NCBI GenBank assembly: GCA_019358895.1
Contig: JAHHIG010000013.1
Span: 1 to 64,000, forward strand
Reading direction: 5' to 3'
Length of the DNA stretch: 64,000 nucleotides
Source: Tildeniella nuda ZEHNDER 1965/U140
GTDB taxonomy: Bacteria > Cyanobacteriota > Cyanobacteriia > Leptolyngbyales > Leptolyngbyaceae
In this document: positions 1-64,000 of the stretch, piece after piece
Position numbering within the stretch: the stretch's first letter is position 1
Layout: every line of letters starts with the position of its first letter
The notes under the pieces: model-generated
What the model was told of the DNA's origin: nothing
The model's input: only the letters and a program-made list of their open reading frames with translations
The model's database searches: none
Position numbers and translations under genes: made by a program

Positions 1-55
1 CGTCCAGTTCACAGAAGATTTGGGCGATGTCGAGGCGCGATACGATGGTGTCCAT
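1..55 (-). CDS. 5' end of an unidentified gene running off the window
   Basis: A reading frame on the minus strand starts with ATG at 55 and stays open to the window edge, giving 18 residues beginning MDTIVSRLDIAQ. This is too short to assign. The IFCEL stretch faintly recalls the N-terminus of some transposases, but that is only an impression. It would be divergent from sdhB, with about 115 bp between the two starts. Low confidence that it is a gene at all. Confidence 0.25.
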   Translation of the reverse strand, partial: MDTIVSRLDIAQIFCELD

Positions 56-170
56 AGCTGAGACCGTTACTTCAAAACCAGTCTCAGCTTTTCTTGTGTC
101 AATTTCTGTTCGTCGAACTCACGTTAAACTAGAAGCACAGCAGCATACTTCCGACTGAAGAACGCCTAAA

Positions 171-1250
171 ATGCAAGTCCTCTTTAAAGTCATCCGCCAA
201 GACCAAGCCACTGCACCGAGAGTTGAAACCTTCACACTCGACGTTGATCCCGGCAGCACAATTTTGGACTGCTTAAATCGTATTAAATGGGAGCAGGACG
301 GCACATTGGCATACCGTAAAAATTGTCGTAACACGATTTGCGGCAGTTGTTCTATTCGCATCAACGGGCGATCGGCGCTGGCGTGCAAAGAAAATGTTGG
401 CAGCGAACTGGCACGGCTGCATCAGTCGATGCCTAATTTTGTAGACAATACGACAGACGGTACACCACAAGACACCGCTGAAACAATTCCCACAATCACA
501 GTGGCACCAATGGGCAATATGCCCGTGATTAAGGATTTAGTGGTAGATATGCAGAGCTTCTGGTCGAATTTGAAGGCGATCGATCCTTACGTCAGTACGG
601 CTGCACGGCAAATTCCAGAGCGCGAATTTTTACAGACTCCAGAAGAACGCGCCAAACTTAACCAGACAGGCAATTGCATCCTTTGCGGCGCTTGCTATTC
701 CGAGTGCAATGCGTATGAGGTAAATCCCAACTTTGTGGGACCACATGCTCTAGCGAAGGCATATCGTATGGTTGCCGACTCGCGCGATGACGAAACGGAA
801 GCGCGGCTAGAAAAATACAACCAGGGTACAGACGGCGTTTGGGGCTGTACGCGCTGTTATTTCTGCAATTCCGTCTGCCCGATGGAAGTCGCGCCGATGG
901 ATCAAATCAGCAAAATCAAAAGCGAGATCCTAGACCGCAAAACTGATCAGTCGAGCCGCTCCATTCGTCACCGCAAAACGCTGATTGAGCTGGTAAAACA
1001 AGGCGGCTGGATCGACGAGCGTCAGTTCGGTCTAAAGGTCATGGGCAACTCCTTCCGCGATCTCAAAGGTTTAGCCAGCATCAGCCCGTTAGGGTTACGG
1101 ATGGCTGTGAAGGGCAAGTTTCCGCTCAGCTTTGAGCCATCTGAGGGAGCCGCGACCGTACGATCGCTCATCGAATCTGTACAAACCCTGGAAGCATCAA
1201 ACGTTCAGCTTGAGACTCTCGCCGAAACACCAGAACCTGTTGGTGGTTAG
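171..1250 (+). CDS. sdhB: Succinate dehydrogenase/fumarate reductase iron-sulfur subunit
   Basis: This is the iron-sulfur subunit that passes electrons from the flavoprotein SdhA toward the quinone pool at the membrane. The N-terminal 2Fe-2S ferredoxin domain shows Cys52, Cys57, Cys60 and Cys72. The C-terminal domain carries a CxxCxxCxxxC cluster at 169-179 and a second set at 226-236 ending in CP, as expected for the 4Fe-4S and 3Fe-4S centres. At 359 aa it is longer than proteobacterial SdhB (about 240 aa). The extra length is mainly a linker after residue 75 and a C-terminal tail after about 255, as is usual in cyanobacteria. No sdhA, sdhC or sdhD lies beside it, which fits the scattered sdh genes of cyanobacteria. 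Confidence 0.93.
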   Translation: MQVLFKVIRQDQATAPRVETFTLDVDPGSTILDCLNRIKWEQDGTLAYRKNCRNTICGSCSIRINGRSALACKENVGSELARLHQSMPNFVDNTTDGTPQDTAETIPTITVAPMGNMPVIKDLVVDMQSFWSNLKAIDPYVSTAARQIPEREFLQTPEERAKLNQTGNCILCGACYSECNAYEVNPNFVGPHALAKAYRMVADSRDDETEARLEKYNQGTDGVWGCTRCYFCNSVCPMEVAPMDQISKIKSEILDRKTDQSSRSIRHRKTLIELVKQGGWIDERQFGLKVMGNSFRDLKGLASISPLGLRMAVKGKFPLSFEPSEGAATVRSLIESVQTLEASNVQLETLAETPEPVGG

Positions 1251-1317
1251 CGCAAGACAAGGCTAAAGGCTAAAATTGCTTAAACACTAGAGCCTGTTGG
1301 TGGCTAGAGCGTGAACT

Positions 1318-1833
1318 CTAACGGGAATGAGGCAACGTCTCCAACGGTTGTCCATCGCGGTTGTACAACAAAATATCCCACTGTCCGTTGGCACTCGACT
1401 CAAACGCGATCGTGTTGCCATCAGCAGTAATGGTCGGGTTACGAACCTCCGCCTTCAGATTTTCCGTGAGGTTGCGAAGCTGTCGGGTCTCGCGATCGTA
1501 GAGATAAATGCCCGATCGCCCTTCACGAGAGCCAGCAAACACCAGCAAGCGACCATTTTCCGAAATGCCGGGACTGGAGATAATCATGTCGATCGCGTTC
1601 AACCCAGGCAATTCCACCAAATTGTGAACCACCGTGTCGTAAAGATATAGGTTTTGGCTGCCACTGCGATCGGACACAAAGACGATGTAACGACCCGAAA
1701 CGCGCGGTTGCAGGTCGGCAAAACCACTATTGAGGCTCCGTCCACCGGGATCAAACGGGAAATTGACCAACTGAGCACCACAGCCACTCAAAACGCTGGC
1801 GCAAAAGAGACTGACAGGGAGACGGCACTTCAC
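1318..1833 (-). CDS. PD40/TolB-like beta-propeller lipoprotein (copy 1)
   Basis: A short secreted protein made of about three PD40 (WD40-like, TolB C-terminal type) blades. Each blade has the pattern GRYIVFVSDR...LYLYD, with repeats starting near residues 45, 90 and 135. The N-terminus is a lipoprotein signal with lipobox LSGC. I chose a GTG start at 1833, which puts the lipid-modified Cys at residue 18; a TTG two codons upstream (1839) is also open. Function is unknown; such propellers usually bind proteins or glycans at the cell envelope. It lies in the same orientation as, and 62 bp downstream of, a second protein of the same kind, so the pair looks like a tandem duplication. It is convergent with sdhB. 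Confidence 0.72.
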   Translation of the reverse strand: MKCRLPVSLFCASVLSGCGAQLVNFPFDPGGRSLNSGFADLQPRVSGRYIVFVSDRSGSQNLYLYDTVVHNLVELPGLNAIDMIISSPGISENGRLLVFAGSREGRSGIYLYDRETRQLRNLTENLKAEVRNPTITADGNTIAFESSANGQWDILLYNRDGQPLETLPHSR

Positions 1834-1895
1834 AAACAAAGGATGAAGGATTAAAAAGTTTTGAGTTCATTCAGCCTTTAGCCTTCTAACCACTG

Positions 1896-2435
1896 CTAAG
1901 GAGACGCTGACGGTTGCGATCGCCGCACATCCGACATATCTGATTCGACATTCGGACCGCGATCAATCACTTCAATATCCCACTGCCCTCGAATGCCTGT
2001 TTCAAAAGCGACATAGCGTCCATCAGGGCTAATGCTAGGGTTGCGAAACCAGCCACGGTAGTTAGCAGTCAGTATCTGCGGTTGCTGGAGAACCCGATCG
2101 TAGAGTTCGATTTCAGGACGGACAGTATCGCTGGCAATATAGACGATGTAGCGTCCCGTATAGCTCAAGCTGGGCGATTCTGCGATCGCGTCAAGCCGAT
2201 TCAAGCGAGGCAAATCAACGACCTGCCGCTGCTTCAAGTCATAAAGCAAAATGCCACGATTGCCGTTACGGTTTGACACAAAGGCTAGAAAGTGACCATC
2301 GCCGCTGAGGGCTGGCTGTTCGTCATGATGGCGGCTGTCAAATTCAGCAGAAACAGTAGGTAAACGTTCTTGACTACAAGCGATAGTCAAAACAGCCAGT
2401 AAACCGAAGCGAACGCTTGCCTTCAATAATCTCAC
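1896..2435 (-). CDS. PD40/TolB-like beta-propeller lipoprotein (copy 2)
   Basis: Paralogue of the downstream gene, again with three PD40 blades (GHFLAFVSNR..ILLYD, GRYIVYIASD..IELYD, GRYVAFETG..WDIEV). An open frame extends to an ATG at 2546, overlapping the end of the ycf66-type gene. However, a GTG at 2435 starts a compact lipoprotein signal (about 20 aa, hydrophobic LLAVLTIAC, Cys followed by Ser), so I prefer that start. The predicted product is a periplasmic or outer-membrane lipoprotein. No catalytic residues are evident. Position and orientation suggest co-transcription with the ycf66-type gene and copy 1. Confidence 0.68.
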   Translation of the reverse strand: MRLLKASVRFGLLAVLTIACSQERLPTVSAEFDSRHHDEQPALSGDGHFLAFVSNRNGNRGILLYDLKQRQVVDLPRLNRLDAIAESPSLSYTGRYIVYIASDTVRPEIELYDRVLQQPQILTANYRGWFRNPSISPDGRYVAFETGIRGQWDIEVIDRGPNVESDMSDVRRSQPSASP

Positions 2436-2530
2436 GCTTTGCCACGCTTGCTTTGGCTCACCGTTGCAATAGCCTCTAGAAGCGTTCCCAAGCTGGCTGT
2501 TCCTCACCTTCACACAGGCTGTGAAAGTCT

Positions 2531-3307
2531 CTAGTAATTTCCCCAATTGTCGTCTTCATCCGTGTCCACCGGACGATAGTCAACATACTCTGAAGACACA
2601 CCATTTCTCGACTCAGAGCGTCGATCGCGCGAAGGTGCTACATCGTCAGACACTGGACGGGAACGTCGTGGACGGGATGCAGGCGACTGGTTACTTGAGC
2701 GCGAGGGGGACGTGCCACGACTACGAGTAGGTCTATCATCCCAAAGGTCGGTATTCTCACGATTGCTGCTGGGCGTATCGGTTACATCTTCAGTAGGACG
2801 AGGGCGACGCTTGCGAGTGCGATCGCCAGTACCAAGTCGGGCTTCGCTGGTACGACTGGTGGAACGACGACCCGGCTCCTCATCATACTCATCTCGCTCA
2901 GAGCGAACGTCACGAGTCCCCCTGATGCGTCTGGCGGCTGGTCGTTCTTCGTAGGGATTCAACTCTTCCAAATCTGCCCGATAGACCCGACTAACCGGAC
3001 GCTCATCATCAACAATGGGTGTGTTTCGCTTTGCCTGCTCTGTAGCAGCACCGCGTAGACGGATGCTTTCGTAAGCAAAGAAGATTGCTGCACCCGCCAG
3101 TAGAAACTGGTTGAACTGCAAGATTGGGTCTAGCCGCCAGCCCTGGAATACAAGAATGCCGCCACAAAGGAGCGCGATCGCTGCAAAGAAAATATCGTGA
3201 TCGCGGGCAAGTCTAGGACGGTACGATCGCAGAGCGTAGAGACCAGCGCCAGAGAGTGCTAACACTATTCCTACAAGACTCGCCGGATTCAGCGCAAAGT
3301 TGACCAT
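2531..3307 (-). CDS. Ycf66 family membrane protein
   Basis: The N-terminal 85 residues match the Ycf66 family of cyanobacteria and some plastids. They contain three hydrophobic segments (about residues 8-25, 38-55 and 65-82) separated by short charged loops. The remaining roughly 170 residues form a disordered, highly charged tail rich in Arg, Ser, Asp and Glu, ending in WGNY. Ycf66 function is not established. The ATG at 3307 is well placed for the first membrane segment. It heads a minus-strand run with the two PD40 lipoproteins. Confidence 0.85.
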   Translation of the reverse strand: MVNFALNPASLVGIVLALSGAGLYALRSYRPRLARDHDIFFAAIALLCGGILVFQGWRLDPILQFNQFLLAGAAIFFAYESIRLRGAATEQAKRNTPIVDDERPVSRVYRADLEELNPYEERPAARRIRGTRDVRSERDEYDEEPGRRSTSRTSEARLGTGDRTRKRRPRPTEDVTDTPSSNRENTDLWDDRPTRSRGTSPSRSSNQSPASRPRRSRPVSDDVAPSRDRRSESRNGVSSEYVDYRPVDTDEDDNWGNY

Positions 3308-3777
3308 CGCATCCCTCTCCTAAGTACATCCTATGTTAACGACTGATGCCGAAATCTCCAACAAACCCATCCAAAAATGACGCTCGTTTTGGGGGCGCTG
3401 TCACCACAGAATCAAGAATCTCGCTCGCTCCTGAACTGCTCAGAGAGATCACAGAACCTGTGACGGCAAGCTTAAAAACGTTGCCAAGCGGCTTGAGAGA
3501 TACAGCACTGCTGCTTCAGTATTCCCTAACTATAGGCTAACTAAAGATCCGAACGGCTGGATCGCACTGACTGGCTCGCACTGGCTGGCTTGCGATTTAA
3601 CCGTCATCAACCCGAGTAACCCCTGGGATCACCTTAGAAACGCAGCTTAAAGCTTGTTTCTGCGTTAGCCCAAGGGTTTCACTCGTCTGTGATCCATTTG
3701 CCTTTTATCAATGCGGGCTTCATCTATTCGATGTAAGCAGCCATAACTGCTACTAGCATCTGCCTAAGAGCATTTGC
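3308..3777. other. Spacer between ycf66-type gene and psbX
   Basis: About 470 bp without a convincing gene. A 64-codon open frame at 3346-3540 has no recognisable composition or family. The only clear structure is the long imperfect inverted repeat at 3613-3685, listed separately. Confidence 0.5.
3613..3685. repeat. Long imperfect inverted repeat / candidate structured RNA
   Basis: The outer arms are CGAGT-AACCCCTGGG and CCCAAGGGTTTCACTCG, complementary apart from short bulges. Inside lies a second hairpin with arms AACGCAG and CTGCGTT. No T-run follows on either strand, so it is not a classical intrinsic terminator. It lies about 90 bp beyond the psbX stop codon on the minus strand and could be a 3' structure of that transcript or a small RNA. 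Confidence 0.4.
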
Positions 3778-3894
3778 CTAAGACCGTTGGATTTTATCTT
3801 TCTGGCTAATGAAAAGAAGTGCGCCGAAAATGCCTCCGACCACCACACCACCTGCCAACAGGCTGATGAAAAAGTTTACTAAAGCAGGAGTCAT
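3778..3894 (-). CDS. psbX: Photosystem II protein PsbX
   Basis: A 38-residue protein. It starts MTPALVNFF, has one transmembrane helix (about residues 8-30), and ends in FISQKDKIQRS, the characteristic C-terminus of cyanobacterial PsbX. PsbX is a single-helix subunit at the periphery of photosystem II, near the QB site and cytochrome b559, in the thylakoid membrane. The match of both ends and of the length makes this call firm although the gene is very short. It is transcribed divergently from the yggT-family gene, with about 175 bp between starts. Confidence 0.93.
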   Translation of the reverse strand: MTPALVNFFISLLAGGVVVGGIFGALLFISQKDKIQRS

Positions 3895-4069
3895 AAGTAG
3901 GTTGCCTCTTGAATAACGCTGTCTTGATCATCAGTTTAACGGTCTGTTACGCACTTGAGAAGCAGATTGAGCAAAAGGATTTTGATCACACAGTGGGTTT
4001 TCTGACTGCCAGGGGGATGAATGGCGTTAAAATCGTCTGTAGCACGCCTTAACACTTATTTGCTGAGTT

Positions 4070-4363
4070 ATGGATTCTGTCGCGATCGCCTCCCTGGTTC
4101 TCGGTCTGCTCCTCGGTGCCATGACCTTTCTCTTCATCTTCCGTATTGTGCTGACTTGGTATCCTCAAGTTGACCTGACACGCTTTCCCTTTAATGTGAT
4201 TGCAGTGCCGACTGAGCCATTCCTATCACCCTCGCGGAAAATCGTACCACCACTTGGCGGAGTCGATATCACACCGATCCTCTGGGTTGGTATTTTTAGT
4301 CTTGTACGAGAAATCTTGCTGGGGCAGCAGGGGCTTTTAACAATGATGCAGAGAGGCTTTTAG
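4070..4363 (+). CDS. YggT family protein (Ycf19-like)
   Basis: A 97-aa membrane protein with two hydrophobic segments (about residues 5-30 and 68-90). Between them is the family core RIVLTWYPQVDLTRFPF...PTEPFLSPSRKIVPPLGGVDITPI. YggT/Ycf19 proteins of cyanobacteria and chloroplasts are linked to thylakoid or nucleoid organisation and to cytochrome b6 maturation (the CCB3 branch). The exact role of this member is not determined. It is divergent from psbX and convergent with purH. Confidence 0.85.
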   Translation: MDSVAIASLVLGLLLGAMTFLFIFRIVLTWYPQVDLTRFPFNVIAVPTEPFLSPSRKIVPPLGGVDITPILWVGIFSLVREILLGQQGLLTMMQRGF

Positions 4364-4457
4364 TTGAGAGGAACCAGGAGACAGGAGTCAGATTCACTCA
4401 AAACTTCCCTTTACCTCCCCATCTCCTCATCTCCTTTTCACCCCCCTCTCTCCTCCA

Positions 4458-6095
4458 CTAATGCAAGAAGTGCCTCATGCCTGTTAGCACCATCACAAGC
4501 CCCAATTCGTTAGCAGCATCGATCGAGTCTTGATCGCGGAGACTGCCACCGGGTTGGACGATCGCACTAATCCCAGCCGCTGCTGCTGTACGCACAGAGT
4601 CATCAAACGGGAAAAAGCCATCGCTGGCAAGGACTGCCCCCTGTGAGCGATCGCCTGCTTGCTCCAGGGCAATTTTAACGGAGCCGACACGGTTCATTTG
4701 TCCCGCACCGACTCCTAATGTGGCGCGATCGCGCGTGACGACAATAGCATTAGACTTTACATGCTTGCAGAGCTTCCAGGCAAACAGCAGTTCTTCTAGC
4801 TGCGTGTCTGTGGGCTGTTTCTCGGTGACGACCTTCCATTGGTTTGGATCAACAGGGCGATCGTCTGAAGTTTGTGTCAGAAAGCCACCTGCGATCGCCT
4901 TCACAGTTTCCTTTGCACCGTGGCTCAAATCCTTGAGCACCAGAACTCTAAGGTTCTTCTTGGCGCTGAGGATCGTGGCTGCCTCCGGTTCACAGCCTGG
5001 GGCTACGACACATTCTAAAAAGGTCTTGGTCATGGCTGTTGCGGTATCGGCATCAATGGGACGATTGAGCGCCACAATGCCGCCAAACGCGGAAGTAGAA
5101 TCGGCATCAAAGGCTTTTTGGTATGCGTCTACTAATGTTTGACCAAGCGCTGCACCACAGGGATTTGTGTGTTTGACGATCGCCACTGCTGGATCGCTCT
5201 GAGGATCAGCAAACTCAGCGATAATCTGCCGTGCTCCCTCCAAATCGACAAGATTGTTGTAGCTCAACTCCTTTCCCTGAAGTTGTGTTGCCGCTGCCCA
5301 TCCCGTTGCGATCGTACCCGTTTGATACCACGCTGCGGGCTGATGCGGATTTTCGCCATACCGCAATGCCTGAAGTCGCGCTCCCACCAGCTCAAAGGTT
5401 TTCGGTAACACCTCTGTTGACTGCTGACCGCTGACCGCTGACCGCTCTTCTAACTTCTCTTCTAAATGCGCCTCTGCTGACTGCTGACCGCTGACCGCTG
5501 ACCGCTCTTCTAAATACACCGTGATCGCCCGATCATAACTCGCCGTATGCTGAAATGCCCGTAAAGCAGCCGTTTGTCGAAAGGCTGGTGACGCACTGCC
5601 GTTGTTTTGCTGCAATTCCTTTAGATAGTCGCTGTACTGAGTGGGGCTACACAAAATGGTAACGTGAGCATGATTTTTGGCAGACGCACGAATCATGGCA
5701 GGACCGCCAATGTCAATTTGCTCGATCGCTTCTGTCAGAGAGACGTTTGGTTTGGCGATCGTCTGCTCAAACGGGTACAGGTTCACGACGACTAGCTCGA
5801 TCGGGCGTATTTGCTGTGCGTCCAAATCGGCTAGATCTTGCGGCACATCGCGCTGCGCCAGGATGCCACCATGAATGCGGGGATGCAGCGTTTTTACTCG
5901 CCCTCCCAGAATTTCAGGCGATCCGGTGTAATCCGAGACTTTGGTGACAGGCAGTCCAGCAGCCTTCAGCGTTTGAGCCGTACCACCGCTGCTAATCAGG
6001 TCAAAGCCAAACTCGGTTACCAGGTTCTGTGCCAGTTCAATCAGCCCTGTTTTGTCAGATACACTGAGCAGTGCCAGCCGTGCCATGCGCCTCAA
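4458..6095 (-). CDS. purH: Bifunctional AICAR transformylase / IMP cyclohydrolase
   Basis: Catalyses the last two steps of IMP synthesis: formylation of AICAR with 10-formyl-THF, then ring closure. The N-terminal MGS-like IMP cyclohydrolase domain (about 1-150) contains LLSVSDKTGL and GGRVKTLHPRIHGGIL. The C-terminal AICAR transformylase domain includes the catalytic Lys-His of VAIVKHTNPCG. The ORF has 545 codons against about 505-515 in relatives. The excess is a roughly 35-residue insert at 196-230 encoded by tandem TGACCGC-type repeats; it holds two SAVSGQQS copies and precedes RYGENPHQ. Two starts are possible, MRRMARL at 6095 or MARL at 6086. Monocistronic. Confidence 0.96.
   Translation of the reverse strand: MRRMARLALLSVSDKTGLIELAQNLVTEFGFDLISSGGTAQTLKAAGLPVTKVSDYTGSPEILGGRVKTLHPRIHGGILAQRDVPQDLADLDAQQIRPIELVVVNLYPFEQTIAKPNVSLTEAIEQIDIGGPAMIRASAKNHAHVTILCSPTQYSDYLKELQQNNGSASPAFRQTAALRAFQHTASYDRAITVYLEERSAVSGQQSAEAHLEEKLEERSAVSGQQSTEVLPKTFELVGARLQALRYGENPHQPAAWYQTGTIATGWAAATQLQGKELSYNNLVDLEGARQIIAEFADPQSDPAVAIVKHTNPCGAALGQTLVDAYQKAFDADSTSAFGGIVALNRPIDADTATAMTKTFLECVVAPGCEPEAATILSAKKNLRVLVLKDLSHGAKETVKAIAGGFLTQTSDDRPVDPNQWKVVTEKQPTDTQLEELLFAWKLCKHVKSNAIVVTRDRATLGVGAGQMNRVGSVKIALEQAGDRSQGAVLASDGFFPFDDSVRTAAAAGISAIVQPGGSLRDQDSIDAANELGLVMVLTGMRHFLH
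5411..5514. repeat. In-gene tandem repeat of TGACCGC heptamers inside purH
   Basis: A unit of about 60 bp (5411-5470) is followed by a near-identical second copy from 5471. Each contains three tandem TGACCGC heptamers flanked by CTCTTCTAA on the right. Read on the coding (minus) strand, each copy gives EERSAVSGQQS. The frame is preserved and free of stops. Confidence 0.9.
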
Positions 6096-6243
6096 CTCCC
6101 GTAAAACCCTAGATTAGTGTACTGGAGGATGCGTCAGGGAACAGAACGCTCCCAAACTTGCGCCAGTCACGCTCAAGCAAGCTCACGTTTTTGGCTGCAA
6201 AATTTTTGCGGAAATACCACCAGTAAGCCGATCCCACGTTACG

Positions 6244-6930
6244 ATGAGCGTTGCAGTATCGATAAGGAAAAGCCCTGTGACCCTGCAAGCGCTCACCATT
6301 TCACCCGCTACAGGCAAGCCACCCCAAGGCACGATCGTCATTTTGCACGGTTGGGGTGCTAGTGCTCAGGATGTGTTTTCTTTAGCGCCAATCATCCGCT
6401 TACCCGCTTACCAGTTGGTTTTTCCTGATGCACCCTTCTCATATCCATATGCAGCGGGCGGCAGAATGTGGTACGACTTCCCCAAAAACTTTAGCTTTCA
6501 AAGTACGCCTGAGTTTCGCTCTCGTGCTGATCTGTCTACCAGCCGTCGGTTGTTGACTGACTTTCTCAAGGCGTTGCCCAAAACAACTGGAGTGCCGCTC
6601 TCGCAAACCATTCTGGGTGGATTTTCTCAGGGTGGTGCCATGACGCTAGATGTTGGCTTGGGGCTACCGTTAGCAGGCTTGCTGGTGCTGAGTGGCTATC
6701 TACACGCGCCGATCGCCCCTCAAAAAACGACCTTTCCGCCTCTGCTTATGGTGCATGGTAAGCAGGATCAGGTTGTACCCCTGTCAGCAGCACAGCAAGC
6801 ACTGAGAAGCCTACAGGCTCTAAAAATCTCTGTGCGCTATCGAGAATTTGAGATGGGACACGAGATTCAGCCGATCGTGCTGGAGCAAGTACAAAGTTTT
6901 GTTAAAGAGTTATTGCCTAACAATAAGTAA
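6244..6930 (+). CDS. Alpha/beta hydrolase, phospholipase/carboxylesterase family
   Basis: A 228-aa protein of the small carboxylesterase/lysophospholipase family (Abhydrolase_2, similar to YpfH). Visible catalytic features are the nucleophile elbow GFSQGGAM (Ser near residue 135), an Asp in HGKQDQVVP, and a His in MGHEI. The early HGWGAS segment supplies the oxyanion hole. A cytosolic serine esterase is expected; substrate unknown. It is divergent from purH, with about 150 bp between starts. Confidence 0.85.
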   Translation: MSVAVSIRKSPVTLQALTISPATGKPPQGTIVILHGWGASAQDVFSLAPIIRLPAYQLVFPDAPFSYPYAAGGRMWYDFPKNFSFQSTPEFRSRADLSTSRRLLTDFLKALPKTTGVPLSQTILGGFSQGGAMTLDVGLGLPLAGLLVLSGYLHAPIAPQKTTFPPLLMVHGKQDQVVPLSAAQQALRSLQALKISVRYREFEMGHEIQPIVLEQVQSFVKELLPNNK

Positions 6931-7032
6931 ACTGTTAAGGCTGCACTTGGATGAATTGTGTGGGGTAGTATGTAGTACGGGCTTATACCTAGAGTCAGTT
7001 GAGTGACCTGGGCGTTTACGAAAGAGGTGATA

Positions 7033-7248
7033 ATGATGGCGACTCTAAGCGTTGAGCAATTGGATGTGACCAAGTTGACCACTACAGACGTGGCAGAACT
7101 CGCTATTCGTCTGGAAAAGGATGATTATGTCAATGCTTTTGAAGGGCTGAGTGACTGGCATCTTCTGCGGAAAATTGCCTTCCATCGTCCAGAATTGGTC
7201 GAGTCTTACCTCTATCTGCTTGACATGGAAGCCTACGACGAAGCCTGA
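7033..7248 (+). CDS. Small conserved cyanobacterial protein (DUF2555-like)
   Basis: A 71-residue acidic protein with the segments TTTDVAELAIRLEKDDY and FEGLSDWHLLRKIAFHRPEL, ending LLDMEAYDEA. I recognise this as a small family restricted to cyanobacteria, probably DUF2555; function unknown. The start is set by a strong Shine-Dalgarno AGAGGTGA just upstream of ATGATG at 7033, rather than an open-frame start at 7003. It lies upstream of coaBC in the same orientation, with a repeat-containing spacer of about 190 bp between them. Confidence 0.78.
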   Translation: MMATLSVEQLDVTKLTTTDVAELAIRLEKDDYVNAFEGLSDWHLLRKIAFHRPELVESYLYLLDMEAYDEA

Positions 7249-7320
7249 AAGAATGCAGGATTAGACGCTAGAAGTGGAGGATGCAGACTAAGAGCTTGCT
7301 AAAAAATAACGGCACACTTT

Positions 7321-7360
7321 TGGATCAGCGATCAGCTTTTCGCTGACGGCTGACAGCTAC
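7321..7360. repeat. Degenerate TGACGGC/TGATCAGC heptamer repeat
   Basis: Short run of GATCAGCGATCAGC...CGCTGACGGCTGACAGC in the spacer before coaBC, a degenerate copy of the heptanucleotide family seen repeatedly in this window. Its arms could pair to form a small hairpin. Confidence 0.6.
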
Positions 7361-7438
7361 AGACCATGCTGTTATTTCTGTACAACTCCTAAAGTAAAGA
7401 AGTTAGCCTCTTCAATTCTGCCTCTTTAGTCTTAATCT

Positions 7439-8644
7439 ATGCAAGGCAAACGTGTTCTCATTGGCATTAGTGGCGGCATTGCAGCATACAAGGTTTGCGA
7501 AGTCATATCCACTCTGGCAAAGCAGGGAGTTGCGGTACGCGCGATTTTAACCAACTCGGCACAAGCGTTTATTACACCGTTAACCATTGCAACCCTGTGC
7601 CGCCACCCTGCCTATACCGATGAGGCGTTCTGGCAGGCAACCCACGATCGCCCCTTGCATATTGAACTCGGTGAATGGGCAGACGTATTCGTACTCGCAC
7701 CGTTGACGGCAAACACGCTGGCAAAGCTGGTCTACGGCATGGCAGATAACCTGCTCACAAATACAGTGCTGGCTTCCACCTGCCCCGTGCTGCTTGCGCC
7801 TGCCATGAACACCGATATGTGGGAGCAAGCGCCCGTGCAGCAAAACTGGCAGGCAGTGCAAACCCAGGCACGGATGCATACCCTTGACCCTGGTGAGGGA
7901 ATTTTGGCGTGCGATCGTGTCGGCACAGGACGCATGGCTGAACCAGTCTCAATGCTGGCTCATATCGAATCGTTACTATACACCAATGGGCACCGCTATC
8001 TGGTCGGCAAGCAGGTGCTTATCAGCGCTGGCGGTACCCGTGAATTTTTTGATCCCGTTCGCTTTCTGGGCAATCCGTCAACTGGGAAAATGGGCATTGC
8101 GTTGGCACAGGCAGCACTGCATCGTGGCGCTACGGTCACGCTAGTACATGGTCTAGACGTGTCGATCGCCGCTTTGGATGGCGTGAGAACGCTTGCCGTT
8201 ACCAGTGCTGATGAGATGCAGAAAGCACTGTTTGACTGTTTCTCTGATGCAGACTGGACAATTATGGCGGCAGCGGTAGCCGATGTGAAACCTGCCAGCT
8301 ACAGCCCAGAAAAGTTGCCAAAGCGATCGCTCCCCGCAGCGCTTCCTTTAGAACCCGTCACCGATATAGTGGCGACACTCGCCACCTTGAAACAGCCGCA
8401 CCAAAAGCTCATTGGCTTTGCAGCGCAGAGTGGCGATATTGTGACACCTGCTCTAGAGAAACTGAAGCAGAAAAAACTGGATGCGATCGCGGCTAACCCG
8501 ATCGACCAACCAGATAGCGGGTTTGGCAGCGATTTTAACCAGGCTGTGCTGCTGGATGCTCGAGGGCGAAAGCAGGTGGTTGAGCCATGCAGTAAGCTCC
8601 ACATGGCGCACCAGTTGCTTGATTTTGTTCAAACACTGGCGTAG
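7439..8644 (+). CDS. coaBC: Phosphopantothenoylcysteine decarboxylase / phosphopantothenate-cysteine ligase
   Basis: Bifunctional flavoprotein of coenzyme A synthesis. The ligase half (CoaB, C-terminal) joins 4-phosphopantothenate to cysteine, and the FMN-dependent half (CoaC, N-terminal) decarboxylates the product. N-terminal GISGGIAAYK and LAPLTANTLAKLVYGMADNLL, with APAMNTDMW and an upstream catalytic His (HIELGEWAD), mark CoaC. GGTREFFDPVRFLGNPSTGKMG near residue 200, with AAAVADVKP and KLPK, marks CoaB. The length of 401 aa is normal. Possible co-transcription with the small upstream protein. Confidence 0.96.
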   Translation: MQGKRVLIGISGGIAAYKVCEVISTLAKQGVAVRAILTNSAQAFITPLTIATLCRHPAYTDEAFWQATHDRPLHIELGEWADVFVLAPLTANTLAKLVYGMADNLLTNTVLASTCPVLLAPAMNTDMWEQAPVQQNWQAVQTQARMHTLDPGEGILACDRVGTGRMAEPVSMLAHIESLLYTNGHRYLVGKQVLISAGGTREFFDPVRFLGNPSTGKMGIALAQAALHRGATVTLVHGLDVSIAALDGVRTLAVTSADEMQKALFDCFSDADWTIMAAAVADVKPASYSPEKLPKRSLPAALPLEPVTDIVATLATLKQPHQKLIGFAAQSGDIVTPALEKLKQKKLDAIAANPIDQPDSGFGSDFNQAVLLDARGRKQVVEPCSKLHMAHQLLDFVQTLA

Positions 8645-8666
8645 CAAGCGTTGAATAAGCTTCAGC

Positions 8667-8873
8667 TCAAAGATAGAAGGTTGGGTAAGACGGATTGGCG
8701 CGATCGCAATCCAGTACTGCTTTGCCACTATCTATGGGTTGATCGACCGTTTTGGAGACTGACCGATCGGACGCAACTTGCTTCTCATCTGAGATCTGTG
8801 TGTTGCGCGGTTTTTTGCGTGCCGATAGTTCGGCTTCTTCAGCCAGGATGTAGAGGTAGGCAAGATTTTCCAT
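8667..8873 (-). CDS. Possible small protein, unidentified
   Basis: A 68-codon frame starting MENLAYLYILAEEAELSARKK, with a charged, probably disordered rest. The MENLAYL beginning looks like the start of small cyanobacterial proteins of unknown role, but I cannot place it in a family. The frame also extends upstream to 8987. It is convergent with coaBC. No membrane segment or known motif. Confidence 0.3.
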   Translation of the reverse strand: MENLAYLYILAEEAELSARKKPRNTQISDEKQVASDRSVSKTVDQPIDSGKAVLDCDRANPSYPTFYL

Positions 8874-9298
8874 AGGAGCCAGGGAGCTTTTTAGCCGAGT
8901 GTGGTTTTGAACATTGCTAACGTAGAGTTCAACTAATGCATCAACCCTGATTACGTAGCCAGTAGACCAGTTAGTTAACAGGCTCATTCGCCGCCATACG
9001 AAGTACCTGACTAGCTGTTGATTTGATCGGTTCTACGATCGCGTGTGATCTGTATCTGGAGGTAGAGCAAAGACTGAAGAGACAATATGATGCAGAGAGC
9101 TTATCTACTAGAGATAAGGACTGCGCTACATATTGTGCTGATAAATCGGCTGACATCTTCATTCATCATCATTGATGCAAGATCAGTAAGCATCACACAA
9201 ACTGGGTAATTATTCTATTACAAAAATTAAAGGAGACATGATGAAACACGTCTCCTAAAGCGACAGTTTCGATCGCAAGGAATCAGGCAGAGGTCGAT
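8874..9298. other. Spacer between the coaBC side and argZ
   Basis: About 425 bp. The only interpretable element is the argZ terminator hairpin at 9225-9256. The rest shows no gene or repeat that I recognise. Confidence 0.5.
9225..9256 (-). terminator. Intrinsic terminator of argZ
   Basis: On the minus strand, AGGAGACGTG pairs with CATGTCTCCT across a 6-nt loop, with one mismatch or wobble, and is followed by TTTAATTTTTG. It lies about 45 bp beyond the argZ stop codon. Confidence 0.75.
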
Positions 9299-11404
9299 TT
9301 AAGCCACGCGGTATGGACTGGTGAGCTTGTTGAGTTGCTGTACGAGCAGGCTGAGGAATAACCCAACATCCGTCACTACACCCACCGATTCAACGGAGCC
9401 ACGATCGCTCAGCTTCGTGACGACAGCGGGGTTGATATCCACGCAAACCATTTTTACGCCAGCGGGGGTCATATTGCCCACGCCGATCGAGTGCAGCATG
9501 GACGACAGCATCAAAATCAGATCGGCACCTTGAATCAACCGGGCGTAGTCTGTTTGCGCTTTGATCAAGTCCATTTGCGTATCCGGCAGCGGACCATCAT
9601 CACGAATGGAACCAGCCAACGAGAACGGGATGTTGTGCTGCACACATTCGTACAGAATGCCGCTGGTAACAATGCCTTGCTCGACTGCTTTGGCAATGCT
9701 ACCGTAGCGACGAATCGTGTTAATCACCTTCAAATGGTGCCGATGCCCACCACGTACCGAAACCCCTCGCTTCATATCCACACCCAATGATGTGCCCATC
9801 ATGGATTGCTCGATATCGTGCACGGCGATCGCGTTTCCACCCAAGAGCGCCTGTACATAGCCTTCGCGCACCAGATGTGCAAGATGTTCGCCACCACCTG
9901 TATGAATCACCACAGGACCAGCGCTGACGACGACTTTGCCGCCCTGATCGCGGATCTGGCGCAGTTCCCAGGCGATTTGCTCGACCACCAGTTCTACGCG
10001 CCGCTCACTAGAAACGCCAGCACCCATGAAACTAAATTCCTGAGTATTGCGCTGTTCCCGTGATTCGGTTTTGCGAATGGTACGGATGCCTTCAATGCCA
10101 ACGACGACACGATCGCCCACCTGCAAATCGCGTAGCAGGCTGCAATACGCATCAAGACCATCAGGGGTTTCGCGGACGACGATCGCAGCATCCATCCGCT
10201 GTCCACGCACCTTCACCCACTGGCACTGTACCCTCACTTCAGTGGGGTAGATGGTTGTGACGTAAAAGTCATCGGGTGAAACGCCTGCCTGCGTCACCGT
10301 TTCTAAAATGCTGTCACAGACATCCTCTGGCGGTGGCAAGGCGCCCAAGTCAATCAACTGAGACATGAGCGTTTCCATCACCTCGTGGGATGGCGCGGTC
10401 ACTTTCACTTCCGCAGACGAGGTGCTTTGGCGCTGTTCACCAAGATTAAAATTCAGCACCTGGAAACTGCCGCCACCGTCCACAATCAAGTCCAACGCCT
10501 GGTTGATCAATCCTGCGTCCAGCAAATGTCCATCCATGCGAACCACACGGCTCTCGACGGTTGCACTGGCATGAACGTCTACCTGGACTGGCTCTGTGAC
10601 TCTTAGCGTCAAACATTTCGCCGCGCCGCCTGCCTTCAAGAATTCTGTTAAGGGCGTTTCCAACACTCGAAAGCCAACCGATTCCAGTCGTTGCTTCAGC
10701 TTGTCGCTGGCTTTGTTGAGGACGATCGTGCGATCGATGTTGACAGCATTACACGCAAAGGTGACCGCATCTTCTTCCGTGATCGCAATCCGCTTTGCTT
10801 CTGGTACTCGCATTTCAATCAGGCGATTAGAGTAGGCATCAAACGCAGGCGCATAGTACAGTAAATAGCCATCCGCTAGCGGACAAAAGCAGGTATCCAG
10901 GTGATAAAACCGCTCATCCGTCAACCGTAGCGACAGCACTTCAATATCTAACCAACGCGCTAGATACGGGTGGGAATCGAGTTCCGATCGAAAGCCATAG
11001 CCAGCCCATAGCCAGCGTCCTTCGCGGTCAAATAGCGCATCGCCCGCACCTTCAAACGGCAGATCCTTTGGCAGTTCATGCACCGTAAAGTCATGCTCCT
11101 CCAGCCATGCCTTGAAGAACGGTTCTTCACCCTGGCGCTCTTTATGGAAAAAGCGACTGAGTACGGCTGTCTTACCGAGCACCAACCCTGCATTCGCTGT
11201 AAAGACCATATCTGGTACACCTTTTTCGGGCTTGACCAGATCCACGATCGCGTGATCTTTCAACAGATGAAACAGTTGCTGCCACTGCTCAACGGCGCGA
11301 TCGCGAGACGACTTGTGAACATTACCCTCCATCCACGGATTAATCACATAATCCACGTCGTAATGGTCAGGCGCACACATGAGAAAGCGAATTGAAGATG
11401 TCAT
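9299..11404 (-). CDS. argZ: Arginine dihydrolase ArgZ/AgrE (TIGR00300, LOR/SDH domain)
   Basis: A 701-aa protein matching Synechocystis ArgZ and Anabaena AgrE. The N-terminal guanidine-group-modifying domain hydrolyses arginine to ornithine plus ammonia and CO2. Residues known to be essential in the family appear at the same numbers: Asn71 (FTANAG), His168 (FYHLD) and Cys264 (AAKCL). The middle and C-terminal LOR/SDH region (about 285-700) resembles saccharopine-dehydrogenase-like domains and in AgrE has ornithine cyclodeaminase activity giving proline. The enzyme links cyanophycin/arginine breakdown to the ornithine-ammonia cycle. Monocistronic, with a clear terminator. Confidence 0.95.
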   Translation of the reverse strand: MTSSIRFLMCAPDHYDVDYVINPWMEGNVHKSSRDRAVEQWQQLFHLLKDHAIVDLVKPEKGVPDMVFTANAGLVLGKTAVLSRFFHKERQGEEPFFKAWLEEHDFTVHELPKDLPFEGAGDALFDREGRWLWAGYGFRSELDSHPYLARWLDIEVLSLRLTDERFYHLDTCFCPLADGYLLYYAPAFDAYSNRLIEMRVPEAKRIAITEEDAVTFACNAVNIDRTIVLNKASDKLKQRLESVGFRVLETPLTEFLKAGGAAKCLTLRVTEPVQVDVHASATVESRVVRMDGHLLDAGLINQALDLIVDGGGSFQVLNFNLGEQRQSTSSAEVKVTAPSHEVMETLMSQLIDLGALPPPEDVCDSILETVTQAGVSPDDFYVTTIYPTEVRVQCQWVKVRGQRMDAAIVVRETPDGLDAYCSLLRDLQVGDRVVVGIEGIRTIRKTESREQRNTQEFSFMGAGVSSERRVELVVEQIAWELRQIRDQGGKVVVSAGPVVIHTGGGEHLAHLVREGYVQALLGGNAIAVHDIEQSMMGTSLGVDMKRGVSVRGGHRHHLKVINTIRRYGSIAKAVEQGIVTSGILYECVQHNIPFSLAGSIRDDGPLPDTQMDLIKAQTDYARLIQGADLILMLSSMLHSIGVGNMTPAGVKMVCVDINPAVVTKLSDRGSVESVGVVTDVGLFLSLLVQQLNKLTSPYRVA

Positions 11405-11634
11405 AAGAATGGCTGCCAGCGTAGACGCAGGGAAGAAAACTGGGGAAGGTCAAGCATCTATTGTATTACAGGAGTTTCCTTGCTCATCACCACCGTCACT
11501 GTTCAGTAACAATCTCTGCGGCTTGAGGACTGCGGCTTGAGGCAAGGACAAGTAACCCTTGGAGAGGGCTTTGCCAGTGGAGGTTTCGTTCCATGAGTCC
11601 TCTAGAATAGAAGCACATAGTTGAGGCTAGAGTC

Positions 11635-11811
11635 ATTTTACCGACGGGTGAGCAGGGAAAAGCGTGTATTCGGGTTTGTCAATATCTCACGAACTTCTAT
11701 CGTTCCTTAGACCTTGTGCGGTTTGATGAGCGGTCAGGCATCGTCTACATCTTTAGAGGCGAAGATCTGCAAGTTGTAATTTATCGTGATGGCAAGTGGA
11801 GGTTTAGATGA
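11635..11811 (+). CDS. DUF6888-like small protein, start codon degenerate
   Basis: A frame of 58 residues with the conserved core ACIRVCQYLTNFYRSLDLVRF, then DERSGIVYIFRGED and a GKWRF ending. It resembles the small cyanobacterial DUF6888 family. No ATG, GTG or TTG precedes the core in frame: a stop TAG at 11608 is followed by AAG CAC ATA GTT..., then ATT TTA CCG ACG. I use ATT at 11635. Translation from ATT would be rare, so the gene may be non-functional. Its stop overlaps the next start as ATGA at 11808, the classic coupling of a two-gene unit. Confidence 0.45.
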   Translation: MLPTGEQGKACIRVCQYLTNFYRSLDLVRFDERSGIVYIFRGEDLQVVIYRDGKWRFR

Positions 11812-12029
11812 AACCAGACTTTGACGCTATGAGTCTTCCAGAGCTACGGGCTTACCTGCTTTCACATCGCAATGACGACAAGGCGTTTTACAAACTTGCC
11901 GATCGCCTCGAATCAAGTGCCGACGAGTCAGAGCTTTACCCGCTACCAGAGACACCTGAAACCATCGCTATCATGGAAACTGCTATCCAGAACCACATCA
12001 AGACGTTAGAAGAGAAGCGAAACGGTTAG
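11808..12029 (+). CDS. DUF6887-like small protein
   Basis: A 73-aa acidic protein with the family-type pattern FDAMSLPELRAYLLSHRNDD, then KAFYKLADRLE. In cyanobacteria such proteins often follow a DUF6888 gene with an ATGA overlap, as here. The small size, pairing and patchy distribution are reminiscent of toxin-antitoxin modules, but no activity is established. Intact ORF; function unknown. Confidence 0.7.
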   Translation: MKPDFDAMSLPELRAYLLSHRNDDKAFYKLADRLESSADESELYPLPETPETIAIMETAIQNHIKTLEEKRNG

Positions 12030-12099
12030 GCGATAGTGGCTACGGCATTGACCGAGAGAGTCATACTGGGCATAAACGTCTTTTACACTGCTGCTATAA

Positions 12100-12400
12100 A
12101 TGTCTGAAACCAAAGTAGCTGATCCTGAATTTGTCAATAACCGTGAATCGTTCTTTGCTTTCGTGCAGGCGCTTATTGATGATCGGGAAGCGGCGATTGA
12201 ACAAGAAAAATTATCTCCAAGCTGTTCGTACAGTCCGAACGTAGGAGGGTGGGAGAATGTGAGTGACCATTGAACGCTACTTGGATGCAGCTTTAGCATG
12301 GGCAAAAGCAACGAACATGGGTATCTCGCAAGGGCTTCCTGAAGAACCGTCGTGGAGAGCTTTCGCAATATTTCTATACCTTGGCAAGATATACGAGTAG
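12100..12400 (+). pseudogene. Frameshifted DUF7660-like gene
   Basis: The first half runs from ATG at 12100 (MSETKVADPEFVNNRESFF...ALIDDREAAIEQ) and stops at 12273. The second half continues in another frame from GTG at 12263 (TIERYLDAALAWAKA...EEPSWRAFAIFLYLGKIYE) to TAG at 12400. Together they resemble one small protein of the DUF7660 type: WEN, then a helix, then PSW..FA......KIYE. The break coincides with a perfect tandem GTGAGTGA at 12259-12266. Removing one GTGA restores the reading WENVTIERYL. Either a pseudogene or, less likely, a coupled two-piece protein. Confidence 0.6.
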
Positions 12401-12531
12401 GTTGAAGTGGATTAGCCGTTGGCTCGTGATTGCAATCGCTTCGCGCACATTCTGCCTGTGTTTTCTGTTTATTGCTCACATCGATCGCGTTCGATCGATC
12501 ACCTTTCTGTATCCACATCTAGTTTCTAGTA

Positions 12532-13251
12532 ATGACCGACTTTCTGTATCAATATCCCACGCTTTATCCTGGCATTTTGCTGAAACGGTACAAGCGGTTT
12601 TTTGCCGATATTGAGTTAGCAACAGGCGAAATCATTACGGCACATTGTCCGAATACGGGACCGATGACGGGCGTTTGCACAGTGGGCAGCAAGGTTTACG
12701 TCTCTGCCAGCGATAACCCAAACCGCAAGTTGGCGTATACGTGGGAACTCATTGAAGTGTGCGATACCGTACCAACCTGTGTCGGCGTGAATACCAGTTT
12801 GCCGAATCGGGTGGTTAATCTAGCGCTGATGGCTCAGGTGATCCCAGAGTTGGGTGCATACAGCGAGATTCGGTTGGAGGTACCCTATGGTCAGGACAAG
12901 AAGAGTCGGGTGGATTTTTTGCTGAAAGGGAGCGATCGCCCCATTTACATCGAAGTCAAGAACACAACCTGGGTGCAAGGTAATCTGGCACTGTTTCCCG
13001 ATACGGTGACGACACGCGGACAGAAGCACTTGCGCGAATTAACCGCACTGTTGCCCAATGCAACCGCAGTGATGCTGTATTTCATTAACCGCAATGACTG
13101 CCCTTATTTTGCCTCAGGCGATAGTGCTGATCCAGCTTATGGAAACTTGTTGCGGGAGGCGATCGCCCTCGGCTTACAGGTTCTACCCTGCCGTTTCGAT
13201 ATTTCTCCGCTCGGCATTCGCTACCTGGGTTTAGCTGAACTGAGACGTTAG
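12532..13251 (+). CDS. sfsA: DNA/RNA nuclease SfsA (sugar fermentation stimulation protein)
   Basis: A 239-aa SfsA family protein. The N-terminal OB-like domain contains LLKRYKRFFADIEL and AHCPNTGPM. The C-terminal PD-(D/E)XK-type nuclease core contains SRVDFLL and IYIEVKNTT (catalytic Asp and Glu-x-Lys), then FPDTVTTRGQKHL. In E. coli SfsA was first linked to maltose metabolism and is considered a nucleic-acid-binding protein; its physiological role is uncertain. Full length, monocistronic. Confidence 0.93.
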   Translation: MTDFLYQYPTLYPGILLKRYKRFFADIELATGEIITAHCPNTGPMTGVCTVGSKVYVSASDNPNRKLAYTWELIEVCDTVPTCVGVNTSLPNRVVNLALMAQVIPELGAYSEIRLEVPYGQDKKSRVDFLLKGSDRPIYIEVKNTTWVQGNLALFPDTVTTRGQKHLRELTALLPNATAVMLYFINRNDCPYFASGDSADPAYGNLLREAIALGLQVLPCRFDISPLGIRYLGLAELRR

Positions 13252-13360
13252 GCTGGAAAATCTTGCTCATTACCGCCATCATATTGGTCTGGTTTTGTAC
13301 CACAGGGACTAAACCAGAGAGACCCAACGAATGGCGTGGATTGGGCAACAGGAGAACACC

Positions 13361-13972
13361 ATGCTAAGTGATACGCCCAAAATGGCATACCCGCTACTGT
13401 GGGCGATGGGACGGCAGCGGACTGACCAGCGGCAAGCGGTACGATCGCACGTCTCTCTTGCACGCGCCACAGATGATCTGTTGTATGAGCTTCAACTGCT
13501 TGATGCTGTGGAGATTGTCATCAGTTGCAATGTGGAGCCATTAAAGCAGTTTCCCGGCTATCCCGAACGCTTTGAACTGCCCGACGATCCTGGGGTTGCT
13601 GTTTATTTCACCGTGGATGGCATCCCCTACATTTTTGCGTGCGATGACTTTGAAGCCGTGCAGGGTAATATGCGAGACATTGGACAACTGCTGCGCGAAA
13701 AACGGATGCTGAGTCAACTTCACCAATGCGCGTCGATCGAGCGTGAATTTGCAGGCTACAAAGCAGCGGTCATGCCTGTCGAAGCCTCACCGCGTCGTAA
13801 ACCCTGGTGGAAAGTATTGTATGTCTCACCGGATGCACCCTTAGCGGTTATAGAAGCGGCGTACAAAGGTTTAGCCAGAATTGTGCATAGCGACCTGGCG
13901 CAAAACAGCGACGATGCAGCGATGGCAGCATTGAACCGCGCGATCGAAGAAGCGAGATTGATGCGACGGTAA
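13361..13972 (+). CDS. J-domain-like protein with altered HPD motif
   Basis: About 203 aa. The N-terminal 130 residues form a cyanobacteria-type domain of unknown role with FPGYPERFELPDDPGVAVYF and a predicted helical section. The C-terminal 60 residues form a J-domain: WWKVLYVSPDAPLAVIEAAYKGLA, then HSD near residue 176, then a final helix. The diagnostic HPD, needed to stimulate DnaK ATPase, reads HSD here, so co-chaperone activity is doubtful. I chose ATG at 13361 because CAGGAGA sits at proper spacing; an upstream ATG at 13331 is also open. Confidence 0.78.
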   Translation: MLSDTPKMAYPLLWAMGRQRTDQRQAVRSHVSLARATDDLLYELQLLDAVEIVISCNVEPLKQFPGYPERFELPDDPGVAVYFTVDGIPYIFACDDFEAVQGNMRDIGQLLREKRMLSQLHQCASIEREFAGYKAAVMPVEASPRRKPWWKVLYVSPDAPLAVIEAAYKGLARIVHSDLAQNSDDAAMAALNRAIEEARLMRR

Positions 13973-14187
13973 AGGTTTACCAAAAAAATACGGTCATCGA
14001 TCGATGTCGTGCAGTAAGATACATCGGGCACTGTTGTGCAGATGTCTAAGCTGATTTATGGCAGTCAAAGACGATTTTATCCGGATGGCTGTTGGTGTAG
14101 TCCGTCAATGTAGCAGACCCATTCACTGAATCATGTACAGCATCCAGAAACCTTTTACAGACGCATCAGGCAGTTGAGGAGCAAGCA

Positions 14188-14853
14188 ATGACACAACGGT
14201 CAACCCCTTCACTACGTTGTAGATTGACGTTAGCTAGTCAGATTTTGTTGCTGGCAGGTCTTGGACTGGCAAGTGTATTTTCGCTCAGCAACGAACAAGC
14301 AACTGTGAGAGCCTCAGAAACTAGCTCTAGCCAAGTTGCCACATCTGGGGGCACCTGGCGCGGCGCATCGTTTCCAGTTGAAAATTTTCAGGCATACACC
14401 TCACCCTTTGGCTACCGTGGTTCTGTCGATGGTGCCGCTGGGCAGGAGTTTCATCGGGGACTTGATCTGGCAGCGCCAGAAGGCAGCTATATTCGCAACT
14501 GGTGGGCAGGCAAGGTGGTTGAAGTGTCAGATAATTCTGCCTGTGGTACGTCTGTTGTGGTTCAATCCGGTGAATGGGAACACGTTTATTGCCACATGAA
14601 AGGGCGAGTTGAGACGGCGAATGGTGGACGTTATCTCAGCGATCGCAGCGGTGGCATTCAACTTTGGGAAGGACAAGTTATCCCAGCAGGTGTGCGGATT
14701 GGTCGTGTCGGCATGACTGGACGCACCACAGGTCCGCACTTGCATTGGGGGCTGAAATATACCGGGAAATGGGTTGATCCGGCATTGGTACTGCGCGCGA
14801 TGTATGCCGAACAGCCCAGAGCAAGAGTCATCTCCAATCGTTCTCAGGGATAA
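14188..14853 (+). CDS. M23 family metallopeptidase (secreted)
   Basis: A 221-aa secreted peptidase-family protein. It has an N-terminal signal peptide or anchor (hydrophobic ILLLAGLGLASVFSL) and then a lysostaphin-type M23 domain. Zinc ligands are visible in HRGLDLAAP and GPHLHWGL, with the extra His in HVYCHM. Such enzymes cut cross-links in peptidoglycan or regulate amidases in cell separation. An AGGAG lies upstream of the ATG. Monocistronic and convergent with topA. Confidence 0.88.
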   Translation: MTQRSTPSLRCRLTLASQILLLAGLGLASVFSLSNEQATVRASETSSSQVATSGGTWRGASFPVENFQAYTSPFGYRGSVDGAAGQEFHRGLDLAAPEGSYIRNWWAGKVVEVSDNSACGTSVVVQSGEWEHVYCHMKGRVETANGGRYLSDRSGGIQLWEGQVIPAGVRIGRVGMTGRTTGPHLHWGLKYTGKWVDPALVLRAMYAEQPRARVISNRSQG

Positions 14854-15050
14854 CGAGCGATCGGGCTAAAAACATCTGCGTCAGTGCTGGAAAGACACGA
14901 TCGCTCGTAAGCGAACGCCTCAAGATGAAAACTTCTTGAAACAGTGTGCTGCAACGATCAAGCTGCTACGGTCTTTGGCATATCAGATTGACATACAGCC
15001 ATAGTCACCTGGGTTAGGACGGGGTGCAAGGGTGAAACACCGTTGAATTC

Positions 15051-15083
15051 ATCGCTGACTGTTGATCGCTGATCGTCAATCGC
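15051..15083. repeat. Degenerate heptamer repeat downstream of topA
   Basis: ATCGCTGACTGTTGATCGCTGATCGTC, a degenerate member of the TGACCGC/TGATCGC family, in the spacer between the convergent M23 gene and topA. Confidence 0.5.
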
Positions 15084-15109
15084 AAGACTTCTCAGTATTA
15101 GAGGAACAT

Positions 15110-17854
15110 TCAAGCGGGTGACGCTTTCTTCTTCGTGCTCGTTTTGGTCGCTGCTTTTTTAGCCGTCGTGGTCTTTGCTGCGGCAGTTTTTTTAGCGGCT
15201 GTCTTTTTAGTCGTGCTGGTTTTGGTGGTTTCAGCCGTTGAGGCGGCACTGGCTTTGCGCGATCGTCCGGTTTTCTTGGTACCTGCTTTGGCGTTGAGCG
15301 CTTCCACAGCCGTTGTCATGGCGATCGCCTCAACCGTTTCGCCTTCTGGTAGCGAGGCGTTGACCTTGCCATGTTTGATGTAAGGACCGTAAGGACCGTC
15401 ATAGATATTAACAGGTTCGCTGTCTTCAGGATGGGCACCCAGTTCTCGAAGTGGCTTGGCTGCGCCACGTTTACCGCGTCCAGCTTTGGGTTCTGCCAGC
15501 ATTTCGAGGGCGCGATCGAGCGTAATGGTTAGCACATCGTCGCCTGCTTTGATCGAGCGATACTCCTTCACGCCCTTGCCCTGATCCAACACGACGTAAG
15601 GACCAAAGCGACCCAAGCTAGCTTGAATTTTGCCGCCCAGTTCGGGATGTACGCCCAGCAGTCGCGGCAGCATAAGTAGCCCTACTGCTTGCTCCAGGGT
15701 GAGCGTATCGGATGTGACACCTTTGGGTAGCGAGGCGCGTTTGGGCTTCGGGTTGGCTTCCGATTCGTCACCGAGCTGCACATACGGACCGTAAGCACCA
15801 ATTTTGAGGTAGATCGGTTCGCCCGTTTCGGGATGTAGACCGACTTTATCGGGTCCTTCAGTTTTTTGACGCAGCAGGGTTTCTACCTGTGCTGGATCGA
15901 GATCCGCTGGAGTCAAATCTTTAGGGATCGAGGCTTTTACTGTCCCGTCGCTGTCTTCGGCTTCAATATAGGCACCAAAACGACCAATGCGAACTTTCGC
16001 TGCCAGATTTTCCAGATTGACAGTTCGTGCCTCAGTGGGATCAATTTCACTTTCACGGTCTTTGACCTGGGTTTCCAGTCCGGTTTCACCCAGATAAAAG
16101 GCTTTGAGGTATGGGAGCCATTCCAGTGCGCCTGTTGAAATTTCGTCCAGGTCGTGTTCCATCCGGGCGGTAAAGCTGGTGTCTACGAGGTTGGGGAAAT
16201 GTTTCTCCAGCAGGGCAGTAACAGCAAAGGCTGTAAAGGTGGGTATTAACGCATTGCCGACCATGTTGGCATAGCCCCGATCGATGATTGTGCCAATAAT
16301 GCTGGCGTAGGTACTGGGGCGACCGATGCCTTCACTTTCTAGAGTTTTGACGAGAGAGGCTTCGGTAAAGCGGGCGGGGGGTTGCGTTTCGTGACCGATC
16401 GCATCCAGATCCGTGCAGTTGGGTGTGTCACCAACCTGTAGTGCGGGTAGAATCACTTCCTGGTCTTCGATCGCCGCATTGGGATCATCTGACCCTTCCA
16501 CATAGGCGCGGAAAAAGCCCGCAAAATCAATGCGCTTACCGCTGGCACGAAAGCCTGCATCCTCAACCTGAATCTGCACAGTAATGTGAGTTTGACGCAC
16601 TTCTGCCATTTGGGTCGCCACCGTGCGTTTCCAGATCAGGTCATAGAGGCGAAATTCGCGGTCTTTCAGCCCCGTTTGCTGTGGTGTACGGAAGCTGCTG
16701 CCAGAGGGACGAATGGCTTCGTGTGCCTCTTGAGCACCTTTGCTCTTCGTGGCATATTTGCGCGGCTCAGGGCTGAGGTACTCGGCACCATACATCGACT
16801 GAACGCAATCGCGCGCTGCGGTAATGGCTTGCTGAGACAGGCTCACGGAGTCTGTCCGCATATAGGTGATGTAGCCTTGCTCGTAAAGGCTTTGCGCGGT
16901 TCGCATAGTGTCTCGTGCCGAAAGCCCCAGTTTGCGGTTTGCTTCCTGTTGCAGCGTAGAGGTTGTAAAGGGTGGCGAGGGCTTCCGGTTGACGGGACGC
17001 TCTTCGAGGTTGGTGACTGTCCACGGGCGATCGCGGACTCGATCCTGTAGCGTCTGCGCTTCTGCCTCATTCAGCAGCACTACATTACGTCCAGCAATCA
17101 CCTGCCCGGTTGCCTCATCAAAGTCGCTACCGTTGGCAACTCGCACACCTGCCAGAGTGACGAGACGGGCTTCAAAGTGAGGTGTATTTCGATCACTCCT
17201 CTCTCCTCTCTCCTCGTCCCTCACCTCCAACATTGCCTTCAAATCCCAGTAGCTACCCTGACGGAACGCTCGTCGCTCACGTTCGCGTCTGACCAGCAGA
17301 CGAACAGAGACAGACTGCACCCGTCCAGCGGAGAGTCCAAACGCGATTTTTTTCCACAGCAGGGGCGAAAGGGTGTAGCCAACGAGTCGATCGAGAATGC
17401 GACGCGTTTCCTGAGCGCGCACCAGACGTTCATCCACATCGCGGCAATTGAGAATGGCTTGGCGAATCGCATCCTCAGTGATTTCATGAAACACCATGCG
17501 CTTGATGGGCACGGTCGGCTTGAGGATTTGCAGCAGGTGCCAACTAATGCTTTCGCCTTCGCGGTCTTCGTCAGTTGCCAGAAAGAGTTCGTCAACGCCT
17601 TTGAGTGCCTCTTTCAGTTCCTTAACAATTTTCTTTTTATCTTGTGGAACGACATACAAAGGCTCAAAGTTAGCCTCTACGTTGACACCCAGCGGTGCCC
17701 ACTTTTCACCCTTGACGCTTGCCGGAATCTCACTCGCAGACTGAGGCAAATCACGCACGTGCCCCATTGACGCTTCTACCCGATAACCTGCGGGAAGGTA
17801 GTTGCGAATGGTACGTGCTTTAGTGGGCGACTCGACAATGACAAGCTTTGACAT
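15110..17854 (-). CDS. topA: DNA topoisomerase I (type IA)
   Basis: Relaxes negative supercoils by transient single-strand cleavage. The N-terminal Toprim domain has [11 protein letters not shown] and DEDREGE; the active-site Tyr is in YITYMRTDS. The C-terminus lacks the zinc fingers of E. coli and instead has repeated modules ([24 protein letters not shown]), then a Lys/Ala/Thr-rich basic tail of about 60 residues, as in other cyanobacteria. I place the start at the ATG at 17854 (MSKLVIVES); an upstream in-frame start at 17923 adds 23 residues not typical of the family. Monocistronic. Confidence 0.96.
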
Positions 17855-18295
17855 GGGGATCGTTAACGCTGAGAAGGATATCGCGGCAATCAGGTTGCTC
17901 CCTATTTGTAACCAATATTGCATTGACTACCAGGGGAAGTGAGCGTTTCCTGAAATGTGGTTTCTAGAGCTGATGAACGTGACGGTTAGCCTGATGCTTG
18001 GCTACATGCGAGGGGGAGAGTTGGTTTCATCACTAAAGTTGCTTCATCACAGAGTTGCATCATCACAGAGTTGCATCGTCACATTGAGAAAGGGTTTCAA
18101 CAAGATGGCATAGAGACGATCGCAACTGCAACTAACCTTAATCCCAATGCTACGGAATACAGCGCTACAGTAAATTGCGATGTAGAATCCACTGTAGAGG
18201 ATTTCTGACTCGCCCGCCTCCCTGATGACTCAGAGAGTCGATCGTTCCTTTCCCTCACGTAACCCTAACGTATCTTATTCATAGAGCTAAACCTC
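17855..18295. other. Divergent spacer topA-ndhB
   Basis: About 440 bp that should carry the promoters of both genes. It contains a short tandem repeat at 18039-18086. I see no small gene or RNA. Confidence 0.5.
18039..18086. repeat. 16-bp tandem repeat upstream of ndhB
   Basis: Three tandem units: TTGCTTCATCACAGAG, TTGCATCATCACAGAG, and a diverged TTGCATCGTCACATTG. Located about 210 bp before the ndhB start. Confidence 0.7.
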
Positions 18296-19885
18296 ATGGA
18301 TTTCGCCACGCTTGCTGCCCAGCTCAACACTGGGACGATTCTGCCGGAAGGCATTGTGATTACTACCCTCTTGATCGTCATTGTGGGTGATTTGATTGTG
18401 GGGCGCACTGCCTCCGCTCGATGGACACCCTATGTTTCGATCGCAGGACTCCTCGCTGCTGTGGTCGCCCTGTATTACCAGTGGGAGACGTCAAACCCGA
18501 TCGCCTTCCTGGGAAGCTTCAACGGCGATTCGCTGAGCGTACTTTTCCGGGGCATCATTGCGCTGTCGGCAGTGATGACAATTCTGATGTCGGTGAGCTA
18601 TATCGATCAGTCTGGTACATCGCTGGCAGAATTTCTGTCGATTTTGCTCACTGCGACGATCGGCGGGATGTTCTTGTCAGGTGCAGACGAACTGGTCATG
18701 ATTTTCGTCTCGCTGGAAACGCTTAGTATCTCCTCGTATCTCCTGACGGGTTATACCAAGCGTGACCCCCGCTCGAATGAAGCGTCGTTGAAATATTTGC
18801 TCATTGGAGCATCCAGTTCCGCTATTTTCCTCTACGGTCTGTCGCTACTGTATGGCTTGTCTGGTGGCAAAACGACGCTGAGTAGCATTGCTGCTCAGAT
18901 TGCCGAGACGGGATCAACACAGTCGCTGGGTCTGGCGATCGCGCTGGTGTTTGCGATCGCGGGTATTGCCTTCAAAATCGCCGCTGTTCCCTTCCATCAG
19001 TGGACTCCAGATGTGTACGAAGGTGCGCCTACGCCTGTTGTTGCCTTTCTCTCGGTTGGCTCCAAGGCGGCTGGGTTTGCCCTGGCAATCCGCTTGCTGG
19101 TAACGGCGTTCCCATTGCTGACGGAAGAATGGCATCTCGTCATGACAGCGCTGGCGGTTCTTAGCCTTATTTTGGGCAATGTAGTGGCGCTGGCGCAAAC
19201 TAGCATGAAGCGACTGCTGGCATATTCCTCGATTGGGCAGGCTGGCTTTGTCATGATCGGTTTGGTCATCGATAGCAATGCCGGGTACGCCAGTCTACTC
19301 TTTTATCTGATTTCGTATCTGTTCATGAACCTGGGCGCGTTTACAGGTGTGATTCTCTTCTCGCTGCGAACAGGCACCGACCAGATCAGCGAGTACGCAG
19401 GGTTGTACCAAAAAGACCCACTCTTGACCCTTTGCCTGAGTCTTTGCCTACTCTCGTTGGGTGGGATTCCGCCTCTGGTTGGTTTCTTCGGTAAGATTTA
19501 CCTGTTTTGGGCTGGCTGGCAAGCAGGTGCCTATGGACTGGTGTTGCTGGGGTTGGTTACTAGCGTGATCTCCATTTACTACTACATCCGCGTGGTCAAG
19601 ATGATGGTGGTCAAGGAACCGCAGGAAATGTCTGACTCCGTGAAGAACTATCCCGCTATTAGCTGGGAACTGCCGGGGATGCGATCGCTCCAAGTAGGGC
19701 TTGTGCTGACGGTCATTGTCACGTCGCTGGCTGGCATTCTCTCTAACCCGTTGTTTACGCTGGCAAACAACGCTGTCCTGCAAACACCGCTGTTGCAAGC
19801 CACTCTGACGGCTGGCAAGGAGGCTGTGGCAACTCCAGTGGCTCAGCGGTCAGCAGGCAGCGGTCAGCCGATCGTTCTGCGATAG
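18296..19885 (+). CDS. ndhB: NAD(P)H-quinone oxidoreductase subunit 2 (NdhB)
   Basis: Proton-pumping antiporter-like membrane subunit of the thylakoid NDH-1 complex, used in respiration, cyclic electron flow and CO2 uptake. The 529 residues carry about 14 transmembrane helices; family motifs include [16 protein letters not shown] and [10 protein letters not shown], with the conserved Lys of GSKAAGF. The C-terminal segment [14 protein letters not shown] is encoded by a TGACCGC-type repeat, so the tail appears to have been extended or replaced by repeat DNA. The CbiG-C gene follows after 4 bp. Confidence 0.95.
19844..19870. repeat. Heptamer repeat at the 3' end of ndhB
   Basis: CAGCGGTCAGC-AGGCAGCGGTCAGC within the last 15 codons of ndhB, another member of the window-wide TGACCGC/GCGGTCA family, here coding for RSAGSGQP. 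Confidence 0.7.
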
Positions 19886-19889
19886 CTGA

Positions 19890-20360
19890 ATGCTGAGTGC
19901 CCATTTTAAGGCTGAAACGTTGGGCGACCAATGCTCATTCAGAGAACTCTGGGTGGGCATTGGTTGTAAGCGAGGAACGTCAGCGATCGTCATTGAGCAA
20001 GCGATCCAGGCGGTCTTTCAAGCACATGGTTTAGCAGAAGAGGCGATCGCAGGCATTGCTACTGTTAATACCAAGGCGGATGAAGTGGGATTAGTCGCCT
20101 TTTGCCGCGATCGCCATTTACCTTTGCGCTACTTTTCCGCTGATGTGTTGCGCTCAGTCACGATCCCCAATCCGTCGAGCGCGATCGACAAATATGTCGG
20201 CACATCCAGCGTGGCTGAAGCAGCCGCTCTTCTAGCGTGTTCCCTACACGCCATACCCCAGCTTTGCGTCCCCAAGCAAATTGTTCGCCATGTGGGGCAA
20301 CCAGGAGTGGTGACGGTTGCGGTTGCCCGATCGCTGGCAACGTCTGTTCACCCGCTTTAG
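19890..20360 (+). CDS. Cobalamin biosynthesis protein, CbiG C-terminal domain (CobE-like)
   Basis: A 156-aa protein consisting only of the CbiG C-terminal/CobE domain: VGIGCKRGTS near the start, then a helix, IATVNTKADEVGL, FSADVLRSV, and a final TSSVAEAAALL. In the anaerobic corrin pathway CbiG opens the delta-lactone of cobalt-precorrin 5A; stand-alone C domains are common and their separate role is not certain. It begins 4 bp after ndhB, so it is probably co-transcribed, although the functions are unrelated. Convergent with the coiled-coil gene. Confidence 0.85.
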   Translation: MLSAHFKAETLGDQCSFRELWVGIGCKRGTSAIVIEQAIQAVFQAHGLAEEAIAGIATVNTKADEVGLVAFCRDRHLPLRYFSADVLRSVTIPNPSSAIDKYVGTSSVAEAAALLACSLHAIPQLCVPKQIVRHVGQPGVVTVAVARSLATSVHPL

Positions 20361-20369
20361 TTGATAGAC

Positions 20370-21842
20370 TCAGTTCGCCAAGTATTCGTAAGTCTTCAGC
20401 AGCTTTTTGACCGTTTTGAGATGGTCACGCACGATCGTGGCTGATCCTGCTCCTGATCCCGCGTCAATCAGCAAATCCCCGATCGTCTCCAGCGCCCGCT
20501 CATTGATGGAGTCGATCAGCAGTTCAGGCATGGTCAAATTTTCCTCGGCAATATGCTTCAGCACGGCTGCCGGACGGTTCTGCTCGACGATTACTTTAAT
20601 GACCTGTAGCTCATACTCTGGAAGCTGCACCATAAATTCAGTCCATTCATGCGGCAAGTCGGATGAGGGCTTGTCAAGCGCGATCGGCTCCGGTACTGTT
20701 ACAGTCGCTTGAGTTGAGCCGCTTTGTATTGGCTGAGTGGTGCGGGTCGTCATAACGGGTTGCTTAACCGATGTATCAAGAACGATCGCTGGCTCAGAGT
20801 AAGCATCACCATTGCCGTTACTGCCGTTTGAACTGCCTTTTTTGCTTTTTAGTTCAGGCAGTCCGGGTGCTTTGGCTGGCGTTTTAGCAATTGGCAGAGC
20901 AGCCTCCAGCGCTTTCAACTGTTGTTCTAGTGCTTCTTTTTGGCTGCGGCGATCGAGAATCTGAGCTTCAAGAACGCGGAGTTCGTCTTGCAGTGAGCTG
21001 ACTTGCGCTTGTAGCTGTTTGAGCGCTGCTTGAAGAGGATTTGAACCCGTTTCTAATTCGTGCTTCTTTGTCTCTGCGTAGGCTAAAAACTGCTCTAGCT
21101 CAACCCGACACGTTTCTAAATCTTGCACTTCGCCCTTGAGCGTTTTAGCGGTGGCTTCAAGTTGCCGCTTTTCCTCTCTGAGATTTGCCAGCTCCCGCGA
21201 TAGTTTTTCTCTCGTTTGGCGATGGTCAGTAATGTGTCCTTTAATTTGGTTCAGTTCTACCTGTAGCGCGGCGAGGTTGGTTTCGATGGTGCGCTTGGCA
21301 GCAGTAGCCTCTGCAAGTATGTCTGGCTTGAGATCACTGGATGGCGCTACATCTGAAGCACTTGTATGAGGGCTAACCCACGGTGGACTGCCTGCTGCTG
21401 GAATCTCAGTGGGCAATTCATGCGGTCTTACGTCAATCGGAGGATTCGTCTGCGCTGGAGCCGACAGATCCCAACTCAGCGCTCTGAGGGATGCAGGCAG
21501 GCTTCTGGTAGGCGAATTCATAAGCTGTGGCTGACCGGGCGGTAACGCCAACGAGTTGAGGTTAGCTGCTAACTGCTCTTGCTCTGCTTCTAGTTGCTTA
21601 TAAGCGTGGTAGGCTTCTGCACGCCGTTGTTGCAATGCCTGAATATGGTTCTTGAGATCGGCGATGCGGGCGTGTGCGTGCCGATGCTGTTGTCGATCGA
21701 CCACCGCTGAAGCAGCTACCGCAGCGACTGTGGTCGTCATACCCGACGCGATCGCGTTGCCAAGATGGCGACCCGTCAGAAAACTAATGCCAAAACTGAT
21801 GCCAAAGGCAACAGATCCAAGAAAAAGTCGCTGTTTCACCAT
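20370..21842 (-). CDS. Membrane-anchored coiled-coil protein with TerB-C-like C-terminus
   Basis: A 490-aa protein. The N-terminus has a hydrophobic glycine/alanine stretch (about 5-50), probably a membrane anchor. Residues about 52-110 and 190-325 are long heptad-type coiled coils rich in Gln, Glu and Leu. A low-complexity linker (GSSNGSNGNGD) follows. The final 95 residues (PHEWTEFMVQL to LLKTYEYLAN) contain DSINERALETIGDLLID, which resembles the TerB C-terminal domain. It looks like a cyanobacterial structural protein that could organise a membrane or cell-division site; function unknown. Confidence 0.72.
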   Translation of the reverse strand: MVKQRLFLGSVAFGISFGISFLTGRHLGNAIASGMTTTVAAVAASAVVDRQQHRHAHARIADLKNHIQALQQRRAEAYHAYKQLEAEQEQLAANLNSLALPPGQPQLMNSPTRSLPASLRALSWDLSAPAQTNPPIDVRPHELPTEIPAAGSPPWVSPHTSASDVAPSSDLKPDILAEATAAKRTIETNLAALQVELNQIKGHITDHRQTREKLSRELANLREEKRQLEATAKTLKGEVQDLETCRVELEQFLAYAETKKHELETGSNPLQAALKQLQAQVSSLQDELRVLEAQILDRRSQKEALEQQLKALEAALPIAKTPAKAPGLPELKSKKGSSNGSNGNGDAYSEPAIVLDTSVKQPVMTTRTTQPIQSGSTQATVTVPEPIALDKPSSDLPHEWTEFMVQLPEYELQVIKVIVEQNRPAAVLKHIAEENLTMPELLIDSINERALETIGDLLIDAGSGAGSATIVRDHLKTVKKLLKTYEYLAN

Positions 21843-22088
21843 AGTCAGGTCACAAAAGATAACGGGCTAGAAAAACCAACCCATCGACAAAGCGTTCAAC
21901 TGTCAGCCAGCGAATGAGCGTAGGATGGAATGGAGGCAGGTATGAGTGGTTACTGCGTCTACCCGCAGCGGCTCACGAATGGCGATCATCATAGAGCGTT
22001 GCCCACAGGAAAGCCTGTAGTTGAAATCGCTCAATGCTAAGCCCTCTTTTGCTCAATGGTAGGTTAACTCAAGACATTTGATGCATTA

Positions 22089-22808
22089 ATGAACGATAGG
22101 GCGGTTTGGCAACGAGTCGGGCTTTATGGGATGTGCTTGGGATTGGGAACCGTAGCGCTTCTGACGATCGCGGCGCTGACCCCACGCCAATGGTACGCAT
22201 CGTCCCAGCAGGCAGACTGCAAATTTAGAGTCTACGTCTCTGGGGATCTCATGCACACCAACTTTTTTGTCCCCGTACGCACTGAGGCGTTTGACTGGAG
22301 TCAACATCTCGATCTAGCCGCGATCGGCAAACAGGCTCCGGCTGACTATCGTTATCTTCAGTTTGGTTGGGGCGATCGCATCTTTTATGTCGAAACGCCT
22401 TCCTGGGAACACGTCAGTTTTGCTAGTGCAGTGCGATCGCTAGTGCTACAAAACCCGGCTGCACTGTTTGTCAAAGGACAGACAACGCTTCCTCACTCCC
22501 CTAACGAAGCGCTCAGATGTGTCAGCTTGAGTGAGGGCAATTATGTGAAGCTCATGCACTTCCTCAAAGCCTCGTTTCAAACCGATCAACAGGGTAACGT
22601 ACAGCGCATCAGCTCTGGACAAGACGGTGACAGCAGTTTCTACAACGCCACAGGTTACTACTCCCTCCTCAGAACCTGCAACTCCTGGACAGCGGACGGT
22701 TTACGCACCGCTGATGTGAATACACCCGTCTGGGGCGGACTTGCCCCCGCCGTCTTGCGTCAACTGAAGGATACGTGTGGGTGTGGGGAGGGAGGGAGTA
22801 GGGAGTAG
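22089..22808 (+). CDS. DUF2459 family protein (TIGR02117-like)
   Basis: A 239-aa protein with an N-terminal membrane anchor (about 12-30) and an extracytoplasmic domain of the DUF2459 family. Conserved blocks are HTNFFVPV, FGWGDRIFYVETPSW, the segment around FYNATGYYSLLRTCNSWTA, and PVWGGLAPAVL. The Cys-Asn-x-Trp and His-Thr blocks could form a catalytic site similar to papain-like/NlpC folds (inference); no activity is known. Members were noted near urease genes in some bacteria, but no urease gene is nearby here. Confidence 0.85.
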   Translation: MNDRAVWQRVGLYGMCLGLGTVALLTIAALTPRQWYASSQQADCKFRVYVSGDLMHTNFFVPVRTEAFDWSQHLDLAAIGKQAPADYRYLQFGWGDRIFYVETPSWEHVSFASAVRSLVLQNPAALFVKGQTTLPHSPNEALRCVSLSEGNYVKLMHFLKASFQTDQQGNVQRISSGQDGDSSFYNATGYYSLLRTCNSWTADGLRTADVNTPVWGGLAPAVLRQLKDTCGCGEGGSRE

Positions 22809-22896
22809 GGAATGGGGAGTAGGGAGTTGTACAGCCCTTCGGGCATACCAGAAAGGTTTTTAGTTTTTAGAAGGATCTAGGAAATGCCCATTCACT

Positions 22897-22966
22897 AACA
22901 ACTAGCAACCAATAACTAGCAACCAACAACTAGCAACCAACAACTAGCAACCAACAACTAACAACT
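22897..22966. repeat. 14-bp short tandem repeat, five units
   Basis: Units of AACAACTAGCAACC: the first copy at 22897, a variant AATAACTAGCAACC at 22911, two exact copies at 22925 and 22939, and a diverged AACAACTAACAACT at 22953. There are no spacers, so it is not a CRISPR. It lies between the DUF2459 gene and accC, beside a GGGAGTAGGGAGT run and a CT-rich tract. Confidence 0.9.
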
Positions 22967-22971
22967 GGTTC

Positions 22972-23042
22972 AACTCACCCTTCACCCCTTACCCCTCTCT
23001 CCTTTCCTCTCTTCCTCCTCCCTCATCTCCTCATCCTCTTCC
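22972..23042. repeat. Polypyrimidine tract upstream of accC
   Basis: A strand-biased run of CTCACCC/CTCTCCTTTCC/CCTCATCTCCTC words with almost no purines for about 70 bp, ending about 50 bp before the accC start. Similar tracts precede nusA and the DUF4079 gene. Confidence 0.6.
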
Positions 23043-23094
23043 AGTACCTCACAGAAGCGTTTATTCTACTCAATACAGAACCCAAAATTAAGAG

Positions 23095-24468
23095 ATGCAG
23101 TTTTCAAAAGTTTTAATTGCCAATCGGGGCGAGATTGCCCTCCGCATTCTTCGTACCTGTGAGGAAATGGGGATTGCTACTGTCGCCGTTCACTCAACGG
23201 TCGATCGCCACTCGCTTCATGTACAGCTTGCGGATGAGGCTGTTTGCATCGGCGAACCGCCTAGCAGCAAAAGTTATTTAAATATTCCTAACATCATTGC
23301 AGCGGCGTTAACCCGCAATGCTACAGCCATTCATCCTGGTTATGGGTTTCTGGCAGAAAACGCTCGCTTCGCCGAAATTTGTGCGGATCATCAGATCGTC
23401 TTCATCGGTCCGTCTCCGGATTCGATTCGATCGATGGGCGATAAGTCAACGGCAAAAAAGACGATGCAGCGAGTCGGTGTACCCACGGTGCCAGGTAGCG
23501 AGGGCTTGTTGACCGATGAAGCAGAGGCACGGGCGATCGCCAGCAAAATTGGCTACCCCATTATCATCAAAGCCACAGCAGGCGGCGGTGGACGGGGAAT
23601 GCGACTGGTGCGAGACGAGAGCGATTTGGGTAAACTCTTTGCCGCCGCACAGGGGGAAGCCGAAGCCGCATTTGGCAATCCCGGCGTTTATCTAGAAAAG
23701 TTTGTGGAGAAACCGCGCCACATTGAGTTTCAAATTCTTGCAGATACGTTTGGCAACGTGATTCACCTGGGTGAGCGAGAATGCTCTATTCAACGTCGTC
23801 ACCAGAAACTGCTAGAAGAAGCTCCCAGTCCTGCGCTAACCCCCTTACTGCGCGAAAAAATGGGTACGGCTGCGGTGATGGCAGCCAAATCAATCAACTA
23901 TGTGGGTGCTGGAACCGTCGAATTTTTGCTTGATCTCTCTGGCGAATTTTACTTCATGGAGATGAATACCCGCATTCAGGTAGAGCATCCCGTCACAGAG
24001 ATGATTACAGGGCTGGACTTAATCGCTGAGCAAATTCGCATTGCCCAGGGCGAACCGTTGGGCTTGACTCAAGACCAGGTGCTGCTGCGAGGACACGCGA
24101 TCGAATGTCGCATCAATGCCGAAGATCCTGAGCACAACTTTCGCCCGCACCCTGGACGCATCAGCGGTTACTTGCCTCCCAGCGGTCCTGGTGTCCGGAT
24201 GGATTCTCACGTTTATACCGACTATGAAATTCCACCCTATTACGACTCCTTGATTGGCAAACTCATTGTGTGGGGGCACGATCGCCCGGCTGCCATCAGA
24301 CGTATGCGCCGTGCCTTACGCGAGTGCGCTGTGACTGGCTTACCCACGACGATCGCGTTTCACCAAAAAATTCTAGACAATCCAGACTTTCAGCGCGGCG
24401 ATGTCTATACAAACTTTGTTGAACAGATGATGCAGAAGTCTCAGGAGGAGGTGAGGAGTGAGGGGTGA
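23095..24468 (+). CDS. accC: Biotin carboxylase subunit of acetyl-CoA carboxylase
   Basis: Carboxylates biotin on BCCP with ATP and bicarbonate, the first half of malonyl-CoA synthesis. A 457-aa protein with the biotin carboxylase N domain ([16 protein letters not shown]), an ATP-grasp domain with the glycine-rich loop [12 protein letters not shown], metal and catalytic residues in the [14 protein letters not shown] block, and the C domain [16 protein letters not shown]. The last residues ([11 protein letters not shown]) are probably derived from repeat-like spacer DNA. accB, accA and accD are not nearby, as is usual in cyanobacteria. Confidence 0.96.
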
Positions 24469-24524
24469 GGGTAGTAAGGAGCTAGGGAAGGTGGGGAAGC
24501 CGGGGAAGCCTTTTGAGTCGATTG

Positions 24525-24550
24525 AGCCGTCAGCCGTCAGCCGTCAGCTT
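24525..24550. repeat. Tandem GCCGTCA heptamers after accC
   Basis: AGCCGTCAGCCGTCAGCCGTCAGC: three tandem copies of the heptamer, same family as elsewhere in the window. Confidence 0.85.
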
Positions 24551-24604
24551 TCTTCCAACAGTTAAAGCTTAAAAACCTTTTTTGTACACCTAATGAGCTT
24601 TAAA

Positions 24605-24710
24605 CTCCCTCTGCTCCCTCTGCCCCCCTGCTCCCTCTTCCCTCTGCCCCTCTCCTCCCTCTGCCCCCCTACTTCCCCTCACTCTCCCCTGCTCCCCCTC
24701 CTTCTTCATG
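24605..24710. repeat. Polypyrimidine (CTCCCTCTGCCCC) tract
   Basis: About 105 bp of imperfect CTCCCTCTGCCCC repeats with essentially one-strand pyrimidines, between accC and the DUF4079 gene. The other strand is the GGGGAGxAGGG type seen elsewhere in the window. Confidence 0.85.
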
Positions 24711-24747
24711 CTAACTTTTATGAAGTACCCCTCGATTCTTTAGTTTT

Positions 24748-25218
24748 ATGAGTTTTGCAATTCCTGAATCTGTTAAAGTTTGGAGCCAGTTCTTTCACCC
24801 AGTCCTCATGTGGGTTTTATTGGCGCTGACGCTGTACGCTTTGTATCTTGGCATCAAGGTTCGCCGCGTTCGCTCTGCTGAAGGGGAAGAGAAAAAAGAG
24901 CTAATTAAAGGCAAGTTTAACGTCAAACATTTCCAGATTGGTTCGCTAGTTTTGGCGCTGATGGTAGTTGGTTCGATCGGCGGGATGGCAGTCACCTACA
25001 TCAATAACGGAAAGCTGTTTGTGGGTTCTCATCTATTAGCCGGGCTGGGCATGACGGGGATGATTGCCGTTTCAGCTTCGCTCTCTCCTTTGATGCAGAA
25101 GGGTGCAGATTGGGCACGCTACACGCACATCGTTTTGAATATGGCACTCTTGGGATTGTTTGGCTGGCAGGCACTGACTGGGGTTCAAATTGTGCAGCGC
25201 ATCATTAGCAAGATGTAG
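24748..25218 (+). CDS. DUF4079 family membrane protein
   Basis: A 156-aa integral membrane protein with four hydrophobic helices (about residues 18-38, 65-85, 95-115 and 125-145). The cytoplasmic loop KVRRVRSAEGEEKKEL is typical of the cyanobacterial DUF4079 family. Conserved His residues occur at helix ends (FFHPVLMW, GSHLLAG, THIVLN), which recalls haem-binding four-helix proteins, but no haem binding is established. Monocistronic; function unknown. Confidence 0.85.
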   Translation: MSFAIPESVKVWSQFFHPVLMWVLLALTLYALYLGIKVRRVRSAEGEEKKELIKGKFNVKHFQIGSLVLALMVVGSIGGMAVTYINNGKLFVGSHLLAGLGMTGMIAVSASLSPLMQKGADWARYTHIVLNMALLGLFGWQALTGVQIVQRIISKM

Positions 25219-25440
25219 GTTCACCAAGCTTAAAGTTTTCTCAACGTAAGGGTAGCATTGTCTGATTCAGTGGGTCGATCGCGGTTTCGATAGCGTACGA
25301 TCGTGGGTTCTGATTTCTGTCTCAATCATTGGTGGTGTGTCCAAATCTACTGCTTCCTTCTATAGAACTGTTAAATGCAACGGTTCTGTAGAAGGAAATT
25401 CTGGTGCCAACCAACATGCGAACCTATTTTGAACGAATCT

Positions 25441-26769
25441 ATGGAAACGCTTGACTTGCTTCGATCGGGTCAGCTTGAGGGCACTAAAAAACTCACTCTT
25501 TCCTGTGGCTTAACGCAATTTCCATCTGAAATTCTGGCGTTGGCAGAGTCTTTGGAAGTCCTGGAACTCTCAAACAATCACTTCAGTTCGTTGCCAGATA
25601 AGTTTGGGCAATTGCAGAAGCTCAAAATTGTATTCTTCAATAACAATGAGTTTGAAGCCATTCCAGAGGTGCTGTCGCAATGTCCAGCGCTTTCCATGAT
25701 TGGCTTTAAGTCGAATAAAATCACGCGTTGCGGCGAGAATGCTTTACCGAAAACTACCCGCTGGCTCATTCTCACTGCGAACAGGCTGGAGCAGCTACCG
25801 ACTTCAATCGGCAAGTTAAGTCATTTACAAAAGCTCATGCTGGCGGGCAACCGCTTGCGATCGCTCCCTGATGAAATGGCTGCCTGTCAAAATCTGGAAC
25901 TGATCCGGCTGGCGGCAAACCGTCTCACGGTACTGCCCGACTGGCTGTTCACGCTGCCTCGTCTGGCATGGCTGGCGTATGCGGGAAACCCTTGCTGCAT
26001 GGCTGCGCCCTCGACTGAGCGATCGCTCCCAGAAATCAGTTGGAGTGAGTTAGCGATCGGCGACATTCTGGGTCAAGGGGCTTCCGGCATTATTTCTAAG
26101 GGCGTTTGGCATTCCAAAACTCAACCGGACTCTCGACCAACAGACGTGGCGATTAAGATCTTCAAAGGGGAGATCACGAGCGACGGTCTACCAACGGATG
26201 AGATGCGAGCCTGTATCGCGGCTGGAGTTCACAACAATCTAGTGAATGTGCTTGGTAAGCTAGCCCACAACCCAGAAGAGCAATCAGGACTGCTGCTTTC
26301 ATTCATCCCGCCTCACTACAAAAATTTGGGTAATCCGCCCGATCTGGATACTTGCACAAGAGATACTTACCCGTCGGACAAGACGTTCTCTTTAGCAGTC
26401 ATTTTACGCATTGCTCAGGGTATTGCCGCCGCTGCTGCACATCTCCACGATCGCGGCATCATGCATGGCGATCTCTACGCTCACAATATTTTGGTCGATG
26501 AAACAGGAGCGAGTTTACTGGGAGACTTTGGAGCCGCCTCTTTTTATGACTCGACTGATTCGTTCACAGGTCAAGCAATGGAGCGGTTAGAGGTGAGAGC
26601 CTTTGGCTGTCTGCTTGAGGATTTGTTAAACCGCTGTGATCGTGAGAATGCGATTGCTCAAGAAGAAATCATCGATCGACTGCGCGCCTTACAGCAAGAC
26701 TGTATGAACTCGATTCCCTCCAAGCGTCCTCTCTTTAACACCGTCTGCAAACGCCTGAATGTTGCTTGA
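25441..26769 (+). CDS. Leucine-rich-repeat protein kinase-like fusion
   Basis: About 442 aa. Residues roughly 15-185 are leucine-rich repeats (SLEVLELSNNHFSSLP, TRWLILTANRLEQLP, LQKLMLAGNRLRSLP, LELIRLAANRLTVLP). Residues roughly 205-440 form a protein-kinase fold with glycine loop LGQGASGII, VAIK lysine, catalytic-loop variant HGDLYAHN in place of HRDxxxxN, and GDFGAA as DFG. It is probably a soluble Ser/Thr kinase with an interaction domain; there is no transmembrane segment. The start is ATG at 25441 (METLDLL), not the cysteine-rich upstream extension from 25375. Such fusions are common in eukaryotes and sporadic in bacteria. Confidence 0.85.
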   Translation: METLDLLRSGQLEGTKKLTLSCGLTQFPSEILALAESLEVLELSNNHFSSLPDKFGQLQKLKIVFFNNNEFEAIPEVLSQCPALSMIGFKSNKITRCGENALPKTTRWLILTANRLEQLPTSIGKLSHLQKLMLAGNRLRSLPDEMAACQNLELIRLAANRLTVLPDWLFTLPRLAWLAYAGNPCCMAAPSTERSLPEISWSELAIGDILGQGASGIISKGVWHSKTQPDSRPTDVAIKIFKGEITSDGLPTDEMRACIAAGVHNNLVNVLGKLAHNPEEQSGLLLSFIPPHYKNLGNPPDLDTCTRDTYPSDKTFSLAVILRIAQGIAAAAAHLHDRGIMHGDLYAHNILVDETGASLLGDFGAASFYDSTDSFTGQAMERLEVRAFGCLLEDLLNRCDRENAIAQEEIIDRLRALQQDCMNSIPSKRPLFNTVCKRLNVA

Positions 26770-26836
26770 GAGAAACCGGGTTTCTGGGTGTAATATAACG
26801 CTTCAGACTATAGCTTCTCGTAAGAAACCCGGTTTC

Positions 26837-28261
26837 TTACGTAAGATTCGTTGGCACGATCGCCCGTCCGTCGTGATCAAAAAGATGGATTTTATCAGGA
26901 GACATGGAGAGCCAGAGTTGTTCACTGAGGCGAACGGGGCGATCGGGTTCAATGCGCGCCTGTAGCAATGAGGCATCATCACTGGCACCGATGAGACTGA
27001 CTGCTAGGTAAGTTTCGCTGCCAAGTGCCTCGACCAGTTCCACCTGCACTGGCAAATTTTTGGGTGCAGCCGCGCTCACGTTTAAATGCTCTGGACGAAT
27101 GCCCAACGTGAGCATCTGACCATCATAGGATTTGAGTACCGCTGCCCAAACTTCTGGCAGCGTCAGGCGAAATTGAGCATGGGTAAGGAGCAGCGGTGCT
27201 TTGAACTGCACTGATAGAAAGTTCATCGGTGGTGAGCCAATAAATTCCGCTACAAAGCGATTGGCAGGATGGTTGTATAGCTCTAGCGGCGAGGCAATTT
27301 GCTGAATTTGTCCGGCGTTCATCACCGCAATGCGATCGCCCATTGTCATCGCTTCGGTTTGGTCATGCGTCACATAGATCGTAGTCGTGCCCAACTGTCG
27401 CTGAAGTTTGACGATTTGCGATCGCGTTTCTGCCCGCAGTTTGGCATCCAGATTCGACAGCGGCTCATCCATCAAAAACACTTGCGGCTTTCGCGCCATC
27501 GCTCGCCCCAGAGCAACCCGCTGCTTCTGCCCACCCGACAACTGCTTGGGCAACCGATGCAGCAACGGCTCAATTTGCAAAATCTGCGCGACCGAGCGGA
27601 CTTGCTGGTCAATCGATCGTTCTCGCGCCGATCGAAACCGCAACCCCTTCGGCAACTTTCGCGTTGTCTCAATCAAAAGATTTTCAGCCCAGATGGGGAG
27701 TGAGGGGTGAGAAGAGTAGGCAAGGGGAGCAGAGGAAGCAAGGGAAGCGTCTTGAGCTGGTTTCGACCGCTGACCGCTGACCGCTGACGGCTGACCGCTA
27801 ACCCCCGACTCCCGACTCCCGACTCCCGACTCCCGACTCCCCACTTTCGTCCGTCTCAACCCAAACGCCAGATTCTCATACACCGTCATGTGCGGATACA
27901 GCGCGTAGTTTTGAAACACCATTGCAATGTCGCGCTCTTTGGGGGGAAGGTCATTAACAAGGCGATCGCCCACATACACATTTCCCCCCGTCAGTTCCTC
28001 AAGACCCGCAATCAGGCGCAGTAAGGTACTTTTACCGCAGCCAGAGGGACCCACCAGCACCATAAATTCGCCGTCTGCAATGGTCAAATTGATGGCGCGG
28101 AGAACGCTGGTGGCGTGCGATCGACGGGCAGAGTCTTTGACGGCTCCATCGCTTTTGCCGATCGGTGCAATCAACGGTTCTGCTGCGATCGTCGTGGGTG
28201 CTGGTTCACCTCCGCGACCAGAAAAGCTTTTGTAAATGTTTTCAAGAACAACCTGTGCCAC
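26837..28261 (-). CDS. ABC transporter ATP-binding protein, UgpC/MalK type
   Basis: Energises import of a sugar or polyol-type solute (inference from family). Walker [10 protein letters not shown] at 71-79, Q-loop Gln117, signature LSGGQ at 241-245, Walker B VFLMDEP at 261-267, a switch His in [12 protein letters not shown], then a TOBE domain (GIRPEHLNV). At 474 aa it is longer than the usual 360-380. Extra residues lie at 15-45 and at about 138-190. The second block contains 7-residue periodic SRESGVG and SAVSGQ peptides encoded by heptamer repeats. Start is GTG at 28261. Permease and binding-protein genes are not adjacent, so partners must be elsewhere. Confidence 0.92.
27765..27845. repeat. 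Two in-gene heptamer arrays inside the ABC ATPase gene
   Basis: A run of CTGACCGC/CTGACGGC heptamers (27766-27799) is followed by five perfect CCCGACT heptamers (27804-27838) and a degenerate sixth. Read on the coding strand they give GSRESGV repeats and then [11 protein letters not shown], in frame and free of stops. Confidence 0.92.
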
Positions 28262-28356
28262 AATGCCGCCTGCTTTACGCCTACCTATTCGGATAACCTA
28301 CGCCTTTGCCTACAAGCCTGCGGCTGGCATAAACTCCTAATTGCCATCCTCGCTTA

Positions 28357-28623
28357 TCAGGAGCGTGATTCTACCTGCATCGTTGCCTCGGAGCTTTCGG
28401 TTTCCTGCATCACAGAAAATTGATCTGGCTGGAGAATAACATTGTCATACTCATAACCACCAATAAGCTGATGGTTGGGCATTGCTATATCTACAGCGTA
28501 TCCTTCTGGTTGTCTGTAGCATTCCACGATGGTTCCTACTGTTCCTATTGGAATGATACGATCGCTAAAATCGACCCGAATGTCAACTAACGTCTTAATT
28601 TGGCTGTAGATTCTAGCTTTCAT
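28357..28623 (-). CDS. DUF4926 domain protein
   Basis: An 88-aa protein. The first 65 residues match DUF4926: IKTLVDI, then IPIGTVGTIVECY, EGYAVDIAMP and NVILQPDQF, a small SH3-like beta barrel in outline. Such proteins are regularly encoded beside DUF6883 genes, as here (13 bp after the upstream gene). Suspected of belonging to small toxin-antitoxin or immunity-like modules, but no activity is proved. Confidence 0.75.
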   Translation of the reverse strand: MKARIYSQIKTLVDIRVDFSDRIIPIGTVGTIVECYRQPEGYAVDIAMPNHQLIGGYEYDNVILQPDQFSVMQETESSEATMQVESRS

Positions 28624-28636
28624 TGCCCGTCCTCCA

Positions 28637-29017
28637 TCAGCGATACACTTCTAGCCAATTCGTAATCAATCTTGGAATCTCTGATCCATTATCGATCTGC
28701 CACACCGTTATGAGACATCCCTGTCTACCATTCACACCGCGAAGCATCACCTCAACCTTAAACCTCAACCCATAAGTGCTGGTTTGACCTGGAATGGCTG
28801 GTGCATCGATCAACTGCTGCTTTAGTTGACTAATCACATTCTGGGCTGCAAGGCTACGGCTAGAGGCATTCTGCACATCATAGCCGATCGCTTCAAACGC
28901 TACCCATTTTCCCTGATTTGCAGGATTAGCCGGATTCATGGAATAGACCTCAAACTTTCGAGGATCAATCTCGGCAACCTGAGCAAGCGGTAAAGGCTCA
29001 CCAGGATTCCAGATCAT
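28637..29017 (-). CDS. DUF6883-like protein
   Basis: A 126-aa protein with the pattern WVAFEAIGYDVQNASSRSLA, then ISQLKQQLID and YGLRFKVEVMLRGVNGRQG, followed by a W-containing strand. This fits the DUF6883 group (K.....F..LG....A..L...L) often paired with DUF4926. It lies upstream of and in the same operon as the DUF4926 gene, with a 13-bp gap. Function unknown. Confidence 0.62.
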   Translation of the reverse strand: MIWNPGEPLPLAQVAEIDPRKFEVYSMNPANPANQGKWVAFEAIGYDVQNASSRSLAAQNVISQLKQQLIDAPAIPGQTSTYGLRFKVEVMLRGVNGRQGCLITVWQIDNGSEIPRLITNWLEVYR

Positions 29018-29207
29018 AGGCTTGGAGCTTACGGTTTAGTACTGAGGCGATCGCGTCTGCTTACTCAGATCCATCCTACGTTGAGTTGAGTCTCCTTAGC
29101 TCGATCGCCCCTCCATATAGAACCTCTACCATGCCTGTTCTCGATCGGATTTGGCTGGGCACTCTAACCAGAGAACTACCTACCCACGCCTTCGCCGCCT
29201 TAACGCC

Positions 29208-31322
29208 ATGACAGTCTCTCCACCTGACCTTTTGGAACGTGCCCAAAAAGCTGATACCGAAGCCATTGCAGCCCTGATGAATCGATCCCTGCAACCGAAA
29301 GGTATTACGGCGAAAGTGAGCCTCAAAGAGCATTGCTTAAAAATCATGCTGGAAGCACTCGAAGTGCCAGAACAGCAACCCTCCGTCGAATTTATTCGTA
29401 AGGGCATCACTGGTTTAAGAGCTGAGGCCATCAAACACGTCAAGGTTTACGGTCGAGAATTAGGGGAAGATTTTCCAGGTTGGCAAGAGGAGTTTGAACT
29501 AGCTGTACAAGTTGCGCCGAATTTTACTGAGCTTGCGAAACAGCGAGATGTTAATGCTATTGGAATACTTGTGGCTCAGTGGTTAGACGCTCAAAACGTG
29601 ACTGCAAAAGTCAGCTTAAAGGATGACTGCTTGCGGATCATGCTAGAAGCGATCGGAGTGCCCAATCAACACGCGATCGCGCCTCTGCTGCTCGACAACT
29701 TAAGAAAATTAGGCATTCAAGACTGCACAACGCTGAAAATTAGCGGACGCGAACCCGGTGATGACTTTCCAGACTGGCAACAAGATCTTGAACTTGAGAG
29801 TCGGGAAGTTGTCTCAATGTTGCTAACTGAGTCTACTTCTGAAACGCAGATCTCAGCGTTAGTCGTCTCAAAATTATCAAGTGAAATACAAGCACAGCCA
29901 GGTCGGTTAGAACTTGCAAGACAAGGTAATTTACAAGCCATTCACGATGTCGTGAACTACCTTCAGCCCCAAGGTGTTACAACAACGGTTGACCTGAAAA
30001 GTGAATGCTTATCCATTACCTTGCTTGCTGAGCAAACACCTGATCAAGCTCAAACGGTTGCATACATTCACAAAATGCTTGACAAACTAGAGTTCAGTTT
30101 TATCAAGCAAGTTAAAGTTTACGGACGATCTAAAGAGGCGATCCTTCCTGCTTGGAGCCAAGAACTGAGTTTTAGCAAGCCGCCAACGGAAGAGGTTTCT
30201 TTTTGGGGTTCCATGTTTGGGGCAGTTGCAGGAGCCGTGGGTGGTACAGCCGCCTATGCGGGTAGCGCAGTTGCAGGCACTGCTTTTGGAGCGGCTGGCT
30301 CAGTAGGCAATGCAGCAGCACAGGCAGGTGGCGCGATCGCTGGTACTGCCTTTGGAGCGGCTGGTGCTTTGGGTAACGCGGCATTACAAGCAACCGATGG
30401 CGCTGGCTACGTGTTTGACATGATTAACAGCAGTCCCCAGCTACAAGTTTTGACCAAAGCGCTTAACGTAGACTGGCTACTCAAAATTGCTGATCAGGTA
30501 GACATTGTTCAAGCTGAAACGCACGTCAAGAATTTAAAGCGAAAATATCCCAATGAAAAACCTGGTGATATCGCTCATCGGGTGATGCAAGAAAAGGCAC
30601 TCTACGTAGGCGGTACGGGGTTTGCTAGCAGCTTACTACCGGGCTTTGCGGCGGCGATGGTTGCGATGGATTTGGCAGCCACAACCGCGATACAGGCAGA
30701 AATGGTGTATCAGATTGCCGCTGCTTACGGGCTAAACCTGCACGAACCCGCCAGAAAAGGTGAAGTCATGGCAATTTTTGGTTTGGCGCTGGGTGGCAGT
30801 GCTGCACTCAAAGCAGGTTTAGGGGCTGCAAGAAATATTCCCGTTGCAGGAGCCGTGATTGGTGCGGGTAGTAACGCCGTCATGCTGTATGCACTAGGAC
30901 ACGCCGCCTGCCAATTTTACGAAGCAAAGTTGACTCCTTTAGCGTCTCAAACTGCCCTCAAAGCCTCTCAACTAGAGAGCGAAAAGTATTTGCAGGGCGC
31001 GATCGTGCAGCAAGTCATTATGGATCAAATCCTGGTTCACGTGGTTCTAGCAGGCAATCCTGGCAAAACCTGGGCGGGGATTTTGCCAGAATTACAGATG
31101 TTTAACTTTAGTCCTGCGTCACTAGAGGCGATCGCTACTAACGCGAAAGCTCCACCGACGTTAGAGAAACTGCTCAACCAAATTAATAGTGAGTTTGCTG
31201 TACCGTTGCTGGCTCAATGCCAAAAAATCGCGCGGCAAGACGGAATAATTACGCCAGCAGAAGCAGCGGTGCTTGCCACTGTGACCAATAAATTGAACAT
31301 CAACCTGACGACGATCCGGTAG
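29208..31322 (+). CDS. Three-repeat protein with EcsC-like C-terminus
   Basis: About 704 aa. Three homologous units of about 90 residues occupy roughly residues 5-95, 100-200 and 230-325. Each has AI..L....L...GITAKVSLK, then CL.IMLEA, and a conserved KVYGRE.GEDFP.W ending. A glycine/alanine-rich hydrophobic stretch (about 345-400, AGSAVAGTAFGAAG twice) follows. The C-terminus (about 440-620) resembles EcsC-family proteins (GTGFASSLLPGFAAAMVAMDLAATTAIQAEM). The last 90 residues resemble a TerB-like helical tail. Start is ATG at 29208. Function unknown; membrane association is likely. Confidence 0.72.
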   Translation: MTVSPPDLLERAQKADTEAIAALMNRSLQPKGITAKVSLKEHCLKIMLEALEVPEQQPSVEFIRKGITGLRAEAIKHVKVYGRELGEDFPGWQEEFELAVQVAPNFTELAKQRDVNAIGILVAQWLDAQNVTAKVSLKDDCLRIMLEAIGVPNQHAIAPLLLDNLRKLGIQDCTTLKISGREPGDDFPDWQQDLELESREVVSMLLTESTSETQISALVVSKLSSEIQAQPGRLELARQGNLQAIHDVVNYLQPQGVTTTVDLKSECLSITLLAEQTPDQAQTVAYIHKMLDKLEFSFIKQVKVYGRSKEAILPAWSQELSFSKPPTEEVSFWGSMFGAVAGAVGGTAAYAGSAVAGTAFGAAGSVGNAAAQAGGAIAGTAFGAAGALGNAALQATDGAGYVFDMINSSPQLQVLTKALNVDWLLKIADQVDIVQAETHVKNLKRKYPNEKPGDIAHRVMQEKALYVGGTGFASSLLPGFAAAMVAMDLAATTAIQAEMVYQIAAAYGLNLHEPARKGEVMAIFGLALGGSAALKAGLGAARNIPVAGAVIGAGSNAVMLYALGHAACQFYEAKLTPLASQTALKASQLESEKYLQGAIVQQVIMDQILVHVVLAGNPGKTWAGILPELQMFNFSPASLEAIATNAKAPPTLEKLLNQINSEFAVPLLAQCQKIARQDGIITPAEAAVLATVTNKLNINLTTIR

Positions 31323-31365
31323 TTAGAGCGGTTACTCGTTGTGGAAGTCACACTTTTGTAAATAC

Positions 31366-31395
31366 GGGAGTGGGGAGTCGGGAGTCGGGAGTAGG
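31366..31395. repeat. GGGAGTC heptamer array
   Basis: GGGAGTGGGGAGTCGGGAGTCGGGAGTAGG, the reverse complement of the CCCGACT array found inside the ABC ATPase gene, here in the spacer before the metalloprotease. Confidence 0.8.
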
Positions 31396-31564
31396 ATCGC
31401 GATCGGCTGAATGTCTCCTTTTCTATACAGTTTTATACAGACAGACAGGCTTTTCGCCAACTTGGGCTAAGATCCTCAGAGCGAACTTCAGAACTACGTC
31501 CTTTGGCAGTGGCGTTAGCTGACGCTTTGTGTCGCTTTGCTTAATCCCAACACACCGCTGAAGC

Positions 31565-34384
31565 ATGAAACGAATCTCGCTGGTGGCTGCATTTGTGATC
31601 GGGTTGTTCCTGGTGTTGGTGCCAGCTTATGTGCGAAGCGAGGTGCGATCGCCCTCGACGATCGCTCAACCGTTGACGTTGCCTTCAGATGTCCCTCCAA
31701 GCGACGTGAAACCAGCGATCGGGGCAGGTACGATCAAGCCGCCGCCGCTGATGGCAGAGGAGCCTGAGGAAGAGTCAGACAAGCCCTCGTTTGAGCAGAT
31801 CGTCAAAGGGACAAAGCGGCTAAACGGGCTGTTTACGCTTTATCGGGATGAGGCTGCTGGCAAGCTTTACGCTGAAATTCAGCCCGAACAACTGAACGTC
31901 AACTACCTGTGTACGGTCACGATGGAATCGGGCATTGGGCAAGATGGCTTTTATAGTGGGATGCCATTAAACGATTTTCTGTTTAATTTTCGTCGCGTCG
32001 GTAATAAGCTTCAGTTTGTGGTGCCCAATGTATTTTTTCGGACTCGTCCGGGTGATCCGCTTCAGCGATCGGTCAAACGATCGTTTAGTGACTCGGTGTT
32101 GCAGGCGCTCCCCATTCGCAGTACGCATCCCAAGCGCAAAAGTTTTCTCGTCGATCTCAGTCCACTCTTTCTCAGTGATTTGCCCGGTTTGAGTCAGTCG
32201 TTATCCAGTACGTTCGACTCGACGTATAGCCTGGATGCGGGCAAATCGTCGTTTGGTCCCGTGCAAAGCTTTCCGCTAAATGTGGAACTGGAGTCGAACT
32301 ATGGCTTTTCGAGTGGAACGGAGAGTGCCCCACCCGCTCTATCGACGTTACCGGACAGCAAAACGTTTAACTTACGAGTGCGCTATAGCCTGTCGCGCCT
32401 CCCGGTTAAACACAATTATCGTCCTCGCTTAGCCGACGATCGCATCGGTTATTTCATCACAGCCTATCAAGATTTTTCTGATGACTCGCCAAGAGAGCCG
32501 TTTGTACGCTACATCCAGCGCTGGCATTTGAAGAAAAAAGATCCCGATGCACCGCTCTCGTTGCCTGAAAACCCGATCGTGTTCTGGATTGAAAACACCG
32601 TCCCACTTGAATACCGAGACGCTGTGCGAGACGGGACGCTGATGTGGAATAAAGCGTTTGAGCAGGCGGGGTTTAAAAATGCGATCGAAGTCCGCCAAAT
32701 GCCCGACAACGCTAAGTGGGATCCTGCGGATGTACGCTACAACACCATTCGCTGGCTCAGTTCGTTTGATGCCAGCTTTGCTGGCTGGGGGCAAGCGCGG
32801 GTCAATCCACTTACAGGTGAAACATTAGATGCAGACATTTTGATTGATGCCAGTTTTGCACGGTATGCAAAACAGCAATATCGCAACCTGGAACAGCCGC
32901 GCCAGGAGCGATCGATGTCAGCGATCACGCAGCTTACGGGTAATTCCAAACTTTGTGGCTATGGCGTGGCAGCCAATTTCATGAAGCAATCGACGATCGC
33001 AAAACCAGCGTTGCAGCCCAAGCGAACGCTCCAACGACTGGGCAACTATGACTTGTGCTATGGCAGGGAAGCGGCACGACAACTGTCGATCGGTGCCATG
33101 TCTCTCTCGATGTTGCACAACGTCAGACCCGGTAGCGAACCGATGAAGCGGTTTGTACAGTCCTACTTACGAGAACTCATTGCCCATGAAGTGGGTCACA
33201 CGCTGGGATTGCGCCACAACTTTCGAGCCAGTGCCATGCTGTTGCCAGCCGAGCTAAACAACACCGAAATCACGCATCAGAAAGGTTTGGTCAGTTCAGT
33301 GATGGACTACACTCCTGTCAATCTGGCACCAACAGGAACCACTCAGGGTGATTATTTTACGCAGACAGTTGGACCCTACGACGAGTGGGCGATCGCCTAT
33401 GGTTACACTCCCACCAATGCCCTTGTTCCACAAGCTGAAACCCGCCTTCTAAGCAAGATTGCTGAACGTGCCCCCGAACCTGCGCTTGCCTATGCCACTG
33501 ATGAAGACGTTGACGCGGAACTCGACCCACTGACAAATCGCTTCGACCTCAGTGGTGATCTGCTAACCTATGCACCGTGGCAACTGGAGAACGCCCAGAA
33601 ACTGTGGCAAAAACTTGACCAGAGCACTCCTGTAAGGGGCGAAAGCTTCAGTGACGTGCGAGCGAAGTTCGATGACATTTTCTACTACTACCTCCGCTAT
33701 TCCAACCTTCTCACAACGTATGTTGGTGGACAATCCTTTAACCGCTTCAAAGGTGGCGACGTGGCGGGACGATCGCCGTTTGAGCCAGTGCCCGCCGAGA
33801 AACAGCGTCAGGCACTGGCATTGCTGCAAACCCACGTCTTTGATGCCAACAAATTCCAGTTCTCCCCCGCCTTTTTAAATAAACTCGCGCCCTCACGCTG
33901 GGAGCACTGGGGCGAAGAAGCACAGTTCTTCTCGCTCGACTACCCGATTCACGATCGCATCCTCCTTCTCCAAGCCATCGTGCTGTATAACCTGCTGGAC
34001 AGCGATCGCCTGTCACGGCTACGCGATGCAGACCTCAAAACGCAAGCCGGACAAGCATTCGCTCTCCCAGAATTATTTGATACTCTGCAAACATCCATCT
34101 GGCAGGAAGTGCTGAAACCGGAAGGGACGCTCAAGCTCTCTAGTCTGCGTCGAGGGTTACAGCGTGAATATTTGAAAGCATTGACCGCAATGGTGCTACG
34201 CACCGCTGATGTCCCTGACGATGCCCGCACGTTGGCATGGTATGAATTGAAGCAGCTTGCCAGCGCGCTCGATCGCGTCCTCAAGCGGGAAGGAAAAGAT
34301 GCAGACACGCAGACAAAGGCACATCTAGAGGAAACGCGCGATCGCATTGCGAAAACCCTGGATGCCAAACTGCAAACCCAGTAA
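31565..34384 (+). CDS. Secreted zinc-dependent metalloprotease (DUF5117/DUF4953 type)
   Basis: A 939-aa protein with an N-terminal signal sequence (KRISLVAAFVIGLFLVLVPAYV). A DUF5117-type domain starts near residue 75 (FEQIVKGTKRLNGLFTLY). The metzincin-like catalytic site HEVGHTLGLRHNF lies near residue 541, followed by a SVMDY Met-turn equivalent. The C-terminal helical half matches the DUF4953 region. Relatives are large periplasmic or outer-membrane peptidases of uncharacterised substrate. It lies upstream of sppA in the same direction with about 70 bp between, so both may serve envelope protein turnover. Confidence 0.88.
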   Translation: MKRISLVAAFVIGLFLVLVPAYVRSEVRSPSTIAQPLTLPSDVPPSDVKPAIGAGTIKPPPLMAEEPEEESDKPSFEQIVKGTKRLNGLFTLYRDEAAGKLYAEIQPEQLNVNYLCTVTMESGIGQDGFYSGMPLNDFLFNFRRVGNKLQFVVPNVFFRTRPGDPLQRSVKRSFSDSVLQALPIRSTHPKRKSFLVDLSPLFLSDLPGLSQSLSSTFDSTYSLDAGKSSFGPVQSFPLNVELESNYGFSSGTESAPPALSTLPDSKTFNLRVRYSLSRLPVKHNYRPRLADDRIGYFITAYQDFSDDSPREPFVRYIQRWHLKKKDPDAPLSLPENPIVFWIENTVPLEYRDAVRDGTLMWNKAFEQAGFKNAIEVRQMPDNAKWDPADVRYNTIRWLSSFDASFAGWGQARVNPLTGETLDADILIDASFARYAKQQYRNLEQPRQERSMSAITQLTGNSKLCGYGVAANFMKQSTIAKPALQPKRTLQRLGNYDLCYGREAARQLSIGAMSLSMLHNVRPGSEPMKRFVQSYLRELIAHEVGHTLGLRHNFRASAMLLPAELNNTEITHQKGLVSSVMDYTPVNLAPTGTTQGDYFTQTVGPYDEWAIAYGYTPTNALVPQAETRLLSKIAERAPEPALAYATDEDVDAELDPLTNRFDLSGDLLTYAPWQLENAQKLWQKLDQSTPVRGESFSDVRAKFDDIFYYYLRYSNLLTTYVGGQSFNRFKGGDVAGRSPFEPVPAEKQRQALALLQTHVFDANKFQFSPAFLNKLAPSRWEHWGEEAQFFSLDYPIHDRILLLQAIVLYNLLDSDRLSRLRDADLKTQAGQAFALPELFDTLQTSIWQEVLKPEGTLKLSSLRRGLQREYLKALTAMVLRTADVPDDARTLAWYELKQLASALDRVLKREGKDADTQTKAHLEETRDRIAKTLDAKLQTQ

Positions 34385-34453
34385 TTAAGCTAAAAGAGTG
34401 AGTAGGATAGAGGCAAATCGGATCAAAACGGCAATTGCACCCTGGAAGCTTGA

Positions 34454-36253
34454 ATGCGCGACTTTCTGAAAAATACCCTCGCTACTGTATTGGGCTTATT
34501 GATCTTTTTGGGTCTGAGCATCGGTGGGCTTTTAGCGATTATGATTGCGATCGCAGCCCGTGATACAGGTCCTCAAGTCAAAGACAAGTCCGTATTGGTG
34601 TTTGACTTGGGAACCAACATTACCGATGCGAAGCGCAGCACTAGCTCCAGTCAGGCATTAGGGGACGCGCTCTCAGGCAGTGCCACCAACGACACGATCA
34701 GCCTCCGCGCCGTGCTAGATGCCATCAACGAGGCAACCCGCGATCCTAAAATCGTTGGCATTTACCTGTATGGAGACCAAGAGAGCGCTGGTGGTGCCGG
34801 GTTTGCCACGCTTAAAGAAGTGCGAGAGGCGTTGCAGCGCTTCCGCGCTTCCGGCAAAAAAATTATTGCGTACGATATCTCATGGCAGGAACGGGAGTAC
34901 TACCTTGCATCGGTGGCAAACACGATCGTCCTCAACCCCATTGGCTCCTTTGATCTCAACGGACTGAGTTCCGAATCGATGTTCTACGCGGGCGCACTGA
35001 AAAAGTTTGGCATTGGCGTACAGGTAACGCGTGTTGGCAAGTACAAATCAGCGGTCGAGCCGTTTTTGCTCACAAAGCGCAGCCCCGAAAACCGTGAGCA
35101 AACCCAGCAATTGCTCAACGATCTGTGGACTGAGTTGCTGACAACAGCAGGCAAAGACCGCAAACTCACTGTGGCGCAACTGCAAACCATCGCTGACACC
35201 CAGGGCACTTTGATGGCAACCGATGCTCTCAAAAGTCGCTTAGTGGACAAACTAGCGTATCTAGATGAAGTCGTCGCCGACTGGAAGCAAGTGGCTGGTA
35301 GCGATGAAAAAAACAAATCGTTTCGGCAAATTAGCCTGAAAGCCTACGCCAAAGTTGCTGAAGACAAAGTTGACAAAGGCGCTAAAAATCAGGTTGCTGT
35401 TGTTTATGCAGAAGGCAATATCGTCAGCGGTCAGGGTGGAACAGGGGATGTCGGGGGCGATCGCCTTGCTAAACAACTCCGCCAACTCCGTCAAGATAAC
35501 GACGTGAAAGCAGTGGTGCTGCGGGTCAATAGCCCTGGTGGCAGCGTGACGGCTTCAGAAGTGATTCAACGGGAAGTCATCCTTACTCGTAAGGCAAAGC
35601 CGCTGGTCGTTTCAATGGGTTCTGTCGCCGCATCGGGTGGCTACTGGATTTCGACCTACAGCGATCGCATTTTTGCTGAACCTAACACTATTACAGGCTC
35701 GATCGGGGTATTCGGTGTGCAGCCTAATTTTCAGGCGATCGCCAACGCCAACGGCATCACCTGGGATGCCGTCAAAACGGGACGCTACGCCGATAGCCAA
35801 ACCACTTCCCGTCCCAAAAATCCGCAAGAACTGGCAATCCTGCAAAAATCGGTCGATCAAATCTATGACCAGTTCCTCACCAAAGTCGCCGATTCCCGCA
35901 AACTGCCTAAGGCTAAAGTTGCCGAAATCGCTCAGGGACGAGTGTGGTCAGGGCTAAAAGCCAAACAGCTTGGCTTGGTCGATGAACTGGGCGGCATTGA
36001 GGCAGCCATTCAGGATGCTGCCAAACGCGCCAAACTGGGCAATGATTGGCAAGTTGAAGAATATCCCAAAACACGTGGTCTAGAACGGTTCTTTGAGCAA
36101 CTGGGGAACGACGCAGCGGCTCAGAGTGCCTCGCCTCGCGATCCGCTTACAATCCAGGTCGAAAAACTTCAGGCAGATTTAAACGCACTCAAAGCGATGA
36201 ACGATCCGCTAGGGGTTTATGTCCGCCTTCCCTTCAATTTCAGAATTGATTAA
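34454..36253 (+). CDS. sppA: Signal peptide peptidase SppA, 67K type (protease IV)
   Basis: Membrane-anchored serine protease that degrades cleaved signal peptides; in cyanobacteria also linked to high-light acclimation and phycobilisome turnover. A single N-terminal transmembrane helix (about 8-35) is followed by two homologous domains. The catalytic dyad is visible as Lys198 (RVGKYKSAVEPF) in the N-domain and Ser394 (GSVAASGGYW) in the C-domain, the arrangement of the long E. coli-type enzyme. Length 599 aa, as expected. Confidence 0.94.
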   Translation: MRDFLKNTLATVLGLLIFLGLSIGGLLAIMIAIAARDTGPQVKDKSVLVFDLGTNITDAKRSTSSSQALGDALSGSATNDTISLRAVLDAINEATRDPKIVGIYLYGDQESAGGAGFATLKEVREALQRFRASGKKIIAYDISWQEREYYLASVANTIVLNPIGSFDLNGLSSESMFYAGALKKFGIGVQVTRVGKYKSAVEPFLLTKRSPENREQTQQLLNDLWTELLTTAGKDRKLTVAQLQTIADTQGTLMATDALKSRLVDKLAYLDEVVADWKQVAGSDEKNKSFRQISLKAYAKVAEDKVDKGAKNQVAVVYAEGNIVSGQGGTGDVGGDRLAKQLRQLRQDNDVKAVVLRVNSPGGSVTASEVIQREVILTRKAKPLVVSMGSVAASGGYWISTYSDRIFAEPNTITGSIGVFGVQPNFQAIANANGITWDAVKTGRYADSQTTSRPKNPQELAILQKSVDQIYDQFLTKVADSRKLPKAKVAEIAQGRVWSGLKAKQLGLVDELGGIEAAIQDAAKRAKLGNDWQVEEYPKTRGLERFFEQLGNDAAAQSASPRDPLTIQVEKLQADLNALKAMNDPLGVYVRLPFNFRID

Positions 36254-36858
36254 CCCTGTTCGTTTAGTTCGCAGAAGCTTTACCTTTACTCAGTCATAAC
36301 TTCATACAAAGCCAGTCATCTCTGTATATTGTTTAAGTGTATGGAGTCTGCTCTTGCGATCGCTGACTGTACTAAAAATTAAGGTTTGATGTAACCCCTG
36401 TTCTCCAGAGCGTGCAATGGCTCACGTAGAGAATAGTCTCTCACTGAGGTGAATGCTGGAACGCGACTACTCTGCCCAACTACTTGAACTCTCGTGTGCT
36501 GGTACCAGAACTCATCTTTATCTTGCTGCAACAGCGGTGCTTGAAGGGCGATCGATCGCATCTTTCCGATACCTCGCGTTAATTGAGTGTAATTTTAATC
36601 GCGGCGAGAACGCGCTGGTTGAACCCTGCGATCGCGCTTTTCAACTGACTTAAGCTGTTAGGTTTTGTACCCTTCATGTGCAGCCGTCTCAGTTTCACTC
36701 ACCATACCTGAGCCTCAACTTTACGCCTGTCTGCGAAAAGTTGTAGCGCGCCCAACCAGTAACCACTGTGATTGATGGGTGTCATCAAGCTTCCCTGCTT
36801 GCAATTAGCAAAGAAACCAACTTTTGCTCTACCGCGTCGCTACAAGTAAGAGTGCTTG
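36254..36858. other. Spacer downstream of sppA
   Basis: About 600 bp with no convincing gene. A 66-codon open frame at 36453-36653 has no recognisable family. A few HIP1-type GCGATCGC-like words only. Confidence 0.5.
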
Positions 36859-37037
36859 CTGAGAGGCTGTTTGAAAAGTGTCTGGCGGTTAAAACCGCGA
36901 CTACATTAACAAAGTCCGCCTGCGCGGACTACCTCAGCACGAGGGTTTTGGAACCTGCGTAGGCAGGTTTTGTGTGTGTAGCCGCGACTTCAGTCGCCAG
37001 AGCTACACGCATCTGGACTTTTAAAACATCCTCTGAG
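36859..37037. mobile_element. MITE-like palindromic element
   Basis: About 180 bp bounded by terminal inverted repeats that match at 18 of 22 positions: 36859-36880 (core GAGGCTGTTTGAAAAGT) against the complement of 37016-37037 (core GAGGATGTTTTAAAAGT). Inside is a second inverted pair (CTGGCGGTTAAAACCGCGAC and GTCGCGGCT...) and two small palindromes, GTCCGCCTGCGCGGAC and AACCTGCGTAGGCAGGTT. It has no coding capacity. Very similar interspersed palindromic elements are common in filamentous cyanobacterial genomes. Presumably moved by a transposase encoded elsewhere. Confidence 0.75.
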
Positions 37038-37118
37038 CTTTGCTGTGCACTAGCTGCTTAGGTTTTAGCTTTTTCAACCTAACCAGAGACCACATGTAAA
37101 GGTGATCCCACATCTATA

Positions 37119-38624
37119 ATGTCCAATCTTAAATTTGGTAGGCTCCGCTTGGGTAGGACTCGCTTTAGCCGTTTTGCCGTTATTGGTTTTGGTCTTGCGC
37201 TTGTCGTTGTGGCTGTACTGACCTTTGGTCATGTTCAGTCATTACTTTGTTCGATAACCAAGCCCACTGTACAAAAATCAGGGACAAGTCTACTACCTGC
37301 GACTGTGAGTGATCCGGTTCGCTATGGCATTGGTCTGCAACGCACAATGAACCTGCTGCGTACTAGCACTCCTGAACATCGCAATACGGTTAAGATCCTT
37401 TTTTATGGTCAGTCCATTACGAAGCAAAATTGGTGGCTAGAGATTGCCGATGACTTCAGGCAACGCTTCCCCAATGCTGACATTATTTTTGACAATCGCG
37501 CGATCGGGGGCTTTTCTAGCTCACTGCTCGTCCGCACTGCTGAGCATGATCTGTATCCGTTTTACCCAGATTTGGTCATCTTCCACGCCTATGGTGGGCA
37601 TGGCGATTATGAAAAAATTATTGCCAATATTCGCCGTCGTACCACGGCTGAGGTTGTACTGGTTTCAGACCATGTTGACTGGCTGGCAACGGGCACAAAC
37701 GCCGATGATTCAGATGCGGTCAAACGGTACAAATGGCATAACAAGCACTCCAATGAGTGGCTGCCTGCACTCGCTCAAAAGTATGGCTGTGAACTAATCG
37801 AGATTCGTAAACCGTGGGAGCGCTACCTTAGGGATAACAAGCTTCAAGCTCAGTCGTTATTAAGAGATGGCATTCATCTGAACGCTCGTGGCGATAGTTT
37901 GATGGCAGATCTGGTGGGAAACCATTTACGCAACGTACCCCAACTAACTTTCAATCCATCCAAAGAGACTGTGAAGCGCTACGTTGTTGGCAGCGATATT
38001 CAAATTAAAGACGGCAAGCTTGCACTAGAGTTTGATGGCAACCGCGTTGATCTAGTGCGAAACACCAAGGCTGACAAAAATCCTGGGTTTGCCCAGATTC
38101 TGATTGATGGTAAGAGTCCCTCAACGCTACCTGACCTTTACACCATCGGTCGCCCCAGTAATGCGATCGGTGTTGAGTGGCCCTCCATTCTGCATGTGAC
38201 AGCCAAACAGCCTCTGGTCGCAGAAGATCGGCTATTGGTGGTGACAGCAGTCGATACAGAGACCCAAAAAGTTAAGTTCGATGCGTTTGGCTCTAAAACC
38301 GGGTTTGACGGTCGTGGCGACAGTGACCAAACCTTTGTGTCCGACTCTGGGCGAGTTGTGATCGAGCCGCAAGATTGGTGGCTAAAGCATGCGTATCAAC
38401 TCTCTAATCAAATGGTACCCGTTGGCTTTCAGATTAAGTGGCGTGTCGAACCATTGTTCTCGGATACCTATGCTGTACCAGATGCGATAGATCCATCCCA
38501 CGAATCCGTGACGCTCGCTGCTCAAAATCTCAGCAATGCTAAGCATACACTTGAGCTTTTGCCAATCACTTCAAACGATTCATTACCCCAAGAGATTCGT
38601 GTGTACCGCCCTCTGGTTCAGTAA
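37119..38624 (+). CDS. SGNH/GDSL hydrolase family protein
   Basis: A 501-aa protein with an N-terminal membrane anchor (about 18-42) and an extracytoplasmic SGNH-type hydrolase domain. Block I reads FYGQSITKQ (Ser as nucleophile in GQS instead of GDS); block II Gly occurs in NRAIGGFSS; block III is HAYGGHGD; block V is RDGIHLNARG with the Asp-x-x-His dyad. The C-terminal 200 residues look like a beta-sandwich carbohydrate-binding module. It probably acts as an esterase or deacetylase on surface polysaccharide (inference). Monocistronic. Confidence 0.78.
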   Translation: MSNLKFGRLRLGRTRFSRFAVIGFGLALVVVAVLTFGHVQSLLCSITKPTVQKSGTSLLPATVSDPVRYGIGLQRTMNLLRTSTPEHRNTVKILFYGQSITKQNWWLEIADDFRQRFPNADIIFDNRAIGGFSSSLLVRTAEHDLYPFYPDLVIFHAYGGHGDYEKIIANIRRRTTAEVVLVSDHVDWLATGTNADDSDAVKRYKWHNKHSNEWLPALAQKYGCELIEIRKPWERYLRDNKLQAQSLLRDGIHLNARGDSLMADLVGNHLRNVPQLTFNPSKETVKRYVVGSDIQIKDGKLALEFDGNRVDLVRNTKADKNPGFAQILIDGKSPSTLPDLYTIGRPSNAIGVEWPSILHVTAKQPLVAEDRLLVVTAVDTETQKVKFDAFGSKTGFDGRGDSDQTFVSDSGRVVIEPQDWWLKHAYQLSNQMVPVGFQIKWRVEPLFSDTYAVPDAIDPSHESVTLAAQNLSNAKHTLELLPITSNDSLPQEIRVYRPLVQ

Positions 38625-38720
38625 TGTAGTACCGATAGACCAGATTGGAGTAGCACTGCTTCAACTCTAGCTTCATGAGCTACTATGAGTAAGAGCGCCA
38701 CAGGGAACTCTTGTGGTCTC

Positions 38721-38775
38721 TTCTGGCTTCGTGAAGTTTTAACTTCGTGAGAAGTGGGTTACGCCCACTTTTTTT
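38721..38775 (+). promoter_or_regulatory. rimP leader with terminator/antiterminator-like hairpins
   Basis: AAGTGGG (38752-38758) pairs perfectly with CCCACTT (38764-38770), followed by a T-run through 38775, 10 bp before the rimP ATG. This is an intrinsic-terminator shape inside the leader. Just upstream ACTTC (38742-38746) can pair with GAAGT (38751-38755), which overlaps the left terminator arm, so the two hairpins exclude each other. A third hairpin, GAAGTTTTAACTTC, lies at 38733-38746. The arrangement suggests attenuation of the rimP-nusA operon. Confidence 0.6.
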
Positions 38776-38785
38776 ATTGGTACTC

Positions 38786-39247
38786 ATGGCTCATCCGCTG
38801 ATTCCACAAATCATTGATCTGGCTCATCCACTGGCAGACTCTCTTGGCTTGCAGGTCGTTGGGGCAGTTTTTCACACCAACCAACAGCCTCCCATCTTAC
38901 GTATCGATATTTGCCATCCTGAGCGCGATACAAGCCTGGAGGACTGTGAACAGTTGAGCCGCGCCTTGGAGTCAACGCTGGATGCCACAGAAATTCTGCC
39001 AGAGGCTTATGTGCTAGAGGTTTCCAGCCCTGGTATTTCTCGCCTGCTGACAACCGATCGCGAGTTTATTTCGTTTAAGGGCTTTGCCATTATCCTGACA
39101 ACGGCTGAACCCTACGCCGGACAGCAAGAATGGACGGGACAGCTAATTCGACGGGATGAGAGCACCGTTCACATTAACCAAAAAGGACGAGCGATCGCCA
39201 TCCCACGTGCACTGGTCACCAAGGTTCAACTAGACGAACGGCGGTAG
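38786..39247 (+). CDS. rimP: Ribosome maturation factor RimP
   Basis: A 153-aa factor for 30S subunit assembly. Family motifs: the LGLQVVGAVF start, RIDICHPE, the block CEQLSRALESTLDA, and YVLEVSSPGISRLL. A C-terminal SH3-like barrel follows. The start is ATG at 38786 (MAHPLIPQI); an upstream in-frame GTG at 38747 would translate through the terminator-like hairpin and is unlikely. First gene of the rimP-nusA-ylxR run. Confidence 0.94.
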   Translation: MAHPLIPQIIDLAHPLADSLGLQVVGAVFHTNQQPPILRIDICHPERDTSLEDCEQLSRALESTLDATEILPEAYVLEVSSPGISRLLTTDREFISFKGFAIILTTAEPYAGQQEWTGQLIRRDESTVHINQKGRAIAIPRALVTKVQLDERR

Positions 39248-39289
39248 TTCAGAAATCAGAACTCAGGAGCCAGAAGATTTAACTCAGAA

Positions 39290-39365
39290 CTCTTCCCTTA
39301 ACTCCCCATCTCTTCATCCCCCCATCTCTTCATCTCCTCACCCCTTTTTCCCAATTCCCTCACAC
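39290..39365. repeat. Polypyrimidine tract between rimP and nusA
   Basis: CT-rich words (CTCCCCATCTCTTCATCCCCCCATCTC) for about 75 bp, immediately before the nusA Shine-Dalgarno (GGAG) and start. Confidence 0.7.
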
Positions 39366-39381
39366 TTACGGAGACTTCCCA

Positions 39382-40749
39382 ATGTCAATGGTCACCCTAC
39401 CCGGACTCAGAGACATGATTGATAGCATCAGCCGGGAGCGAAACCTGCCCAAACTGGCGGTACAGGCAGCGCTGCGCGAGGCATTGCTCAAAGGCTACGA
39501 GCGGTATCGTCGCACTCAGCGAATCGATAACCCCAACTTTGACGAAGAGTACTTCGCCAACTTTGAAGTGGAGCTGGATGTGGAAGAAGAAGGCTTTCGG
39601 GTGCTGGCAGCGAAGACGATCGTGGAGGACGTTGAAAATCCTGACCACCAGATTGCACTTCAGGAAGTCCAGGAAGTTGCTGCTGAGGCACAACCTGGCG
39701 ATACCGTTGTGCTAGACGTAACGCCTGATCAGGGTGACTTTGGGCGCATGGCGGCGATTCAAACCAAGCAAGTCCTTGCACAGAAATTACGCGACCAGCA
39801 GCGCAAACTGGTGCAAGAAGAGTTTCAGGATCTCGAAGGCACTGTTTTGCAAGCGCGGGTGCTACGTTTTGAGCGGCAGTCCGTCATTATGGCGGTGAAT
39901 AGCGGCTTTGGACAACCAGAGGTCGAAGCTGAACTACTAAAGCGTGATCAGCTTCCTAACGACAACTACCGGGCAAACGCAACATTTAAGGTCTACCTGA
40001 AAAAGGTTTCTGAAGGCGCACATCGAGGACCCCAACTGCTGGTATCACGAGCGGATGCTGGTTTGGTGGTCTACCTGTTTGCCAACGAAGTCCCCGAAAT
40101 CGAGGATGAGATTGTCCGTATTGTCGCAGTTGCTAGAGAAGCCAATCCACCGTCTCGCTTCGTGGGTCCGCGGACCAAAATTGCGGTCGATACAGTAGAA
40201 CGTGATGTTGATCCCGTGGGGGCTTGCATTGGAGCGAGAGGCTCACGAATTCAGGTGGTCGTTAACGAGCTACGCGGTGAAAAAATTGATGTCATTCGCT
40301 GGTCTCCTGATCCCTCAACCTACATTTCCAATGCGCTGAGTCCAGCACGTGTTGATGAAGTCCGCCTAGTTGATCCCGAAGGACGGCAAACACATGTGTT
40401 GGTACCCGACGATCAACTCAGTCTGGCGATCGGCAAAGAAGGGCAAAATGTGCGTCTGGCAGCCCGTCTCACAGGCTGGAAAATCGACATTAAGGACTCT
40501 GCGAAGTATGACTATGAAGCAGAGAACCAGAAGATTGCAACCGCACTGGAGTCGCGTCGTCGATTACAACCCGTTGAGTCTGACGAGTACGACGACTACG
40601 AAGACGAAGACGAACCAGAGACTGCTGAAGAGGCATACGTCGCTCCTGAGGTTGCCACTGAAGACGATTTCTTAGACGACGAGCAGGCAACAGGTGCTGC
40701 GGCTGACGGCTCTGGGGTTGAATCGAACGACGCTCTAAAGCGTCCCTAA
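39382..40749 (+). CDS. nusA: Transcription termination/antitermination factor NusA
   Basis: RNA-polymerase-associated factor controlling pausing, termination and antitermination. Order: an N-terminal RNAP-binding domain (about 1-130), an S1 domain, then two KH domains including VGACIGARGSRIQVVVNEL and LSLAIGKEGQNVRLAARLTGWKIDI. After about residue 380 comes an acidic tail rich in Asp and Glu. The C-terminal acidic-repeat domains of E. coli NusA are absent, as usual for cyanobacteria. 455 aa. GGAG lies just upstream of the ATG. Second gene of the rimP operon. Confidence 0.96.
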   Translation: MSMVTLPGLRDMIDSISRERNLPKLAVQAALREALLKGYERYRRTQRIDNPNFDEEYFANFEVELDVEEEGFRVLAAKTIVEDVENPDHQIALQEVQEVAAEAQPGDTVVLDVTPDQGDFGRMAAIQTKQVLAQKLRDQQRKLVQEEFQDLEGTVLQARVLRFERQSVIMAVNSGFGQPEVEAELLKRDQLPNDNYRANATFKVYLKKVSEGAHRGPQLLVSRADAGLVVYLFANEVPEIEDEIVRIVAVAREANPPSRFVGPRTKIAVDTVERDVDPVGACIGARGSRIQVVVNELRGEKIDVIRWSPDPSTYISNALSPARVDEVRLVDPEGRQTHVLVPDDQLSLAIGKEGQNVRLAARLTGWKIDIKDSAKYDYEAENQKIATALESRRRLQPVESDEYDDYEDEDEPETAEEAYVAPEVATEDDFLDDEQATGAAADGSGVESNDALKRP

Positions 40750-40772
40750 GCGGTTGCTCATGGTGGGTGTGA

Positions 40773-41072
40773 ATGAAGCCAAACTATCGACGCTGTGTTA
40801 GCTGCCGCAAAGTCGCTCTCAAGGAGGAATTTTGGCGCATTGTGCGACTCTCATCTCCTCAAGCGCACACCTCTTCCTTGGTAGAGTTAGATCAGGGTAT
40901 GGGACGATCGGTGTATCTCTGCCCCCAAGCAACGTGCTTAAAACTGGCACAAAAAAAAGATCGCCTGGGGCGGGCACTCAAAGCGCCAGTGGCTGACCAG
41001 TTGTACCATACGCTCTGGCAGCGCTTGTCTAGCGATCAGGCGAGGCATCAACCGGAACAAACGCTTCAGTAA
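40773..41072 (+). CDS. ylxR: YlxR family RNA-binding protein (DUF448)
   Basis: A 99-aa basic protein with the family start RRCVSCRKVALKEEFWRIVR and the block GMGRSVYLCPQATCLKLAQKK. YlxR family proteins are thought to bind RNA and are encoded between nusA and infB in most bacteria; in some they regulate RNase P or transcription. It lies 23 bp after nusA and is co-transcribed. Here infB follows only after about 765 bp. Confidence 0.93.
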   Translation: MKPNYRRCVSCRKVALKEEFWRIVRLSSPQAHTSSLVELDQGMGRSVYLCPQATCLKLAQKKDRLGRALKAPVADQLYHTLWQRLSSDQARHQPEQTLQ

Positions 41073-41837
41073 CGTGAGGGTGACGATCGGCAACGCAAAA
41101 ACCAATTTCAGTCTCTTGCTACCGGAACAGGGTAAGATAAACGCCTTGTAGGGAAAAATTAACTTTGCACGGTGACTGCGTTCAAAATGACAGGTATTGG
41201 CTAGACTGATAGCTGCGGTTCCAGACTTTAAGAGGGCGACTGTACACTTTGATCTGTTATAAGCCAGCGATTCGTTGCAAGCCAGCGGTGCTCCCCAAGC
41301 AGAGCACACGTATTTTACAAGCGAGATACCGTATTAGTGAGCGGTTTCATAGATCTCTGCTGTATCGATTAGTTGAACGATCGAGCGCTTGCTTGATGCC
41401 AGATCGATGGCGTTCCTCAACCCGTGGAGGCGCAGAGAAACTAGGGGACTAAAGACGATATTGACATGACGTAAAACCAATGTCGTTGTTCCCAAAGCGC
41501 CAAACCTAGAACCACACCTTGCGGCAGTTTTGACCAAGGTAAGTTAGTGTGAGGATGTTAGCCAGTACTGGCTGTAACCGTTGCATCAAAACCAGAAACC
41601 CAAATCAAGCCAGTGTCGTCAGATTTGTGCAAAATTAGAAGAAGGAACTCTTTGCAGCCTTGGGCATCGCCCATCGCTTTTTGGGACTGTTGTAATGAAA
41701 AGCTAGAGTCACCCCCGACCGGAATCAGTAGGTCTTTAGTTCCCCCTTGGGAATAAGTTCAATTTGAATCCAATGTCGTTTTAGTCAAAGCAGCAGGCAA
41801 TTATGTGAAAACAGGATAGGTAGCGAGGGCAGAGCGG
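41073..41837. other. Unusually long ylxR-infB spacer
   Basis: 765 bp in a place where these genes are normally adjacent or overlapping. No ORF of the expected kind (for example an L7Ae-type protein), no repeat family of this window and no tRNA could be seen. It presumably contains a separate infB promoter. Confidence 0.5.
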
Positions 41838-44800
41838 ATGAATAATGGCAAGGTCAGAATTTACGAGTTATCAAGGGAATTGAATTTGGACAATAAGGAT
41901 TTATTAGCCGTTTGCGAACAGTTGAACATTTCAGTAAAAAGCCACAGCAGCACCATTACTGACTCCGAAGCTGAGTTGATTCGCACGGCTGCCGAGACGT
42001 ACACTGCCAAGCCCCCCTCTCCTGCCAAGTCTGCCCCATCCCGCAATGGGGCTAACTCTCAGACGGCGGAGGCAAAAACGAAAACAGCAGCTCCAGTGCA
42101 AAAGAAGCAGCAGATTCTTGAAATCCGCAAGCCCGTTATTCGTCAAGCGCCCAGTCCAGAACCTCCTAACCCACCTCAACCCAGTGCTCCTCAGCCCACT
42201 GCAATTGAGCCAGCGCCAACGACCCCGGCACCGACGAAGCCGTCGGTACCAAGCCGTCCTGCCCATCCTGCCGCTGCAAGTGTGCAGGTAGAACTGCCAG
42301 TCAGTCCTGAAATTGACACCCCAGCATCACTACCCGACGATCAGCCGCAAGTACCCGATAGTAGCTTCCATGAGGAGACGGTTGCAGCGCCAGCGATTCA
42401 TGTTGAAGCGCGCGATCGTCCTTTAGCTGTAGTAGAGAGCCAACCTGAACTTTCAGTACCGCCAGCGCGACCAAGCACCTCAGCCAACACACCTCGGGTT
42501 AACCTTGCCAACCGCCCCCTCTTAAAGCGTTCTCGAGCAGATCAAGGTCCACAGACCGTTATCGAGTCAGAAGAGCCAGCAAGAGACGCTAGCCCTGTAG
42601 CTGAACACGATGCAGCCTTTAAAGCACCATCGAAACCAGCTCCAGTGAACCGCGCCCCAGGACCGGTTAAACCTGCCGACGGTCGCTCGGCTCCCCGACC
42701 GCAAACGATCGTCGAATTGCGCCGTCCGCCTCGCCCCGTGCGTCCTGGTGAAGGCACGGCTGTTGAAGGTTCACGCGTGGAGGGAGTGGTTCTACGCGGC
42801 AACCGTCCAAGTGCGCCGTCAGCACCTACTGCTGCTGCCCCTGGAGGCGTTGCTTCTCCAGATGTGCAGCTCCAAGCACGACCCGCATTGCCTCGCACTA
42901 AAAAGGCTAAAAGTTGGCAGGAGGAGGAAGAGGAAGGGCGCGAAGCTGAAAAAGCAGCCAAGGTTGCTGGCAAGACGAAGCGCCGCACTCAGGTAGCGGT
43001 CGACGAAGATGAAGACGATATCGACAACCTCTTGAACAAAGATGGTGAGGCAGCCACGCCGATCAGCCTCTCTTTGGTGCGCCCTGCAAAACCGAAATCA
43101 GCGCGTGCGACTCAGGTAAAAGCACCCGCGGCAGCACCAAGAGCGAAAAAGACCTCTAGCCCACGCGATCGCCGCGATCGTCGTGAACAAGAAGTCAAAA
43201 TTGAAAAGCCAGAGAAGATTACTCTACATGGCGGTCTGACGGTGCAAGAGCTGTCTTCCATCATGGAGATTCCCGATACCGACATTATTCGCACCTTGTT
43301 TATGAAAGGTATTGCGGCGACGGTCACTCAGACGCTTGACATCGGCACGGCAACCATGGTGGCGCAGGAACTGGGAGTCGAAGTTGAGACTGGACAGCGA
43401 GAAGCCGAAGCGAAAAAAATCACTGAAATGCTGGATGCGGGTGATCTGGAAAAACTCCAGCGCCGTCCACCAGTCGTCACCATTATGGGGCACGTCGATC
43501 ATGGCAAAACAACCTTGCTGGATTCGATTCGCAAAACCAAGGTGGCGCAAGGCGAAGCGGGTGGCATCACGCAGCACATTGGCGCTTATCACGTCGATGT
43601 CGAGCACGAAGGCAAGATGCAGCAGGTTGTCTTCTTAGACACGCCTGGTCACGAAGCGTTTACTGCCATGCGGGCACGTGGTGCAAGGGTCACAGACATT
43701 GCGGTGCTTGTCGTTGCCGCTGACGACGGCGTGCGTCCGCAGACGATCGAAGCAATCAGCCACGCCAAAGCGGCAGAAGTGCCCATCGTGGTTGCCATCA
43801 ACAAGGTGGATAAGGAAGAAGCACAGCCCGATCGCGTGAAGCAGGAGCTAACCGAGTACGGTCTAGTACCCGAAGAATGGGGTGGCGACACTGTAATGGT
43901 GGCGGTCAGCGCCATTTCAGGTGAGAACCTGGATACGCTGTTAGAAATGATTCTGCTGGTCGCTGAAGTAGAAGACCTTTACGCCAACCCCGATCGCTCT
44001 GCAAGAGGAACGGTGATTGAGGCACACCTCGACAAGGCGAAAGGTCCTGTAGCGACTCTGCTGATTCAGAATGGTACGCTGCGGGTGGGCGATACGATTG
44101 TTGCGGGTTCGGCTCTGGGCAAAGTACGGGCAATGGTAGACGATCGCGGTCAACGTGTGAAGCAAGCCGATCCCTCCTTTGCGGTTGAGGTCCTTGGTTT
44201 GGGCGACGTACCAGCCGCAGGCGACGACTTCCAAGTCTTTGAGGATGAAAAAGAAGCTCGTTCGATTGCATCTGACAAAACCGACGAGCAGCGCCAATCT
44301 CGACTCCTACAGGCAATGTCTTCACGCCGCGTCAGCTTGAACACGATTTCTGCACGCGCTCAAGAAGGTGACCTCAAGGAGCTGAACCTGGTCTTGAAGG
44401 CAGACGTGCAGGGTTCTGTAGAGGCGCTTCTCGGTGCGCTGAAGCAGCTCCCTCAGAACGAAGTGCAGGTGCGAGTGCTGTATGCCGCTCCTGGTGAAAT
44501 CAGTGAAACTGACGTGGATCTAGCAGCAGCAAGTGATGCCGTCATGATTGGCTTCAACACCACACTGGCAACAGGGGCACGTCAAGCCGCCGATCGTGCT
44601 GGGGTTGATGTCCGTGAGTACAACATCATCTACGCACTGCTTGACGACATTCAGGCGGCGATGGAAGGTCTACTCGAACCTGAACTGATTGAGGAACCGC
44701 TTGGTCAGGCTGAGGTGCGGGCAGTGTTCCCGGTCGGACGCGGTGCGGTAGCTGGCTGCTATGTCCAATCTGGTAAGCTCGTTCGCAACTGTAAGGTGAG

Positions 44801-44993
44801 GATTCGTCGCGGCAGCGAAATCGTTCACGAAGGCAACCTGGATTCGCTGAAGCGGATGAAGGAAGATGCGCGTGAAGTGAACGCTGGCTACGAGTGTGGT
44901 ATCGGTATCGACAGCTTCAACGGCTGGAAAGAAAGCGATGTCATTGAGGCATACCGCATGATTACCAAGCGACGGACACTGTCACCGAAGTAA
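41838..44993 (+). CDS. infB: Translation initiation factor IF-2
   Basis: GTPase that brings initiator fMet-tRNA to the 30S subunit and promotes subunit joining. The 1051 residues comprise an IF2_N module ([18 protein letters not shown]), a long disordered Pro/Ala-rich region (about 60-430), a second IF2_N-type module ([21 protein letters not shown]), the G domain with G1 [13 protein letters not shown]3 DTPGHEAF and G4 NKVD, and then domains II, III and C2. The length is typical of cyanobacterial IF-2. It is followed by a strong palindromic terminator. Confidence 0.97.
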
Positions 44994-45008
44994 TCAACGT
45001 CTGATACT

Positions 45009-45040
45009 AAAGATGGGTAACCCTAGGGTTACCCATCTTT
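45009..45040 (+). terminator. Perfect palindrome, infB terminator
   Basis: A 32-bp perfect inverted repeat whose left arm AAAGATGGGTAACCCT is exactly complementary to the right arm. It starts 15 bp after the infB stop, followed by CAATTTTCTTT. It would form a very stable hairpin with a CTAG loop and could act in both directions. Confidence 0.85.
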
Positions 45041-45092
45041 CAATTTTCTTTAACGTGTACTGATTGCTTCGTTCGCTCGATCGCCCAATAAA

Positions 45093-45117
45093 AAAGCCAC
45101 GCAAATCGCGTGGCTTT
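45093..45117 (-). terminator. sodB intrinsic terminator
   Basis: On the minus strand, AAAGCCACGC pairs with GCGTGGCTTT and is followed by TTTATTGGG. It lies about 30 bp beyond the sodB stop codon. Confidence 0.85.
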
Positions 45118-45145
45118 CTTCGATCATTAGTGCTCTATTACTGCA

Positions 45146-45754
45146 CTATGCAGCAGCTAGATTCTTAGCGGCAAAGTCCCAGTTGACCAGGTTATCAAGG
45201 TAGTTCTTGATGAAGGCTGGACGAGCATTTCTAAAGTCGATGTAGTAAGCGTGTTCCCAAACATCAAGCGTCAGGAGTGCTTTTTGTCCGTGAGCCAATG
45301 GGTTTTCAGCATTAGGGGTTTTGGTAACCTTCAAGGTGCCACCATCGTCAATCAGCCATGCCCAACCGCTGCCGAATTGAGTTGTTGCAGCAGTCGTAAA
45401 GTCTTCTTTGAACTTGTCGAAGCTACCAAACGCGCTGTCGATTTTTGCTGCGAGGTCACCAGTCGGTGCACCACCACCAGTGGGGGCAAGGCTATTCCAG
45501 AAGAAAGTGTGGTTCCAGACTTGAGCTGCATTATTAAAGATGGTCGCCTTGGAAGCATCTTTAAAAGAGACTTTGATCACCTCTTCAAGCGATTTGTCAG
45601 CTAGTTCAGGCGCTTTTTCTGCGATCAACTTATTGAGGGTATCGACATACGTCTTATGGTGCTTGCCGTAGTGGTATTCAAAGGTCTCAGCCTTCATACC
45701 ATGAGATTCTAGAGCGTTAAAGTCGTAGGGGAGGGGAGACTGTTCAAATGCCAT
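45146..45754 (-). CDS. sodB: Superoxide dismutase, iron type
   Basis: Cytosolic Fe-SOD that dismutates superoxide. Metal ligands are His28 (EYHYGKHH), His82 (VWNHTFFW), Asp164 and His168 (DVWEHAYYIDF). Gln78 in AAQVWNH is the usual iron-type glutamine. No signal peptide or membrane anchor, so it is not the Mn-type membrane enzyme. 202 aa, full length. Monocistronic with its own terminator and convergent with infB. Confidence 0.95.
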   Translation of the reverse strand: MAFEQSPLPYDFNALESHGMKAETFEYHYGKHHKTYVDTLNKLIAEKAPELADKSLEEVIKVSFKDASKATIFNNAAQVWNHTFFWNSLAPTGGGAPTGDLAAKIDSAFGSFDKFKEDFTTAATTQFGSGWAWLIDDGGTLKVTKTPNAENPLAHGQKALLTLDVWEHAYYIDFRNARPAFIKNYLDNLVNWDFAAKNLAAA

Positions 45755-46324
45755 TGTGTTCTTCTCTCTATCTAAATCTGCGTTGAAGTTTAAAGCTTGC
45801 TAGCAAAGCCTTGTGCCTGCGCTGCTTTATGGTTGCGATCGTGCTATCTCTATCGACTACAGGAGCCTGAGAGACCTATAGAAACAGAACTTAACGCTCA
45901 GATTCTATCGCATAAGCACAGATTAAATCAGGCTTTAGTGCTCCCTCTGAGGATAGAAATTAATCCCATCACAACAGATGAATAGTTTGTTCATCTAGCT
46001 ACTATTAGCGGATGTCCAGCGATTTAGCCAATCATTAGACTGGAAGCTATGAAGCAACGAAAGGCTCGGTTAGCGATTGCCAGCGTCAATATTGACATCA
46101 GTTCTCAGGCTTTTCTAGTGGTAAGTGTAAAATCGAACGCTAGCGATGTTAGGAAACGGTGACTTTTGCTTCGTTGTCAAAGTGATCTTAAACGCTGGTT
46201 AGCCTTACCACAAAGAGTTATAGCGATCGAGAGCAACTGAAGCAGGCGTAAAATGCAGCTAGGTAGCGACAAGGTTCTCTATAATTTTGGTAAAGGCAGA
46301 GACATTTCGTCCTGAACTGAACTA
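45755..46324. other. Divergent spacer sodB - M16 peptidase
   Basis: About 570 bp that must hold the promoters of both flanking genes. Open frames here (for example 45797-45985) have no recognisable family. No repeat or RNA structure seen. Confidence 0.5.
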
Positions 46325-47629
46325 TTGAGTCTACTTGATTTGCCTCCGGTTCTTAGTCAAGCACCCTTCCCAGCCCATCTCGTCACGCTGGACAATGGGT
46401 TAACGATCATTCACCAACATCTATCGGCAACTTCAGCGGCAGCGGTTGATGTTTGGGTTAAGGCTGGCGCGATCGCCGAACCCGACGCATGGACTGGCAT
46501 GGCACATTTTTTGGAGCACATGATTTTCAAAGGTACCGAGCAGATGGCTCCTGGTTCCTTTGATTTAGCGATCGAGCGACGGGGCGGCACTACGAACGCC
46601 GCTACCAGCTACGACTACGCACATTACTTCATCAATACAGCGGCACAACATCTGGAAGAAACGTTGCCCTACCTGGCAGAGTTGCTGTTACATGCGGCAA
46701 TCCCAGACAGCGAATTTGGACGCGAACGGCAAGTCGTGTTGGAGGAAATTCACCAGTCTTACGATGACCCCGATTGGGTTGCGTTTCAGTCACTCAATGA
46801 AATGGTGTATCAGCGACATCCCTATGGGCGTTCCATTTTGGGTACTGAAGAGACGCTAATGGCACGATCGCCCGCTGAAATGCGTCAGTTTCACAACGCA
46901 CACTACCAGCCTGAGAATATGACTGTAGTTGTGGTTGGCAATATCACCTGGAACGCGACGATCGATCTGGTCAGCCAGACCTTTCAATCGTTTGCTCATC
47001 CGCTTGACTGCCCTCGCCACATACCCGAAGCCGAACCACCCATTACTGATATTCGTCGTCAAGAAATGCACTTGCCGAGACTAGAGCAAGCACGGTTGAT
47101 AATGGCATGGATCGGTCCGGGCGTTGATTCTCAGTCCCAGGATCTAGATGAGCAATTGCAAGCTGCCTATGGGTTAGACCTCCTTTCGGTGCTGTTAGCC
47201 GAAGGACGTACATCGCGTTTGGTGTGGGAATTGCGTGAAGAACGTAAGCTGGTACAGGCGATCGGTAGCAGCTTTTCACTCCAGCGCGAATCAGGGCTGT
47301 TTACCATCAGTACATGGCTCGATCCAGAAAACCTGGAGCGCGTCGAGGCAATCATCTGCGATCGCCTCTCCCAACTGTCTGTCACGCTCATTTCTGAAGC
47401 CGAGCTTGCCCGCTGCAAGCGTCTGCTTTGCAATGATTACGCGTTTTCAACCGAAACTCCCAGTCAACTGGCTGGACTGTACGGTTACTACAGCATTCTT
47501 GCTAACCCTAGAATTGCTACCACGTACGTGCAACGGATTCAGGCAATCCAGGCTACCGACCTTCAGCGCCTTGCTAATCGCTACCTCTCCCCCTATCACT
47601 ATGCGGCGACAGTGGTTAGACCGTTATGA
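46325..47629 (+). CDS. M16 family zinc peptidase (catalytic type)
   Basis: A 434-aa pitrilysin-family (processing-protease-like) peptidase. The inverted zinc site HFLEH lies at residues 61-65, with downstream Glu residues in RQVVLEEIHQ as third ligand. The M16 C-terminal domain contains GRTSRLVWELREERKLV. Presumably cytosolic or periplasmic oligopeptide processing. It starts with TTG at 46325 (SLLDLPPVL); no better start is visible. The next gene encodes a non-catalytic M16 partner, so the two probably form a heterodimer as in mitochondrial processing peptidase. Confidence 0.9.
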   Translation: MSLLDLPPVLSQAPFPAHLVTLDNGLTIIHQHLSATSAAAVDVWVKAGAIAEPDAWTGMAHFLEHMIFKGTEQMAPGSFDLAIERRGGTTNAATSYDYAHYFINTAAQHLEETLPYLAELLLHAAIPDSEFGRERQVVLEEIHQSYDDPDWVAFQSLNEMVYQRHPYGRSILGTEETLMARSPAEMRQFHNAHYQPENMTVVVVGNITWNATIDLVSQTFQSFAHPLDCPRHIPEAEPPITDIRRQEMHLPRLEQARLIMAWIGPGVDSQSQDLDEQLQAAYGLDLLSVLLAEGRTSRLVWELREERKLVQAIGSSFSLQRESGLFTISTWLDPENLERVEAIICDRLSQLSVTLISEAELARCKRLLCNDYAFSTETPSQLAGLYGYYSILANPRIATTYVQRIQAIQATDLQRLANRYLSPYHYAATVVRPL

Positions 47630-47770
47630 GGGAAAGCGCTCAACGGTCAGCTTGTCGTGCTTAAGCCGCCTCTATATTTGTTTAAGCTTGATATTGAAGC
47701 CCAATTGGGTTGGCTGTTAACGCTACTCAAGCCACGAACTGCACCAAACGGCAGAGACTCTGCACACTCT

Positions 47771-47852
47771 ACTGACTACTGATAGCTGACTACTGATAGC
47801 TGACGGCTGATAGCTAATAGCTGACCGCTCTTCGTCTAGCTGACCGCTCTTC
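47771..47852. repeat. Heptamer-type repeat cluster between the M16 genes
   Basis: Runs of ACTGATAGCTG / GACGGCTGATAGCTAATAGC, followed by two copies of AGCTGACCGCTCTTCGT. The GACCGCTCTTC word is the same as in the purH insert. Confidence 0.85.
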
Positions 47853-47870
47853 GTAATTAAGGATGACTTC

Positions 47871-49172
47871 GTGAATTTAGGTATCAAACACTCTCCCCAG
47901 ACCCGCATAGTACTTGCAAACGGCATCGTGGTTTTGGTGTGGGAAAATCCCTCCGCAGATATTATTGCTGCGCGGCTCTTCATTCGGGCAGGCAGTCAGT
48001 GGGAAGTATCGCAATCAGCAGGGCTATCGCATTTGCTGTCGGCTGTATTGACAAAAGGAACCGAGCAGCGATCGTCGTTAGAAATTGCCGAACAGGTTGA
48101 ATCAGTGGGTGCCAGCCTCGGTGCCGATTCAGCGACAGACTATTTTCTCCTGAGTCTCAAAACCGTTTCCGCCGATTTTGCCGAGATGTTGGCGTTGGCA
48201 GGGGAATTGCTGCGATCGCCCAGTTTTCCGCAGTCAGAAATCGATCTGGAACGCCGCCTCACCATGCAGGCAATTCGCTCACAGCAAGAACAACCGTTCT
48301 CGATTGCCTTTGACCAACTGCGGCGGATCATGTATGGGGAACATCCCTACGCACTGTCTGGTTTAGGCACTGAAGCAAGTGTCGCGCAGCTTGAGCGCAC
48401 TGATCTCCAGCGCTATCACCAGACTCACTTTCGCCCTGATAATCTCGTCATTAGCCTCTCTGGTCGCATCCAGTCTGATGACGCGATCGCCCTTGTGGAA
48501 AAAGTGTTCGGTGACTGGCAAGCACCCGCTACGCCTTTACCTGTGCTCAACTTACCTGCGATCACGTCTCAACCCGTGAGAGCCGCGATCGCTCAAGAAA
48601 CGCAACAGTCGATCGTCATGCTGGGTTATCTGGCACCGCCTGTCGTCAGGGAGGGGGCTAAAGGAGACGAGGACATCCACCAGTCTCTTCAGAACTACAC
48701 AGCGCTCAAACTACTCAATAGCTACCTGGGCAACGGACTTTCTAGTCGGCTCTTCGTCGAGCTGCGGGAAAAGCGTGGTCTTGCCTACGATGTGTCTGCC
48801 TTCTATGCGCCCCGCCTCCATCCCGCGCAATTTGTGGTCTACATGGGCACGGCTCCTGAAAATACAGCGATCGCGCTTGATGGTCTCAAAACTGAAGTCG
48901 ATCGTCTGCGTACACACCCCTTTAATTCTGAAACCTTGCAGGCAGCTAAAGATAAAATTTTGGGGCAACATGCGCTGGGCAAGCAAACTAACGCTCAGAT
49001 CGCCCAAACCTTTGGCTGGTATGAAACGGTTGGCTTGGGCATTGGCTTCGATGCACAGTTTCAAGAGCAGATGAGTGCCGTCACGATCGCAGACACTCAG
49101 ACTGTGGCAGATCAATATCTCGTGGAACCCTATATCTCTTTGGTTGGTCCGGCTGACGTTGTAAAGGAATAA
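47871..49172 (+). CDS. M16 family peptidase-like protein, non-catalytic type
   Basis: 433 aa with the M16 fold (VLANGIVVLVWENPSAD, then the C-terminal GNGLSSRLFVELREKRGLAYDVSAFY). At the place of the zinc site it reads HLLSA at 54-58 instead of HxxEH, so the Glu and second His are missing and it cannot be a zinc peptidase on its own. The glycine-rich binding region is retained, as in the alpha subunit of processing peptidases. Start is GTG at 47871. It follows the catalytic M16 gene after 240 bp of repeat-containing DNA. Confidence 0.88.
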   Translation: MNLGIKHSPQTRIVLANGIVVLVWENPSADIIAARLFIRAGSQWEVSQSAGLSHLLSAVLTKGTEQRSSLEIAEQVESVGASLGADSATDYFLLSLKTVSADFAEMLALAGELLRSPSFPQSEIDLERRLTMQAIRSQQEQPFSIAFDQLRRIMYGEHPYALSGLGTEASVAQLERTDLQRYHQTHFRPDNLVISLSGRIQSDDAIALVEKVFGDWQAPATPLPVLNLPAITSQPVRAAIAQETQQSIVMLGYLAPPVVREGAKGDEDIHQSLQNYTALKLLNSYLGNGLSSRLFVELREKRGLAYDVSAFYAPRLHPAQFVVYMGTAPENTAIALDGLKTEVDRLRTHPFNSETLQAAKDKILGQHALGKQTNAQIAQTFGWYETVGLGIGFDAQFQEQMSAVTIADTQTVADQYLVEPYISLVGPADVVKE

Positions 49173-49502
49173 TTCGCGCCTCCATAATTCTACGGAAGGG
49201 TTTACCCACAGCCTGGAGAAGGCTAGAAGAATTACTGAATACACCGCAGCATCAAAGCGATAGGCTGTGTTTCAAAGGGTTTACCTCAGAACTATCGGGT
49301 GCGTCTGGTCAAGCGCGTGTATAGCATTGACCCCAGCTAAACCAATCAACCGGATGAGACGCGATCGACTGTGAACAGTAGGCTACGACAAGTCATAGTT
49401 CTACAGTCCCTCCTGGTCTAGCCCGTCACTCCGGTCTGAGCGTTTCATCATTCCTTAAAAGCCTGAACCGACTGAGTTCGGTCACACCCAAGTAACGACA
49501 TT
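49173..49502. other. Spacer before the TPR gene
   Basis: About 330 bp. No gene, repeat or RNA structure recognised. Confidence 0.5.
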
Positions 49503-50597
49503 ATGAACAGCGACTTTGCAGCGACAGAGACAACGCCTGCATCTTCCCGCGAGACAGTGTTTCCGGTTGAACCTAAGCCTCTAGCGGTGGAAACCGCCAG
49601 CACTCTGCTTGCTGGTGGCGACACGCTTGTTGCCGATGTGGCACACACAATGGCAGAACGGTTACTGCACCAGGGCTGCGAACAATATCACACAGGGCAA
49701 TTTGAAGCAGCACTAAAATTATTTCAGCAAGCGTTTCTGCTCTACCGCGATCGACAGGATGAGCACGGTCAGGGGAAAGCTCTGAGCAGCCTGGGCTTGA
49801 CTCATTACAGCCTGAGAGATTACGCCAGAGCAATTAAATACTCCCAGCAAAGCCTGGAAATCGTGCAAAAGCTGCAAGACCGCCGCAGCATTGTGAAGAT
49901 CCTTGGCAATTTGGGTAACGCGTATCGCCATCTTAAGGAGCAGGCAAAGGCGATCGAGTGTCAGCAGCAAAGCCTGACCGTAGCGCAAGAAATTGGCGAT
50001 CGCCGAGGTGAGATGGCAGCGCTGAACAACCTGGGTTTAGCCTACAAAGCGCTGGGCGATCACGCAGCTGCAATCGGCTATGAAGAACAGAGCCTGATTA
50101 TTGCGCGGGAACTGCAAGACGACCAGATCGAGGAGCAGATTCTGAAAAACCTGGGCAATGCCTGTTATGCCTTGGGCAGCTACACAAGAGCGATTGATTA
50201 CTATCAGCAACGGCTAGTGCTGGCGCGTGAACTCAGCGATCGCCGCACTGAAGGACAAATTCTGCGGAATTTAGGTAACGCCTGCTACGCACTCGGCGAC
50301 TATGATCGCGCCATTGAGTACAGTAAGCAATGGTTAACGGTCTCCAGAGAAACGCAAGACCGTCGTGGTGAAGAACAGGCGCTTGGTAGCGTTGGCGTTG
50401 GGTACGATGCTTTGGGCAATTATGCCAGAGCGATCGATTACTACGAACAACGGTTAGCGATCGCCCACCGCATGAAAGATCACCGTATTGCCGAACAAGT
50501 TTTGGGGAGCCTCCGCGTTGCCTACTATGCGCTTGGAGACTATACCAAAGCCACAGACTGCACTGAGCAGCGCCAAGCACTTTTGAAAGTAACGTGA
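49503..50597 (+). CDS. Tetratricopeptide repeat protein
   Basis: A 364-aa protein. After a roughly 50-residue low-complexity N-terminus come about seven TPR units of 40 residues (kinesin-light-chain-like TPR_12 spacing), with the consensus ALGDY.RAI.YYEQ.L..A.E..DR..E...L.NLG.AY. No enzymatic domain or signal peptide is visible. A protein-interaction scaffold of unknown partner. The 40-residue units are very similar to one another, indicating recent expansion by duplication. Confidence 0.88.
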   Translation: MNSDFAATETTPASSRETVFPVEPKPLAVETASTLLAGGDTLVADVAHTMAERLLHQGCEQYHTGQFEAALKLFQQAFLLYRDRQDEHGQGKALSSLGLTHYSLRDYARAIKYSQQSLEIVQKLQDRRSIVKILGNLGNAYRHLKEQAKAIECQQQSLTVAQEIGDRRGEMAALNNLGLAYKALGDHAAAIGYEEQSLIIARELQDDQIEEQILKNLGNACYALGSYTRAIDYYQQRLVLARELSDRRTEGQILRNLGNACYALGDYDRAIEYSKQWLTVSRETQDRRGEEQALGSVGVGYDALGNYARAIDYYEQRLAIAHRMKDHRIAEQVLGSLRVAYYALGDYTKATDCTEQRQALLKVT

Positions 50598-50698
50598 GTC
50601 CGCGATCGCGATCAAATGCCTGTGACGAATCTCGACGCAACCCTGAACGTTGTACCTGAAATGGAGAAGAATGAGAGGAGTTTCTTCATTACAACGCT

Positions 50699-51352
50699 AT
50701 GAACTGGTTCGCACAAGCTGTTATCGCAGGAGTGACATCATTTGTAGCAACTAATCTTGATGACATCTTGATTCTGATGCTTTTCTTTGCTCAGATGAAC
50801 GCTACTTTTCGTCCTAAGCATATCTTTATTGGTCAGTACCTTGGCTTTACGGTCTTGATTGCACTGAGTTTGCCAGGATTCTTTGGTGGCTTGGTGCTAC
50901 CTAAGATGTGGATTGGGCTATTGGGTTTGGTACCGATCGCGATCGGTATTAAGCAATTAGTAGACCAGAAGAACAACGAAACAACAATCCAGCTAATGTC
51001 TGATGACATTAAACAGCCCCAAGCTGGTCAACCAATACTTTCGAGCCTTGGCAGCTTACTTGCGCCGCCAACATACCAGGTTGCTACCATTACCATTGCC
51101 AACGGAGGGGATAATGTCGGTATCTATGTGCCGTTGTTTGCTAATAGCAACCTTCTCGAGTTAGGAGTCATTCTTAGCGTTTTCTTTGTCATGGTTAGCG
51201 TCTGGTGTTGCATCGCCTACCAGCTAACGCGTCACCCAATTGTTGCTCAGAATCTCACTCGTCACGGTAGCACGATCGTCCCCTATGTCTTAATTGGTTT
51301 GGGCATTTTTATTCTGATTGATGGTGAGACGTATCGGCTCTTGGGATTGTAG
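50699..51352 (+). CDS. Cadmium resistance transporter, CadD family
   Basis: A 217-aa membrane protein with about six helices arranged as two similar halves. The first half shows GVTSFVATNLDDILILMLFF and GQYLGFTVLIALSLPGF; the second shows ITIANGGDNVGIYVPLF. The Asp-Asp and Asp-Asn sites in the two halves are typical of CadD/LysE-like efflux proteins. It may export cadmium or another cation; substrate cannot be told from sequence. Monocistronic. Confidence 0.87.
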   Translation: MNWFAQAVIAGVTSFVATNLDDILILMLFFAQMNATFRPKHIFIGQYLGFTVLIALSLPGFFGGLVLPKMWIGLLGLVPIAIGIKQLVDQKNNETTIQLMSDDIKQPQAGQPILSSLGSLLAPPTYQVATITIANGGDNVGIYVPLFANSNLLELGVILSVFFVMVSVWCCIAYQLTRHPIVAQNLTRHGSTIVPYVLIGLGIFILIDGETYRLLGL

Positions 51353-51387
51353 ATTTAACACAGTGCGTTGAGCTTTTTCTACGTTTG

Positions 51388-52401
51388 TCACTCTACAGGG
51401 CTACTCGTTTCAGTGAGATAATGACGAACATTACCACTCACGTAATCTTGAATACTCATCACGATCGGAAAATTATTGAGTCCATGCTCGACCAACGCTG
51501 GCACCTGGGCTAACGTCTCTACAATGCTATTGGCAACGTTATAAGTTGAGTCGTTGCCATAGTGGAGAGTCAGATATTCGAGCAATTCCAAGGCATAATC
51601 GGGAAAATCAAGCGCATCGGCAATACAGGCTAGTTTCAAAAGATTAGCGGGTGTTTTTAGTGGCGAATCGTCTGATTCTGCTAGCAAATCACGGAAATAA
51701 AAAGCATCACCCCAAAGCACTTGACCAGAATTTGCTGCTGAAGAGATGGGCGATCGTGCCCGTGGTTGATGTGTTGTTGCTAACTCAAAGAGCGTAAAAC
51801 CTTGAGCGCGGAGATAATGATCCAGATCCGCAAATAAGGGCTGACCGACATAAAGAGGTGCAAATTCAACTTCTGTTTGAACGGCAAGTACGCCATTAGC
51901 TACGGTCAGCGTTGCCCCTTCTAAAACGTGTAAATCTGCCCCTTGAACATCAATTTGCAAAAAATCAACGGCAGGAATTGCTTCTGCTTGGCAAGCTTGA
52001 TCAAGGGTTGTGGTATTGAACGTCAGGGTAAAGTCTTGACTCATCAGTTCAAGAAGATTAGCAAATCTTGCCAAATATGGCTCATTGGGTGGATAGAGTG
52101 AGCTGCAAAAAGGTGCCTTAGTAACGTAGAGAGTTGCTTCACCAACATCTTTACTCAGCGCAAGAGGAATATGTCTCTCTTGCCAATTAATGCCCCTTGC
52201 TTCTAACTCGGTGTTGGCTGCATGGCAGGCATCTGCATCCGCATCGAAACCGTAGATCGATAGATTTGGTATAAAGGGACTCCAAATATTGCTGGCAAAA
52301 TCATCTTCAGGATTAAGCTTGCGCGAACCGACACTCACGATCGTTAGATGAACGTCATTAAGATGATTGTTTTTCTTCAGAATAGAAAGTAGTAATGACA
52401 C
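51388..52401 (-). CDS. FkbM family methyltransferase
   Basis: A 337-aa protein. The SAM-binding start is recognisable in LSIYGFDADADACHAAN (motif I/II acidic residue), followed by TLYVTKAPFCSSLYPPN. The FkbM signature VDFLQIDVQGADLHVLEGA lies near residues 145-163. FkbM-type enzymes methylate hydroxyl groups of sugars or polyketides; the substrate here is unknown. The C-terminal 90 residues form a helical extension. Convergent with the CadD-type gene; no glycan cluster nearby. Confidence 0.87.
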   Translation of the reverse strand: MSLLLSILKKNNHLNDVHLTIVSVGSRKLNPEDDFASNIWSPFIPNLSIYGFDADADACHAANTELEARGINWQERHIPLALSKDVGEATLYVTKAPFCSSLYPPNEPYLARFANLLELMSQDFTLTFNTTTLDQACQAEAIPAVDFLQIDVQGADLHVLEGATLTVANGVLAVQTEVEFAPLYVGQPLFADLDHYLRAQGFTLFELATTHQPRARSPISSAANSGQVLWGDAFYFRDLLAESDDSPLKTPANLLKLACIADALDFPDYALELLEYLTLHYGNDSTYNVANSIVETLAQVPALVEHGLNNFPIVMSIQDYVSGNVRHYLTETSSPVE

Positions 52402-53015
52402 AGAGACCTCTTCATCGTTTGACTTTTAAATCGCTTGACTTAAACTTTACTCTCATGAATCATGATGACATTGAAACTCGTTGGCTTGGCGAGGGATATT
52501 CGCTACCTTAAAGCACCTGAATCCCGTGCTGTAGCAGTCCCAGATCAGTTGTGAGCGGAACTTAATGATGGAGCGGTCAGCGGTCAGCTTTTCTCTGTCT
52601 GCTGACCGCTGACGGCTAAGAGCTGCCATCAAGATGCTTCTCACAACTCATATAGGATCGCTATCTATAGATAAACGCTGAGGCTTTGGGGTTAATCGAG
52701 GGGCAGTTTAGACTGGAGGACTGCCCGTAGCGCTCAGATGGTAGGGGTAGGCGCATGGGGCGGAAGAAAGGGTGCCATCATCCTAGTTTGCCCTGCGATC
52801 GAGCTTCGTTACACACGTGCCATGCTTGGACGGCGAGACGCTTCAGAAACGATGATACAATGCCATCATTTTGTAATGGAAAGGCTGTGTCATTCCCCAA
52901 GCACTGTACGCTTTAAGACATAAATCAGTTAAAGAAACGTTTGAAAAGTAAAACGCAGACGTGAAAATTTAGACTCCATCGCTTGTTTGCGTTGACACTT
53001 CTACTTTTGGATGTG
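52402..53015. other. Spacer FkbM - bioY
   Basis: About 610 bp. It contains an inverted heptamer repeat (52571-52620). An open frame at 52738-52923 has no recognisable family. The bioY promoter should be in the last 100 bp; no recognisable biotin operator. Confidence 0.45.
52571..52620. repeat. Inverted heptamer repeat (hairpin)
   Basis: AGCGGTCAGCGGTCAGC, then 12-13 nt, then GCTGACCGCTGACGGCT: the heptamer array in both orientations, able to form a hairpin with a stem of about 15 bp. Confidence 0.85.
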
Positions 53016-53597
53016 ATGGCTTTTTCTACAGAATTGTTGTGGGCACTTATTGGTCTGATTCTGACGATCGGCGGCACCTTTTTAGAGGCGTTCGTGGCAA
53101 CCCCAACGCTGGGTTCAATGAATGTCCAGACCCACTCTTTGGGAGTAACGTATCAGTTTGGGGCAGCTCTCCTGGTTGGGTGTCTGGGTGGTAAGAACGC
53201 GGCGGCACTCTCCCAAATTGCTTACATTCTGCTGGGATTAACCTGGTTTCCGGTGTTTTCTCAAGGGGGCGGTTTTGGTTACCTCAAAGAACCCAGTTTT
53301 GGCTACATTTTGGGCTTCATACCTGGCGCATGGCTATGCGGCTATTTAGCATTCAAAGCCTCAGCCAAGCTGGAGTCACTTGCGTTTAGCTGTTTGTGTG
53401 GGTTATTGAGCATTCACGTAACAGGCATCATTTACATGGCTGCAACCTATGGGTTGGGGCTGGTGAACATGAGGACTGGCTTACCGTTACAGCAATCTTT
53501 AATGAAATATTCGCTCTACCCACTACCGGGTCAATTTGCAATCGTGTGTGCTGTCACAGTGGTCGCTTTCACGCTACGTCATTTGATGTTTTATTGA
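53016..53597 (+). CDS. bioY: Biotin transporter BioY
   Basis: A 193-aa integral membrane substrate-binding (S) component of an ECF-type biotin importer, with six hydrophobic helices. Family motifs: GALLVGCLGGKNAAALSQIAYILLGL, PVFSQGGGFGYLKEPSFGYILGFIPGAW. It works with EcfA/EcfT or alone. I chose ATG at 53016 (MAFSTELLW) over an upstream TTG. It lies about 50 bp before lspA, an association seen in many cyanobacteria. Confidence 0.9.
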   Translation: MAFSTELLWALIGLILTIGGTFLEAFVATPTLGSMNVQTHSLGVTYQFGAALLVGCLGGKNAAALSQIAYILLGLTWFPVFSQGGGFGYLKEPSFGYILGFIPGAWLCGYLAFKASAKLESLAFSCLCGLLSIHVTGIIYMAATYGLGLVNMRTGLPLQQSLMKYSLYPLPGQFAIVCAVTVVAFTLRHLMFY

Positions 53598-53644
53598 TAG
53601 CCTGAGAGGACAATGAGTGACGAGTGTTCTTCCAATCTGCTTCC

Positions 53645-54133
53645 ATGCTGTTCAAAAACCGCTTCTTCTGGATCGCTGCTTTCATCGGACTGGCGCTCGA
53701 TCGCCTGACCAAAATCCTATTCGTTACCTACATTTTCCCGCCCATCTTACACTTCACTATTCCAGTTCTACCGGGAGTATTTCACTTTACCTATGAGCTG
53801 AACCCTGGAGCGGCATTCAGCCTTTTCCCTGGCGGCTCCATTTGGCTACGCTGGCTTTCACTAGGAGTCAGCCTTGGGTTGATGCTGCTGGCATGGTCAA
53901 AAAAATTTACGCTCAATCGGTGGGAGCAGGTTGGCTATGGTTTGATTCTGTCTGGTGCGCTAGGCAATGGCATCGATCGCTTTCTGGTCGGCGAAGTCAT
54001 CGACTTTCTCGACTTTCGGCTGATTCGCTTTCCGGTTTTTAATTTGGCAGATACGTTTATCAACGTCGGTATTGTCTGTTTGCTGATTGCCAGCTTTAGC
54101 CGATCGCCAGACTTAGAGGCTGGGAAGGAATAG
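53645..54133 (+). CDS. lspA: Lipoprotein signal peptidase (signal peptidase II)
   Basis: Membrane aspartic protease that cleaves prolipoprotein signal peptides before the lipid-modified Cys. Four transmembrane helices. The catalytic Asp pair is visible in GNGIDRFLVGEVIDFLDF and FNLADTFINVG, with NPGAAFS upstream. An in-frame GTG at 53624 would add seven residues; I prefer the ATG at 53645 (MLFKNRFFW). 162 aa. Operon with bioY. Needed for the PD40 lipoproteins encoded at 1318-2435. Confidence 0.93.
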   Translation: MLFKNRFFWIAAFIGLALDRLTKILFVTYIFPPILHFTIPVLPGVFHFTYELNPGAAFSLFPGGSIWLRWLSLGVSLGLMLLAWSKKFTLNRWEQVGYGLILSGALGNGIDRFLVGEVIDFLDFRLIRFPVFNLADTFINVGIVCLLIASFSRSPDLEAGKE

Positions 54134-54145
54134 TGCTATGGACTT

Positions 54146-54195
54146 GAGCGGTCAGCGGTTAGCGGTTAGAAAAAAGCTGACGGCTGGTAGCTGTC
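54146..54195. repeat. Heptamer repeat after lspA
   Basis: GAGCGGTCAGCGGTTAGCGGTTAG...AAGCTGACGGCTGG: degenerate direct and inverted copies of the TGACCGC family. Confidence 0.8.
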
Positions 54196-54382
54196 GCTTG
54201 CTTCCCAAAGGGTTGGCTAGTAGCCAATCAAATGTATGCCGTTTCTGAACGCTTTCTAGAGTACCAAGTCATGCGTAAATAAGTTCTAAATGCCCATGCT
54301 CAAGGACTTTGGAGAGTATGAGAGAGAAGAAATGGACTCAAGATCCGGCATGATAGGAAGGTAGGCTTTGTTAGGTAGAAAT

Positions 54383-54790
54383 ATGAGTGAAAGCAGCGAT
54401 CGCACACTTCCTCACTCGCACCCAGTGGACTCTGACACGATGCGACTACGACCCTGGGGCACTGTCACGCTTTTAGAAGAAAGCAACCATTACCGCATCA
54501 ACCGCATTGAACTGGCACCCAGCCAGCACATTAGCACTCAGATGCACTACCACCGCAGCGAACATTGGATCGTCGTTTCGGGCACGGCAAAGGTCATTTG
54601 CGATGGGCAGGAGACGATCTTGATGCAGAAGCAATCGACCTACGTGCCGATGTGTACACCGCATCGTGTCGAAAATCCCGGCGTGATTCCACTGGTGATG
54701 ATTGAGGTGCAAAACGGCGAATATTTGGGCGAGGATGACATTACTCGTTTTGGGGATGATCCGGAGCGGGAAGAGACACACGGAGAGTAG
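54383..54790 (+). CDS. Cupin protein, mannose-6-phosphate isomerase type II domain
   Basis: A 135-aa single cupin resembling the C-terminal domain of bifunctional ManC-type enzymes: RPWGTVTLLEES, QMHYHRSEHWIVVSGTAKV (metal-binding His-x-His and Glu), YVPMCTPHRVENPG (final His). It has the residues needed for a phosphomannose isomerase but no nucleotidyltransferase domain. It may isomerise mannose-6-phosphate for exopolysaccharide synthesis (inference). ATG at 54383. Upstream of chlI by about 110 bp. Confidence 0.86.
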   Translation: MSESSDRTLPHSHPVDSDTMRLRPWGTVTLLEESNHYRINRIELAPSQHISTQMHYHRSEHWIVVSGTAKVICDGQETILMQKQSTYVPMCTPHRVENPGVIPLVMIEVQNGEYLGEDDITRFGDDPEREETHGE

Positions 54791-54897
54791 AACGCCAAAT
54801 TTGTCACTCAGAATGTCCCTCTCCATCCCGTCCTGTCCCCTCTGTGGCACAATGAGAAACAGCAATCAAGAAGCCTTTATAAACATCAGGTAAGTCC

Positions 54898-56007
54898 GTG
54901 AGTCCTATTGCGAATCCCGTCGTTACTGTTGAAAATGGTCGTCCAGCACGACCGTCGTCTCTTCGTCGTCGTCCTGTGTTTCCCTTCACGGCGATCGTGG
55001 GGCAGGAAGAGATGAAACTGGCGCTGTTGCTCAATGTGATCGACCCAAAAATTGGTGGGGTGATGATTATGGGCGATCGCGGCACCGGAAAATCAACAAC
55101 GATTCGCGCTCTGGCGGATCTGTTACCTGAGATTGAGGTTGTTGCTGATGACCCCTTCAACAGTCATCCTCATGATCTAGAGATGATGGGTGATGCTGTG
55201 CGGCAGCAAGTGGAACAAGGCTTAGAGGTGTCGATCGCCAAGCAAAAAGTCATGATGGTCGATCTGCCATTGGGTGCCACTGAAGACCGTGTTTGCGGCA
55301 CGATCGATATTGAAAAAGCTCTGTCTGAAGGGGTAAAAGCCTTTGAACCGGGGCTATTGGCAAAGGCAAATCGGGGCATTCTTTACGTTGATGAAGTGAA
55401 CCTGCTGGATGATCATTTGGTAGACGTGCTGCTCGATTCGGCTGCTTCTGGCTGGAACACAGTGGAGCGAGAAGGCATTTCAGTACGGCATCCAGCGCGG
55501 TTTGTGCTGGTCGGCTCTGGTAACCCAGAAGAAGGCGAACTCCGCCCCCAACTGCTCGATCGGTTTGGCATGCACGCTGAAATTCGCACCGTAAAAGAGC
55601 CAGCGCTACGGGTGCAAATCGTCGAGCAACGGACGGAATTTGACCAAGATCCACAGGTTTACCTGGATGCCTGCCAGTCTGAACAAGATGAGTTGCAGCA
55701 TCGGCTCGTCCTGGCTCAAGAACGCCTCAAGACCGTGGCGATCGACCATGACTTACGCGTCAAAATTTCGCAGGTCTGTTCAGAACTGGATGTGGATGGT
55801 CTGCGAGGTGATATTGTCACCAACCGTGCCGCCAAAGCGTTGACTGCCTTTGAAGGTCGTGATGAAGTTACAGTGCAAGACATTCGACGCGTGGTCACTC
55901 TCTGTCTACGCCATCGGTTACGCAAAGATCCACTGGAATCGATCGACTCAGGCTATAAGGTCGAGAAAGTTTTCAATCAGGTGTTTGGGCTGACAACTGG
56001 CGAGTAG
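54898..56007 (+). CDS. chlI: Magnesium chelatase ATPase subunit ChlI
   Basis: AAA+ motor of the Mg-chelatase that inserts magnesium into protoporphyrin IX, the first step specific to chlorophyll. Walker [10 protein letters not shown] near residue 65, Walker [12 protein letters not shown] near 160, sensor 1 in [21 protein letters not shown], and sensor 2 in [14 protein letters not shown]. Length 369 aa, typical of chlorophyll-type enzymes. It starts with GTG at 54898. chlD and chlH are not in the window. Confidence 0.96.
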
Positions 56008-56065
56008 CTTCGAGTGTTGAGCTTTGCGTTAAGAATAAACCTCAACGCTTAAAACTCAAACGTTT

Positions 56066-56557
56066 ATGCAAAAGCGCATTCTCGGCTTAGATCCAGGGCT
56101 GGCAACGTTAGGCTTTGGAGCGATCGTCTGTTCAGGTGAAGCAGCAGGTAGCACCGAAGCGCAGGTAGCTGTCCTGGATTATGGCGTGGTACAGACTCCC
56201 GCTGGAAAAGAAATCGGGCAGCGTCTCATCATCATCCACGACGATTTGCATACACTGATGAAACAGTGGCAGCCAGACTTAGTGGCGATCGAGAAGCTCT
56301 TCTTTTACCGCATGGGTAACACGATCGCGGTTGCCCAGGCACGAGGGGTTGTTATGCTGGTGCTGGCGCAATACAGCGTTCCCTACGTAGAATTTACTCC
56401 CGCACAAATTAAACAAGCGCTAACAGGCTACGGGAACGCCGATAAACATCAAGTCCAAACGGCAGTCACACGTGAGCTAAAGCTTGACCAGATTCCCAAA
56501 CCCGATGACGCTGCGGATGGCTTAGCTGTAGCGTTAACCGCCTGGTTTCAGAATTAG
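56066..56557 (+). CDS. ruvC: Crossover junction endodeoxyribonuclease RuvC
   Basis: Resolves Holliday junctions in homologous recombination. 163 aa with the RNase-H-like catalytic acids: Asp in [14 protein letters not shown], Glu in [14 protein letters not shown], and the paired Asp in [13 protein letters not shown]. Family motifs [13 protein letters not shown] and [13 protein letters not shown] are present. It follows chlI after about 60 bp in the same orientation and may share its transcript, an arrangement common in cyanobacteria. Confidence 0.95.
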
Positions 56558-56569
56558 AGCTGCTGCATT

Positions 56570-57034
56570 CTACAGAAACTTTTCCATCACGTAATTGATA
56601 AAGGTTTCGTCCCGACGCATCACTGTCTGCTCTTCGACAACCGCAAACCCCATGCGCTGAAAAAATGGTCTAGCAGTAATACTTGCTTCAACGAACAAAC
56701 GTCTCACTGATAGCTCAACAGCTTTCGCTTCGATCGCCCCATAGAGCTGACTGCCCACTCCACAACGCTGATAGGTTTTGTGGCAATAAAAACAGTCGAT
56801 GTGTCCATTCGGCTCTAGCTCGCCAAACCCTGCAATCACACCTTCGTCATCAGCAACATACGTAAAGCGGTGGGAACACACCTCTACCCAATTTCTAAAG
56901 TGGATATTGTCAGGTGCCCATGCACTGACTTGGCTGCTTGAGTAATCGCGAATGTTAACCGCATGAACGGTCTCATGGAACAACTGCGCGATTTGTTCCG
57001 CATCCTCTGGCTTAAACAAGCGCACTTTGATCAC
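56570..57034 (-). CDS. GNAT family N-acetyltransferase
   Basis: A 154-aa protein of the GNAT fold: LFKPEDAEQIAQLFHETV, then the acetyl-CoA loop YQRCGVGSQLYGAIEAKA (RxxGxGxxL variant), and VEASITARPFFQRMGF before the last strand. The substrate is unknown. Start is GTG at 57034, 9 bp after the stop of the upstream TgpA-like gene, so the two form an operon. Convergent with ruvC. Confidence 0.88.
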   Translation of the reverse strand: MIKVRLFKPEDAEQIAQLFHETVHAVNIRDYSSSQVSAWAPDNIHFRNWVEVCSHRFTYVADDEGVIAGFGELEPNGHIDCFYCHKTYQRCGVGSQLYGAIEAKAVELSVRRLFVEASITARPFFQRMGFAVVEEQTVMRRDETFINYVMEKFL

Positions 57035-57043
57035 GATCGCTCC

Positions 57044-59344
57044 TCAATGAATACGATGCGACTTTGAAGTTGAGCGTTGCTTCAAGTCACGTAGCCGCTG
57101 CTTTAACACCGCCAGGTTGGGCGCATTGCCCCCATAGCGCCAGCGGACATAAGCTTGAGAAATGTCATTGATCGCCCCTGCACGCACCGCAGACTGAGAT
57201 TCGTAAGACTGCCGTGCATACTCTAAAGGGGTTTGGGCAGGTGGTTTGCGGAACCCCTGCATTGCCAGCCAAGTCAGCATTTGCTGGTAAAGACGCTCCA
57301 TTGGCGGCAGCGTTCCTAACCAACGACGATAGCGCCATCCACGCCAACTACGCCAGAGCAGCCAGCCAACAAAGCCGCAGGCAAGCCCCAGCAGCAGCCC
57401 GACGAAAAGACCGACCCAACCGCTTGAAAATAGGCTCATGAGCGATGCGACTGCAAAGGCGATCCAGCCAACCAAGCGTCCGAAACCTTGATTAAGCCAA
57501 CTGGTTACGGGGGAAGGCAACCAACCTGCGACCCATTGCCAAAAGGTTCGCAGCACGCTAAACGTTTGATTCTCTTCAATGGACGGTGGAATCAGTTCAT
57601 GCCCCGGAATGGGATCAAAAGCAAACCAGCCATACTTAGGAAAGAAGACCTCTGTAATGGCATAGGCATCGGTGTTACGAACAACATACAAGCCAGTGAA
57701 GGGATTGAACTCTCCAGGACCAAAGCCTGCTATGAGCCGTGCGGGAATGTTGATCGATCGCAGCATCACAGTAAGCGCTGTCGAGAAATAATCTGGGTAT
57801 CCACCTTGATACTTAAACAAGAATGCTTCTACCAGATCTTCATCGGGTTCTAGAAACGGTAAATCAGGCTGAATGGTATAGCGTTGCTTCACAACTTGAG
57901 CCAAAAACAGCGCTTTTTCATAAGCAGATGTGATGGGTTTTGGCGAGGTTGCAAGCAATGCTTGTGTCCGTTGTCGTACTCGCTTCAAAATTTTAGGCGG
58001 CACGTTGAGATAGTCATCCACAATATTGGGCGGATAGTTCTGTGGCGCTGCTCGAAGCCGGGTACGATCGCGATAAGGAACCTCAGAAACAACCGTATAC
58101 GTTAACCCTTCGCGGAGTTCCAACGGCGATCGTAGGTTGCCATTGGGGTCGATCGCTACCTGTCGTGTGGGAAAGTAAAGTTCCTTTGCCTGAGTCAGCG
58201 CAGGCAACAAATTCGGCAATTCTGATACTGCCGTATACGTTTGAATCACTTCCTTTGTTTTGCTGAGCGAGAGAGGTCGAGGCAAAAAGAATTGATATGA
58301 CCAATCCGGTCGCGTTACCGTGATCGTTTTATCGTTGCGAGAAATCTCCCAACCTTGCCCCAAATAGCGATCGAACGCCAGCACCCGCCAAAACCCTTCC
58401 GCTTGCGAACGGATTCGTAAAACGACTCGTGGCTTCAGCGCACCGCGTAAATTCTGGTTGATGCGGCTATTAAAACCGTAGTAAAAGTTCTCGTCCAGTT
58501 TACCCGGACCATTCCCCTCACCCTGTTTTGAGACACCGCTGCCTCCCTTCTCGGCACCAGATTTGACGTAGCCAGGGTTGATGATGCGGCTACTATCCTC
58601 AAAATCTTTTTGAATTTGGGGGCTAACGGGAAACGATCGCAGTTGGTAGCCTGGAAAGCGAGGTAAACAGGCAAAGATCAGCAGCCCTGACACCAAAATG
58701 ACGAGCAAAAAACCGAGCAACTGTTTGGGAGCTAAGCCTGCTCGTTGCGACGGTGCTTGATGGAGCTGAGTACTCAGACCCAACCGAGAGCGGTAATCCA
58801 GTACCAAAACTGGCAGCGCGATCGACAGAAACAGCAGTAACAGCAGCCCAAACGTCATCGTCTGACTCAAGGTACAGGCAACGCTAATCAGGATCAACCC
58901 GATCACCATTGAGTAGCCCAAATCTTTACGACGTGGCAAATCAAAGCTGTGTAGTACCTGAAGCTGCACCAACAGTTCTGCTAAAACGAGGCGGGTGTCG
59001 TTCAGCTCTCCTCGCAAGCCCACAAAAAATGCTGCTAGTGCCAGCAGCATACCGATCGCAATACAAAACTTTGCAGCAATGTTGCGCTTATGACGCTGCT
59101 GCCAACTCCAGAACGCGCCCATCAGGCTTAGCGGAACTGCCCAGACACTCATGCCAGTCGATGCGGCTACATCAGTGGCAGCAATGCCAACCAGCACCAT
59201 TGCCTGCACCAGCACCCTCAGCAGTAGCGACTCTTCGATTTCAGGTGGCGATTGTGTCTCTAAACGACGCTTGAAGCGATCGGCGATCGCTTGCACCCGT
59301 GCTCGCGCACTCCCCGAGACACCAATCCCAAAATTACCCAACAT
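57044..59344 (-). CDS. TgpA-like membrane protein with degenerate transglutaminase core
   Basis: 766 aa. The N-terminal half (about 35-240) has six or seven transmembrane helices of the DUF3488/TgpA type. An extracytoplasmic transglutaminase-like domain (about 450-600) follows, then another helix pair and a cytoplasmic DUF4129-like end. In active proteins the catalytic Cys is in GYCEHF and the His in HAWVEV. Here the aligned positions read GYPDYF (Pro517) and AYAITEV (Tyr561), while the Asp is kept (FDP, Asp577). So it has lost two of three catalytic residues. It may have become a binding or structural protein. Operon with the downstream GNAT gene. Confidence 0.85.
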   Translation of the reverse strand: MLGNFGIGVSGSARARVQAIADRFKRRLETQSPPEIEESLLLRVLVQAMVLVGIAATDVAASTGMSVWAVPLSLMGAFWSWQQRHKRNIAAKFCIAIGMLLALAAFFVGLRGELNDTRLVLAELLVQLQVLHSFDLPRRKDLGYSMVIGLILISVACTLSQTMTFGLLLLLFLSIALPVLVLDYRSRLGLSTQLHQAPSQRAGLAPKQLLGFLLVILVSGLLIFACLPRFPGYQLRSFPVSPQIQKDFEDSSRIINPGYVKSGAEKGGSGVSKQGEGNGPGKLDENFYYGFNSRINQNLRGALKPRVVLRIRSQAEGFWRVLAFDRYLGQGWEISRNDKTITVTRPDWSYQFFLPRPLSLSKTKEVIQTYTAVSELPNLLPALTQAKELYFPTRQVAIDPNGNLRSPLELREGLTYTVVSEVPYRDRTRLRAAPQNYPPNIVDDYLNVPPKILKRVRQRTQALLATSPKPITSAYEKALFLAQVVKQRYTIQPDLPFLEPDEDLVEAFLFKYQGGYPDYFSTALTVMLRSINIPARLIAGFGPGEFNPFTGLYVVRNTDAYAITEVFFPKYGWFAFDPIPGHELIPPSIEENQTFSVLRTFWQWVAGWLPSPVTSWLNQGFGRLVGWIAFAVASLMSLFSSGWVGLFVGLLLGLACGFVGWLLWRSWRGWRYRRWLGTLPPMERLYQQMLTWLAMQGFRKPPAQTPLEYARQSYESQSAVRAGAINDISQAYVRWRYGGNAPNLAVLKQRLRDLKQRSTSKSHRIH

Positions 59345-59686
59345 CGGCAGACACTAGATTGGCTATGAGGTTTACTGGCTGCATGTCCGACGAAAACCTG
59401 TTGAGCCTGATAGCCGAAAGCAAATCTTGCTAAGAGCAGCAATTTTCGATGGGCAGATGCACCTTGAAAGATACGGCTCTCATCGTACTTGAATGCTTAA
59501 ACGCTTGCGTCGGTCTAGGCTCGATCCAAATGCAGCCAGATCCATCATACCCATCGCCTGACTGGTCTAACAGCCCAGTTTGGGTTGGTACTTTGATATC
59601 AGGGTTCGATCAGGATTTTTTCGAGGGATCGAGAATCCTCAAAAAGCTACCCTGGACTATCTCAAAACCGTCATTGAACATTGAAG
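59345..59686. other. Spacer between patU and the TgpA-like gene
   Basis: About 340 bp. It contains a weak inverted repeat AGGATT...AATCCT around 59605-59640 that could end the patU transcript. No gene recognised. Confidence 0.4.
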
Positions 59687-60757
59687 TTAGTCAGTGATAC
59701 GAATGGCAAAAGACAGCGGTGTCTGCTCGTCCAAGCAAACTTCCAGGGTGTAAGGCTGCTGTGGCTGGAAGTCAAACAACTCTACACTCAGGCTACCAGC
59801 CGTAGAACGTTGAGCACTTGCCTGTACATCTGCCCCCCGCAGTGTAATGCTGCCACCAGATGGCACTGTTGCCTGAAGACGCAGTTTTGCACCCGTTGCG
59901 TCTAAGGCGTAATCTGCCTGCAAGCTTAAGGCTCCAAGATCAGTTAGCCACTGGCGCTCAAGTTTGGGTTGGGTCAAAGAAATTGGCAGCGTTAAAGCCG
60001 TCATAATTTCACGTGCAGCCAGCAGCGACAGCACCATCTGCTGTGCTGGCACCGCAGATTCATAACTCGATGGGTAATTGGTACCCGGTGGCGGCGATGC
60101 TACCGCACCAGAGCGAGCGGGCGATGTCATTACCATGCCCGCCAAATGGTTGAGCGATTGTGATTGACCGGGAAATAACGCTTCGACCGCGTTCACCAGC
60201 TTTGCGCCTTCCAGTAAAGACGATTGCACCGCTTCTTGGCAACGTTCCAGCAGTTGCCCCAAAAGCCCCTCAGGTAGTTGGATAGGCAGATTCAGCGCTT
60301 TAAGCTGCTGCAACCAGACTTGAGCCGGGACTCTTTGGTTGGTTGTGCTCACGGGAGCAGTCGTAGCCGAGCCAATGACTCCATAGGCAGTTTCAGCCTC
60401 GTAGTCATGAACTTCTGTTTCCCAGGGGAACAGAGGTGGATTACGTTGCATTTCGCTTTGTAATCGATGTTTCAACAGGGTATGAAAACGGTCTTGCACA
60501 GCGGGTATCTCTCCAAGTTTTAAGAGGTTTTTCCGTTCGGAGGAGTAAACGTCGGATCTAAGATGACCGAAATTTCCAGCGGATTCAGCCTGAGAAATGA
60601 ATAAATCCGGCGCGTTAATTGTTTGAGCGCCGTATTGTTCATTGTTCCACTCTATAACTGGAGCAACCACCCCAGAGTCATCTGAAGTGGTAAAAGCAAC
60701 CAGGTCTTGCAGTAGTTCGAGGAGATTTCTCTGGAGAGCTTCCGAGTCATCATTCAT
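59687..60757 (-). CDS. patU: PatU-like protein
   Basis: A 356-aa protein directly downstream of hetZ (11 bp gap), the place of patU in filamentous cyanobacteria. In Anabaena PCC 7120 it is split into patU5 and patU3. The N-terminal part is variable; the middle (VWLQQLKALNLPIQLPEGL) and the C-terminal beta-rich domain (ending PYTLEVCLDEQTPLSFAIRI) are the conserved parts. PatU3 affects heterocyst pattern and interacts with HetZ in Anabaena; its role elsewhere is unknown. Identification rests mainly on context and overall pattern. Confidence 0.75.
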   Translation of the reverse strand: MNDDSEALQRNLLELLQDLVAFTTSDDSGVVAPVIEWNNEQYGAQTINAPDLFISQAESAGNFGHLRSDVYSSERKNLLKLGEIPAVQDRFHTLLKHRLQSEMQRNPPLFPWETEVHDYEAETAYGVIGSATTAPVSTTNQRVPAQVWLQQLKALNLPIQLPEGLLGQLLERCQEAVQSSLLEGAKLVNAVEALFPGQSQSLNHLAGMVMTSPARSGAVASPPPGTNYPSSYESAVPAQQMVLSLLAAREIMTALTLPISLTQPKLERQWLTDLGALSLQADYALDATGAKLRLQATVPSGGSITLRGADVQASAQRSTAGSLSVELFDFQPQQPYTLEVCLDEQTPLSFAIRITD

Positions 60758-60768
60758 GGTATGAATTC

Positions 60769-61932
60769 CTATTCATCGGCAGAGGCATCTTGTCCGGACA
60801 CTAAATAATTACGAATTTCCCACGCTTGCTCAAGTAGCTTAAACCACTGCTTACGCACTTGGGTAATGGTGCAACTAAGGGATTGGGCGATCGCAGCATC
60901 TGTCAGCCGTTTTCGCTTCAGTTGAAGTAATGCAAGCTGCTGCGGATCCAGCTGTTCCTGAAAGGATTGCCACTGCTGTAGGGTTAAGCCAAGATTGCGC
61001 TCCAGATCGGCTTCAAGCCACTGATGCACTAACTCCCAACGATGCGATAGCGCAAAGCGAATCAAATGGTACTTAAACCGCTGCTGCAAGTAATCCCGTT
61101 GGCGTGGCGTTAGCCCCAAGATTACCTCAATTTCGTTTGCAGGCAAATCTTGTAGCCGCAGAGTAAAGTAATCAGCACAGTCAGTCTGCTTGCGCTCTTC
61201 TAGATACGCCATCAGTTCAGCGACAACAGCCTGCCGCAGACTATCCTCTGGTTGCTCTGGCTCTTGGGCAACCATTTGCTCTCGCACCTGTTGCATTGAT
61301 GCCGCATTCCAGGGGCTGTCGCCGTCGCTAGCCCCACCGTCAGCAGCACGCTCAATATCAACAGGTGTTTCGATCGGCTGCTGCTGCGAGAAGGTCTGAG
61401 CACGAAGAATAATCAATTGCTGGTTACGCCGTCCTGGTAGGGGAATGCGACGCTTGCCATAGCGCTCACTAAACGCCATGTATTCTGCGAGTTGCAAGAG
61501 GGTGCGTGGCTGGTAGGTGGTTGGTAGCTGGGTCTCGCGCCGGAACGCATTCAACGCTTCCATGTAGAAACCCTGAAGGAAGTCTTCGATCAGCGTAAGG
61601 CGGGCTTGATAGCTCGATTGAGTCTGCGGTGGGGTAATGTAGCGATACACGATCGCGCTCAACGTACTATGCAAATCCACCCGTCCACGCTTAGACCCCA
61701 ACTTGTAATAGTGCAGACATTGTTGGAGACGATGCCTCGCCAACGCCGTTGCCCAAGTATCCACTTCACCAGATGCTTGAATGCGCTTACTCTCGACGCA
61801 AATGCGCGCGACTTCTTGCGATAGACGAGTTGCCACATCCAAGCAGTTTTGCTCAGAAGCGTTGGTTGACAGCTTTAACTCGTCCAGCAGCAGTTGAAAA
61901 ATTGCCTCCACGCCTTGGCAGATATCCCCCAC
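60769..61932 (-). CDS. hetZ: HetZ, heterocyst differentiation regulator family
   Basis: A 387-aa protein with the strongly conserved HetZ core: ATALARHRLQQCLHYYKLGSKRGRVDLHSTL split over residues about 60-95, then FLQGFYMEALNAFRRE, EYMAFSERYGKRRIPLPGRR and LGLTPRQRDYLQQRFKYHLIRF. A putative helix-turn-helix lies near the C-terminus (DAAIAQSLSCTITQVRKQWF). In Anabaena HetZ is a DNA-binding regulator that acts with HetR early in heterocyst formation. Homologues also occur in filamentous strains without heterocysts. Start is GTG at 61932; an upstream stop excludes a much longer N-terminus. Operon with patU. Confidence 0.9.
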   Translation of the reverse strand: MGDICQGVEAIFQLLLDELKLSTNASEQNCLDVATRLSQEVARICVESKRIQASGEVDTWATALARHRLQQCLHYYKLGSKRGRVDLHSTLSAIVYRYITPPQTQSSYQARLTLIEDFLQGFYMEALNAFRRETQLPTTYQPRTLLQLAEYMAFSERYGKRRIPLPGRRNQQLIILRAQTFSQQQPIETPVDIERAADGGASDGDSPWNAASMQQVREQMVAQEPEQPEDSLRQAVVAELMAYLEERKQTDCADYFTLRLQDLPANEIEVILGLTPRQRDYLQQRFKYHLIRFALSHRWELVHQWLEADLERNLGLTLQQWQSFQEQLDPQQLALLQLKRKRLTDAAIAQSLSCTITQVRKQWFKLLEQAWEIRNYLVSGQDASADE

Positions 61933-62063
61933 GGTATTTAACGCCTAACGATAACAAAAACTAAAGCCAGTTGAACTAATTTTGACCACAATACGATGGC
62001 ATCGTCTAGGTCAAACCACTGAAGCTTCACAACACGCCCATAAAACAGGAGCCGCTTTCAAAA

Positions 62064-62543
62064 ATGGATATCGATCAACAAATTCAGGAACTTATCAATG
62101 ATGCGCCTCAAGACGGTAGTACACCTACCTTGGTTGCTACGATCGCTCCTGTGCTGAAATTTTTAGCGTCACAGTTGCGTCATGCACAGTACTATATTGT
62201 GCAGACTCTTAACCAAAATTGGGCAATCACCGCATTAGAAAATCGAGCACAACCCGGACTCGAAAAAAACGTCATCTACGCCTTCTCTAACTTGAAGGAT
62301 GTGTCAACTGGTCCCTACCCCATGCACGATCCGCAGATGATCGCGCTGCCTATACCTGTGACGCACATCCTCTTCCAAATGCTCGCGACGGAAATGATTC
62401 ACAGCATCATTTTCTTTGATACCCCTGGTAACACAACCGCTGGCACTGAAATTCAACGTGAACAGCTCAGTGGGCTTATCGAGTCTCATCTCTTGCAAAC
62501 GCAGCAAGCGCCAGAAACCACACTGCCTCCTAACATTGCCTAA
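62064..62543 (+). CDS. Conserved cyanobacterial protein of unknown function
   Basis: A 159-aa protein divergent from hetZ, with 131 bp between starts. It has an alternating hydrophobic pattern: LVATIAPVLKFLASQLRHAQYYIVQTLNQNW, written here only as its outline around residues 23-53, then IYAFSNLKD, ALPIPVTHILFQMLATEM and IIFFDTPGNT. No signal peptide, membrane segment or known catalytic motif. The proximity suggests a shared regulatory region with hetZ. Confidence 0.7.
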   Translation: MDIDQQIQELINDAPQDGSTPTLVATIAPVLKFLASQLRHAQYYIVQTLNQNWAITALENRAQPGLEKNVIYAFSNLKDVSTGPYPMHDPQMIALPIPVTHILFQMLATEMIHSIIFFDTPGNTTAGTEIQREQLSGLIESHLLQTQQAPETTLPPNIA

Positions 62544-62924
62544 CCGTCTTCCTTCAGTAAATGGCTTGGCGCACTGGCTTGGAAGCCTGGTTCTCTTGGA
62601 AGCCTAGTTCACTGACTCCCGCATCATTCTAGTCGCACGTTTTCAAGCAGGAACTTTAAGCTTTATGCCACCGGAGCGATGCCACACCATACTGTTGTAC
62701 CAATTCTTAAAATCGCCCTACAGATTCGTTTTTGCTGCTGACCGCTGACCGCTGACCGCCAGCCGAAGCTTGCTTATATAGCCACAATTTAGTGAAATGG
62801 TATTAGGTCGCCCCAAGACGTGAACAAATGTAACGATATTGCCGTCATGGCGGCATGGTGTCTTGACAGCAATCGATTCAGTCGATATTCTGACTTCATA
62901 CCCGGGTACACAATCGAGAGTTCT
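62544..62924. other. Spacer with heptamer repeat
   Basis: About 380 bp. Contains three tandem TGACCGC heptamers at 62733-62765. No further gene seen; the ORF extension from 62820 is not supported. Confidence 0.5.
62733..62765. repeat. Tandem TGACCGC heptamers
   Basis: TGCTGACCGCTGACCGCTGACCGCC: three perfect tandem copies, same motif as the purH insert. Confidence 0.92.
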
Positions 62925-63278
62925 ATGCAAGACAAGCAGAAGGTCACACTATACCTCCCTCCAGAGCTGCACCGTCAATTGAAGGTTCGCGCAGCGCTGG
63001 ATTCTGAGACGATGACGGATATTGCCCAACGGGCTATTACGTTCTATCTTTCTCACGCGGAGTTGGTTGACGAATATGAGGATGCTAAGCACGGGCGACT
63101 GCACAGAGTCTATGCATGTCCTGATTGTTCTTCTCCTTCTGTCATAAGCGGTGATGCTTTAATTTCACTGCGCTCCCAGTCCAACATTTCGGTTGACGAT
63201 CGAGTTCCAGCTGGCAGAGGGCAAAATGTCAGTTCTTCAGCTGACTCTCAGGGTGAGGGCGAACTGGTTCCCTGTTGA
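62925..63278 (+). CDS. Ribbon-helix-helix-like small protein with CxxC tail
   Basis: A 117-aa protein. The first 50 residues look like a ribbon-helix-helix DNA-binding fold (KVTLYLPPELHRQLKVRAA, then SETMTDIAQRAITFYL). The rest is disordered, with a single CPDC motif. The start is ATG at 62925 (MQDKQKVTLYL), because the upstream extension to 62820 lacks family-like sequence. It could be a regulator of the following Ycf46-like gene, 90 bp downstream in the same direction (inference). Confidence 0.7.
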   Translation: MQDKQKVTLYLPPELHRQLKVRAALDSETMTDIAQRAITFYLSHAELVDEYEDAKHGRLHRVYACPDCSSPSVISGDALISLRSQSNISVDDRVPAGRGQNVSSSADSQGEGELVPC

Positions 63279-63368
63279 TACTGCTTTCCTTAGCTGCTGT
63301 TTGTTGGCTTCGGCGATTTAAGAAGTCTAGGTTTCAAGCGTTTGCGCCGTCTCTCGTGGGTTGATGCT

Positions 63369-64000
63369 ATGCAGGAAGAACTCAGTATTCTGATACAAGC
63401 CCAGTACCCTCTCATCTACATGGTGACATCTGAGGAGGAGCGAGCTGAGCAAACAATCGCAACAATTTCTCAGAGTAAGCCTCAGCGTCGCGTCTATATT
63501 TGGACGGTTACGCATGGTATCGTCGAACACGGTCAGCCGCGTAATGTGACCCAGCACAATACAGTTTCGCCCGAAGCGGCGATCGAGTGGGTGATTCGAC
63601 AGAAAGAGCCAGGTATCTTTGTTTTCAAAGATCTTCATCCGTTTTATTCGGCTCCAGTGATTCGCTGGTTGCGCGATGCGATCGCTAGTTTCAAAGGTAC
63701 TCAGAAAGCAATCATTCTGATGTCTCCTGTACAGGAGATTCCCATTGAGCTAGAGAAAGAGGTTGCTGTTCTGGATTTCCCGATGCCAGACATGGGTGAA
63801 CTCAACCACGTCCTTTCACAGCAGCTTGAGCAGGTTCGGACTCGACGCATCACTACAGAAGCTAGAGAGAAGCTGTTGAAAGCGGCTTTGGGTTTGACTC
63901 GTGATGAAGCTGAGAAGGTGTATCGCAAAGCTCAGGTGACAGCCGGTCGCTTAACAGAAGAGGAAGTTGATATTGTCCTCTCAGAGAAGAAGCAACTGAT
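63369..64000 (+). CDS. Ycf46-like AAA+ ATPase, N-terminal part
   Basis: The frame runs from ATG at 63369 to the window edge (210 codons). It begins MQEELSILIQAQYPLIYMVT, followed by EEERAEQTI, YIWTVTHGI, PGIFVFKDLHPF, IILMSPVQEIPIELEKEV and DFPMPD. This is the N-terminal region of Ycf46-family AAA ATPases, before the Walker A. Ycf46 of Synechocystis has been linked to photosynthetic CO2 use. Truncated only by the window; it is not a broken gene as far as seen. Confidence 0.85.
   Translation, partial: MQEELSILIQAQYPLIYMVTSEEERAEQTIATISQSKPQRRVYIWTVTHGIVEHGQPRNVTQHNTVSPEAAIEWVIRQKEPGIFVFKDLHPFYSAPVIRWLRDAIASFKGTQKAIILMSPVQEIPIELEKEVAVLDFPMPDMGELNHVLSQQLEQVRTRRITTEAREKLLKAALGLTRDEAEKVYRKAQVTAGRLTEEEVDIVLSEKKQL

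Follow-up and report, generated by a model that had tools for sequence, protein, structure and literature searches.

The locus described here is probably a hetZ-patU operon of the usual kind, in its old place in a filamentous cyanobacterium without heterocysts, with ORF159 – the small gene divergent from it – an independent neighbour held there by back-to-back promoters. The hetZ-patU module is known; ORF159 is deeply conserved and undescribed, and probably independent of it. What we observe is the arrangement, its conservation, and the occurrence of ORF159 in genomes that lack hetZ-patU, in three of which it lies beside the gene for a TgpA-type transglutaminase. The window (the whole stretch of DNA analysed, 64,000 nucleotides) contains the following features:

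57044..59344, minus strand: gene for a TgpA-type transglutaminase (Pfam TgpA_N, Transglut_core, DUF4129), next after patU
59687..60757, minus strand: patU, 356 aa, unsplit, named from its place and a family alignment
60769..61932, minus strand: hetZ, 387 aa, GTG start, NF037963 over cut-off
61933..62063, no strand: shared divergent region, 131 bp between hetZ and ORF159, with putative promoter roles
62064..62543, plus strand: ORF159, 159 aa, ATG start, predicted soluble alpha/beta protein
62820..63278, plus strand: slr0373-family gene (NF052617, 144.3 bits against a cut-off of 100), downstream of ORF159

The initial annotation had described hetZ and patU with a divergent 159-aa gene across a 131-bp region, and this description holds: the open reading frames lie where it had placed them, and the hetZ product matches the NCBIfam HetZ equivalog NF037963 (659.9 bits over residues 11-375, cut-off 550). 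The HetZ-related model NF037964 scores 539.4 bits, which is below its cut-off of 612. Near the C-terminus of HetZ is a weak sigma-70-like stretch, best over residues 325-369 (TIGR02937, E 7e-4, below the model's own cut-off). The patU gene lies downstream of hetZ at a spacing of 11 bp. Its product has zero matches in Pfam and NCBIfam; in an alignment of 12 members, each encoded in place after hetZ, it is 37-71% identical to the 11 others and is homologous across families. The profile built from this alignment (A3) finds a single place in the host genome. The gene pair is hetZ-patU. By analogy with what is reported for Anabaena, HetZ is most likely a transcription regulator, and PatU most likely a partner of HetZ and a brake on cell division: the available part of PMC12288457 reports that PatU3 of Anabaena binds HetZ and limits septal growth.

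ORF159 is a real gene, with matches in 54 of 58 related genomes (host included) and in 159 of the 194 surveyed across the class; among the matches listed in the class survey, one includes a stop and another is incomplete. Identity to the five nearest named loci (Stenomitos frigidus, Lyngbya sp. HA4199-MV5, Leptolyngbya sp. ES-bin-22, Stenomitos rutilans and Leptolyngbya sp. FACHB-321) is 79-88%. The window protein has no match in Pfam or NCBIfam, and membership of a described family was rejected: among 28 relatives, twelve Pfam families were each hit by just one or two members (E up to 10), and these hits were treated as chance, the best being ZapD at E 8.5e-4 in one member. A search of PDB sequences returned no relative, just a chitinase at E 2.1.

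The structural model of ORF159 (pLDDT 87, pTM 0.83) predicts two N-terminal helices followed by six strands and three more helices. Foldseek searches with the model gave nothing at E <= 0.001 in the PDB (the best, at 2.9e-3, being TTHA0547), nor at that threshold in a viral structure library. Structure comparison gave Z of 6.8-7.0 for 8xks_I and 8xqw_Q of the chloroplast FtsHi complexes, which we take to be Tic22-type chains, and of 6.1 each for the Tic22 proteins of Anabaena (4ev1) and Plasmodium (4e6z), over alignments of 84-94 residues; after these and TTHA0547 (5.6) the next Z is 3.8, and all matches lie below 8, where likeness may reflect mere common arrangement. The model thus lends modest support to a Tic22-like fold. 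Membership of the Tic22 family was rejected at the sequence level: PF04278 (Tic22) is absent from the families matched by any of the 28 members, and hhalign against 17 cyanobacterial Tic22 proteins gives a probability of 0.4%, as low as against PatU. ORF159 is probably cytosolic, because no hydrophobic stretch is seen at its N-terminus and hence no export signal of the kind found in Tic22. Its product is most likely a small, soluble protein of cyanobacteria with a fold that may be Tic22-like, and would have a job of its own that needs neither HetZ nor PatU.

Conservation of the arrangement was assessed in 194 genomes, of which 98 have HetZ over cut-off, 105 have any HetZ-family match and 99 have HetR. 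ORF159 is present in 97 of the 98 HetZ genomes and adjacent to hetZ (less than 800 bp between match ends) in 92, always divergently; the count of linkage set 120 listed ORF159 matches (every HetZ genome having one, plus part of the rest) against the 98 HetZ matches, and the divergent arrangement is far above chance. The initial annotation had staked its proposal on the 159-aa gene being syntenic with hetZ in other filamentous strains, and this is borne out. ORF159 and hetZ are 409 and 317 kb apart in G055 and G200, and in G053, G071 and G111 they are on separate contigs with other genes beside ORF159; no ORF159 was found in G147, which has HetZ, and the contig there extends 396 bp upstream from the HetZ match before it ends. 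Counted as lacking HetZ in spite of HetZ-family matches below the cut-off are G037, G041, G043, G048, G054, G069 and G199; in two of these, G043 and G054, a PatU match is present.

Two other divergent pairs from the window, topA/ndhB and purH/esterase (a slash marks a divergent junction), served as controls in 77 of the 194 genomes, using one topA match per genome (an N-terminal piece in G041) and, where purH was split, its N-terminal piece. Within the shared HetZ genomes ORF159/hetZ is adjacent in 37/40, as against 28/40 for topA/ndhB and 26/39 for purH/esterase (Fisher p 0.02 and 0.005, respectively, with genomes treated as independent). Across all 77 genomes the controls are adjacent in 38/77 and 31/70. 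ORF159/hetZ is better kept than both controls, and divergent neighbours are generally well kept in these genomes. A description of the arrangement as extraordinary synteny was toned down, the two control pairs being likewise well conserved; since the 92 of 98 exceeds both controls, a pressure stronger than the one on divergent neighbours in general may nonetheless act.

The region shared by the two genes contains recurring elements. In the window a TTAGG starts 16 nt before the hetZ start, and no GTCTA is found. Among 58 representative regions (100 thinned by shared 8-mers, with one start rule throughout), 28 have TTAGG or TAGGG no more than 70 nt from hetZ, where 7.1 are expected, and 21 have GTCTA no more than 110 nt from ORF159, where 6.2 are expected; both expectations come from mononucleotide shuffles, which leave common descent in place. 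In 13 of the 58 GGGTCT follows, an example being TATGTTAGGGTCTTTGTTA in L041, which lies about 25 nt before hetZ. In L041, L046, L056, L060, L061 and L075 the two elements are about 37-39 nt apart: if they are promoter cores, the upstream parts of the promoters would overlap. The promoters of ORF159 and hetZ would then stand back to back, separated by little DNA, and the two genes would be kept together because neither could move without harming the promoter of the other. An inverted repeat, ACGATG-G-CATCGT, at 61993-62005 of the window is kept in L003 and missing from L004, L005 and L007.

Shared control of ORF159 and hetZ by HetR was considered and rejected, the HetR-type GGGN5CCC and the DIF1 sequence TCCGGA not being enriched (motif forms from the available part of PMC7377430). 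GGGN5CCC is found in none of the 58 representatives and none of 80 distinct regions (2.5 expected), the window region included; TCCGGA is in 6 of the 80 regions, where 2.6 are expected and shuffles reach up to 8, and not in the window region. In the 80-region scan the longest open frame set the boundary for L091-L103. An 11-base HetR core has 2-mismatch matches only, in 10 regions. A degenerate or distant HetR site may be present. In Anabaena, a recognition site mediates the action of HetR on hetZ (PMC7377430) and hetZ is a direct target of FurC (PMC10406281), according to the parts of these papers that were available.

A further set of observations concerns ORF159 in genomes from which hetZ is missing. 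Of the 96 genomes in which HetZ is missing or below cut-off, 62 (65%) have it; of the 89 that lack HetZ-family matches altogether, 56 do. Its enrichment in HetZ genomes (97/98 against 62/96) is pronounced (Fisher p 3e-11, phylogeny uncorrected), and a functional link would also yield such enrichment. In 17 of 20 places (L111-L130) in genomes without HetZ over cut-off, none of hetZ, patU, sds and tgpA is seen near ORF159, and the neighbours are mixed, with a few contexts recurring. In G069, G041 and G171, by contrast with these, the TgpA gene is the direct divergent neighbour of ORF159; none of the three has a patU match, a HetR match or HetZ over cut-off, with a single weak HetZ-family match in G041 and another in G069. 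The contig of G069 reads amiC-murI-sds-ORF159/tgpA, names that we assume for genes with the Pfam domains Amidase_3, Asp_Glu_race, polyprenyl_synt and TgpA_N.

The same order is found with hetZ and patU in place. ORF159, HetZ, PatU and the TgpA gene occur together in 31 of 40 named loci (several of the others are short); L048, L055 and L061 have amiC-murI-sds-ORF159/hetZ-patU-tgpA, and L068, L093 and L094 have the same from murI onward, amiC not being visible. L117/L169 hold the amiC-murI-sds-ORF159/tgpA block without hetZ-patU. The slr0373-family gene is a neighbour of ORF159 in some loci and not in others. In many from the window's family, slr0373 and AAA-type genes take the side of ORF159 where sds would lie, and the gene after slr0373 in the window we take to be an AAA-type ATPase. 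The old arrangement would be ORF159 divergent from hetZ-patU-tgpA, with sds, or amiC-murI-sds, beyond ORF159 in some families. In Nostoc PCC 7120, according to the available part of PMC8472315, alr0092-alr0094 are amiC1, amiC2 and murI and alr0099 is hetZ, a numbering that fits the block.

Whether hetZ-patU was lost from such blocks or inserted into them was approached through a tree of TgpA (44 rows), in which G069 is sister to a HetZ-bearing group, f32 (SH-aLRT 93), and the HetZ-bearing G147 is next outside (93); the sampling of the tree is lopsided, because it takes in solely loci that were fetched through ORF159 or HetZ. We infer f32 to be Nostocaceae from, among others, strong HetR scores and, in some members, short patU frames. 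Because the tree nests G069 next to HetZ bearers, loss of exactly hetZ-patU is favoured as the simplest account of the G069 line. Insertion of hetZ-patU between ORF159 and tgpA is disfavoured by the tree for G069, and is unsure for G041 and G171, which sit on long branches. The HetZ-less state of the three may have one origin, which is compatible with the well-supported branches. Exceptions to the common arrangement would reflect hetZ-patU being lost rather than arriving late.

These observations bear on other readings of the locus. The initial annotation had suggested ORF159 as a possible third component beside HetZ and PatU in their ancestral function. In that role ORF159 would be co-regulated with hetZ through the shared region and act on HetZ, PatU or the divisome; adjacency above that of both controls, the enrichment of ORF159 in HetZ genomes and the recurring elements of the shared region are all as this reading would have them. 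The wider survey weakens the proposal: ORF159 is more widespread than HetZ and stays in place without it, as in the three genomes that keep it beside tgpA without a patU or HetR match, and it lies away from hetZ in the five genomes named above that keep both. Because it is present in cyanobacteria without hetZ-patU, ORF159 is probably no dedicated third part, and we regard this weaker reading as unlikely. Plain inheritance of gene order, with no functional reason for the adjacency, is highly improbable: roughly two in three HetZ genomes keep the control pairs adjacent too, but both are less conserved than ORF159/hetZ in the same genomes, and the other side of ORF159 varies.

ORF159 might instead work with the envelope genes amiC, murI, sds and tgpA, for example as a Tic22-like chaperone or adaptor, hetZ-patU being nearby because PatU acts on septum formation. 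The amiC-murI-sds-ORF159 block, its persistence without hetZ-patU, and the Tic22 structures among the top fold matches of the ORF159 model would all be consistent with this, yet sds and tgpA are unseen beside ORF159 in the 17 HetZ-less places, slr0373 and AAA-type genes replace sds in many loci of the window's family, and the protein has no hydrophobic N-terminal stretch and thus no Tic22-style export signal; we consider this quite improbable. A broader version, in which ORF159 is an undescribed family of Tic22-like fold tying envelope genes to septum control by HetZ/PatU, and in which sds-ORF159/hetZ-patU-tgpA is an ancient multicellularity locus with exactly hetZ-patU cut out in lineages (without hetR) presumed to have given up filaments, is rather unlikely. 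An ordinary operon beside an independent neighbour is the reading that we prefer; conserved position alone does not place ORF159 in the HetZ/PatU system.

The host genome (6.08 Mb) is 96% complete and contains no nifH over cut-off (TIGR01287, best 225.4 bits against 394.35). Because of this, and because its relatives are of the Stenomitos/Leptolyngbya type, the host is very probably without heterocysts, the circumstance under which, according to the initial annotation, the locus may reveal an ancestral function of HetZ and PatU. The hetR gene, which it suggested looking for, is present (303 aa in L001), and a small RGSGR-bearing ORF upstream of it would fit a patX candidate; the genome has three HetZ-family matches. 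Of the ancestral-function idea, the heterocyst-free host very probably stands, and the novelty does not: the available parts of the literature place hetR, hetZ and patU3 among ten filamentous-only genes with a more general function, possibly filament formation (PMC2821919, 2010), and among the core genes of filamentous species (PMC7377430). The idea of an ancestral, general role of hetR, hetZ and patU is already in print and so is no novelty here.

In the literature, as far as it was available, we found no paper on ORF159 beside hetZ; a 2007 gene-cluster paper and a 2012 HetR-site paper lie outside that coverage, and an earlier mention is possible. The accessible part of PMC7065334 lists asr0098, a small Anabaena gene numbered next to hetZ, with a 2.1-fold change in a mutant (4.1-fold for hetZ); it is not tied to ORF159. 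The question on which the locus bears is the role of HetZ, PatU and HetR in filaments that form no heterocysts: across many families hetZ keeps one small uncharacterised neighbour, and genomes without hetR can have the rest of the block intact yet lack hetZ and patU. The locus thus offers both a basis for comparison and a gene to target in asking about the ancestral role.

Comparison with known systems gives both likenesses and differences. The ORF159 model resembles TTHA0547 of Thermus (2z0r; Foldseek E 2.9e-3, Z 5.6 over 92 residues), a protein of about 100 residues that shares 5% identity with it and is itself described as hypothetical. Compared with Tic22, ORF159 is shorter and lacks the export signal, and the host has a separate Tic22 elsewhere (G000:C9). 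Leptolyngbya sp. BL0902 is, like the host, a heterocyst-free Leptolyngbya-type strain with hetR, patX and hetZ-patU (PMC11298460); the part of that paper available does not mention a divergent neighbour of hetZ. Set against the locus of Anabaena PCC 7120, the host lacks nifH over cut-off and, in the shared region, GGGN5CCC. While patU is a single gene in the host and split in Anabaena (PMC7377430), it lies directly downstream of hetZ in both, the Anabaena locus being given in the available parts of PMC7377430 and PMC12288457 as alr0099, asr0100 (patU5) and alr0101 (patU3).

The neighborhood of ORF159, the 159-aa gene divergent from hetZ, includes the following features of the window:

61993-62005, ACGATG-G-CATCGT (inverted repeat), in the region that separates hetZ from ORF159
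62820-63278, slr0373-family gene, between ORF159 and an AAA-type gene

When loci were compared, the inverted repeat was present in locus L003 and absent from loci L004, L005 and L007. The slr0373-family gene carries the NCBIfam name blue-light stress response, and the order ORF159, slr0373-family gene, AAA-type gene is repeated in part of the loci from the window's family. A block of genes assigned as amiC (Amidase_3), murI and sds adjoins ORF159 at loci L048, L055, L061 and L117/L169; this arrangement is found in several families. At L063, a locus from the Richelia sp. CSU_2_1 MAG, ORF159 adjoins two genes that we take to be sds and a maf-like gene, and no hetZ occurs in the 6.9 kb that the locus covers.

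HetZ-family matches in the whole of the window's own genome number three, and there are therefore two HetZ-family genes in addition to hetZ. In another genome, G124, a single open frame of 936 aa (L092:3489-6299) comprises most of HetZ together with the TgpA transglutaminase; a profile search gave no match to patU anywhere in this genome, and the HetZ-TgpA frame may be a deletion fusion.

On contig 20 of the window's own genome, a small ORF bearing an RGSGR motif lies 5' of hetR (L001:13-204 and L001:844-1755, respectively), the same placement as that described for patX in other filamentous strains.
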